Shown one piece after another: positions 1 through 38,887 of a stretch of 38,887 nucleotides of DNA. The translations under genes were made by a program, and so were the position numbers. The DNA comes from Candidatus Methylomirabilis sp. (GTDB lineage Bacteria; Methylomirabilota; Methylomirabilia; Methylomirabilales; Methylomirabilaceae), in the NCBI RefSeq assembly GCF_028716865.1, contig NZ_JAQUOY010000025.1:1-38887 (forward strand). The letters run 5' to 3'. Below the pieces are notes generated by a model, which saw only the letters and a program-made list of their open reading frames with translations, was not told the DNA's origin and did no database searches. Every line of letters begins with the position of its first letter. Within the stretch, counting starts at the first letter, position 1.

Positions 1-378
1 CTCAAGGCGCTGCACGCGGTCGGACTGGCCGGCCGTGAGGATCACCACCCCAGTCAACTGTCCGGCGGCCAGCAGCAGCGGGTGGCGATCGCCCGAGCGC
101 TCGTCAACGATCCGCAGATCATCCTGGCCGATGAGCCGACCGGCAACCTCGACTCCCGAACCAGTATCGAGATCATGGCAATCTTCCAGCGATTGAACCG
201 TGAGGGGGGAATTACCGTAATTCTCGTCACCCACGAGCCGGATGTTGCCGCCTACGCGAAGCGCGTGCTCTCGTTCAAGGATGGGCGGCTGCTGAAGGAT
301 GAGCCGGTCCAGCAGTCGAGAATAGCACGGGAGGAGTTGCAGCAGACGTCGGCTGAGAGAGGCATAGGCGGCCCATGA
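1..378 (+). CDS. ABC transporter ATP-binding protein, MacB/LolD type (3' part only)
   Basis: The reading frame is open from base 1, so the gene begins outside the window; 125 residues of the C-terminal part are present. The ABC signature LSGGQQQR, the Walker B stretch [12 protein letters not shown] and the switch histidine in VILVTHEP are all visible. The EPTGNLD wording is typical of the MacB/LolD/FtsE branch, whose ATPases drive permeases that move lipoproteins, peptides or macrolides by a mechanotransmission mechanism. The stop codon overlaps the start of the next gene by four bases (ATGA), so the two are surely translated together. A membrane-fusion protein gene (macA-like) may lie upstream, outside the window. 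The substrate cannot be told from sequence. Confidence 0.95.
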
Positions 379-1607
379 ATCTCCTGATCAATTTTACGAT
401 TGCCCTGAGAGCACTCAAGGTCAATAGGCTCCGCTCGGTCCTCACGATGCTGGGGATTATCATCGGGGTGGCCGCCGTGATCGCGATGGTGGCTGTCGGT
501 TCCGGGGCCACCGCCCAAATCCAGGAACAGATCCGAAGTATCGGCAGTAACGTCATCATCGTGATGTCGGGGAGCATGACGAGCGGCGGGATCCGCGTCG
601 GGGCAGGGTCGGTCCTGACGTTGTCGGAGGATGATGCCAAGGCTATTGTCAGCGAGTGCCCCGCGGTCGCGCTTGTGGCGCCCAGCAGCCGCGGAACTTC
701 CCAGGTTGTCTTCGGCAACAACAACTGGTCTACGGTCATCCAAGGGACAACCCCGGAGTACCTACAAATCCGAGACTTCATGGTAGAGTCCGGGCGTCCG
801 TTTACCTGGCGGGATGTGGATGGCTCTACGAAGGTAGCGCTGATCGGCCAGACTGTGGCGCTGAACCTGTTCGGCGGCACCGACGCGATCGGACAGATCA
901 TCCGTATCAAGAAGGTGCCATTTACCGTTCTGGGAGTCCTGGCTCCCAAGGGCCAATCAGCCTGGGGGCAGGATCAGGATGACGTCGTGATGATTCCGCT
1001 CTCCACGGCCAAAAAGAAGGTGTTGGGCGTGAGCCAAGCCAATGCCCGGTCGGTGGGGGCCATCATGGTTCAGGCTCGCGGCCCAATGCTGATGAAGGAG
1101 GCCGAGGAGCAGGTCGTCGCGCTGTTGCGGCAGCGACACCGTCTTCAACCGGAACAGGACAACGACTTTACCGTGCGCAATCTCACAGAGGTCTTTGCCG
1201 CTCAGGAGCAGTCGGCTCGAGTGATGGCGATCCTGCTGGGCGCCATCGCCTCAGTCTCGCTGGTGGTAGGCGGGATCGGGATTATGAATATCATGCTGGT
1301 ATCCGTGACGGAACGGACCCGAGAGATCGGATTGCGGCTGGCAGTGGGCGCAAAGGCGCGGGACATCTTGACGCAGTTCCTCGTTGAGGCGGTCACCCTG
1401 TCGCTTATTGGCGGTCTGATCGGAATCGCGCTTGGTCTGGGAGCCTCGATCCTGGTCTCGTACCTCGCACAGTGGTCGACCCTGATCAGCGGAGGCGCCG
1501 TAATCATGGCCTTTGCGTTCTCCGCATTGGTGGGGATCGGGTTCGGCTACTACCCGGCCCGCAAGGCCGCCTTCCTCGACCCCATCGAGGCACTACGATA
1601 TGAATAA
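375..1607 (+). CDS. ABC transporter permease, MacB/FtsX family
   Basis: The 410-residue protein has the MacB/LolCE layout: one membrane segment near residues 20-42, a large periplasmic domain (MacB_PCD type) to about residue 280, then three membrane segments in the C-terminal FtsX domain. The conserved stretch around [21 protein letters not shown] is the cytoplasmic coupling region typical of the family, and the C-terminus DPIEALRYE is also characteristic. It pairs with the ATPase encoded immediately upstream with a 4-base overlap. Length is normal for a MacB permease whose ATPase is a separate protein rather than fused. It probably acts in the inner membrane to extrude a substrate from the periplasm; macrolide, peptide or lipoprotein cargo cannot be separated here. 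Confidence 0.93.
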
Positions 1608-1611
1608 AAAA

Positions 1612-1660
1612 CAGCCATCAGCTTTCAGCTTCAAGCTGACGGCTGACGGCTGAACGCTGA
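1612..1660. repeat. Intergenic palindromic repeat, CAGC-rich
   Basis: The gap between the permease and archease genes is filled by a short imperfect inverted repeat: CAGCCATCAGCTT and AAGCTGACGGCTG face each other around a small loop, followed by tandem GCTGACG-like units. A related run occurs at 5398-5432. The end of the repeat runs into the archease start codon, leaving no clear Shine-Dalgarno sequence there. Confidence 0.6.
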
Positions 1661-1662
1661 AT

Positions 1663-2085
1663 ATGCGCGATCTTGGCTATGAGTTGTTCGAGACGACGGC
1701 GGATGTCGGAATCACGGCATGGGGCGAGACTCTGGAGGAGCTCTTTGCCAACGTCGCGAGAGGGATGTTTACGCTCATGGTCGAGGCCGGTACGGTACGC
1801 CCCGCAGGAGTTCTTTCTGTTGAGGCCAGAGGGATGGACCTTCCCTCCTTACTGGTTGCCTGGTTGAATGAGCTCTTATACCGCTGCGAGACTGAAGAAT
1901 GGGCGCCGGCAGACGTGCGAGTGGTGACGGTAGAAGGCGGGCACGCGAGTGGAGAGCTGGCGGGAGAGCCGGCAGAGGCGGGACGTCATCAGTTCAAGGG
2001 TGTGGTAAAGGCCGCCACCTATCACCTCCTCGAATGTCACAAGGATGGCGATCGCTGGCGAGCCCGGGTAGTGTTTGATGTGTAG
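1663..2085 (+). CDS. Archease family protein
   Basis: The 140-residue protein starts with the archease pattern: a short strand, then ETTADVGITAWGETLEELFANVARGMF, where the aspartate is a conserved metal ligand, and ends RWRARVVFDV as in family members. Archease in archaea and eukaryotes is the cofactor that speeds guanylylation and turnover of the tRNA/RNA ligase RtcB; many bacteria carry it next to rtcB. No rtcB lies in this window, so the partner is either elsewhere or the protein has another role. The ATG sits directly behind a repeat and lacks a good ribosome binding site. The gene ends two bases before the convergent endonuclease III gene. Confidence 0.9.
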   Translation: MRDLGYELFETTADVGITAWGETLEELFANVARGMFTLMVEAGTVRPAGVLSVEARGMDLPSLLVAWLNELLYRCETEEWAPADVRVVTVEGGHASGELAGEPAEAGRHQFKGVVKAATYHLLECHKDGDRWRARVVFDV

Positions 2086-2087
2086 TC

Positions 2088-2747
2088 TTAGCGATGCACC
2101 GCTACGCCGACCTTAGCGCACCAGCGTTCGATGGGACAACGACTACAAAAGGGAGAAATCGGCCGGCAGAGGTTCTGACCGAATGGGACCAGCAGGTCGT
2201 TGTAATAGATCCAGTGCCGCTTCGGTAGTTTCAGCCGAAGGGCCATCTCGGTCTGATCGGGCGTCTTGGCGTCGACGTAGCCCCAGCGATTCGAGATCCG
2301 ATGGACGTGCGTGTCGACGCAGATTCCCAGCTTTCTATAGCCGACCGTGACGACAAGGTTGGCGGTCTTCCGGCCAACGCCGGTAAGACTGAGGAGCGTC
2401 TCGATCGTATCGTGGACCCGCCCGCCGAATCGAGTGAGCAGGTCCTGGCAGACCTCCCGGATGGTTCGGGCCTTGGTCTTGTAGAAACTAACCGGGTAGA
2501 TCGCCCGGGCAATCTGCAGCTCGCTGAGCGCGAGTATCGTATCGGGCCGATCGGCCAGCTTATACAGTCGCTCCGAGGCTTCACCCGTGACGTGATCCTT
2601 GGTCTGCTGGCTCAGGATGCAAGAGATCAAAACCCGAAACGGATCGCGGGACTCCTCGGCGATCTTGCCCACGACGGCAGGTTCCCATACGCTGACAGCG
2701 TTCCGGACCCGTTGTAAGACGTTAGCGATCTGCCGGTTGGTGAGCAA
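2088..2747 (-). CDS. nth: Endonuclease III (DNA glycosylase/AP lyase)
   Basis: This is a 219-residue base-excision repair enzyme that removes oxidised pyrimidines and nicks the abasic site. The helix-hairpin-helix LTGVGRKTA contains the catalytic lysine (K127), and the catalytic aspartate is D145 in VDTHVHR. The C-terminal 4Fe-4S ligands C194, C201, C204 and C210 show the exact C-x6-C-x2-C-x5-C spacing. The assigned start is TTG without an obvious ribosome binding site, so the true start is uncertain by a few codons; length otherwise matches the family. It converges with the archease gene and is followed upstream, on the same strand, by the LOG-family gene. Confidence 0.95.
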   Translation of the reverse strand: MLTNRQIANVLQRVRNAVSVWEPAVVGKIAEESRDPFRVLISCILSQQTKDHVTGEASERLYKLADRPDTILALSELQIARAIYPVSFYKTKARTIREVCQDLLTRFGGRVHDTIETLLSLTGVGRKTANLVVTVGYRKLGICVDTHVHRISNRWGYVDAKTPDQTEMALRLKLPKRHWIYYNDLLVPFGQNLCRPISPFCSRCPIERWCAKVGVAVHR

Positions 2748-2774
2748 TGGGCTGGTCGTGTTGGAAGGGAAATT

Positions 2775-3440
2775 TCACGGGGTCAGAAAGTTAGAGGTGG
2801 AAGCATCCTTGATGATCCGGATAACCTCTTCAGGATTGTGAGCCATCTTGAGTAGTGCGAGGTCGTCCGGCGTGATCTTCCCTTCATTCATGACGGGATC
2901 GCGGAGCCACTCCTGTAAGCCGTGCCAGTAGTGATTGCCTGCCAGGATGACCGGGAACGGCTTGATCTTTTTAGTCTGGATCAGCGTGATCGACTCGAAC
3001 AACTCGTCCAGCGTACCGTAGCCGCCCGGCAGGATGACGAACGCGATGGAGTGCTTCACAAACATGACCTTCCGGACGAAGAAGTGCTGGAAATTCACAA
3101 GGTTGGTCAGATAACGGTTAGCTTCCTGCTCGTGAGGAAGCTCGATGTTCAGGCCGACTGAAACACCGCCGGCCTCGTAGGCGCCTTTGTTCGCCGCCTC
3201 CATGGCTCCAGGGCCCCCGCCGGTGATGACGGCATACCCGTGCTGAGCCAACAGGCGGCCGATCTGCTCGGCCATCGCGTAGGCGGGATCATCGGGTCCG
3301 ATATGCGTCGATCCGAAGATAGAGACGGCCGGCGGAATCGTGGCGAGCATCTCCAGCCCGTCGACGAACTCTGCCACGACGCGGAAGATCATTCGGATGT
3401 CTTGCGCGGCCAGGCGATCAAGGACAAATGGGAATTTCAT
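2775..3440 (-). CDS. LOG family protein (TIGR00730-type, nucleoside 5'-monophosphate phosphoribohydrolase-like)
   Basis: The 221-residue Rossmann-fold protein carries the two hallmark motifs of the LOG family: GGGPGAMEAANKGA and PGGYGTLDE. Family members hydrolyse the N-glycosidic bond of nucleoside monophosphates; plant LOG releases active cytokinin, bacterial ones act on AMP-like substrates. They were long mis-annotated as lysine decarboxylases. GGAGG lies upstream of the ATG at a somewhat long spacing of about 13 bases. The gene is read towards nth, with 27 bases between them, and may be co-transcribed with it. Confidence 0.88.
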   Translation of the reverse strand: MKFPFVLDRLAAQDIRMIFRVVAEFVDGLEMLATIPPAVSIFGSTHIGPDDPAYAMAEQIGRLLAQHGYAVITGGGPGAMEAANKGAYEAGGVSVGLNIELPHEQEANRYLTNLVNFQHFFVRKVMFVKHSIAFVILPGGYGTLDELFESITLIQTKKIKPFPVILAGNHYWHGLQEWLRDPVMNEGKITPDDLALLKMAHNPEEVIRIIKDASTSNFLTP

Positions 3441-3528
3441 GCTGGGTCAGTTTCCTCCTTCACTATGTCTTAAAAAATAATTGTAACACATCAAATCATG
3501 ACCAGATAGTGGCCCCTGCGTTCAAGCT

Positions 3529-3558
3529 TTGGCACCGAGGAGCGAGGTATGGTATGAT
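3529..3558 (+). promoter_or_regulatory. Sigma-70-like promoter of the selenoprotein operon
   Basis: TTGGCA (3529-3534) and TATGAT (3553-3558) lie 18 bases apart, about 40 bases before the first gene of the operon. This matches five of six consensus bases in each hexamer. It would drive the 115-residue protein, the selenoprotein and the small membrane protein together. Confidence 0.55.
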
Positions 3559-3600
3559 TACACCCGATAAATTATCGGAGTGCGAGCTTAAGGAGAGATG

Positions 3601-3945
3601 ATGCTTGATATCCGCTATCGAATCGATCGAATGAAGGCGTTGCATGCCCTGAGGGAAAGCGGCCTCACTGAGACCCAGGCGCAGCGGTTGGACGAACTGT
3701 ACCAGGCGCGAGATGAGGACGGAATGCTTACTCTCCTGGAGGCTTCGACGCTGACCCCGCAAGCCAACAAGATGATCGACGTTCTCAGGCAGGCCAAGCT
3801 GGTTGGGGAGCGGCTAACTGAGCTGGGTCGAACCATTCCGCTTCCCCATGAGAAGATTCAGGAGCTTTACCCGCAGATCCGAGATATTAAGCTTGCATAC
3901 GAGCGGTTAACCACGGAGGCCGAACGATTTATGACGCGGGTCTGA
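3601..3945 (+). CDS. Hypothetical helical protein, first gene of the selenoprotein operon
   Basis: The 114-115 residue product is predicted to be almost entirely helical and charged, with heptad-like leucines (RLDELYQ, DVLRQAKLVGERLTEL, AYERLTTEAERF); no signal peptide, membrane segment or cysteine is visible. I do not recognise a family. Two ATG codons are adjacent (3598 and 3601); AAGGAGAG just upstream serves either. A good sigma-70-like promoter precedes it. The next gene, the Uxx-star selenoprotein, starts 40 bases after its stop, which suggests shared transcription and perhaps a shared redox or metal-handling job. This last point is inference only. Confidence 0.75.
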   Translation: MLDIRYRIDRMKALHALRESGLTETQAQRLDELYQARDEDGMLTLLEASTLTPQANKMIDVLRQAKLVGERLTELGRTIPLPHEKIQELYPQIRDIKLAYERLTTEAERFMTRV

Positions 3946-3985
3946 GGCGCTGACATCAGACTGGATCGAGAGGGTGGAGGAGGCC

Positions 3986-4210
3986 ATGGAGACATCAGTT
4001 ATTATCTACGGGAAGGATACCTGACCCTACACCTCGGCGGCCCGTGAGGAGTACGCCAGGCGGAAAGTCCCATTCACCTACCTCAATGTCAAGCAGGACC
4101 CGAAGGCGTTGGCACAGATGTTGGAGTTATCGAAAGGCTCGCGCGATGTCCCTGTTATTGTCGAGAAGGGCAAGGTGACCATCGGGTTTGGCGGCACCTG
4201 AGCGGTCTAG
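3986..4210 (+). CDS. Uxx-star family glutaredoxin-like selenoprotein with two selenocysteines
   Basis: Reading from ATG at 3986 (GGAGG ribosome site just upstream), the frame contains two TGA codons, at 4022-4024 and 4199-4201, before a TAG stop at 4208-4210. With TGA read as selenocysteine the product is 74 residues. Residues 5-16 read VIIYGKDTUPYT, the first beta strand and active site of glutaredoxin with U13 in place of the first cysteine of CPYT/CPYC. The middle holds the cis-proline motif DVPVIV of thioredoxin-fold proteins, and the end reads GFGGTUAV, placing U72 three residues from the C-terminus. That 'Uxx-stop' ending names the Uxx-star family. Each TGA is followed by a SECIS-like hairpin at equal distance. 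Neither conventional cysteine of the CxxC motif remains, so the two selenocysteines may work together or with glutathione/thioredoxin. A decoder that treats TGA as stop sees no gene here. Confidence 0.92.
4022..4060 (+). promoter_or_regulatory. bSECIS-like hairpin for the first selenocysteine codon
   Basis: After TGA at 4022-4024, CCT (4032-4034), a bulged C, and GGCG (4036-4039) pair with CGCC (4054-4057) and AGG (4058-4060). Inside, CC/GG (4042-4043 with 4048-4049) closes a GUGA apical loop. The loop GU lies 20-21 bases after the UGA, matching the spacing seen by the SelB elongation factor in E. coli fdhF. Drawn by eye, not folded by program. Confidence 0.6.
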
Positions 4211-4230
4211 AGGCGCCAACGGTCGTTGGC
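4199..4230 (+). promoter_or_regulatory. bSECIS-like hairpin for the second selenocysteine codon
   Basis: After TGA at 4199-4201, GCCAAC (4215-4220) pairs perfectly with GTTGGC (4225-4230) around the tetraloop GGUC (4221-4224). GGUC is the apical loop of the E. coli fdhF SECIS, and its distance from UGA (20-23 bases) differs by one from fdhF and equals that of the first hairpin. The hairpin lies beyond the TAG stop, so it is free of coding constraint and its conservation would reflect RNA function alone. Confidence 0.8.
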
Positions 4231-4247
4231 TTCAATAAGGAAGAGGG

Positions 4248-4358
4248 ATGAAACCTGAAATACGGCGCAACCTCAGTTACATTGGAGGGTTAGTTATGCT
4301 TTTAGCCTCCATGTTCGCGATGAGGTATGTTGCAAAGCTATTAATCTGGTTGGGTTAA
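4248..4358 (+). CDS. Small single-pass membrane protein, 36 residues
   Basis: ATG at 4248 is preceded by AAGGAAGAGGG and the frame ends at TAA 4356-4358. The product begins MKPEIRRNL, then has one hydrophobic segment (about residues 11-35: YIGGLVMLLASMFAMRYV and AKLLIWLG), with positive charges on the N-terminal side predicting an inside N-terminus. It starts 37 bases after the selenoprotein stop, directly behind the second SECIS hairpin, so it is probably the third gene of the same operon. I do not recognise a family. The good ribosome site and a membrane segment make it more likely real than chance, but at this length only conservation could settle it. Confidence 0.6.
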   Translation: MKPEIRRNLSYIGGLVMLLASMFAMRYVAKLLIWLG

Positions 4359-4646
4359 ACTTTCGCCTCAGATCCAGGCACCTCTCCAAAGTAGACCAAT
4401 CCAACTAAAACTCACCCATCCGATTTCCCAGAATCCCCCCCCATTTCGATGTTGAAGGCAGATTCAAGCTGACCATCCACGCCCGGATCATTCTGGCCGT
4501 TGACGGTAGGCTGACGATAGAGCCGACACGGTATGGGGGCAGGTTGAGTCAATCGCTCGGAGGGCTTTGAAAGTTCGGGTTAGTGACTACCTACGCGTGC
4601 CGGAGCACATGTCGGCTCCCACCCCGCGGGTTAGACGGCAGGCGTT
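4359..4646. other. Intergenic stretch with nothing recognised
   Basis: This gap after the selenoprotein operon holds no convincing gene on either strand. Short open frames exist on both strands (for example around 4450-4560) but match nothing I recognise and lack ribosome binding sites. It could hold decayed DNA linked to the HicA-like remnant next to it. Confidence 0.4.
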
Positions 4647-4805
4647 TCATAGAAGTCTGCCGAATTCATCTTTCGACAGTCCGGCGTCGCGCACGACACC
4701 GCCATCGTATAGGCATTTACCGGATTGTGGTGTGGAATGGTGAGGGTCCGGACACCGTAGGTCATGACGATATACTTGCCCTGCCGGATGACGCGAAAAC
4801 CTCAT
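4647..4805 (-). pseudogene. HicA-like toxin remnant with compensating frameshifts
   Basis: On the minus strand a strong ribosome site (AAGAGGAGGT) precedes ATG at 4803-4805, and this frame ends in VVRDAGLSKDEFGRLL then TGA (4647-4649). The family-like middle part, GFRVIRQGKYIVMTYG and RTLTIPHHNPVNAYTMA, lies in the next frame, starting right behind the ATG. The wording matches the HicA (YcfA) mRNA interferase family that ends in 'NAYTMxGIVRDAGL'. The simplest explanation is loss of an N-terminal piece plus a one-base deletion near the MA-VVRD junction (one G missing in a GCGGTGTCG context). The translated product would therefore be scrambled in the middle. No HicB gene is seen beside it. Family assignment rests on remembered sequence patterns. 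Confidence 0.6.
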
Positions 4806-4833
4806 GAGCGTACCTCCTCTTGCTGAGTATACC

Positions 4834-5298
4834 TCAAACGTGTGTTCGCCCCGCGATATCTTCGTCCCACAGATCCGGACGTTCGCGAATGAATCGCTGC
4901 ATCAGCGAAATACACTCAGGATCATTAAGGACAACAACATCAATACCGTGATCGCGCAAAAATTCAACATTACCTGGAAAGTTTTGCTTTTCGCCAATGA
5001 CCACTCTCTTGATTCCAAACTGGAGCACTGTGCCAGAGCACATCATGCAAGGGCTAAGCGTCGTATAGAGTGTAACGCCGTCATAGCGAGGGCGCCGACC
5101 AGCCTGCCGAAGGCAGTCCATCTCTCCGTGGGCGGTTGGATCGCCGTCTTGAACGCGACGGTTATGACCAACAGCAACAATTGCGCTGTTCTCCACCATT
5201 ACGGCGCCAATCGGGAGTCCACCCTCATTGTATGATTTCCGAGCCTGCTCAAAGGCCACCCGAATGAATCTTTGATGAGTCTCGTGCTCATCTGCCAT
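4834..5298 (-). CDS. Zinc-dependent nucleobase deaminase, yeast-type cytosine deaminase-like
   Basis: The 154-residue protein belongs to the CMP/dCMP deaminase fold: H57 and E59 in TAHGEMDC and C84 and C87 in SPCMMC bind zinc and shuttle the proton. It resembles yeast Fcy1 more than TadA or guanine deaminase: the stretches EGGLPIGAV, YTTLSPC, VVIGEKQNF and the tail RERPDLWDEDI follow Fcy1, including the equivalents of its Trp152 (W144) and base-binding Asp155 (D147). It would deaminate cytosine to uracil for pyrimidine salvage, though a related base is possible. It stands alone on the minus strand, with the HicA remnant downstream. Confidence 0.88.
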   Translation of the reverse strand: MADEHETHQRFIRVAFEQARKSYNEGGLPIGAVMVENSAIVAVGHNRRVQDGDPTAHGEMDCLRQAGRRPRYDGVTLYTTLSPCMMCSGTVLQFGIKRVVIGEKQNFPGNVEFLRDHGIDVVVLNDPECISLMQRFIRERPDLWDEDIAGRTHV

Positions 5299-5397
5299 GA
5301 AATCTCCCCCTCACTGACAATTTTTACTTCTTCTGCGAATAGGAACATTCTATTTGATGGCAGCATGGTGTCAAGGTATTATCACCAACAAAGTCAT

Positions 5398-5432
5398 GGC
5401 CTGATGGCTGAATGCTGATCGCTGATGGCTCT
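5398..5432. repeat. CTGATGGCTGA-type intergenic repeat
   Basis: Closely spaced GCTGA units (CTGATGGCTGAATGCTGATC and on) resemble the repeat at 1612-1660. It is the first of three different repeat motifs standing side by side before the phosphatase gene. Confidence 0.5.
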
Positions 5433-5480
5433 TTTTGGGGCAGCATCCCGTGCGCGGCATGGCCGCACCACGGCGGACGA

Positions 5481-5515
5481 AAAACCCCCTCAATCCTCCT
5501 TTATCAAAGGGGGAG
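5481..5515. repeat. CCCCCTCAATCC...AAAGGGGGA intergenic repeat
   Basis: A C-rich half (ACCCCCTCAATCCTCCTTT) faces a G-rich half (AAAGGGGGAG) around a short loop. This kind of sequence is widespread between genes in many environmental bacteria. No protein is encoded by it. Confidence 0.5.
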
Positions 5516-5537
5516 CACGGAAGATTCGGCTGGAGTT

Positions 5538-5563
5538 GTCGGGTTACGCTGCGCTAACCCGAC
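5538..5563. repeat. GTCGGGTTA...TAACCCGAC palindromic repeat
   Basis: Perfect 9-base arms GTCGGGTTA (5538-5546) and TAACCCGAC (5555-5563) enclose CGCTGCGC. The same palindrome is a familiar intergenic repeat in diverse bacterial genomes. It lies 48 bases upstream of the phosphatase start and could form a hairpin in its leader RNA if transcribed. Confidence 0.7.
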
Positions 5564-5610
5564 CTACGGCTGAGCGCCGATTGCTGAACGTTATTTTCCA
5601 AGGAAGAGAG

Positions 5611-6297
5611 ATGGGGAAACTCAAGGCGATTATCTTTGACGTAGATGGAACGCTGGCCGAGACGGAGAGGAACGGGCATCTGGTGGCCTGTAACGAGGCG
5701 TTCGCGCAGATGGGGTTCGATATCCGCTGGAGCTGGGAGGAGTTCAAAGAGTTGCTGAAGATCCCCGGTAATGCCCGGCGGATGCGGCTGGCGCTTTCAA
5801 CCAGGACCTCGCTCTCCGAGACCGACATTAACCGGATTGTGCCGGAGCTGTTTGCGCTGAAGAAGGAGTTGTATCTAAAGCGGGTTGATGCGCTGCCGCT
5901 TCTTCCCGGTGTGGCCCGGATCATCTACGAGGCGATCGATTGCGGTATTCGACTGGCGATCGTATCGGTTACCCACGAAGATCAGATCCTCGCGCTTCTG
6001 AGAGCGCAGATTCCTGAGGCGCTCGATGCCTTCGACCCAATTTTCGGCCAACAATCCGGCGAGAAGAACTCGGCCCTCTATGCCCGGTGCGCTGTGATGC
6101 TCGGATGCGATGCGTCGGAGATCCTGGTTATTGAGGATTCCGAGAGAGGGTTCAAGGCGGCCCATGAAGCCAGCTTACCGTGCGTCGTGGTCTATAATGA
6201 GTATACGCGCGGCCAGGACTTCACCGGCGCCGAACTTGTGGTCCGGAGCCTGGAGCATCTGAACCTCGATCTGCTGGAAAAGCTGTGCCTGGGCTGA
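5611..6297 (+). CDS. HAD-superfamily phosphatase, CbbY/Gph-like
   Basis: The product is 228 residues when started at ATG 5611, which has AAGGAAGAG just upstream and is followed at once by the HAD nucleophile motif IIFDVDGTLAETE (D10 nucleophile, D12 acid/base). A longer open frame begins at 5425 but runs through three intergenic repeats and is not credible. Motif II is the serine/threonine in VSVTHED; motifs III and IV are the lysine in GEKNSALYAR and VIEDSERG. The DGTLAETE wording and the helical cap at residues 18-90 resemble CbbY, which removes the Rubisco inhibitor xylulose-1,5-bisphosphate, but phosphoglycolate or sugar-phosphate phosphatases look alike. Substrate is open. Confidence 0.85.
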   Translation: MGKLKAIIFDVDGTLAETERNGHLVACNEAFAQMGFDIRWSWEEFKELLKIPGNARRMRLALSTRTSLSETDINRIVPELFALKKELYLKRVDALPLLPGVARIIYEAIDCGIRLAIVSVTHEDQILALLRAQIPEALDAFDPIFGQQSGEKNSALYARCAVMLGCDASEILVIEDSERGFKAAHEASLPCVVVYNEYTRGQDFTGAELVVRSLEHLNLDLLEKLCLG

Positions 6298-6399
6298 CCA
6301 AGACGCGCGCAATTGCATGTGCGGGATCGATCCTTGACATCGTCAAGGGCGATATGTAACTGTCTGCATGGCACATTACTGTCTGCCAGTGGAGTAGCG

Positions 6400-7518
6400 A
6401 TGGTCATCGGAGTTCCGAAAGAGATCAAAGAAGCTGAGAGCCGGGTAGCGATCATACCGGCCGGCGTGCAGGCCCTGCGGGCGCATGGTCACCGGGTTCT
6501 AGTCCAGCGAGGGGCGGGGGTCGGCTCGGGCTTGCCGGACGAGGCTTATGCCAGGGCAGGGGCGGAGTTGGTGGACGATCCGAGCACGATCTATGGTGGG
6601 GCTGATCTCATCTACAAGGTTAAGGAACCCATCCCTCCAGAGTGCGAGATGCTCCGGGAAGGTCAGGTGCTGTTTACCTTCCTGCATCTGGCGCCCGCGC
6701 CTGAACTCACCAAGCGGCTGCTTGCGCGGCGGGTGGTAGCGGTGGCCTATGAGACTGTGCAGACGCCGGACGGCCGAAAGCCGTTGCTCGAACCGATGAG
6801 CGAGATCGCAGGACGGATGGCCGTCCACATCGGAGCGCACTATCTGGCCACCCCGCATGGCGGGCGGGGTGTACTGATCGGCGGAGTGCCCGGGGTTCCC
6901 CCCGCCACCGTGGTGATCCTGGGTGGCGGAACCGTCGGAGCTAATGCCGCGAAGGTGGCGGCGGGTATGGGCGCCTGGGTCTATCTGTTGGACGTGGACC
7001 AGGCCCGCATGCGCTACCTTGACGAGATCCTTCCCGAGAATGTGACGACCCTCATTTCAAATTCGATGAGCATCGAGGAGTGCGTGCGGCGGGCCGACAT
7101 CCTGATCGGTGCCGTCTACATTTCCGGGGCCAGGGCCCCGAAGCTGGTGACCAGAGAGATGGTCACGCTCATGAAGCCGGGATCGGTCATCGTCGATGTA
7201 GCCATCGACCAGGGCGGCTGCATCGAGACCAGTCGCTCCACCTCTCATAGCGATCCCGTCTATGTCGTGGACGGTATCTTGCACTACTGTGTCGCCAACA
7301 TGCCCGGCGCCTTCGCCAGGACCTCGACCTTTGCCCTCACCAACGTCACCCTTCCCTACGCGCTCCGGCTCGCCGACAGCGGGTGGCGCCGGGCCGTCCT
7401 GGAGTGCCCGCAGCTGTCGCTGGGATTGAACATCGCGCTCGGGCACGTCACCCATCCCGCTGTGGCCGACGCGCATGGCCTGGCCTACCTGCCGCCCCTG
7501 GAAGCGGCGAAGGCTTAG
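6400..7518 (+). CDS. ald: Alanine dehydrogenase
   Basis: This 372-residue enzyme reversibly converts L-alanine, NAD+ and water to pyruvate, ammonia and NADH. It begins with the family pattern MVIGVPKEIKEAESRVA. The catalytic lysine is K75 in YKVKEP and the catalytic histidine H96 in TFLHLAP. The Rossmann nucleotide site is VVILGGGTVGANAAKVAAGM followed by the ribose-binding aspartate in LLDVD. Length equals the usual 370. The open frame extends upstream to 6313, but only the ATG at 6400 gives the conserved N-terminus, with GGAG a few bases before it. It sits about 100 bases after the phosphatase gene and 24 bases before the methyltransferase gene. Confidence 0.95.
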   Translation: MVIGVPKEIKEAESRVAIIPAGVQALRAHGHRVLVQRGAGVGSGLPDEAYARAGAELVDDPSTIYGGADLIYKVKEPIPPECEMLREGQVLFTFLHLAPAPELTKRLLARRVVAVAYETVQTPDGRKPLLEPMSEIAGRMAVHIGAHYLATPHGGRGVLIGGVPGVPPATVVILGGGTVGANAAKVAAGMGAWVYLLDVDQARMRYLDEILPENVTTLISNSMSIEECVRRADILIGAVYISGARAPKLVTREMVTLMKPGSVIVDVAIDQGGCIETSRSTSHSDPVYVVDGILHYCVANMPGAFARTSTFALTNVTLPYALRLADSGWRRAVLECPQLSLGLNIALGHVTHPAVADAHGLAYLPPLEAAKA

Positions 7519-7542
7519 CGCGGGGCGATCACCCTTCCGTCT

Positions 7543-8349
7543 ATGACCCTCCAGACAAACCGGTCCGATGTGGGCTCCCATGTGGCGGCTGTCTATAACG
7601 CCATGCTGGCGGAGTACGACCAGATCGAGGACCAGTTTTATTTCGCCGAATGTTATCAGGTATACAGAGAAACGGTCGAACGGATCATCTGCGAGAAGCC
7701 GGACGGGATGGCGCTGGACCTTGGGTGCGGGACGGGGAAACAGACGGTCCTGCTGGCGCGGCGGGCCGGGCGGGTGGTCGGAATCGACATCTCGGATCAG
7801 ATGATCGAGGCGGCGCGGCGACGGTGCAATGGCCGGCCGAACGTCAGCCTTGTGACCGGCGACATCACGAAACTGCCGTTCGAAGATGGATGCGTCCAGG
7901 CCATGGTGGCCTATGGCGATGTCATCGGCCACAACTTCACGGCGGTTGATGTGGTACTGCGAGAGATGGTGCGAGTCTGCGCCCCGCGTGGGCTCATTTC
8001 GTTCGAGATCGATTCGAAGTGGTGTCCCGATCTGCTCTACCTGCCGAAGGAGCTGTGGCAGGCCGTGACGACTCGGGGCGGGCACCTGCGGGAGTGGAAA
8101 GAGATGCAGTTTAAGACCTTCACCTGGCCGGAGCTAACACGCCTCCTGCAGGCGCACGGGCTCAGGCTGGTGGAGGTCCGGAGCATGAACATCCTGACCA
8201 TGCTGTTCCCTCCGTCACTGCTCTTTCGCCGGAGGCAGGAGGCCCATCTTTTCGATGCCCTCTTCCGCCGCGTGATGGCGCTCGATCTGACGCTGGGGAA
8301 GTTCCTGCGGTGCGGCTCCACCAGAATCGTGACGGTGGAGAAGCCGTAA
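7543..8349 (+). CDS. Class I SAM-dependent methyltransferase
   Basis: The 268-residue protein shows the SAM-binding motif I LDLGCGTGK (from residue 58), an acidic residue ending strand 2 (VVGIDIS), and motif III-like GDITKLPF and YGDVIGH. These place it in the Methyltransf_11/25 group. The C-terminal half carries features typical of UbiE/small-molecule methyltransferases but gives no clear substrate. It follows alanine dehydrogenase by 24 bases and may share its transcript. No good ribosome site precedes the ATG, so a start further in (the ATG at 7603) is possible. Confidence 0.85.
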   Translation: MTLQTNRSDVGSHVAAVYNAMLAEYDQIEDQFYFAECYQVYRETVERIICEKPDGMALDLGCGTGKQTVLLARRAGRVVGIDISDQMIEAARRRCNGRPNVSLVTGDITKLPFEDGCVQAMVAYGDVIGHNFTAVDVVLREMVRVCAPRGLISFEIDSKWCPDLLYLPKELWQAVTTRGGHLREWKEMQFKTFTWPELTRLLQAHGLRLVEVRSMNILTMLFPPSLLFRRRQEAHLFDALFRRVMALDLTLGKFLRCGSTRIVTVEKP

Positions 8350-8460
8350 GCGTCGCGGAGTGCGTGGTACCGTGAAGATCTAGGGAGTGCGCGGCGCGGG
8401 GAACGACAACAATCAGTCGTCCTTGTAAGCGGTTGGCTGGTGTGATTCGTTAACCCTCTT

Positions 8461-8784
8461 TCAATGCATATCCAATTGTATTTTGATGGCCTCTTCAATC
8501 CTCCGCATATCTTCTTCTGAGAGAAGGCCGGCACGTTTAAAAAGTCGTACCTTGCTTACAGTCGCCAGTTGATCAGCCATGGCCTTACTTTCCTTACCCT
8601 CAAACATTACCAATGCCTCGCTGGGGTACAGACGATCTGTCTTGCTGGTGAGAGGAACAACCTGAACTCGATTGAGGAACTTATTTGAAGCATCATTACT
8701 GACGATAACCGCAGGGCGCCTCTTTTTGATTTCTCCACTAATGGAAGGATCAAAATTAATCCACCAAACCTCACTCCGTTTCAT
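8461..8784 (-). CDS. MazF/PemK-family toxin (mRNA interferase)
   Basis: The 107-residue protein begins [31 protein letters not shown], the classic MazF/PemK start with the catalytic arginine in the RRPAVIV strand, followed by VVPLTSK. MazF toxins cut single-stranded RNA at short sequence motifs and stop translation. The gene overlaps the upstream antitoxin gene by 14 bases, the usual arrangement for a toxin-antitoxin pair. Length is normal and all core strands are present, so it is probably active. Confidence 0.93.
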
Positions 8785-9001
8785 GGGCTATGGCTTTGAA
8801 AGTGGTCTCTGCCCATTCCATGGCTTCCTTCTCCCGCTTGTTGTCTTTTGCCATTTGAGCATAGGCCGATTCGAGATTGGGGCGCACTACATGCGGACGC
8901 ACGAGTGCTTCAACAAATTTGCTGATCTTGCGGGGACCTACGGTCTTGTAGAGACCCTTATAAACTTTCTCATCCACAGTTATTGTTAACTTTTTTTGCA
9001 T
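8771..9001 (-). CDS. Antitoxin of the MazEF-type module
   Basis: The 76-residue protein starts [20 protein letters not shown], a ribbon-helix-helix DNA-binding segment, and continues with an acidic helical tail ([21 protein letters not shown]) that would wrap the toxin. GGAGG lies six bases before the ATG. It overlaps the toxin gene by 14 bases. Promoter-proximal palindromes at 9016-9042 are the expected target for autorepression by the antitoxin or the complex. Confidence 0.88.
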
Positions 9002-9015
9002 GAAAATCCTCCGTT

Positions 9016-9042
9016 TACTATACGTGTACTATACGTATAGTA
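9016..9042. promoter_or_regulatory. Operator of the mazEF-like module
   Basis: TACTATACGT (9016-9025) is followed by the perfect 16-base palindrome TACTATACGTATAGTA (9027-9042). The two sites share the half-site TACTATACGT and start 11 bases apart, about one helix turn, as expected for cooperative binding of ribbon-helix-helix dimers. The AT-rich core probably overlaps the promoter of the minus-strand antitoxin gene. Confidence 0.7.
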
Positions 9043-9347
9043 TTTGGAGATGTCAACAACAAAGACCTTTCCAATATCTAAAGAGCATATCAAGATGGTG
9101 GCGAAGACTTGTAAGAATGCTCCAGATCACTGCCTCGTATCGATCGCTCTCGACACTCAAGATCTTCATCTCTCTCCGGCTAACTTAACTATTCATTGAG
9201 CCATCCTAGTCGGCTGCAAACGCGGGCAACTTCCTGAAACTGCTAGGCTACTCGGAACCCCATTGGCCAAAATATCAAACAGTTAGCCGGACGTGCCAAG
9301 AATTTCATGCTTGCCTATGGTCTCAAAGACTTCCGGGGCGATCCGGC
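9043..9347. other. Intergenic stretch, possibly holding a gene tail remnant
   Basis: No intact gene is seen. On the plus strand 9247-9369 reads in one frame as a protein-like tail (RAKNFMLAYGLKDFRGDPAYG) ending at TGA, without a start codon or ribosome site, and it overlaps the 3' end of the lipoprotein gene. It may be a decayed gene end or chance. Confidence 0.3.
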
Positions 9348-10052
9348 TTATGGCGTCGTGCGTATCTGAGGCGCGCGGACCAGCACGTCGTATCGTGGAT
9401 AGTTCTCGTTTTTTGACGGCACAGCGGCGGTTAAGCCGGCCGTCTCCTTGACGGTTGCTGTGACGGACTTCGGCGGTTGTGTCGAGACAAGACCAAAGAC
9501 GTAGGTACTATTCCCATGGCCACCAGAGGCCCCAACGCAGATGGGAGAGTCGAAGCCCAATACGATCGTGTTGCCCAACCCGTGTGCGTGTTCGAGGCCT
9601 ATCCTCCCCGGATCACTGCTCGTGACAACATAGATCAGATCTCCAGCCTTCCCATCGCCATCGTAATCGAGGGTATCGACAATGGGACCGAACTCAAGCG
9701 TCATAGACAGCAGACACGGTATGTGTTTGGTCGCAATGCCATCGACATCAACCATGGTCTCAACGGCTTTTTCAAGATCAATCCGGTACTCATACCCGTA
9801 CAGACCGCTTGCCGGCGTGCCAGGCTTGCCGGCAAAGGTGCGGGACTCGAGAAAAGCCGTTCCCCCAGCCTTCATCGGGATAGGAGTGGTAATACTGTCG
9901 GTGACGGTCACCGTACAGGATGGATCGAAGATGCAGTAGACGGCTGAAGAGCTGACCTTGACGGTCTTGAGATGGATATCGTGCTTCGCGCATCCCGCCA
10001 TGAAGACCACACCCAGCACCACACCGATGAAGACGGGCACCCTTCCGGTCAT
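9348..10052 (-). CDS. Hypothetical lipoprotein
   Basis: From ATG at 10050-10052, with AGGAG seven bases upstream, the 234-residue product begins MTGRVPVFIGVVLGVVFMAGC, a type II signal peptide with the lipidated cysteine at position 21. An upstream in-frame start at 10094 exists but adds a charged leader that would spoil the signal. The mature part is rich in beta-strand-like stretches, contains an EF-hand-like calcium loop DYDGDGKAGD, and holds four cysteines that could form disulfides (VYCIFDPSC near the start, HIPC and PICVG later). I do not recognise a family. It would be anchored in the outer or inner membrane facing the periplasm. Confidence 0.75.
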   Translation of the reverse strand: MTGRVPVFIGVVLGVVFMAGCAKHDIHLKTVKVSSSAVYCIFDPSCTVTVTDSITTPIPMKAGGTAFLESRTFAGKPGTPASGLYGYEYRIDLEKAVETMVDVDGIATKHIPCLLSMTLEFGPIVDTLDYDGDGKAGDLIYVVTSSDPGRIGLEHAHGLGNTIVLGFDSPICVGASGGHGNSTYVFGLVSTQPPKSVTATVKETAGLTAAVPSKNENYPRYDVLVRAPQIRTTP

Positions 10053-10121
10053 TTCTTGCTCCTCATTTCTCCCATGGTTACGCCTGGACGTCACGTATTC
10101 ATCAACTTCTTGACGATCGGC

Positions 10122-10275
10122 TCACAGGCACTCAGCGGTTTCTTCGGTGCAGATTCTACCAAGGGCACTCCCCTGTAGCAAGCTGAAGTCCGACGGCGGA
10201 GGGGCTTCGAACTCCATCCATGCATCGGTTCTCGGATGGAACAGGCCGAGTATCCAGGGGCGTAGGAGGTGGCGC
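10122..10275 (-). pseudogene. Duplicated 3' end of rluD (remnant)
   Basis: Bases 10185-10275 align with the 3' end of the intact rluD gene (13266-13356) at roughly 80% identity by eye; the frame reads GLFHPRTDAWMEFEAPPPSD against GLFHPRTDEWMEFEAPLPPD in RluD. Beyond this the remnant frame runs on to TGA at 10122-10124 with a different tail. It has no start of its own. Together with rluD it brackets the diguanylate cyclase gene, with the two copies 3081 bases apart in the same orientation. Confidence 0.8.
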
Positions 10276-10281
10276 CCGCTG

Positions 10282-12963
10282 TCATGCGGCGATTTCGACG
10301 CGATTTCTGCCTCCCTGTTTCGCGTGATACAATGCCGCGTCCGCCGCTTGAAGCAACAGATCTTCCGTCTCGCCATGCTGCGGCCACATGGCGACGCCAA
10401 GTGAGAGCGTGATCGTATCCAGTTGCGTATTGCCAAAGCGGACCGCGAGCGATTGCACGCCGACACGTAACTGCTCCGCACGATCGCATACGGCGTCCAA
10501 GGACGCGCCGGGCAGAATCAGCGTGAACTCTTCGCCGCCGTATCGACACGCAATATCGTCGCCGCGCACGTGATGCTGCAAGAATTTGCCCAGCGCAGAG
10601 AGGACTGCGTCGCCGGCGTCGTGCCCGTGGGTGTCGTTGAGCTGCTTGAAATGGTCGATGTCCAACATCATCACGCCCAGCGTCGAACCGGTACGTGTGG
10701 CGCGCAGGATTTCGCGCGGCAGCGTCTCGTCCAGATAACGGCGATTGAACAGACCGGTCAACGAATCACGGATCGATTGCTGGCGCAGTGTCTCACGCAG
10801 GCGTAGGTTGCCGAGGGAGAGACTGAGGCTGCTGGCGACGGTCTCCGCCATGGTCAGGAAGGGCTGCTCCGCGATGCTCGTGGTGTCGCGCTCGGAGCGG
10901 TAGAGGTGCAGGATACCCAGCGCCTCGCCGTATGCCAGTAGGGGGAGGCATATCCACTCTCCCCCCTCGGCGGCAGGCGTATGACGGCACAACAGCTCGC
11001 CGCGACCGGCATGCACACAATGGGACTGGCCGCGCTGCAGCGCCCAACAGTCTGCAGACGTGAAGGCGGGGCTCAGGCAAGCCGACAGATCGCCCCATGC
11101 CGACGTCTGTTCCAGGAGGTCACGCGATGGCGAACGCACATACAGCGCGCCCGTGTCGTGATGGAACAGTTGCGGCAGATAGCGTTGCGTGACCCCATGC
11201 GCCTCCTCGATGCTGACGCTGCTTTGGATCAGGTCGGTCATTTCGCGCAGCAGGTGCAGTTCCGTCGTACGACGTTCCAGTTTGCGTACCGAGGCGGTGA
11301 TTTCGGCGTGTGCGTCGCGGAGCGCGACCTCCGCGCGCTTGCGGTCGGTGTTATCGATAGCAATCGAGATAAAGCCCGTTACATTACCTCGCGAATCGCT
11401 CCAGGGCGCAAGCGACAGCGCAACGTCCAGCAGCGTGCCGTCTTTTGTCAGTCGCGTGGTCTCATGGCCGGTGACGACCTCGCCGGCGGCAAGCCGCTCA
11501 CACAACGTATCAAATTCATCGCGCTTGTCGGGTGGAATCCCCGGTGCGGGGCGGTTCAGCACGTCCCGCTCAGTCCAGCCGTACAACCGTTCGGCGTCGA
11601 GACTCCACATCCGCACGACGCCGTTGAAGTTGAGCACCATACCCGCGATAGGCGCGCTGTTGACCAGCCTGCGTAGGGCTCGATTGCTTCCGGCAAGCGT
11701 CTGTTCCAGAGTGACCCGCGCGTCCATCGCGGCGACCAGATTGACGCGCATCTGTTCGAATGCGGCGGCCAATTCGCCGATTTCATCGGCGTATTCCACG
11801 GAGATTGGCTCGTCCAGCTCCTGCCGTCCCAGTCTGTATGTGGCAGCGCGCAGTTGATGGAGCGGCTTCGTGATCGACCGCGATGTTATCCAGCCGATGC
11901 CTGCAGCGACAGCCAACGCCAGGAGACCGATGATGATGAACCGGCGCGTCTGTTCTGCAGCGTACCGCATGTTGTGTTTGTAGGACGCGGTGTAATCCAA
12001 CAGCAGCGCGCCTACGATCTTCCCATCACTGGCCTGGATCGGAACGACTATCTGGCGGATGCCGGCTGGATAGTCTGCGCTTCTTTCAACGAACGTGCGC
12101 ACCACACCATCCTGGATGGTCAGCGCCACCTCATTGCCCTCATCATGCGTATACGTCGTCCCGAGATCTTTTGTGATCACGTCTGCAACAACCCGCTTAC
12201 GCGAGTCCACGATCTCAATGTCCCGCTTCTGCACGCGCGCCAGTCTGTCCACCAACTCCTGCAGGTAAGCCGGTTGGTCAAAAAACAGGCCGGGCGTACC
12301 GGCGTTTTCATCCAGTTCGGCAACGCTCATGGCCAAATAGCGCGCGCTCTGCTCCGCGTCGGCTCTTATGGTCTGCTCAACCGCCCGCGTATACGCGACT
12401 GCGTACCAGATGCTCAACAACGCGAACAACAGCGTTGGCATGACAACACTGAGCGCCAGGCGCGGTACAATCCCGATGCGGCGCCACAGTGGCAGCGCGC
12501 CGGACCGGGGATGGGCGCGCTGAATGCGGGCGGCGTCGAGTTCGCGCCGGACCGCCGCAACCAGGCGCGTCGGCTGATCTTTACGAACATAATCGCGCGC
12601 GCCTGCTCTGATGACCTCAATCGCGGCCTCGTCGGACGCGGTGCCGGACACGAGGATGAACGGAATCGCTTTCCCGGTTAATCGCAGGAGCTTCAGCGCC
12701 GCCATGCCGTCGAAGGTGGGCAGGCGGTAGTCGGAGAGAATAACATCCCAGTCGGCGCGCGCCAGCTCCGCACGCATCTGCTCCGCAGTATCGACACGCA
12801 CGGACGTGACGTCAAAGCCGCCATGCGTCAGCGCGCGCACCAGCAGTTCGGCGTCGACTTGGTCGTCTTCAACGAGCAGAACGCGCAAAGCGGTCGCTTG
12901 GGTCGATTGGGGACGGTGGACGTCCTGATCGGCAGGTGAAGGTGATCGATGTTCCATCTTCAT
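10282..12963 (-). CDS. Membrane diguanylate cyclase with receiver, sensor, HAMP, PAS, GAF and GGDEF domains
   Basis: The 893-residue protein would make cyclic di-GMP. In order: receiver domain about residues 26-140 with phosphoacceptor D78 (LSDYRLP) and acidic pocket VEDD; membrane segment 163-190; periplasmic Cache-like sensor 191-338; membrane segment 340-360; HAMP to about 415; PAS about 430-545; GAF about 575-720; GGDEF domain to the end. The active-site motif is GGEEF (809-813), preceded at the usual distance by the inhibitory RxxD site R800-D803, so product feedback is likely. A receiver placed before a transmembrane sensor is unusual. GGAG is better spaced for the ATG at codon 3 than for the first. 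It lies between duplicated rluD tails, suggesting acquisition as a unit. Confidence 0.93.
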   Translation of the reverse strand: MKMEHRSPSPADQDVHRPQSTQATALRVLLVEDDQVDAELLVRALTHGGFDVTSVRVDTAEQMRAELARADWDVILSDYRLPTFDGMAALKLLRLTGKAIPFILVSGTASDEAAIEVIRAGARDYVRKDQPTRLVAAVRRELDAARIQRAHPRSGALPLWRRIGIVPRLALSVVMPTLLFALLSIWYAVAYTRAVEQTIRADAEQSARYLAMSVAELDENAGTPGLFFDQPAYLQELVDRLARVQKRDIEIVDSRKRVVADVITKDLGTTYTHDEGNEVALTIQDGVVRTFVERSADYPAGIRQIVVPIQASDGKIVGALLLDYTASYKHNMRYAAEQTRRFIIIGLLALAVAAGIGWITSRSITKPLHQLRAATYRLGRQELDEPISVEYADEIGELAAAFEQMRVNLVAAMDARVTLEQTLAGSNRALRRLVNSAPIAGMVLNFNGVVRMWSLDAERLYGWTERDVLNRPAPGIPPDKRDEFDTLCERLAAGEVVTGHETTRLTKDGTLLDVALSLAPWSDSRGNVTGFISIAIDNTDRKRAEVALRDAHAEITASVRKLERRTTELHLLREMTDLIQSSVSIEEAHGVTQRYLPQLFHHDTGALYVRSPSRDLLEQTSAWGDLSACLSPAFTSADCWALQRGQSHCVHAGRGELLCRHTPAAEGGEWICLPLLAYGEALGILHLYRSERDTTSIAEQPFLTMAETVASSLSLSLGNLRLRETLRQQSIRDSLTGLFNRRYLDETLPREILRATRTGSTLGVMMLDIDHFKQLNDTHGHDAGDAVLSALGKFLQHHVRGDDIACRYGGEEFTLILPGASLDAVCDRAEQLRVGVQSLAVRFGNTQLDTITLSLGVAMWPQHGETEDLLLQAADAALYHAKQGGRNRVEIAA

Positions 12964-13238
12964 GACTCCGAACTATTGACCGATTCGGCTCGGATACGTA
13001 GTGCCCGCAATGTTACAGAAATCATTAGCACTTCACATAATATAGTACATTTTATGAAAAAGTGGTCAGCAATGCCGAAAACGGTGATACGATCGCGCAT
13101 GGAAATCGATGGGACAGTATACTGATCAGTAATGGCGCAGGTATCGCAGACTATCGCTTGGCACTGAACGTATTCGGCGGATCTTACCTTTTCGGTATAC
13201 GGTGAATCGGGAAAAGATCTGAGCAGACTGGTGTCGAT

Positions 13239-14168
13239 CTAGGATTCTGCGTGAAGCCGGCTTGTGAGGTCCGGCGGTAGCGGGGCTTCGAACTCCATCC
13301 ATTCATCGGTCCTCGGGTGGAACAGGCCAAGTTTCCAGGCATGCAGGAGGTGCCGCTCTGCCTTAACCCCAACCCCTACTTTTCTTTCTCTTCGTCCCCC
13401 ATACAGCTTATCGCCCACCACCGGGTGGCCGATGGCCGACAGGTGGACCCGGATCTGGTGGGTTCTGCCGGTGTGCGGCCGAAGCTCTAGCAGTGTCAGG
13501 CCGCCGAGTCGCCTTACTACCCGGTAGTTGGTCACCGCTTCTCGGCCTTTGCGTGTACGCACGGCCATCCGCTTCCGATCCTGTTCGTGACGACCGATGT
13601 CGGCCACGATTTGACCCTCAGGCTGCTTCACCTCACCATGCACCAGCGCGATGTAGGTCTTCTTGACCCGACGTCCTTTGAATTGGGTAGCGAGTGAGGC
13701 CATGGCCGTGTCAGTTTTGGCCACGACCATCACCCCGGATGTCTCTTTGTCGAGACGGTGAACGATCCCTGGCCGTCGCTCCTCGCCGATCCCGGGGAGA
13801 TCCGGACAGTGATACAGGATGGCGTGGACCAGTGTGCCGGCTTGGTGTCCTGGGGCGGGATGCACGACCAGCCCAGCCGGCTTATTCAGAACCAGAAGGT
13901 CATCGTCTTCGTACAGGATGTCGAGGGGAATCGGTTCGGGGGTGAGGGTGGATGGCTGTGGCGGCGGGATCGAGAGGCTGATCTGCTGGCCCGGGTGGGC
14001 CGTGGCGCTCGCCTTCGGCTGGCGGCCATCGACCAGCACACGGCCGGCTTTGATGAGGCGCTGGATCTGTGATCGTGGGAGCCCTGTCGCGGTAGAGAGG
14101 TAGCGGTCCAGACGCTGGCCGCCGGCCGAGGCATCAGCGACGAGTTCGCGGACCTCATCGCTGCTCAC
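13239..14168 (-). CDS. rluD: 23S rRNA pseudouridine synthase, RluD family
   Basis: The 309-residue enzyme has an N-terminal S4 RNA-binding domain (about residues 18-65: QRLDRYLSTATGLPRSQIQRLIKAGRVLVDG) and a catalytic domain with the RluA-family signature HRLDKETSG, D140 being the nucleophile. RluD-type enzymes modify helix 69 of 23S rRNA. Start is GTG at 14166-14168, overlapping the lspA stop by four bases (GTGA). The lspA-rluD pairing is common in bacteria. The last 90 bases of the gene are found again at 10185-10275. Confidence 0.93.
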   Translation of the reverse strand: MSSDEVRELVADASAGGQRLDRYLSTATGLPRSQIQRLIKAGRVLVDGRQPKASATAHPGQQISLSIPPPQPSTLTPEPIPLDILYEDDDLLVLNKPAGLVVHPAPGHQAGTLVHAILYHCPDLPGIGEERRPGIVHRLDKETSGVMVVAKTDTAMASLATQFKGRRVKKTYIALVHGEVKQPEGQIVADIGRHEQDRKRMAVRTRKGREAVTNYRVVRRLGGLTLLELRPHTGRTHQIRVHLSAIGHPVVGDKLYGGRRERKVGVGVKAERHLLHAWKLGLFHPRTDEWMEFEAPLPPDLTSRLHAES

Positions 14169-14653
14169 GAGGCCGGTCCCCGATGACGCCCCCGACGTTC
14201 ATCAAGGATCATCGTGAGCATCATCAGCGACACGCCGACAGTGATGCCGGAGTCCGCGACATTGAATGCAGGCCAGTGGTACTGGTAGTAGTGGACATCG
14301 ATGAAGTCGACAACCATACCGATTCTCAACCGGTCCAACAGGTTGCCGACAGCACCACCAAGGATCAGGCTCAACCCAAGCGAGGCCAGCGGATGATCGT
14401 CAACTCTGCGATGTTGATAGTACAGAATGAACCCGATAGCCAGGAGAGAGATACCGATGAAGAAAGGGTTGCGAACGCCTGCGGCTTGGGCGGCCAGGAA
14501 GCCGAATGCCGCACCGGGGTTCAGGACATAGACGATTGCAAAGAAATCGGGGATCAGAGGAATGCTATGGCCGAGAGGCATTGCCGCCTGGATCAACAGC
14601 TTTGAGACCTGATCGAGCAGGATAATGGTGAGCACAACAGCGTAGAAACGCAA
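14165..14653 (-). CDS. lspA: Lipoprotein signal peptidase (signal peptidase II)
   Basis: The 162-residue inner-membrane aspartyl protease cleaves prolipoprotein signal peptides ahead of the lipidated cysteine. Four membrane segments are apparent. The conserved blocks LNPGAAFG, GGAVGNLLDR, VVDFIDV and FNVADS are all present; the catalytic pair is D116 in VVDF and D134 in FNVAD. The assigned start is TTG, a few bases behind a TAGAGG that is part of the repeat overlapping the ileS stop. Start confidence is moderate, identity high. It is translated between ileS and rluD. Confidence 0.95.
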   Translation of the reverse strand: MRFYAVVLTIILLDQVSKLLIQAAMPLGHSIPLIPDFFAIVYVLNPGAAFGFLAAQAAGVRNPFFIGISLLAIGFILYYQHRRVDDHPLASLGLSLILGGAVGNLLDRLRIGMVVDFIDVHYYQYHWPAFNVADSGITVGVSLMMLTMILDERRGRHRGPAS

Positions 14654-14654
14654 T

Positions 14655-14682
14655 CCTCTACCCTAAACCCTATACCCTGTCT
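14655..14682. repeat. CCCTAAACCCTATACCCT repeat overlapping the ileS stop codon
   Basis: The plus strand reads TACCCTAAACCCTATACCCT. On the minus strand this codes for the last residues of IleS (TGYRV) and its TAG stop and then supplies the ribosome-site region of lspA. Related copies lie on the other side of ileS at 17483-17571. Confidence 0.65.
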
Positions 14683-17482
14683 CTTCCAGGACGCCGGCGC
14701 AGCGGGTGCACACATCCGGATAAGCACCGGATTGGCCCACGCTTTCACTGTAGGTCCAACAGCGGGCGCACTTGACCCCCTCTGCTCGCCCTACCCGTAC
14801 CTCAACCTTTTTTCCGGTCGTCTCCGTCCCCGCCAGACTCCCTACGCTCACGGCCGAGACGATGAACAGCATTGGTAGATCGGCCTCATACTGGGTAAGG
14901 ATCGGCAGTAAGGCGGGCTCGACCAGGAGGTCAACCCGCGCCTCCAGTGATGTCCCGATGAGCTTGGCTTTGCGAGCAGCTTCAAGGGCTTTCAGCACCT
15001 CATCTCGAACGAACAGCAAGACGTCCCAGCGGGCTTCAAGGGTTTCGTCCAACAGATCGGACCGGACGAGCGGGAATTCGGTAAGGTGTACGCTCTCTAC
15101 CTCGGCGCCCTGCTTGGGCATCACCTGCCAGACCTCATCGGCAGTGAAGGAGAGGACCGGGGCCATGAGTCTGACGAGCGCGTCAAGGATCTGATACATC
15201 GAGGTTTGGGCCGCGCGCCGGGCGCGAGAGCGGGGGGCAGAGGTGTAGACCCGATCCTTCAGGACATCCAGGTAAAAGGCCGAAAGATCCACGGCGCAGA
15301 AGTTATGCAGGCTATGGTAGAGGAGGTGAAACTCATAGTCCTCGTAGGCCCGGCGCAAGCGCTCAGTGAGCCGCCCTAGCCGGTGCAGGATGAACCGATC
15401 GATCTCATCGAGTTCGCTGAGCGGCAGCGCATCCTGAGCAGGCTGGAAGTCGGACAGGTTGCCGAGCAGATAGCGACAGGTGTTCCGGATTCGGCGGTAT
15501 CCTTCAGCCAGCCGCTTCAAGATCTCCTCAGAGATCCGAATATCATCCCGGTAGTCCTCGGCCGCCACCCAGAGACGGAGGATCTCGGCGCCGTACCGCT
15601 CAATCACCTCTTGGGGGGCTACGACGTTGCCGAGGGATTTGGACATCTTCTTGCCCTCGCCATCCACCACAAAGCCGTGAGTCAGGACCGCCCGATATGG
15701 TGCGCGTCCCCTGGTTCCAACTGCGGTGAGCAGCGCGCTATGAAACCAGCCCCGATGCTGGTCGCTCCCCTCGAGGTACATGTCGGCAGGCCACCGTTGG
15801 TCAGGCCGGGTCTCGAGGACGGCCGCGTGGCTCACACCGGAATCGAACCAGACATCCAGAATGTCGCGTTCCTTTTCGAAGTCAGTCCTCTCACAGTTGG
15901 GACACGCGGTTCCGGGCGGAAGCAGGTCCGCTGCCGTCTGCGTGTACCAGAGGTCAGCCCCCGCACGTTCGATCATGGTCGCGACGTGCTCCGCCAGTCG
16001 CTGATCCGCCAGGATGTGGCCGCAATGCGCGCAGTAGAAGGCAACGATCGGGACCCCCCAGGCCCGTTGCCGCGAGATGCACCAGTCGGAGCGGTACGCG
16101 ACCATGTTGCTGATCCTGTCCTCGCCCCAGGACGGGATCCATCGGACCTGCTTGATCTCTGCCAGGGCCTTGGCGCGGAGGCCGGTCTGCCCACCGCCCT
16201 CATCAGAGAGAACCGCCGCGTCCATGGAGATGAACCATTGCTCCGTTGCCCGGAAGATCGTCGGGTTCTTACACCGCCAGCAATGGGGATAAGAGTGTTC
16301 GATTCGCGCCTCCGATAGCAGGAGACCTTGACGCTTCAACTCGGCGATGATGGTGCTGTTGGCCTCCCAGATGTTCAGGCCGCCAACAAGCGGCAGATCC
16401 GCAACGAACCGCCCGGCAGCGTCGACGGGGTTATAGATTTCGAGACCGTAGCGGAGGCCGGTTTCGTAATCCTCAACCCCGTGTCCCGGTGCCGTGTGTA
16501 CGCATCCCGTCCCCTGGTCCATGGTGACATAGTCGGCCAGCACGACCTGTGAGGATCGTTCGATCCAGGGGTGCCTGGCCGTGAGTCCTTCCAGCGCACG
16601 GCCAGGCAGTTCCTTAACGATCCGGCTTTCTTTCACTCTTGTCGCTGCAAGCGTCTCCTCCAACCGTTCTTTGGCAACGATAAACAACTCACCGGACGCT
16701 TCAACGATGACGTAGGGTGCATCCGGATGTACCGCAATGGCCAGATTCGCCGGCAGCGTCCAGGGCGTCGTCGTCCAGATCACGACGAACGATGGTGTAC
16801 CCTGCAACACCGGCAGACGCTCCGCGGCATCCGGATTCAGAGGGAACTTGACGTAGATGGATGCAGATGTATGATCGCCGTACTCAACCTCAGCCTCGGC
16901 CAGGGCCGTCCGGCATGAGGCGCACCAGTGAACCGGCTTCTTTCCCTTGTAGGCAGCTCCCGTTGCAAATAATCTCCCCAACTCACGGACAATCGTCGCC
17001 TCGTACTTGTAATCCATGGTGAGATAAGGGTCCGACCAGTTGCCGAGCACCCCAAGACGTCTGAACTCCTCCCGCTGAATGTCGATGAATCTGGCGGCGT
17101 ACTCGCGACAGAGCCGCCGCTTCTCGACCAGCGACACCTCCGCCTTCTTGCCGCCCAGGTTTTTATCGACCTGGTGTTCGATCGGGAGCCCGTGGCAATC
17201 CCATCCCGGGACATAGGCCGTATTGTAGCCGAACATCGACTTCGACTTGACGACGATATCCTTCAAGATCTTATTGAGCGCATGGCCGATGTGAATGTGG
17301 CCATTCGCGTAGGGGGGGCCGTCGTGGAGAATCCAGACCTGCCGATCAGCACGGACCTCGCGGAGCCGGCCATAGAGATCCACATCCTCCCACCGTTTGA
17401 GGATAGACGGCTCCAGCACAGGCAAATCCGCCTTCATCGGAAAGGTGGTCGTGGGCAGGTTGAGCGTCTCTTTGTAGTTCAT
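14663..17482 (-). CDS. ileS: Isoleucyl-tRNA synthetase
   Basis: This 939-residue class I synthetase charges tRNA-Ile. The HIGH motif is GHIHIGHAL (residues 61-69) and the KMSKS motif starts at residue 612. An editing domain with the usual WTTTPWTLPANLA motif lies near residue 235-250. The C-terminal zinc knuckle is seen as CARCWTYSE plus CTRC near residues 905-930. Length is typical of bacterial IleRS of the E. coli type. The coding region ends inside a telomere-like repeat that provides the final codons and the stop. ileS-lspA is a common bacterial gene order. Confidence 0.97.
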   Translation of the reverse strand: MNYKETLNLPTTTFPMKADLPVLEPSILKRWEDVDLYGRLREVRADRQVWILHDGPPYANGHIHIGHALNKILKDIVVKSKSMFGYNTAYVPGWDCHGLPIEHQVDKNLGGKKAEVSLVEKRRLCREYAARFIDIQREEFRRLGVLGNWSDPYLTMDYKYEATIVRELGRLFATGAAYKGKKPVHWCASCRTALAEAEVEYGDHTSASIYVKFPLNPDAAERLPVLQGTPSFVVIWTTTPWTLPANLAIAVHPDAPYVIVEASGELFIVAKERLEETLAATRVKESRIVKELPGRALEGLTARHPWIERSSQVVLADYVTMDQGTGCVHTAPGHGVEDYETGLRYGLEIYNPVDAAGRFVADLPLVGGLNIWEANSTIIAELKRQGLLLSEARIEHSYPHCWRCKNPTIFRATEQWFISMDAAVLSDEGGGQTGLRAKALAEIKQVRWIPSWGEDRISNMVAYRSDWCISRQRAWGVPIVAFYCAHCGHILADQRLAEHVATMIERAGADLWYTQTAADLLPPGTACPNCERTDFEKERDILDVWFDSGVSHAAVLETRPDQRWPADMYLEGSDQHRGWFHSALLTAVGTRGRAPYRAVLTHGFVVDGEGKKMSKSLGNVVAPQEVIERYGAEILRLWVAAEDYRDDIRISEEILKRLAEGYRRIRNTCRYLLGNLSDFQPAQDALPLSELDEIDRFILHRLGRLTERLRRAYEDYEFHLLYHSLHNFCAVDLSAFYLDVLKDRVYTSAPRSRARRAAQTSMYQILDALVRLMAPVLSFTADEVWQVMPKQGAEVESVHLTEFPLVRSDLLDETLEARWDVLLFVRDEVLKALEAARKAKLIGTSLEARVDLLVEPALLPILTQYEADLPMLFIVSAVSVGSLAGTETTGKKVEVRVGRAEGVKCARCWTYSESVGQSGAYPDVCTRCAGVLEETGYRV

Positions 17483-17571
17483 CCCTAAACTCCAGGGTAT
17501 AGGGTTTGGGGGTTTGGGTAAAAGACGCAGAGGATGAACTGAACCCTTTACCCTAAACCCTGTACTTCATA
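17483..17571. repeat. Telomere-like CCCTAAACCC / GGGTTTAGGG inverted repeats upstream of ileS
   Basis: Several copies stand here in both orientations: CCCTAAACTCCAGGGTATAGGGTTTGGGG near 17483-17515 and ACCCTTTACCCTAAACCCTGTAC near 17543-17568. Opposing orientation allows a large hairpin across the ileS 5' leader, and the copy next to the gene contains the ileS ribosome-site region (TAGGG just before ATG). Confidence 0.7.
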
Positions 17572-17609
17572 GCAGCGGCAGCGGGACCTGTCAAGGTTTC
17601 AGTGCAGCC

Positions 17610-18710
17610 TCAATACAGATAGCGATGCTTGTGAATGTTGAGCAGCAGCCCGACAGCCAGCATGTTCATCAACATGGAAGAACCCCCGTAGGAGAGCAGT
17701 GGGAGCGGGATACCAACCACCGGCATGATGCCGGTCACCATCCCGATGTTAATCACCACCTGCCACGCCATCATGCTCGCGATGCCGAAGCTCGTGACCA
17801 TGGTGAACAGGTCGTGGGCATCCTTAGCGAGGCGCAGGCCCTTTGAAATAAGGTAGGCGTAGACCAGCAGCAGGCCTAGAGAGCCGATGAAGCCCCATTG
17901 CTCCGCCTGAGCGGCGAAGATGAAGTCGGTATGATTCGCCGGCAGGAAGTTGAGCTGACTCTGTGTGGCCGCCATCCATCCCTTTCCGATCAATCCCCCG
18001 GAGCCGACGGCAATCTTCGATTGGGCGACCTGATAGCCCACGCCCATGGGATCCATGTCAGGATTCACAAGCACGAGGATCCGATTCTTCTGGTAGTCAT
18101 GCAGGAATCTCCAGAGAACAGGAGCGATGGCGGATCCGGCTACGCCGAGCAGAACGAAGTAGCGAATCTTCAGTCCCATCACCACCAGGATGCCGGTGGT
18201 GATTAAGAGCAGCATGATGGCGGTGCCAAGATCGGGTTGTCGCAGGACGAGGGCTGCCGGCAGGAGGGTCAGGAGGATCGGCAGGATAAAGGTCCGAGGC
18301 GCGCCCAGATCGTCCTTGTGATCTTCAAAGTAGCGGGCCAGCAGGATGATGAGTGACAGCTTCATGAACTCCGAGGGTTGAAATGCGAACGATCCGATGC
18401 TGAGCCATCGCTGGGCGCCCATACCGGCTCGGCCAATCAGGGCGGTCAGCAACAGGGCGGCGAGGAGCGCGCCATAGATGGAGTAGGCTAGGCGCCAGGT
18501 CGTCCGGTAGTGGAATCGGCAGAGCAGGATCATGGCGAAGAGCCCCATCACCATCCAGCTTGCCTGTTTGAGGTACAGCGACCTCCGGAGGAGGGAGGAG
18601 TGCATCCCGCTTGTACTGTAGATGATCAGCACGCTCATGGCGGCAAGCCCGGCAGCGGAGGCGGCTAATCGCCAGTCGAAGGTAGAAAGGATGCGGCGGT
18701 CGATCAACAC
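17610..18710 (-). CDS. rodA: Rod-shape determining SEDS glycosyltransferase RodA
   Basis: RodA polymerises lipid II glycan strands during cell elongation together with PBP2. With GTG at 18708-18710 as start, 16 bases beyond the mrdA stop, the product is 366 residues with about ten membrane segments, the usual RodA size. An upstream in-frame ATG at 18869 would give 419 residues but lies deep inside mrdA and yields a basic, unfamily-like N-terminus. Family blocks present include GMGAQRWL with the nearby LQPSE-like FQPSEFMKL, RQPDLGTA, and the C-terminal GIPLPLLSYGGSSM. Confidence 0.95.
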   Translation of the reverse strand: MLIDRRILSTFDWRLAASAAGLAAMSVLIIYSTSGMHSSLLRRSLYLKQASWMVMGLFAMILLCRFHYRTTWRLAYSIYGALLAALLLTALIGRAGMGAQRWLSIGSFAFQPSEFMKLSLIILLARYFEDHKDDLGAPRTFILPILLTLLPAALVLRQPDLGTAIMLLLITTGILVVMGLKIRYFVLLGVAGSAIAPVLWRFLHDYQKNRILVLVNPDMDPMGVGYQVAQSKIAVGSGGLIGKGWMAATQSQLNFLPANHTDFIFAAQAEQWGFIGSLGLLLVYAYLISKGLRLAKDAHDLFTMVTSFGIASMMAWQVVINIGMVTGIMPVVGIPLPLLSYGGSSMLMNMLAVGLLLNIHKHRYLY

Positions 18711-18726
18711 AGAACAGGTACTCCCA

Positions 18727-20565
18727 TCAGTCCCCTTCGCCCGGTTCCGGCTCAGCAGTCTGAACTGACCCTGGCTCCTTGGGGAGCTTAAACCACGCTT
18801 CCAGAAGGCTCTTCGCAATCGGTGCAGCCACTTGACCGCCGAACCCGCCATGCTCCACCACGACGGCAATGGCGATCTGTGGATCGTCTACGGGTGCGAA
18901 GGCTACGAACCAGGCATGGTCCCGTTGATCGCTTCTCTGCGGACCACCATTCTGAACGACCTGGGCCGTCCCCGTCTTGCCGGCTACCCTGAGCCCGGGG
19001 ATCTTAGCGCGGCCCCCTGTTCCCTCGTTCACGACCGCCTGCATCCCCTCCCGGACGATAGCTAGGTTATCGGGGTCGATGTTCACCTTTCGGACAAGTT
19101 CAGGGCCGTACTCCTCAATCAATTCGCGATCCAGCGTTTCAACCTTTCGTACGACCCAGGGCCGATAGAGGGTCCCGCCGTTCGCAATGGCGGAGACCAT
19201 CATCACCGCCTGCATCGGCGTCACGGTGACCATCCCTTGTCCGATCCCGGCCATCACGGTGTTGCCGGGATACCATCCACCAGACCCTCTGGTGTGATTC
19301 TGCTTGGGGATGATCCCTTTTGCCTCGTCGCCCAGCCCAAGCTCAGAAGGGGCGCCAAGCCCTAACTCCCGGGCAACACGGGTGATCTCCTCGATCCCGG
19401 TCTTGAGGGCGGTGTTATAGAAGTAGATGTTGCAGGAGTTGGCGATTGCCTGCTGAAGATTCAGCGTTCCGTGACCGCCCTGCTTCCAGTCATGGAAAAG
19501 GTTGGAGCCGAGGCTGAAGGTGCCGTTACAGGTAAACTTTGTCTCGGGAGTGATGGCGCCCTTTTCGAGGGCGGCCAGCGCGGTCACCAGCTTGAAGATG
19601 GAACCGGGCGCGTACTGGGCCTGGAGCCCTTTATTCTGCATGGGATGATGAGGGTTCGAGGCGAGCGTTCGCCACTGCTCCGGAGTCATACGCTGAGAGA
19701 ACTGGTTTGGGTCGTACGATGGCTGGCTCACCATGGCCAGAATCTCACCGGTAGACGGATGGATGGCGATGAGTGCGCCGCTGCGGCCCTGAAAAGACTC
19801 CTCCGCGATACGCTGCAGCCGATTATCGAGGGTAAGGTGCAGATTAAACCCGGACTGTGGTTCAACCCGCTGGATCAGCCGACTGACTTTTCCGAGCGCG
19901 TCCACCTCCACCTGTTCACCGCCGTCGACGCCCCGTATGAACGCGTCGTATCGCCGCTCGACTCCGGCCTGCCCCATCGTCTCACCGGGGCGGAAATCCC
20001 GGAACTCCTTAGACTTGATCTGCGCATGGCTCACCTCGGTCACGTAGCCCAGCAGGGTGGCGGCTGACCCGCCCTTGGGATAGGCGCGCACCGGTTTGAC
20101 TCGGAGGCTGACTCCCGGAAGATCGATCTTTTGTTCCTCGATGGCCGTGACGGTTCGCTCATCTACACCTTTGCGCAGTAGCACGGGTTCGAACTGCGAG
20201 CCCTGCCTTTGCGAGATGCGCTGCCTCAGCTCGTCCGGTGAGGACTGGAGGATCTCGGCAAGGCGGCGCGTGGTTTCCTCGACATCAGGCATATCCTCCG
20301 GTGTCGCATAGAGGTCGAACGACGCCAGATTTTCCACCATGAGCTCTCCGTTTCGATCGAGAATGAGCCCACGGGGCGCCTCGACCGGCCGCAGCCGCAG
20401 GCGATTATTGAGGGAGAGGAGGAGCATTCGCTCGCCTTCCAGGATCTGCAACGCCCAGAGACGGAGCAGCACGATCAGGATAGCTGCGGAGATCAGAAAG
20501 GCTGCAACCCTGATCCGTTTCTGGAAGGGGGCATAGGGGTTCGAGGTGTCGCGTTCCCTGCTCAT
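18727..20565 (-). CDS. mrdA: Penicillin-binding protein 2 (peptidoglycan transpeptidase)
   Basis: This 612-residue class B PBP crosslinks peptidoglycan in the elongasome. It begins MSRERDTSNPYAPFQKRI, with one membrane anchor at about residues 18-38, then a pedestal domain and the transpeptidase domain. The active-site motifs are S322-x-x-K325 (APGSIFK), S-x-N as NSCN, and K530-T-G-T. The frame is open further upstream to 21060, but that extension is mreD read out of frame; the ATG at 20563-20565 overlaps the mreD stop by four bases. Position between mreD and rodA is the standard order. Confidence 0.96.
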   Translation of the reverse strand: MSRERDTSNPYAPFQKRIRVAAFLISAAILIVLLRLWALQILEGERMLLLSLNNRLRLRPVEAPRGLILDRNGELMVENLASFDLYATPEDMPDVEETTRRLAEILQSSPDELRQRISQRQGSQFEPVLLRKGVDERTVTAIEEQKIDLPGVSLRVKPVRAYPKGGSAATLLGYVTEVSHAQIKSKEFRDFRPGETMGQAGVERRYDAFIRGVDGGEQVEVDALGKVSRLIQRVEPQSGFNLHLTLDNRLQRIAEESFQGRSGALIAIHPSTGEILAMVSQPSYDPNQFSQRMTPEQWRTLASNPHHPMQNKGLQAQYAPGSIFKLVTALAALEKGAITPETKFTCNGTFSLGSNLFHDWKQGGHGTLNLQQAIANSCNIYFYNTALKTGIEEITRVARELGLGAPSELGLGDEAKGIIPKQNHTRGSGGWYPGNTVMAGIGQGMVTVTPMQAVMMVSAIANGGTLYRPWVVRKVETLDRELIEEYGPELVRKVNIDPDNLAIVREGMQAVVNEGTGGRAKIPGLRVAGKTGTAQVVQNGGPQRSDQRDHAWFVAFAPVDDPQIAIAVVVEHGGFGGQVAAPIAKSLLEAWFKLPKEPGSVQTAEPEPGEGD

Positions 20566-21044
20566 CGATTCAGATCCCCGGCGGTCCGCGGCCTCAGCAT
20601 GGCGAGCAGCCCGGTTCCGAGCATCGCGGTGTAGAGTGCTCCCGGCAGCGCGGTCCACAGAAGGGCGGAGGCCAACGGGCGGGGCGCATGAAAGAAGCGG
20701 AGGAGCAGGAGGGTGATGAGCCCGGATAACAGGCCGGCCAGACAGAGCAGCGCAAATCGTCCGGCCAACTGGGTCGTCTTCACCTGCCGACTTAATCGGC
20801 TCACCAGGAAGCCGATCAGACTCAATGTGAACGCATTGAGGCCAAGGGGGGCGCCCGAAAGAGAGTCCTGGTACAGCCCGATCAGGAAGCCGGCGGCGGC
20901 TGCCGGCTCCGGCCCTACCGAGAGGCTCAGCCCGAGAAGAAGGATCAGAAACAGGTCCGGCGCAATGCCGCCGATGGTGAGAAGGGGGACGATGGCGGTC
21001 TGAAGGAGGCAGACGCTGAAGAGCGCGAGCAGGAACGTAATCAT
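20562..21044 (-). CDS. mreD: Rod shape-determining protein MreD
   Basis: The 160-residue integral membrane protein has five to six hydrophobic segments and the MreD-like stretch GLYQDSLSGAPLGLNAF, where the DxxSGxPLG wording is the family hallmark. It forms part of the elongasome linking MreC to the membrane. Its start codon overlaps the mreC stop by four bases and its stop overlaps the mrdA start by four bases, so it is translationally coupled on both sides. Confidence 0.93.
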   Translation of the reverse strand: MITFLLALFSVCLLQTAIVPLLTIGGIAPDLFLILLLGLSLSVGPEPAAAAGFLIGLYQDSLSGAPLGLNAFTLSLIGFLVSRLSRQVKTTQLAGRFALLCLAGLLSGLITLLLLRFFHAPRPLASALLWTALPGALYTAMLGTGLLAMLRPRTAGDLNR

Positions 21045-21904
21045 GGCGGGGGTTCCTCACCTGCCCATGACTGGTTGCTCGAAGGCGGCCGTTTCAGGAC
21101 CATCACGTCTTCCAGACGCGAGAAGTCGGCATGAGGCTGCGCCTCGATCAATTGAAACAGGGTCCCGTTCGTCGGCCGGCTCGATCGTACGACCTTACCC
21201 ACCGGGATGCCTTTTGGAAAGATGCCGCCCATGCCCGAGGTAATGATCCGGTCGCCGACGGCTACGTCGGCCATCAGAGGGAGATACTTGATCTGGAGCG
21301 CCCCCCCTTGGCTTCCCGCCGCGACCCCGATGACGCGGCTTCGCTGGATGAGGGCGCCCACGGCACTTTCCGGATCGGTAATGAGCTGTACCCGAGCCGT
21401 GAACGGCGTCACATCCACCACTCTCCCCACCAGCCCTTCGGTGGTCACGACCACCATATGGCGCTGGATCCCCCGATCCGCCCCCCTATCGATCAGGATC
21501 GTTCTGAACCAGTTTGTGGCGTCCTTTCCGATCACCTTGGCGACGACCGTCTCCGTGCCCACTCGGTTGCTCATCTGGAGGAGTCGACTCAAGCGCGCGT
21601 GTTCCAAGGCCGTCTCGTGCAACTCGCCCACCTCGGTTTGGAGTTGTCGAATCTCCTCCTTCAAGAGCTGATTGTCGCGACGGACCCGGCGGAGATCGAC
21701 GTACTCATTCCAGAGTGTAGCGGTCAGGTCGAAGCTCTTCGTGGCAAGTCGAAGAAATGGGGAGATGGAGGTGAGGAGGATCTGCTTCGTGAAAAGGGCG
21801 ACAGAGTTGCCGCTGCGCGCCTGTAACGTCATCAGCACGAAAGCCAGGAGCAGGGCAGCCGGAAGGACGAGCGCCCGTCGATATCGAAGCAACAGCCGAG
21901 TCAT
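21041..21904 (-). CDS. mreC: Rod shape-determining protein MreC
   Basis: The 287-residue protein has one N-terminal membrane anchor (about residues 12-30), a coiled coil (about 68-110: NQLLKEEIRQLQTEVGELHETALEHARL) and the two beta-barrel C-terminal domain with GLVGRVVDVTPFTARVQLITDPESAVGA. It assembles in the periplasm around PBP2 and activates it. It lies downstream of mreB with a 90-base gap and overlaps mreD by four bases. Confidence 0.95.
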   Translation of the reverse strand: MTRLLLRYRRALVLPAALLLAFVLMTLQARSGNSVALFTKQILLTSISPFLRLATKSFDLTATLWNEYVDLRRVRRDNQLLKEEIRQLQTEVGELHETALEHARLSRLLQMSNRVGTETVVAKVIGKDATNWFRTILIDRGADRGIQRHMVVVTTEGLVGRVVDVTPFTARVQLITDPESAVGALIQRSRVIGVAAGSQGGALQIKYLPLMADVAVGDRIITSGMGGIFPKGIPVGKVVRSSRPTNGTLFQLIEAQPHADFSRLEDVMVLKRPPSSNQSWAGEEPPP

Positions 21905-21994
21905 GCCTATCTGTGCTGCCTATGGAACTGCGGGGAGAAGCGGAGTGTGCGCAACCACGATCACACGATCGGCAGGCCTCCGGGCAGACCGCAT

Positions 21995-23246
<1,252 letters not shown>

Positions 23247-24242
23247 GTGCTGAAGCGAATGCGAAGTTATACCAAGGCGCTAAGCGTGACTTTGTGGCTG
23301 GTGATCTTTGCCTTTATTGGAACCACCTTCCTTGTCTGGGGATTCCGTTCCGCATCGGGCCCTGGTGGGCTGGACCCCATCGCTGCCGTCGAGGGTGAGA
23401 AAATCCCATACGCGGAGTATCAGCAGGCCTACCAGCGTAAGTATCGGCAGTACCAAGAGTCGTTGGGAGACAAGTTTGATGAAAAGATCCTCGAACGATT
23501 GAACCTGAAAGCGCAGGTTGTAGAAGGGCTGATCGGACGTCGCCTGTTACTTCACGAGGCAAGACGATTGGGTATTGTGATCAGCCCGGATGAACTGGCA
23601 GCAGAGATCACGGCCATCCCCGCCTTCAGCGATGCAACGGGTTTCAAGCAGGACCGATATATCCGAGCCCTTCAATCGGTGCGCCTGACCCCTGAGAAGT
23701 TCGAGGAAGGCCTGCGCGAGGACCTGTTGATTCGTAAGGTCGAAGAGTGGGTGAAGGGAGCGGTGCATCTCCTCCCGGATGAGGCGCGGGAAGCGTTTCG
23801 CTTTAACCGAGCTTCCGTGAAAGTCGAGTATATGTTGTTCTCTGATCCGAAGGTACAACAGGCCACTATTCAGAAAGTTGCCGGACTGGCTAAGGACAAG
23901 AAACCCTGGGAGGAGATCGTCAAGGCGTCCGGGCTCAAGCCGCTTATCAGCGATTTCTTCTCATGGAATCGCGACCTCCCGCAGGTGCCGGACCAGGAGA
24001 GGTTTAAAGAGGCCTCGTTGGCAATGGAGCGGGGGGCAATCAGCCAGGTCATCCAGGGTCCGAAGGCGAGCTATCTCCTCCGAGTCATCGATCGAAAAGA
24101 TCCGGGTCCCGCAGACTTCGAACGCGAGCAAGCTCAATTCAGCAATGGGCTTTTGGGAAGGAAGCGGGAGCAGGTATTTGCGGACTGGGTACACCAGGTG
24201 CGGGGACGGGCCAAGGTGAAGATCGAGACGGCCAACCTCTGA
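23247..24242 (+). CDS. SurA/PpiD-like membrane-anchored periplasmic chaperone
   Basis: From GTG at 23247, five bases behind GGAGG, the product has 331 residues and begins MLKRMRSYTKAL followed by one membrane anchor (VTLWLVIFAFIGTTFLVWG), the typical PpiD start. A SurA-N-like helical domain follows (VEGEKIPYAEYQQAYQRKYRQY to about residue 180) with the family motif VVEGLIGRRLLLHEARRLG. The rest resembles a degenerate parvulin domain without the usual HIL core motif, so it may be a chaperone rather than a prolyl isomerase. PpiD of E. coli is about twice as long. An ATG at 23208 is also in frame but lacks a ribosome site. It probably helps fold secreted or outer-membrane proteins. Confidence 0.85.
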   Translation: MLKRMRSYTKALSVTLWLVIFAFIGTTFLVWGFRSASGPGGLDPIAAVEGEKIPYAEYQQAYQRKYRQYQESLGDKFDEKILERLNLKAQVVEGLIGRRLLLHEARRLGIVISPDELAAEITAIPAFSDATGFKQDRYIRALQSVRLTPEKFEEGLREDLLIRKVEEWVKGAVHLLPDEAREAFRFNRASVKVEYMLFSDPKVQQATIQKVAGLAKDKKPWEEIVKASGLKPLISDFFSWNRDLPQVPDQERFKEASLAMERGAISQVIQGPKASYLLRVIDRKDPGPADFEREQAQFSNGLLGRKREQVFADWVHQVRGRAKVKIETANL

Positions 24243-24551
24243 GTGCCGCATGGCAGCAGCGAGGATTCCGACAGCATCCTGAGGCGTCTGTAGTAACATC
24301 ACCCCCTTCGACGCAGTAGCAGCAGATAGCCTTTCTCTTCTTAGCGGTAACCCTCTTCCTCCCCGCATGCAGTGACGCCTCGGCCCCCAACACGATTGCT
24401 TCTCTCAGTTGCTAAAGTTGACGGGGTCTGGCGAATCACTAACTTCAGTGACGTTGACACCTGATCTCCGATCCTGACAGGTATACCTTACAGCGACTAC
24501 GGCTTAGCAAGTAATTCACGCCTTCGATCCGAAAGAGGATACCCGCCTCCT
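24243..24551. other. Intergenic stretch with a doubtful cysteine-rich frame
   Basis: The gap between convergent genes holds no solid gene. On the minus strand, 24393 down to about 24243 reads as a cysteine-rich peptide (KAICCYCVEGG, then CCRNPRCCHAA) that then runs antisense into the chaperone gene to 24139. There is no clear ribosome site. Confidence 0.3.
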
Positions 24552-25088
24552 TTATTGAACATCAACCCCTTGAAAGGGTGTGACAAATGTGTTCCCGAAT
24601 GCGTCATAGATTACCATCAGCCACTTGAATCGTCCGGGCGCAAGCGATCCAGCGTCTATCTGGATAAAGAAATCCGTTCGGTCGGATGGGGCCATAACGC
24701 CACCTACGAAGAAACCGCCCGCTACCAGCCGTCCCTTTGAATCAAAAAGATAGAGTTGCAAGTTTACCGCAGTTCCTGTAAGGCCGGATTCAAGCAAAAC
24801 AGCATTAAATTCGATTGCCTCTGCTGCCGAGAAGCTCAGGCGTGACGCCTCTAGTGCCTCTCCAAGGCTTCCGGTCGTCGGAGGGGCTGTAAATGCTGCG
24901 GTGACCTCCCGCAAGAAGGTTGGAATGGACTGGGCAGACTGACTGCGGATCGATTTGCCCCCATCACCAGCGACCGCCGATCTCGCCCCGGCGACAGAAG
25001 GCGACTCCGCGAAGACGGAAGTGATCGCAATCGACCAAACAAAGAGCGCCCACACTATAACGACACCCAGCATCAACCGTTGCCTCAT
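24552..25088 (-). CDS. Hypothetical secreted protein
   Basis: The 178-residue product starts MRQRLMLGVVIVWALFVWSIAITSVFAESPS, a signal peptide with likely cleavage after VFA. The mature part contains a beta-sandwich-like C-terminal half (NLQLYLFDSKGRLVAGG, FFIQIDAGSLAPGRFKWLMVIYDAFGN) that could be an Ig-like or adhesin-type fold. No cysteines, no lipobox. I do not recognise a family. It stands alone with gaps on both sides. Confidence 0.7.
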   Translation of the reverse strand: MRQRLMLGVVIVWALFVWSIAITSVFAESPSVAGARSAVAGDGGKSIRSQSAQSIPTFLREVTAAFTAPPTTGSLGEALEASRLSFSAAEAIEFNAVLLESGLTGTAVNLQLYLFDSKGRLVAGGFFVGGVMAPSDRTDFFIQIDAGSLAPGRFKWLMVIYDAFGNTFVTPFQGVDVQ

Positions 25089-25519
25089 CGAACTCCCTCC
25101 TACCCAAAAGGAAACTACGTCTACCCAGGTAATCGTTACTGATTACTTCTTATGGTCTTACTTAAAGCTACGGCGGGTCAGCCCTGGGGGTTACGCGCAT
25201 CCCTCGTTCCACCACTTTTCCATCGTAAGATCTGCTCAGCAAATCCGACAGTGGGATGATCCGGAGGTTTACCTGGCCCAGTTGATTCCGTTAAATGTAT
25301 GGTGTGCTGCTCAGTGTAGCAGGACCAGCGGGAGACGCCGCATAATCTCAAGTAGCCCGAAAGCACTTGCCTTCTCACACTCGATAACAGTAGAATTTTT
25401 GGCAGGATTCTGCATTCGGGGGCAGTATATCTTGCTGTTGCTCATCCTGATCGTAACATCGAGCGAAGTCGAGGACCTTATGTTGTGCAACATTCTCTCA
25501 ACGCAAGGAAGGTTCACCT
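25089..25519. other. Intergenic stretch, nothing recognised
   Basis: No gene is supported. A long plus-strand frame (24955-25647) crosses it, but the translation has no family features, begins antisense to the secreted protein gene and overlaps the TauE gene in another frame. The end of the gap carries AAGGAAGG, the ribosome site of the TauE-like gene. Confidence 0.5.
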
Positions 25520-25882
25520 ATGACACACGTGCTGCTGTATCCACTCTTGGGCCTGGTAGCGGGAATCTTCAGCGGGCTGATCGGCATCGGCGGAGGAATC
25601 ATTATTGTCCCCGCGTTGGTCTTTTTATTCGGCCTATCACAGCATGAAGCCCAAGGCACGACGTTAGCGCTACTGGTGCCGCCCATCGGCCTCTTGGCTG
25701 CCTGGACGTATTACAAAGAAGGGTATGTGGATCTTAAAATAGCTAGTCTGATATGTCTGGGTTTCTTCTTGGGAGGGTTACTGGGCGCCAGACTTGCGAC
25801 GAGCCTGTCCAACTCAGTGTTGGAGAAGGTGTTCGGGGTAGCCTTACTTCTCGTGTCGCTCAAGATGTTGCTGACCAGATAA
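25520..25882 (+). CDS. Half-size TauE/SafE (DUF81) membrane transporter
   Basis: The 120-residue protein has four membrane segments and the DUF81 signature LGLVAGIFSGLIGIGGGIIIVPAL with LLGARLATSL later. Usual TauE/SafE proteins have two such repeats in about 250 residues and export sulfite, sulfoacetate or related organic anions. One repeat alone would have to act as a dimer. AAGGAAGG precedes the ATG. No sulfur-metabolism gene is near to suggest the substrate. Confidence 0.88.
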   Translation: MTHVLLYPLLGLVAGIFSGLIGIGGGIIIVPALVFLFGLSQHEAQGTTLALLVPPIGLLAAWTYYKEGYVDLKIASLICLGFFLGGLLGARLATSLSNSVLEKVFGVALLLVSLKMLLTR

Positions 25883-26038
25883 CGGTCTGGTGTGTAAGGA
25901 GTTGTCCTGAACCTTCCAATCTGTGCCGTGACCCACCTCGCATCGCTCTTCCCCGCGCTGAGAGCATACCGTCGTCATCCATCCGCCACTTGTCGCGTCC
26001 CAATTGCAGTGTCGTGAGTATTCAATCCCTTTACATTC

Positions 26039-26069
26039 CGTTCGTGGTGAGCTGGTCGAGCCATGAACG
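26039..26069. repeat. CGTTCGTGG...CCATGAACG palindromic repeat
   Basis: Arms CGTTCGTGG (26039-26047) and CCATGAACG (26061-26069) enclose TGAGCTGGTCGAG. It closely resembles a common intergenic palindrome found across bacterial genomes ('GTTCGTGGTGAGC..GTCGAACCATGAAC'). It lies in the gap after the TauE gene, between convergent genes, where it may help end transcription. Confidence 0.6.
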
Positions 26070-26121
26070 ACACTGGCCCCCCTTTTCCGTAGGCCCATTG
26101 CTTCTTGATGCCAATCAGCAG

Positions 26122-27429
26122 CTATGTCAGATGGAAGAGGGTGATCTCCGGAGGGGCGTTGACGCGGACGGGGGTCCCGGTAGTCCCAAGGCCACGGTTG
26201 ACATACAGGTGGGAATTCCTGAGGCGGTATAGACCCTCGGGGTAAGGGCTCAGCAGGTGAGCAGGGCTGATACTCAGCCCGAGCACACTCACCTTGACCT
26301 GTCCCCCGTGGTAATGGCCGGACAAGGTGAGGGTGATGTTGCGAGCGGCAGCCCGCGGAAAGATCTCAGGTCGATGAGACAGCAGGATTGTTGGAAGCGT
26401 CGGATTCAGGCCATCCAGCGCTCGGCCAAGATTGGGCCGGCCGACGCGCAGATCGTCGATCCCCGCAATCGCAATGGAGCCGCGATCGATCTCCAGGATC
26501 TGATGGGAATTGTGTAGAATCGAGATTCCCGCTCCTTCGAAGGCGGTGATGATCTTTTCGGGCTCTCCGTACCAATGTTCATGGTTTCCAAGGACGGCGA
26601 AACTTCCGTACCGGCTCTCTACTCGCGCCATCTCCTTGATGCAGGGGGGCAGGTCGACTGCCGAGTTGGCGATAAAATCCCCCGTGAGTACGAACAGGTC
26701 AGGCCCAAGCTGCCGGATCGCCTCGGCATAATGGCGCATCTGGTCGGGGGTCATAAAGAGGCCGGAGTGGATGTCAGAGACCTGGACCACCTTCAGCGGG
26801 GGATCAAAGGGATGGGATGAACTGAGCGAGAGATGTACCTCCTCAATCCCCCATCCATTGCTTGCATAGGACGCCCCATAGCCCGAGACTAAGATGGGCG
26901 CCGCGGTCAGCGCGCCCAGCGAGGTCTGCATAAACATCCTGCGCGAGGGATCAAGCGGTAGCGCTGATGCCTCGTTCTGTTGAACCACCTTGGCACGGAT
27001 TAATCTGGCGCAGTAGCCGGTAAGGTCAGCCAGAAGCAGCAACAGAAATGAGAACAGCGATCCGAAGCTCCAGATGGCGGTTGGATAGATGAAGAGATAC
27101 AGGATCAGCGGAGACGGGTGCTCCAAGGGGGCCCATCGAGAGAGGAAAGCGATATAGATGATTAATGTTGAGACGAAGAACCCGATCAGGGCGAGACGGA
27201 GCAGCTTCTTACGCCGGAGGCTCCACCGAGATTGTTGCAACGCCCGATCCCCTCTTACGAAGAGATAGAGCTGAGATGCGACCAGCATCCCAAGGATGAT
27301 CGACCGGAACAGTATAACTGGTATGAATAGGGGCATCGTTTGGCGGAGGTCCACACAGGAGAAGGTGGACTTGAAAACCCAATGATGATAATAGATTGCC
27401 GTGATCCTCGCAAGGGTTCTTTTTTCCAC
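26122..27429 (-). CDS. Membrane-anchored metallophosphoesterase (YkuE-like)
   Basis: The frame gives up to 435 residues. About four membrane segments occupy residues 30-145, followed by a Tat-like SRRMFMQTSLGALTAAPILV stretch and then the calcineurin-like phosphoesterase domain from about residue 205. Metal-binding motifs are VSDIHSG, LTGDF, GNHEHW and SGHYHGGQ. The active site likely faces the periplasm. Relatives act on UDP-diacylglucosamine or phospholipids, but the substrate is open. The first start (GTG at 27429) has no ribosome site; the ATG at 27336, just before the first membrane segment, is an alternative. It is divergent from the Nudix gene with only 20 bases between starts. Confidence 0.87.
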   Translation of the reverse strand: MEKRTLARITAIYYHHWVFKSTFSCVDLRQTMPLFIPVILFRSIILGMLVASQLYLFVRGDRALQQSRWSLRRKKLLRLALIGFFVSTLIIYIAFLSRWAPLEHPSPLILYLFIYPTAIWSFGSLFSFLLLLLADLTGYCARLIRAKVVQQNEASALPLDPSRRMFMQTSLGALTAAPILVSGYGASYASNGWGIEEVHLSLSSSHPFDPPLKVVQVSDIHSGLFMTPDQMRHYAEAIRQLGPDLFVLTGDFIANSAVDLPPCIKEMARVESRYGSFAVLGNHEHWYGEPEKIITAFEGAGISILHNSHQILEIDRGSIAIAGIDDLRVGRPNLGRALDGLNPTLPTILLSHRPEIFPRAAARNITLTLSGHYHGGQVKVSVLGLSISPAHLLSPYPEGLYRLRNSHLYVNRGLGTTGTPVRVNAPPEITLFHLT

Positions 27430-27449
27430 ATTATCGGGAGGCAGGTTGA

Positions 27450-27905
27450 ATGCAGATCGAACCTGATGTGAGTAAGGCGAAGGAGATCCGCCCTTCGGTC
27501 TCTGCGGTGATCCTCAACGAGCGGCGTGAGCTATTGTTACAGCGACGATCTGACAACGGTCAATGGGGCCTACCCGGCGGCTCAGTGGAGATTGGCGAGT
27601 CTGTGACCGTGGCGATCCGGAGGGAGGTACAGGAGGAGACCGGCCTCCTGGTCGAAGTAGTGCGGCTCGTCGGTGTCTATTCAGATCCGAAGCTCCAGGT
27701 TGTGCGATACCCTGATGGACGTGTGATTCACTACATTAACACCTGCTTTGAGTGCAGGACCGTCGGGGGTCGGTTACAGACCTCTCCAGAAACCTTGGAG
27801 TTGGCCTATTTCGAGCCTGCGGCCTTGCCGCTGGCACTCGTGCCGCCGCACAGGATTCGGATCGCCGATGCCTTGTGCTGGCAGACTCCGGCAGTCATCC
27901 GATAG
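27450..27905 (+). CDS. Nudix hydrolase
   Basis: The 151-residue protein carries a complete Nudix box starting GGSVEIGESVTVAIRREVQE followed by ETGL, fitting GX5EX7REUXEEXGU, preceded by the GQWGLPG loop. Such enzymes cleave nucleoside diphosphates linked to another group; the short size suits dNTP or ADP-ribose-type substrates. The start lies 20 bases from the divergent phosphoesterase gene. Confidence 0.9.
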   Translation: MQIEPDVSKAKEIRPSVSAVILNERRELLLQRRSDNGQWGLPGGSVEIGESVTVAIRREVQEETGLLVEVVRLVGVYSDPKLQVVRYPDGRVIHYINTCFECRTVGGRLQTSPETLELAYFEPAALPLALVPPHRIRIADALCWQTPAVIR

Positions 27906-27996
27906 CGAGGTGTATGTGGGGGCCGGTTTGGATGAGGCTTCTTTGGGTTGGAACGAGATAGCGATAGCCGGCCCAATGACGTGGAAGGGGTAGCGC

Positions 27997-28113
27997 ATGG
28001 CCACGAAAGAGGCTCTATGCTACATTGAGCTCCCCCGGTTGTATGGCTATAAGGAGATGGTCCCTGAGGTGGAGGCGGCAAGGGCCGAGGCGATGCAGTT
28101 GCAACGAGGCTAA
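27997..28113 (+). CDS. Possible small protein, 38 residues
   Basis: ATG at 27997 follows AAGGGG by six bases and the frame ends at TAA 28111-28113, five bases before the hydrolase gene. The product MATKEALCYIELPRLYGYKE and on to EAARAEAMQLQRG is soluble and partly helical. Nothing about it is recognisable; position and ribosome site are the only support. Confidence 0.35.
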   Translation: MATKEALCYIELPRLYGYKEMVPEVEAARAEAMQLQRG

Positions 28114-28118
28114 TCAGC

Positions 28119-28994
28119 ATGACGAACGTGCTCATCCGACCGACATCCTTTGACTGGAACCCGGCTCTCGAACTGCGGCTAGCGGGGATCGATGGGGGGA
28201 TGATCTTTTATGCGGTAACCGGCGAGGGGCCCCCGGTGCTCTTGCTCCACGGATTTGGAGGAGAGATCTGGATGTGGGAAAGGCAGGTGGCGGCGCTGTC
28301 CAAGCGATACCGCCTGTACATCCCCGATCTCCTCGGGTACGGCTATTCGGATCGACCGAAGATTGACTACACGCCGTCGTTTTTCATTGAAATGATCAAG
28401 CAGTTTATGGATCAGCTCGGCGTGAGCGGTGCCAGCCTGATCGGCAACTCAATGGGGGCAGGGATCGCTTGGGCGTTCGCCCTCGCGCACCCCGAGCGAG
28501 TTGATAAGCTTGTTCTGATTGATGGCATCCCCCCACAGGTGGTTCCCGCGGTTCGAAATCGCCTTTTGCGCTGGTTCCTCGCGATGCGGCACATCCCCCT
28601 CTTGACTTACCTGGTCGTTGCATTGCGGACTCGCCGCATGGTGCGAGTGGCACTCACACAGGCCGTGTATCACGATCGGTTGATCACCGACGCAGTGGTG
28701 GAACGACAATACCGGATCGGCCACATTGCAGGGACCGCCAGGGCCATCGCCTCTACGGTGCGCTACGCTGATGAGGTGGCTCGATATGCCGGAGCGCTGG
28801 AGACCTTGCGCAAGCCGACCCTGATTATCTGGGGTGAACAGGACGAACTATTCCCTGTGGCGGTTGGTGAGCAGCTCCACGCTTCAATTCGGGATTCCGA
28901 GTTGGTTGTCATCGAGGGCAGCGGTCACATGCCGATGTGGGAAAAGCCCGACGAAACCAACCAGGCGATCCTGGAGTTTCTTGGCCGTGAGTGA
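28119..28994 (+). CDS. Alpha/beta hydrolase
   Basis: The 291-residue protein has the oxyanion-hole motif LLHGFGG, nucleophile elbow GNSMGAG with S111, acid D242 in GEQDELFP, and base H270 in GSGHMPMWEKP, a full catalytic triad. It resembles the meta-cleavage-product hydrolase/haloperoxidase branch (GYSDRP motif). No catabolic genes are nearby, so the substrate is unknown. It follows the Nudix gene and the possible small protein on the same strand. Confidence 0.9.
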   Translation: MTNVLIRPTSFDWNPALELRLAGIDGGMIFYAVTGEGPPVLLLHGFGGEIWMWERQVAALSKRYRLYIPDLLGYGYSDRPKIDYTPSFFIEMIKQFMDQLGVSGASLIGNSMGAGIAWAFALAHPERVDKLVLIDGIPPQVVPAVRNRLLRWFLAMRHIPLLTYLVVALRTRRMVRVALTQAVYHDRLITDAVVERQYRIGHIAGTARAIASTVRYADEVARYAGALETLRKPTLIIWGEQDELFPVAVGEQLHASIRDSELVVIEGSGHMPMWEKPDETNQAILEFLGRE

Positions 28995-29018
28995 CGAACA
29001 CAACTCTGCTGCGTGTGG

Positions 29019-29600
29019 CTAACGCCGGCGTCCAGTGGGTCGTCGCCGGTCGCGGAGCGGTGGGAGGTCGAGCCGTTGCTTGGCCCAGAGAATGCCGACG
29101 ATGCTCTTGGCATCCACGATCTTGTGTGCCAGGACCCAGCGGTAGGCCTGTTCGAATGGGATCGCATGAACTTCCAGGAACTCGGTGGTGTCGTGGCGGA
29201 GATCCCGGCCTGCCGTGAGTCCTTGAGCCAGAAAAAGCTGGATAGACCCGGTGGAGAAGCCAACGGCGGAATAGAAGGTGCAGAGCTTGAGCAGCCGACG
29301 TGGACGAAGCCCAATCTCCTCCTCGCACTCCCGCCTGGCGGTGGTGACCGGGCGTTCGCCGTGATCGATAATGCCGGCCGGGATCTCGTAGATGGCTCGC
29401 TGGATGGCCGGCCGATACTGTCGAACCAGGTAGATCCGGCCGTCGTCATCGATCGGTACGATTGCGACGGCGTTCGGAGGACGAACGATGTCCCGGATCG
29501 CCTGTCGCCCATCCGGAAGGACGACCGTCTGTTGCTCAGTTGAAAGATATGCCCCCGCGTAGACCACTTGGGTGCCGAGGACGTGTTCGATGAGTTTCAT
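29019..29600 (-). CDS. Nudix ADP-sugar pyrophosphatase, NudF-like
   Basis: From ATG at 29598-29600, with GGAGGAGCT immediately upstream, the product is 193 residues. The longer frame to 29663 is not needed. The Nudix box reads AGIIDHGERPVTTARRECEE then EIGL, and the preceding QYRPAIQRAIYEIPAG is the hallmark of ADP-ribose/ADP-sugar pyrophosphatases, which hydrolyse ADP-ribose to AMP and ribose 5-phosphate. It converges with the hydrolase gene. Confidence 0.92.
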   Translation of the reverse strand: MKLIEHVLGTQVVYAGAYLSTEQQTVVLPDGRQAIRDIVRPPNAVAIVPIDDDGRIYLVRQYRPAIQRAIYEIPAGIIDHGERPVTTARRECEEEIGLRPRRLLKLCTFYSAVGFSTGSIQLFLAQGLTAGRDLRHDTTEFLEVHAIPFEQAYRWVLAHKIVDAKSIVGILWAKQRLDLPPLRDRRRPTGRRR

Positions 29601-29770
29601 AGCTCCTCCAGCGACGATTGAGCCTGTCGAGGAGAGGATAGAGACCTTGCAGGCCACTGTCAACGCCGACTTTACGGTGTTTCGATTTCCCAGCCACTCC
29701 TCATTGGATCGGGTCGGCTGACAGGGTATGCTACGTCAGGGGGGAAACCGGATAAAGAAACGGTGCATCC

Positions 29771-31534
29771 ATGGTTCGAAGGAATAGCACGCTACGTGAA
29801 GAGCTCGTGAGGCACTTCTCGGCGAAGCGCGAACCGCTACGGCGAGAGTGGCTTCGTCAGATGAAGGCAAAAGACCTGTTGGAGGGCCTGACCCTTCAGG
29901 AGATTGAGACCGAATCCGGCATGGTCTGTACCATGTATCTGGACTGCCTAGAAACCGGGGAATACGATACAGCCCTGGCCTATGCCCGTTCCAGAGTGAC
30001 ACAGGGCGTGTTTGGAGGGCAGACTCCGGAGCAGATCATGGATCGCCTGGCGCTGCTGCATGATGTGTGCAGGAAATCCCTTTTCAGGAGATATCGGGGT
30101 GAGGTGGATCGGCTGGCGAAGCTCCTCGATCTCTACGCCCCCGTGGTCAATCGCCTCCAGACGGTAATTGTGTTCGCCTTTGTGGAGGAGAGGGAGAGGA
30201 TGGACAGGCGAGAGATGAGCCAGCTTCGGATGCTTGTGAAGGCAGGCATGATCCTCAGCGCGAAGCTCTCTCTTGAGGATGTCTTGCAGCGCATCGCCAA
30301 CATGGCCTGCAAGCTGACGAACGCTCGCTATGCGGCCCTCGGCGTCTTGGACGGCAAGGGCGGTCTCAGTCGCTTCATCACGGCGGGTGTCAACGAGACC
30401 ACCAGGCAGGCCATAGGTTCGCCACCGTGTGGGAAGGGGATCCTGGCGGTGCTTATGCGGGAGGTGAAGCCCCTGCGCCTGAAGAACCTGACAGAGGATC
30501 CTCGCGCGCACGGGTTCCCACCTCACCATCCTCCGATGAACTCCTTTCTGGGTGTGCCTGTCATCTCAAAGGGAAAAGTCCTTGGGAACCTTTACGTCAC
30601 GGAGAAGCAGGGTGCCGACGAGTTCAGCGAAGAGGATGAGACCCTGGCTATGACGCTGGCTGCTCAGGCTGCGATAGCGCTCGAGAACGCCAATCTGTAC
30701 GAGGAGTTGCGACGCTCGTACGATGAACTGAAACAGTCGCAGCAGTTGCTGGTGCGGCAAGAGAAGCTCGCCTCGCTTGGTCGATTAGCCGCCGGACTGG
30801 CCCATGAACTGAACAATCCCCTCTCCTCGGTGGCCGGCTTTGCTGAGGCCCTTCAGCGGCGTGTCGAGACGGAGGAGATCAGTGACCCCTCCGCCCTTGC
30901 AGAGGTGGGGCAGTATGTCACGATGATCCAGAATGAAGTGACCCGCGCAGCGGCGATTGTCCGCCGCCTGCTCGATTTCGCCCGGCAGCGCGAGCCCGCC
31001 TTCAGCCTGGTGGATGTCTATGACGTCGTGTTGAACGCGGTATCGTTTGTGGAGCGGCAAGCCAGCCTCGAAAATCAGCAGATTGTCGTAACCCCATTCC
31101 CGGAAGGGAGCGTGGTCCGGGCCGATGCTCAGATGCTTCAGCAGGTCTTCCTCAACCTTCTGACAAATGCGCTCGATGCCATCGAGAGTGGCGGGGAGAT
31201 TCGCATAGACGCGCATCACCGTCGAGAGACCATTGAGCCGGCCTTCGAACAGAAATGGCTCGATGTGTCCGTGTCCGATACGGGTAGCGGGATCTCGCCG
31301 GAGAACCTTTTGAGGGTCTTTGATCCGTTCTTTACAACTAAGGAGGTAGGTAAAGGGACGGGCCTTGGTCTTGCTATTAGCCAGAGCATCGTCGAGCAGC
31401 ACAAAGGCAGCATCGAGGTGCGAAGCGAGGGGATCGGCAAGGGGGCGGTGGTCATCATCCGCCTGCCGCTGGCCGATCGTCGTGGGATGGATGGGGGGCC
31501 GATCCGATCTCCGAGGACGGAGGAGCGAACATGA
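29771..31534 (+). CDS. GAF-domain sensor histidine kinase
   Basis: The 587-residue cytoplasmic kinase has an N-terminal helical domain (about residues 1-145, RsbR-N/globin-sensor-like in look), a GAF domain (about 155-310), a short coiled linker, the dimerisation domain with phosphoacceptor H345 in LAHELNNPLSSVAG, and an ATP-binding domain with NLLTNALDA, DTGSGIS, FDPFFTTK and GTGLGLAI. No membrane segment is seen, so it senses a cytoplasmic signal. Its stop overlaps the start of the response-regulator gene by four bases. Confidence 0.93.
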   Translation: MVRRNSTLREELVRHFSAKREPLRREWLRQMKAKDLLEGLTLQEIETESGMVCTMYLDCLETGEYDTALAYARSRVTQGVFGGQTPEQIMDRLALLHDVCRKSLFRRYRGEVDRLAKLLDLYAPVVNRLQTVIVFAFVEERERMDRREMSQLRMLVKAGMILSAKLSLEDVLQRIANMACKLTNARYAALGVLDGKGGLSRFITAGVNETTRQAIGSPPCGKGILAVLMREVKPLRLKNLTEDPRAHGFPPHHPPMNSFLGVPVISKGKVLGNLYVTEKQGADEFSEEDETLAMTLAAQAAIALENANLYEELRRSYDELKQSQQLLVRQEKLASLGRLAAGLAHELNNPLSSVAGFAEALQRRVETEEISDPSALAEVGQYVTMIQNEVTRAAAIVRRLLDFARQREPAFSLVDVYDVVLNAVSFVERQASLENQQIVVTPFPEGSVVRADAQMLQQVFLNLLTNALDAIESGGEIRIDAHHRRETIEPAFEQKWLDVSVSDTGSGISPENLLRVFDPFFTTKEVGKGTGLGLAISQSIVEQHKGSIEVRSEGIGKGAVVIIRLPLADRRGMDGGPIRSPRTEERT

Positions 31535-32889
31535 CTGAGGCGGGTGAACGGACCGGTACGACCCGGGCACTTGTCGTCGATGATGAGCGACCCATCCGGC
31601 TGCTTATGGAAAAGGAGTTACCGAGGGCGGGCTACCTGGTTACCTGCGCCGGAAGCGGCGAAGAAGCCCTGGAACAGTTACGGGCGCGGGAGTTCGACGT
31701 CATCCTGCTGGATCTCAAGATGCCCGGGATCGGGGGGATGGAGACGCTTCGCCGGATTCGCGGGTCCGGCACTACGGCAGAGGTTGTCATCTTGACCGGC
31801 CACCCCGATGTGGACAGCGCCATCAACGCGATGAAGCTGGGCGCCTACGACTACCTCACCAAGCCCTTCAAGCTCTCCGAATTGGAGGAGGTGCTGCGGC
31901 GGGCCGCGGAGAGAAAGCGCCTGCGCGAGGAGAATACGGCCCTGCGGCGCATGGTCGCCCAGCGCGAGCCGCCTCCCATCATGATCGGTCAGAGTCCTGC
32001 CATTGCCTCGCTCCTCGCGACCGTGCGGCGGATCGCCCCGAGCGAGGCAAGCGTCCTCATCCAGGGGGAGAGCGGGACCGGCAAGAGTCTGGTCGCCAAG
32101 GCCATTCATGCGGCGAGCCCTCGAGCGAGCGGCCCCTTCCTGGTCATCAACTGTAGCGGCTTTCAGGATCCGCTCCTGGAAAGTGAACTCTTCGGGCACG
32201 AGAAAGGGGCGTTTACCGGCGCCACCAGCGTCAAACAGGGACTCTTCGAAGTGGCCGGAAGCGGGACCCTCCTGCTGGATGAGGTGGGGGAGATGAGCCC
32301 GGCTATGCAGGCCAAGCTCCTCCAGGTGCTCGACACCAAGGAACTGCGGCGGGTCGGGGGTACCCGTGTGCACCGGGTGGATGTGCGTATTATCGCCGCG
32401 ACGAACAAAGACCTGGCCCAGGAGGTGAGGACAGGTCGATTCCGTGAGGATCTGTATTATCGGCTGAACGTGGTCAGCGTAGCGCTGCCGCCCTTGCGCG
32501 AGCGAAAGGAGGACATCCCGCTCCTGATTGAGCACTTCTTGCGGCAACTCCGGGTGACCGGTCAGAAGGCCAAGACCGTCTCCCCGGAGGCCATGTCGTC
32601 GCTTGCGGACTACCCATGGCCGGGCAATGTACGGGAACTCGCCAACGCGATCGAGCGCCTGCTGATCCTCTCCTCCGGCGACGTCATTGGCCTCGAAGAC
32701 CTGCCACCCAACATCCGGTTTCCGAGCGGATCGGCGGGTGGCCCCGCCTCGTTGGCGGAAATGGAGCGGCTGCACCTTATCCGTGTACTCGGTCATACGA
32801 AAGGCAAAAAGATGCAGGCCGCGCGACTGCTCGGCATCGACCTCAAAACCTTGAATAGCAAAATTAAGCGGTACAACATCTCCCTGTGA
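31531..32889 (+). CDS. NtrC-family sigma-54 response regulator
   Basis: The 452-residue activator has a receiver domain with phosphoacceptor D61 (LLDLKMPG), an AAA+ domain with Walker A GESGTGKS (K185) and the sigma-54 contact loop GAFTGA (226-231), and a C-terminal Fis-type helix-turn-helix (KKMQAARLLGIDLKTLNSKIKRY). It would be phosphorylated by the kinase encoded just upstream and open sigma-54 promoters. No obvious -24/-12 promoter was identified in the window, so its targets are unknown. Confidence 0.95.
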   Translation: MTEAGERTGTTRALVVDDERPIRLLMEKELPRAGYLVTCAGSGEEALEQLRAREFDVILLDLKMPGIGGMETLRRIRGSGTTAEVVILTGHPDVDSAINAMKLGAYDYLTKPFKLSELEEVLRRAAERKRLREENTALRRMVAQREPPPIMIGQSPAIASLLATVRRIAPSEASVLIQGESGTGKSLVAKAIHAASPRASGPFLVINCSGFQDPLLESELFGHEKGAFTGATSVKQGLFEVAGSGTLLLDEVGEMSPAMQAKLLQVLDTKELRRVGGTRVHRVDVRIIAATNKDLAQEVRTGRFREDLYYRLNVVSVALPPLRERKEDIPLLIEHFLRQLRVTGQKAKTVSPEAMSSLADYPWPGNVRELANAIERLLILSSGDVIGLEDLPPNIRFPSGSAGGPASLAEMERLHLIRVLGHTKGKKMQAARLLGIDLKTLNSKIKRYNISL

Positions 32890-32963
32890 AGTGCCGGCTC
32901 TTTGCCGAGTTAAAGGGGCTGGAGGTCAAGACGGTGGGGCGAGGTAATTTGACACCTTATGAT

Positions 32964-32978
32964 TGACTATGTTAGTCA
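32964..32978. promoter_or_regulatory. Inverted repeat upstream of the vapBC-like module
   Basis: TGACTA (32964-32969) and TAGTCA (32973-32978) face each other around TGT, 28 bases before the antitoxin start and just after a TTGACA at 32949. It is a candidate operator for autorepression by the antitoxin-toxin complex. Confidence 0.5.
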
Positions 32979-33006
32979 TATATAAACAACCATGGAGGAC
33001 ATATTT

Positions 33007-33300
33007 ATGAAGGCCGTTGCTGTGTCTGAACTGAAAGCCTCGCTGAGCAGATTTCTCGCCGCAGTCAAGGAAGGCGAGGAGGTCATCGTAACTGATAGGG
33101 GGAAGCCGGTCGCCAAGCTGGTCCCTGTCACACGGGACAAAACAGATCGGCCGCCCCATCTCCTGGCACTTGAGCGCGCGGGAATGGTCAAAATCGGAGC
33201 AGGTGGACTACCCCATGGATTCTGGGACCTTCCACGACCGAAAGACCCCAAGAATCGTGCCCTGGAGGCACTCTTGCAAGAACGAGCGGAATCCCGGTGA
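33007..33300 (+). CDS. Phd/YefM-family antitoxin
   Basis: From ATG at 33007, behind GGAGG, the 97-residue protein starts MKAVAVSELKASLSRFL and VKEGEEVIVTDRGKPVAKLVP, the Phd/YefM DNA-binding domain. The C-terminal part (GLPHGFWDLPRPKD) would bind the PIN toxin. An in-frame start at 32992 is less likely. The stop overlaps the toxin start by four bases (GTGA). Confidence 0.92.
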   Translation: MKAVAVSELKASLSRFLAAVKEGEEVIVTDRGKPVAKLVPVTRDKTDRPPHLLALERAGMVKIGAGGLPHGFWDLPRPKDPKNRALEALLQERAESR

Positions 33301-33722
33301 AATTCTGGGACGCTTCGGCCCTTATTCCCCTGTACTTTGAAGGTCCGCAGACCAAGGCCATCCGTGCCATCGCGAAAGCCGACGGGGATATCGTCGCCTG
33401 GTGGGGAAGCCCCATTGAATGCTTTTCAGCGTTTGCACGGCTACGGCGGGAGGGGTTCTTGACGCCTCAGGGGGAGGATCAGATTCGTCACCTACTGGTC
33501 CTGTTGTCAGATGCATGGACAGAGATTGAGCCGAGCGCCGAAGTACGGGTCATTGCCGCACGGCTTCTCCTCGCGCATCCTTTACGCGCGGCTGATTCCC
33601 TTCAATTGGCTGCCGGTCTTGTATGGGCCGGCACAACACCCAGGGGCCACCACTTTGTCTGCCTCGATCACAGGTTGAGGGACGCAGCCAGAACTGAAGG
33701 GTTTGCGCTGCTTCCTGCATGA
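33297..33722 (+). CDS. PIN-domain toxin (VapC family)
   Basis: The 141-residue ribonuclease starts at GTG 33297. The acidic PIN residues are all present: D5 in FWDAS, E41 in SPIECFS, D100 in RAADSLQLAA, D124 in CLDHRL. Such toxins cut tRNA or rRNA. It forms a module with the Phd-type antitoxin upstream. Confidence 0.93.
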   Translation: MKFWDASALIPLYFEGPQTKAIRAIAKADGDIVAWWGSPIECFSAFARLRREGFLTPQGEDQIRHLLVLLSDAWTEIEPSAEVRVIAARLLLAHPLRAADSLQLAAGLVWAGTTPRGHHFVCLDHRLRDAARTEGFALLPA

Positions 33723-33835
33723 CCCCTGGAACTTGACATTTCGAATAATAGTGTGTGACTGAAGGTAAGGCCTTGAAAGTCGCAGTGGTGTGCGAGAAAG
33801 ACGGTTTGTGACTGAATGCGAACGGAGAGACTGAC

Positions 33836-34057
33836 ATGGCCAGGACAGTGGACACACTTGCAGCGGAGATTCATGATCTGCCAGACGTAGAGAAATTACG
33901 GCTGGTGGATGCCATCCTGGCGGACTTGGATAGGCCGGATCCGGAGATCGACCGGGTGTGGGCGGAGGAGGCGCGCAAGCGCTGGGAAGCTTACAAGGCC
34001 GGACGGGCCACGACGGTACCCTATGAGACCGTGATGGCCAAGCATCGCCGCTCGTGA
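33836..34057 (+). CDS. Addiction module antitoxin (PF09720-type), orphaned
   Basis: The 73-residue protein has the pattern of the 'putative addiction module component' family: an N-terminal DNA-binding helix region with LPDVEKLRLVDAILADLD and a C-terminal VWAEEARKRWEAYKAGR. These antitoxins are normally followed by a RelE/ParE toxin gene. Here the toxin is cut off after 25 codons, so the antitoxin is orphaned. A RelE start overlaps its stop by four bases. Confidence 0.85.
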   Translation: MARTVDTLAAEIHDLPDVEKLRLVDAILADLDRPDPEIDRVWAEEARKRWEAYKAGRATTVPYETVMAKHRRS

Positions 34058-34131
34058 AGGTACGTTTTCTTACCTTAGCGCAGCAGGAACTCGACGACGC
34101 GGTTACCTGGTGCCCCGTTGACCGGAGGTGA
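34054..34131 (+). pseudogene. Truncated RelE/ParE toxin
   Basis: GTG at 34054 overlaps the antitoxin stop (GTGA) and reads VKVRFLTLAQQELDDAVTW, the standard RelE/ParE beginning, then CPVDRR and TGA at 34129-34131. A full toxin has about 95 residues. The break falls exactly at the ribosome site (CCGGAGGTGA) of the following ketopantoate reductase gene, which suggests a deletion fused the two loci. Confidence 0.8.
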
Positions 34132-34135
34132 ACGG

Positions 34136-35044
34136 ATGAAGGTGGCGGTGGTGGGGGTGGGGGCGGTCGGAGGCTACTTTGGCGGCCTGCTGGCCAAGGG
34201 GGGCGCCGATGTGACCTTCATCGCCCGAGGGAAGCACCTGGAAGCGCTCAGGGCGAGGGACCTCACGGTCAAGAGCGGGAAGGGGGACTTCGCTATTCGT
34301 GTCTGCGCCACTGATGATCCGGCGGAGGTTGGTCCTGTCGATCTGGTCCTCTTCTGCGTAAAATCGTACGATACCGGGACGGCCATTCGCCAGACGCTCC
34401 CAATGGTCGGACGGGAGAGCATCGTCCTGTCGCTGCAGAACGGCATCGACAACGAGGAAAAGATCGCGTCCCTCGTTGGAAAGGAGAAGGTACTCGCGGG
34501 AGTCGCCTACATCGGGGCGAGCATGCTGGGGCCTGGAGTAGTGTGCCAGCAGGAATCAGGAAGGATCGTCTTCGGGGAGCTCGACGGCGGCCTCAGCGAA
34601 CGGGTCATCAGACTCAAAGCATTCTTTGACCAATACGGCCTGCCCGCTGAAGGCTCCCCTGACATGAAAAAAATCCTGTGGGCGAAGCTCGCCTGGAACG
34701 CCCCTTTCAACGCCATCAATACGCTGGTCGGCGGCCCGGTCAAGGTGATCCTTGAGAACCCCCACACCTTCGAGTTAGCGAGGCGGGTGACGGAGGAGGT
34801 CGTCACTGTGGCGAACGCCTCAGGGGTTCGTCTTGCCTTAGCGGAGGTATGGGAGCGGAATATCAAGTTCTCCCGAAGCTACGACGTCAAGACCTCGATG
34901 CTCCAAGACCTGGAGGCAGGCAAGCCTTTGGAGTATGAAGCCCTGAATGGCGTCATTGTCAAGAAGGCGGCCGGGCTCGGCCTGACCACCCCCTGCAACT
35001 TCGCCCTCTATGCCCTCCTGTCCGGGCTTCAGGTCACGAGTTGA
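34136..35044 (+). CDS. panE: 2-dehydropantoate 2-reductase (ketopantoate reductase)
   Basis: The 302-residue enzyme reduces ketopantoate with NADPH in pantothenate and CoA synthesis. The start MKVAVVGVGAVGGYFGGLLA is the GxGxxG nucleotide site; further family motifs are LQNGIDNEE (with the conserved Asn), and the catalytic lysine in KILWAKLAWNAPFN. ATG 34136 with GGAGGTG eight bases upstream is preferred over an in-frame TTG at 34118. Paralogues of this family act on other 2-keto acids, so the symbol is likely rather than certain. The ribosome site overlaps the truncated toxin gene. Confidence 0.88.
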   Translation: MKVAVVGVGAVGGYFGGLLAKGGADVTFIARGKHLEALRARDLTVKSGKGDFAIRVCATDDPAEVGPVDLVLFCVKSYDTGTAIRQTLPMVGRESIVLSLQNGIDNEEKIASLVGKEKVLAGVAYIGASMLGPGVVCQQESGRIVFGELDGGLSERVIRLKAFFDQYGLPAEGSPDMKKILWAKLAWNAPFNAINTLVGGPVKVILENPHTFELARRVTEEVVTVANASGVRLALAEVWERNIKFSRSYDVKTSMLQDLEAGKPLEYEALNGVIVKKAAGLGLTTPCNFALYALLSGLQVTS

Positions 35045-35260
35045 GCAGCCCACGATTTCAGCCGCTCTGACGCCAAAGACTCTTGCTATTCGTGATGTAT
35101 CAAAAGTAGAATCACTGTGGCTTCTTGCTCAGTGTAGCCGCGCTAGTGGCCCTCCGTGTCCTCCGAGTGGCCGTCAACTGTGACCTTGAACAGAAGCGCC
35201 AAGACGTAATTGTGGGGCATGCTCTACTCTACTATCCTGATTTATGCTAATATCAAACGC
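35045..35260. other. Intergenic stretch upstream of the citrate synthase promoter
   Basis: No gene or strong motif is seen between panE and the citrate synthase promoter region. It grows AT-rich towards its end, as expected for a promoter. Confidence 0.4.
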
Positions 35261-35295
35261 TATAAATTGTCTGGCTTGCGAGACGCAAGCCAGAC
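35261..35295 (+). promoter_or_regulatory. Promoter -10 and overlapping 11-base palindrome before citrate synthase
   Basis: TATAAAT (35261-35267) is a good -10 box, with a weak -35 near 35238. Right behind it GTCTGGCTTGC (35269-35279) and GCAAGCCAGAC (35285-35295) form a perfect 11-base inverted repeat around GAGAC. The palindrome covers the expected transcription start, so it is either a repressor operator or a hairpin at the very 5' end of the transcript. Confidence 0.65.
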
Positions 35296-35340
35296 TCTGC
35301 AGGGATGCGAGAGGGGTCGCCCGGCGCGAGGAGGAACTTC

Positions 35341-36648
35341 ATGGCTGACAGCTTGACCATCATCGACAACCGAACCGAGAAGAAGTACGAAATCCCTATC
35401 GAAAACGGGACGATCAAGGCCATGGATCTCCGACAGATCAAGACCTCTGACGGCGATTTCGGATTGATGAGCTATGACCCGTCGTTTGGCAACACGGCTT
35501 GCTGCAAGAGCCAGATCACGTTTATCGACGGTGAACAGGGGATCCTGCTGCACAGGGGCTATCCCATTGAGCAGTTAGCCGAGAAGAGCACCTATCTGGA
35601 GACTGCATACCTCCTTATTTACGGGGAGCTCCCCAGCGGCGAACAGATGGATGGTTTCGTCAATCAGGTCACACGTCATACCATGGTCCATGAGAATATC
35701 AAGAAGTTGATGGATGGTTTTCACTACGACGCCCACCCGATGGGGATCCTCCTGGGAACGGTTGGCGCCCTCTCGACCTTCTATCCGGACGCCAAGAATA
35801 TTATGGATCCAGAGGCCCGCCAACGGCAGATTATTCGCCTGATCGCCAAGATGCCGACGCTGGCGGCGTACGCCTACCGACATAGCCGTGGGCTGCCGTA
35901 CGCCTACCCGGACAACAACCTGAGTTTCACCGGTAACTTCCTCAATATGCTGTTCCGGATCACAGAGTCGACGTACTACCCGCATCCCGTGTTGGAAAGA
36001 GCCTTGGATGTCCTGTTTGTCCTGCACGCCGACCACGAACAGAATTGCAGTGGCAACGCGATGCGTTCTGTCGGAAGCTCCCACGTGGACCCGTTTTCGG
36101 CTGTGGCCGCCGCCATAGCGGCCCTCTACGGCCCCCTGCACGGCGGTGCCAATGAGGCTGTGCTTCGGATGCTGAAAGAGATTGGCTCAAAGGACAAGGT
36201 CGCCGCGCATATCAAGAAGGTCAAGGCCGGCGAGTTGCGGTTGATGGGATTCGGCCACCGCGTGTATAAGAACTACGATCCCAGGGCCAAGGTTATCAAG
36301 CGGCTAGCCGAAGAGGTTTTTGAGGTGACAGGAAAAAATCCCTTGCTGGAAGTAGCCCTCGAGCTGGAACGAATCGCGCTTCAGGATGAGTACTTCGTCG
36401 CGCGAAAGCTCTACCCAAACATCGATTTTTACACCGGCTTAATCTACGAGGCAATGAAGTTCCCGATGGACATGTTCCCGGTGCTCTTCGCCATCCCCAG
36501 AACAGCCGGTTGGGTTGCCCAGTGGGAGGAGATGCTCCTCGACCCGGAACAGAAGATCGCGCGTCCCAGACAGATCTATCTTGGTCAACTGCGGCGCGAC
36601 TATTACCCAATAGCCAATCGACCGAGTCAGGCGCCAAGAGGGGGTTGA
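35341..36648 (+). CDS. gltA: Citrate synthase
   Basis: The 435-residue type II-length enzyme condenses acetyl-CoA with oxaloacetate to start the TCA cycle. ATG 35341 has AGGAGGAA seven bases upstream and gives the family start with a short beta-rich domain. The catalytic triad H267 (LHGGANE), H306 (GFGHRVYK) and D362 (NIDFYTG) lines up almost exactly with E. coli GltA numbering (264, 305, 362). Length and N-terminal domain suggest the hexameric, NADH-sensitive Gram-negative type. A palindromic site lies in its promoter. Confidence 0.97.
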   Translation: MADSLTIIDNRTEKKYEIPIENGTIKAMDLRQIKTSDGDFGLMSYDPSFGNTACCKSQITFIDGEQGILLHRGYPIEQLAEKSTYLETAYLLIYGELPSGEQMDGFVNQVTRHTMVHENIKKLMDGFHYDAHPMGILLGTVGALSTFYPDAKNIMDPEARQRQIIRLIAKMPTLAAYAYRHSRGLPYAYPDNNLSFTGNFLNMLFRITESTYYPHPVLERALDVLFVLHADHEQNCSGNAMRSVGSSHVDPFSAVAAAIAALYGPLHGGANEAVLRMLKEIGSKDKVAAHIKKVKAGELRLMGFGHRVYKNYDPRAKVIKRLAEEVFEVTGKNPLLEVALELERIALQDEYFVARKLYPNIDFYTGLIYEAMKFPMDMFPVLFAIPRTAGWVAQWEEMLLDPEQKIARPRQIYLGQLRRDYYPIANRPSQAPRGG

Positions 36649-36800
36649 TGAAGCGTTGCGGTACCCGACGCCCGACCTGCTTGGGCCTTGCGGTACCCTG
36701 GCTGGGCAAGCATTCGCTCCAGTGCATTCTTTCCGACTGCTTCTACGTCCAGTAGCCGTTAACCTCGTAATTGCTACTCTCTCTGCCCCCTTCGAATAGT

Positions 36801-37739
36801 ATGGCTATCATCACTATCTCCAGACAGATCGGAAGCGGCGGCGATGAGATTGCCGCCAGGCTGGCCAAAGAGCGTCAGTTTACGCTCGTAGACCACATCC
36901 TGCTCGCCGAGTTGCTGAAAGCCCAAGGCCTCGCGAAGCCGGACGTCGAAGCGCTCGATGAGGACGAGTGTGGGGGAGTGCGACAGAACGCTGAGCAGGA
37001 TCGGGTTTATGTGGATCTCCTACCCACGCTGATCACAGATCTTGCCGCAGAGAAGGACCTGGTGGTGCTGGGTCGTGGGGGTCAGTGTATCTTCCGGGGG
37101 TTCCCGGGCGCATTGCATGCACGAGTAGTGGCCGGCGCGAAAGAGCGGGTCAGACGCCTGATGGAAGAACGGGGCATAGACGAGCACGCTGCGATCCGTC
37201 TCGTCGAGGAAAGCGATGAGACCAGGCGGCGCTTCATTCAGTATCACTACGGGAAAGATATCGACGACGCCGCTCACTACGATCTGGTCATCAACACTGA
37301 TCGCCTGAGCGTGGAAGCGGCGATGCGCCTCATTCAACTCGCGATAGAAATGGTAGATCTTATGGGGAAGGGGCGAGAGATTGGGCGCTGGCTTGAGGCG
37401 GCCCATCCGCTTCCTTTCGCTCATCCCAGCGAGGAAGAGTTTGCCAAGGTTCTGGATTTCTACCAGATACGATGGGAGTATGAACCCAGGACATTTCCAC
37501 TCGCCTGGGATGAAGCGGGCAATGCGACCGAAGCCTTTTCACCGGACTTCTATTTGGTTGACTTCGACCTCTTTATTGAACTGACCACGCTCAAGCAGAG
37601 CCTGGTAACAGCGAAGAATCGAAAGATCAGACGGTTTCGAGAGTTGTACCCGGAGGTCACACTCAAGGTATTTTACGGGAGGGATTATCGACACTTACTC
37701 GCCAAGTATGGGCTTGCAAAAAAGATTAGCTCCAAGTGA
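36801..37739 (+). CDS. Cytidylate-kinase-like protein fused to a PD-(D/E)XK-like domain
   Basis: The 312-residue protein begins MAIITISRQIGSGGDEIA, the modified P-loop of the cytidylate-kinase-like family (Cytidylate_kin2). The kinase-like part continues to about residue 200 with VVLGRGGQCIF and LMEERGIDEHAA, plus the arginine-rich lid DETRRRFIQYHYGKD. The C-terminal 90 residues form a separate domain: F-S-PD (P248, D249) in a strand, then IELTTLKQ with E260, then K-rich NRKIRRFRELYP and LKVFYGRDY. Strand-helix-strand order recalls the PD-(D/E)XK nuclease fold, but T262 stands where the catalytic lysine would be and K265 follows. Function is unknown. The ATG at 36801 is chosen over TTG 36771 because it fits the family start; no strong ribosome site is seen. 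Confidence 0.8.
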   Translation: MAIITISRQIGSGGDEIAARLAKERQFTLVDHILLAELLKAQGLAKPDVEALDEDECGGVRQNAEQDRVYVDLLPTLITDLAAEKDLVVLGRGGQCIFRGFPGALHARVVAGAKERVRRLMEERGIDEHAAIRLVEESDETRRRFIQYHYGKDIDDAAHYDLVINTDRLSVEAAMRLIQLAIEMVDLMGKGREIGRWLEAAHPLPFAHPSEEEFAKVLDFYQIRWEYEPRTFPLAWDEAGNATEAFSPDFYLVDFDLFIELTTLKQSLVTAKNRKIRRFRELYPEVTLKVFYGRDYRHLLAKYGLAKKISSK

Positions 37740-37973
37740 CCCTTTGGCCGCCTTGCTTTCCCAGGAAAATTACCCTTCAGCTTTACCTGGGTGCCCTTGA
37801 TCTCTTCATCAGCTTGCTGAGCCTGATGTGTCAACCTTGGGCCCGGGAACTTCTGAACTACCCCGGTACTTACAAACGGCCTTCAGACCTCTTGGAGCTA
37901 CTAAATATATATGGCAGACTCGATGTCTTGTCAAGGGACGAAATAACCTTCTGGCTATTTTTTGGAGTTCGAC

Positions 37974-38525
37974 ATGCGCCATGACATGATTCGGGACTTG
38001 GCTGAAGTCATGATTACAGAAGAGGCGATCGCTAATCGCGTCAGGGAATTAGGAGCTGCAATTTCACGGGATTATTTCGGTAAAGAGCTTATCCTTGCCG
38101 GTGTGCTCAGGGGGGGCTTATTCTTCCTGGCCGATCTGGCAAGAGCCATATCCATCCCGCTCGTCATTGATTTTATTTCTATTTCGAGCTATGGCCCCGC
38201 AACCACAGCCTCCGGCGTCGTCGGCATCAGAAAAGACCTTGATGAAAGTATTGGGGGCCGAGACCTCCTCGTCATAGAAGATATCGTGGACACCGGCCTC
38301 ACCCTCAGCTATCTACTGAAGATCTTCCGGGCTCGCCAGCCGTCCAGCCTGCAGGTCTGCACGTTTTTAGACCGGAAGGTGCGTCGTATTATCGACCTTC
38401 CCATTGCCTATCGGGGATTTGAAATTCCCGAGAAGTTTGTCGTTGGCTACGGCCTCGATTACAACCAGCGCTATCGCAACCTGCCTTGCATCGGCGTCCT
38501 GAAACCCGAGCTAATGGAACGCTAG
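37974..38525 (+). CDS. hpt: Hypoxanthine phosphoribosyltransferase
   Basis: The 183-residue purine salvage enzyme joins hypoxanthine or guanine to PRPP to make IMP or GMP. The PRPP-binding signature is VIEDIVDTGLTL; the pyrophosphate loop is GVLRGGLFF and the flexible loop is ISSYG; base-specificity strand is FVVGYGLDYNQRYRNLP. ATG 37974 lies seven bases behind GGAG; an upstream in-frame TTG at 37962 is less likely. It follows the kinase-nuclease-like gene after a 234-base gap without another gene. Confidence 0.94.
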   Translation: MRHDMIRDLAEVMITEEAIANRVRELGAAISRDYFGKELILAGVLRGGLFFLADLARAISIPLVIDFISISSYGPATTASGVVGIRKDLDESIGGRDLLVIEDIVDTGLTLSYLLKIFRARQPSSLQVCTFLDRKVRRIIDLPIAYRGFEIPEKFVVGYGLDYNQRYRNLPCIGVLKPELMER

Positions 38526-38609
38526 GGCCGCCAACCCAGGGTTTCCGGTCCGTGGTCTTGCCGGCAAGCCTCTCGACACCCTTGCCGAGATGTGGTAGAA
38601 GTACATGAC

Positions 38610-38696
38610 GCCGGGGTGGTGAAACTGGCAGACGCACGGGACTCAAAATCCCGCGGGCTTCGGCCCATGAGGGTTCGACCCCCTCCCCCGGCACCA
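38610..38696 (+). tRNA. tRNA-Leu, anticodon CAA
   Basis: The acceptor stem GCCGGGG pairs with CCCCGGC, followed by A and an encoded CCA. The anticodon stem CGGGA/TCCCG closes the 7-base loop CTCAAAA, giving anticodon CAA (reads UUG). A long variable arm (CGGGCTTCGGCCC region) marks a class II tRNA, and the T loop GGTTCGACC is normal. Total 87 bases, complete, with no intron. Confidence 0.95.
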
Positions 38697-38759
38697 CAAC
38701 GCTAAGACCTCACTCGGGAGGTCATCGCCTTTGAGGAAGCCATCCCCGCCCCTTGCAAA

Positions 38760-38887
38760 ATGTAGTCCTGTCAAACATGGGTAACACATCCGCCATGCCG
38801 TCCCCACCGTCGCGCGGGCGCGATATCGGGGCGCCCGCGCCGGCGGGGCCCCTGGTCAGCCATACCACCGGCGCAGCCCCCGAAAGG
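38760..38887. mobile_element. Possible insertion-sequence terminus (runs off the window)
   Basis: The strand turns GC-rich after TGTAGTCCTGTCAAACATGG at 38761. The TGTCAAACATGGGTAACAC wording resembles the ends of some IS481-like elements as I remember them. A plus-strand frame is open from ATG 38777 to the window end, but nothing in it is recognisable. The site lies just downstream of a tRNA gene, a common landing place. Evidence is thin. Confidence 0.3.

Follow-up and report, generated by a model that had tools for sequence, protein, structure and literature searches.

A predicted double selenoprotein of UXX-star family 1 and its putative recoding hairpins in an NC10 (Methylomirabilis-group) genome

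Can a short frame that is interrupted twice by UGA be a gene and, if so, how are the two UGAs read and what do they bring to the product? The question is raised by a frame of the window, i.e., the whole stretch of 38,887 nucleotides that was analysed, for which the initial annotation had proposed a thioredoxin-fold protein with two selenocysteines (Sec). We conclude with high confidence that the gene is an ordinary member of a known selenoprotein family, a bacterial double selenoprotein of NF041114 whose host belongs to the Methylomirabilis (NC10) group. The host was placed in this group because of its nearest relatives, the nearest records being Candidatus Methylomirabilis and other NC10 MAGs.

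The gene, its family, and its surroundings

Re-reading the sequence gave the frame as first described, starting at 3986, with TGA at 4022 and 4199, TAG at 4208, and 74 residues. A ribosome-binding stretch resembling GGAGGAGG lies directly 5' of the ATG at 3986 (sequence 3966-3989), and the product with TGA read as Sec is METSVIIYGKDTUPYTSAAREEYARRKVPFTYLNVKQDPKALAQMLELSKGSRDVPVIVEKGKVTIGFGGTUAV, with UPYT at residues 13-16.

3986..4210, + strand: UXX-star selenoprotein family 1 gene; 74 residues, two Sec (U13, U72), TAG stop
4022..4024, + strand: first Sec-UGA; the U of UPYT, at the active site of the glutaredoxin fold
4199..4201, + strand: second Sec-UGA; within GGTUAV-stop, third residue from the C-terminus
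4208..4210, + strand: TAG terminator; TAG, TAA or TGA at this place in homologues

The gene is invisible to ordinary gene finders because its two UGA "stops" are read as Sec, and the standard-code list of open reading frames has none of at least 80 amino acids at 3986-4210. Plain ORF callers do miss it, as the initial annotation said of standard gene callers in general, but NCBI has dedicated models for the family. With Sec scored as Cys, the read-through translation matched one of these models from end to end (profile 1-70/70, 124.4 bits vs a cut-off of 72, E 1.5e-36), namely the NCBIfam equivalog NF041114 ("UXX-star selenoprotein family 1"), which bears out the Uxx-star name given initially. 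It also matched the Uxx_star subfamily NF041212 (105 bits vs a cut-off of 66), and its scores for UXX-star families 2 and 3 (NF041211, NF047338) and for the HUGP/GUXX-star fusion NF045501 were below their own cut-offs. The proposed fold is supported by the match to the Pfam glutaredoxin family (PF00462, 45.1 bits, E 1.2e-11, gathering cut-off 22.9) and by AlphaFold2, which on 40 homologues predicted a confident glutaredoxin fold (pLDDT 90) with Foldseek matches to Clostridium oremlandii Grx1 (TM-score about 0.78) and other glutaredoxins. We took the family description from a 2026 review, which lists NF041114 under the motif UxxT, with two Sec in each protein (PMC13188914). Since this is the listed state of the family, the double Sec is already known and its novelty is low. 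The 2008 GOS paper, which the review cites for the family, lists in its passages on Grx-like proteins a Grx-like family with UxxC and does not name NF041114 explicitly there.

The two Sec sites are borne out by comparison. TGA is found at both positions in 42 of 42 distinct homologous frames (40 frames including the window's own, plus L092 and L093), and after the second TGA every homologue has x-V or x-I and then a stop. These homologues come from NC10, Acidobacteria, Deltaproteobacteria, Binatia, and Nitrospirae MAGs; their alignment has a mean column identity of 69%, both Sec, the VP motif and GG are among its invariant residues, and K10 is conserved together with VP and GG. The family is present in 32 of the 95 genomes of the phylum, including all 15 of the genus, and both TGAs occur in each of the 32, as tabulated for 25 of them and read directly in the sequences of the other seven, which the table gives with one TGA because the alignment ends early and whose sequences show the second. 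Members of the Uxx-star subfamily from Thermus and Sulfobacillus (P0002, P0003) carry Cys at both sites, which provides Cys/Sec pairs for both positions. Both Sec/Sec and Cys/Cys homologues thus exist, which the initial annotation had made decisive for its reading. Two Sec in 74 residues mean that selenium is strongly preferred at both sites. The search of plasmids found only two relatives, both Cys forms, and that of viral contigs found none. Among the weaker class-level matches with one TGA, L076, L078 and L081 were set aside as NrdH-like or glutaredoxin-like proteins, having a single N-terminal Sec and lacking the Uxx-stop end.

The initial annotation also made its reading depend on selA, selB and selC being in the genome; these and selD are all present. 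Profile searches gave 604 bits for selA, 381 bits for selB, and 400 bits for selD, and the tRNA-Sec (67 bits) has the anticodon UCA. We regard it as almost certain that the SelB/tRNA-Sec machinery inserts Sec at both UGAs. The selD of this genome (L041) itself contains Sec (GAGUACK). At the same locus a frame that looks by eye to be of Memo type adjoins selD on the opposite strand; TGA read-through would give it the end GYAGLIVRUV, and this TGA is possibly a plain stop.

Two small ORFs flank the gene, and either may be unrelated to the system.

3598..3945, + strand: ORF of 115 aa, directly upstream; position conserved in close relatives
4248..4358, + strand: ORF of 36 aa with one membrane segment, MKPEIRRNLSYIGGLVMLLASMFAMRYVAKLLIWLG; located 3' of the UXX-star gene across most of the genus

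The ORF at 3598-3945 had no Pfam match. The order in the NC10 neighbourhood is archease, endonuclease III-like protein, LOG-type protein, small ORF, and then the UXX-star gene. This synteny is close and shared mainly with close relatives, and the comparison of neighbourhoods yielded no conserved functional partner. The archease of the window (1663-2085) is about 2 kb upstream of the UXX-star gene; a different NC10 family (L008, L010) has an archease ORF directly 5' of its UXX-star gene, ending within about 60 bases of the match. The plasmid Cys/Cys loci (L074, 2986-3246; L075, 1498-1725) lie among hypD/hypE/hypF-type genes: the Thermus plasmid has the order hypD-hypE-SIS-Uxx-hypF, and the Sulfobacillus plasmid has hypE and an acylphosphatase-type gene near the Uxx-star gene.

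Hairpins within and beyond the coding region

Bacterial SECIS elements usually lie within the coding region, and the published bSECIS model sets limits on the hairpin (PMC13188914): its apical loop has 3-9 nt, carries G in the first two positions and is 16-37 nt away from the UGA, and its minimum free energy (MFE) is at most -7.5 kcal/mol. Each Sec-UGA of the gene is followed by a hairpin within these limits.

4032..4060, + strand: SECIS-like hairpin of the first Sec, within the coding region; loop GTGA 19 nt after the UGA; MFE -14.5 kcal/mol
4215..4230, + strand: SECIS-like hairpin of the second Sec (GCCAAC-GGUC-GUUGGC), wholly 3' of the stop; loop GGTC 19 nt after the UGA; -10.3 kcal/mol

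Taken alone the two hairpins are no more stable than shuffled sequences (z of -0.7 for the first and -0.5 for the second), so their support rests on the comparison of homologues. Among 20 non-redundant members, 18 pass the bSECIS limits for the first UGA vs 30% of shuffles (L011 and L016 fail), and 17 pass for the second vs 38% of shuffles (L012, L017 and L021 fail), although the rows are related by descent and the comparison with shuffles overstates their independence. Different phyla retain the hairpin of the second UGA, its stem occurring in 34 sequence versions with a mean stem score of 6.45 vs 4.26 +/- 0.17 in shuffles; in the 40 rows the best hairpin found begins 3' of the stop codon in 39, the loop has a G among its first two bases in 38, and in most it is 15-22 nt from the UGA. 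Because this stretch is untranslated, the hairpin supports the second Sec independently of the protein alignment. Rfam SECIS_1 had no match in the genome, nor in any control genome, and a scan of all Rfam families around the gene gave none; these negatives are uninformative. We consider it very probable that the first Sec is directed by the hairpin in the coding region and the second by the one just past the stop. A recoding signal in the 3' untranslated stretch has a stem free of coding constraint, whose compensatory variation can be read directly, and makes a compact test case.

In 12 of the 42 homologues (L011, L012, L016, L017, L019, L023, L057, L061, L066, L072, L092, L093) a UGA also serves as terminator, nine bases past the one for Sec, so that near a single hairpin the first UGA is read as Sec and the second presumably ends translation. 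Where these rows have a clear hairpin, subtracting 9 from its spacing puts the loop 6-13 nt from the terminator, less than the minimum of 16 nt in the model. These distances would fit spacing as what discriminates between Sec and termination, and these homologues offer a test of how it decides between insertion and termination. Only two points were not found described in the literature searched: the extra-coding location of the second SECIS and the UGA/UGA pairs. Tentatively, and with somewhat less than even confidence in the whole, we propose that UXX-star genes have one SECIS that is wholly extra-coding, that in about a quarter of them this hairpin has to permit Sec at one UGA and a stop at a second UGA nine bases on, with spacing alone deciding, and that the product might form an intramolecular Sec13-Sec72 diselenide across a truncated glutaredoxin groove.

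Possible roles of the two selenocysteines

Several features bear on the function of the pair. The place of the second Cys of CxxC is taken by Thr, with no second Cys or Sec there, and the chain ends right behind the GG motif, whereas ordinary glutaredoxins continue from there into a last helix. Sec72 would be placed where glutaredoxins line the glutathione groove. The selenol of Sec13 in UPYT could make the attack, and Sec72, in the role of the missing second Cys of CxxC, could resolve or relay electrons; the outcome would be a diselenide intermediate or a two-selenol reductant. This predicted mechanism, in which Sec13 attacks and Sec72 resolves, is the likeliest of those considered, and we give even weight to its being right or wrong. 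The diselenide or selenenylsulfide chemistry put forward in the initial annotation stands likewise as a proposal.

Both UGAs could also encode Sec in a protein that does no redox cycling, its two selenolates binding or carrying a soft metal(loid) (Hg, As, Ni, Cu). The review suggests that the Sec of UXX-star proteins may be metal ligands (PMC13188914), and the Cys/Cys relatives adjoin hydrogenase-maturation genes on two unrelated plasmids. Yet there is no metal-transport or hydrogenase-maturation gene among the Pfam-tested neighbours in the window, and the conserved UPYT, VP and GG form the active-site pattern of glutaredoxins. We hold metal(loid) binding to be possible and the less likely of the two roles.

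Sec13 might instead be catalytic alone, as in a monoselenol glutaredoxin with glutathione as the resolving thiol and Sec72 as an auxiliary residue. UxxT leaves one chalcogen in the usual active site, and K10, VP and GG, which we take to be the glutathione-groove residues of glutaredoxins, are conserved. An auxiliary residue would nevertheless be expected to vary, whereas Sec72 is invariant in the 42 Sec forms, both Cys forms examined have Cys at its position, and its codon retains a recoding hairpin of its own; we find this account improbable.

It is very unlikely that the first UGA alone encodes Sec and the second is a true stop, with a protein ending in GGT. The position of the second hairpin outside the coding region, where bacterial SECIS elements are not usually found, would be in favour of it, but three arguments stand against. 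First, two codons and a further stop are kept after this UGA in all homologues (UxV/I-stop). Second, distant members have Cys there. Third, the hairpin beyond the stop is kept while its stem sequences change. Finally, a pseudogene or chance frame, to which two in-frame stops by the standard code could point, is refuted by the conservation of the same two codons in 15/15 genomes of the genus and across phyla at that mean column identity of 69%, and its probability is negligible.

Comparison with known systems

The preferred reading, a double selenoprotein in which Sec13 may attack and Sec72 resolve, can be set beside known proteins. Clostridium oremlandii cGrx1 (PDB 7c10, 7c12) shares the glutaredoxin fold (TM about 0.78) at 33-34% identity; unlike the window protein it has a CxxC-type motif (C16S in the mutant), and its solved chains are without a C-terminal Sec. 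Families NF041211, NF047338, and NF045501 have a related fold and C-terminal motif, but the window protein scores below their cut-offs. The Uxx-star glutaredoxin-like (seleno)proteins of NF041212 have the same fold and both redox positions, whereas their Cys forms in Thermus and Sulfobacillus have extra C-terminal residues past the motif and are set among hyp genes, unlike the window protein. From NF041114 ("Distant Grx-like protein 1") we found no difference, and the likeness comprises a full-length match above the cut-off, UxxT, two Sec, and the C-terminal U-x-x-stop.
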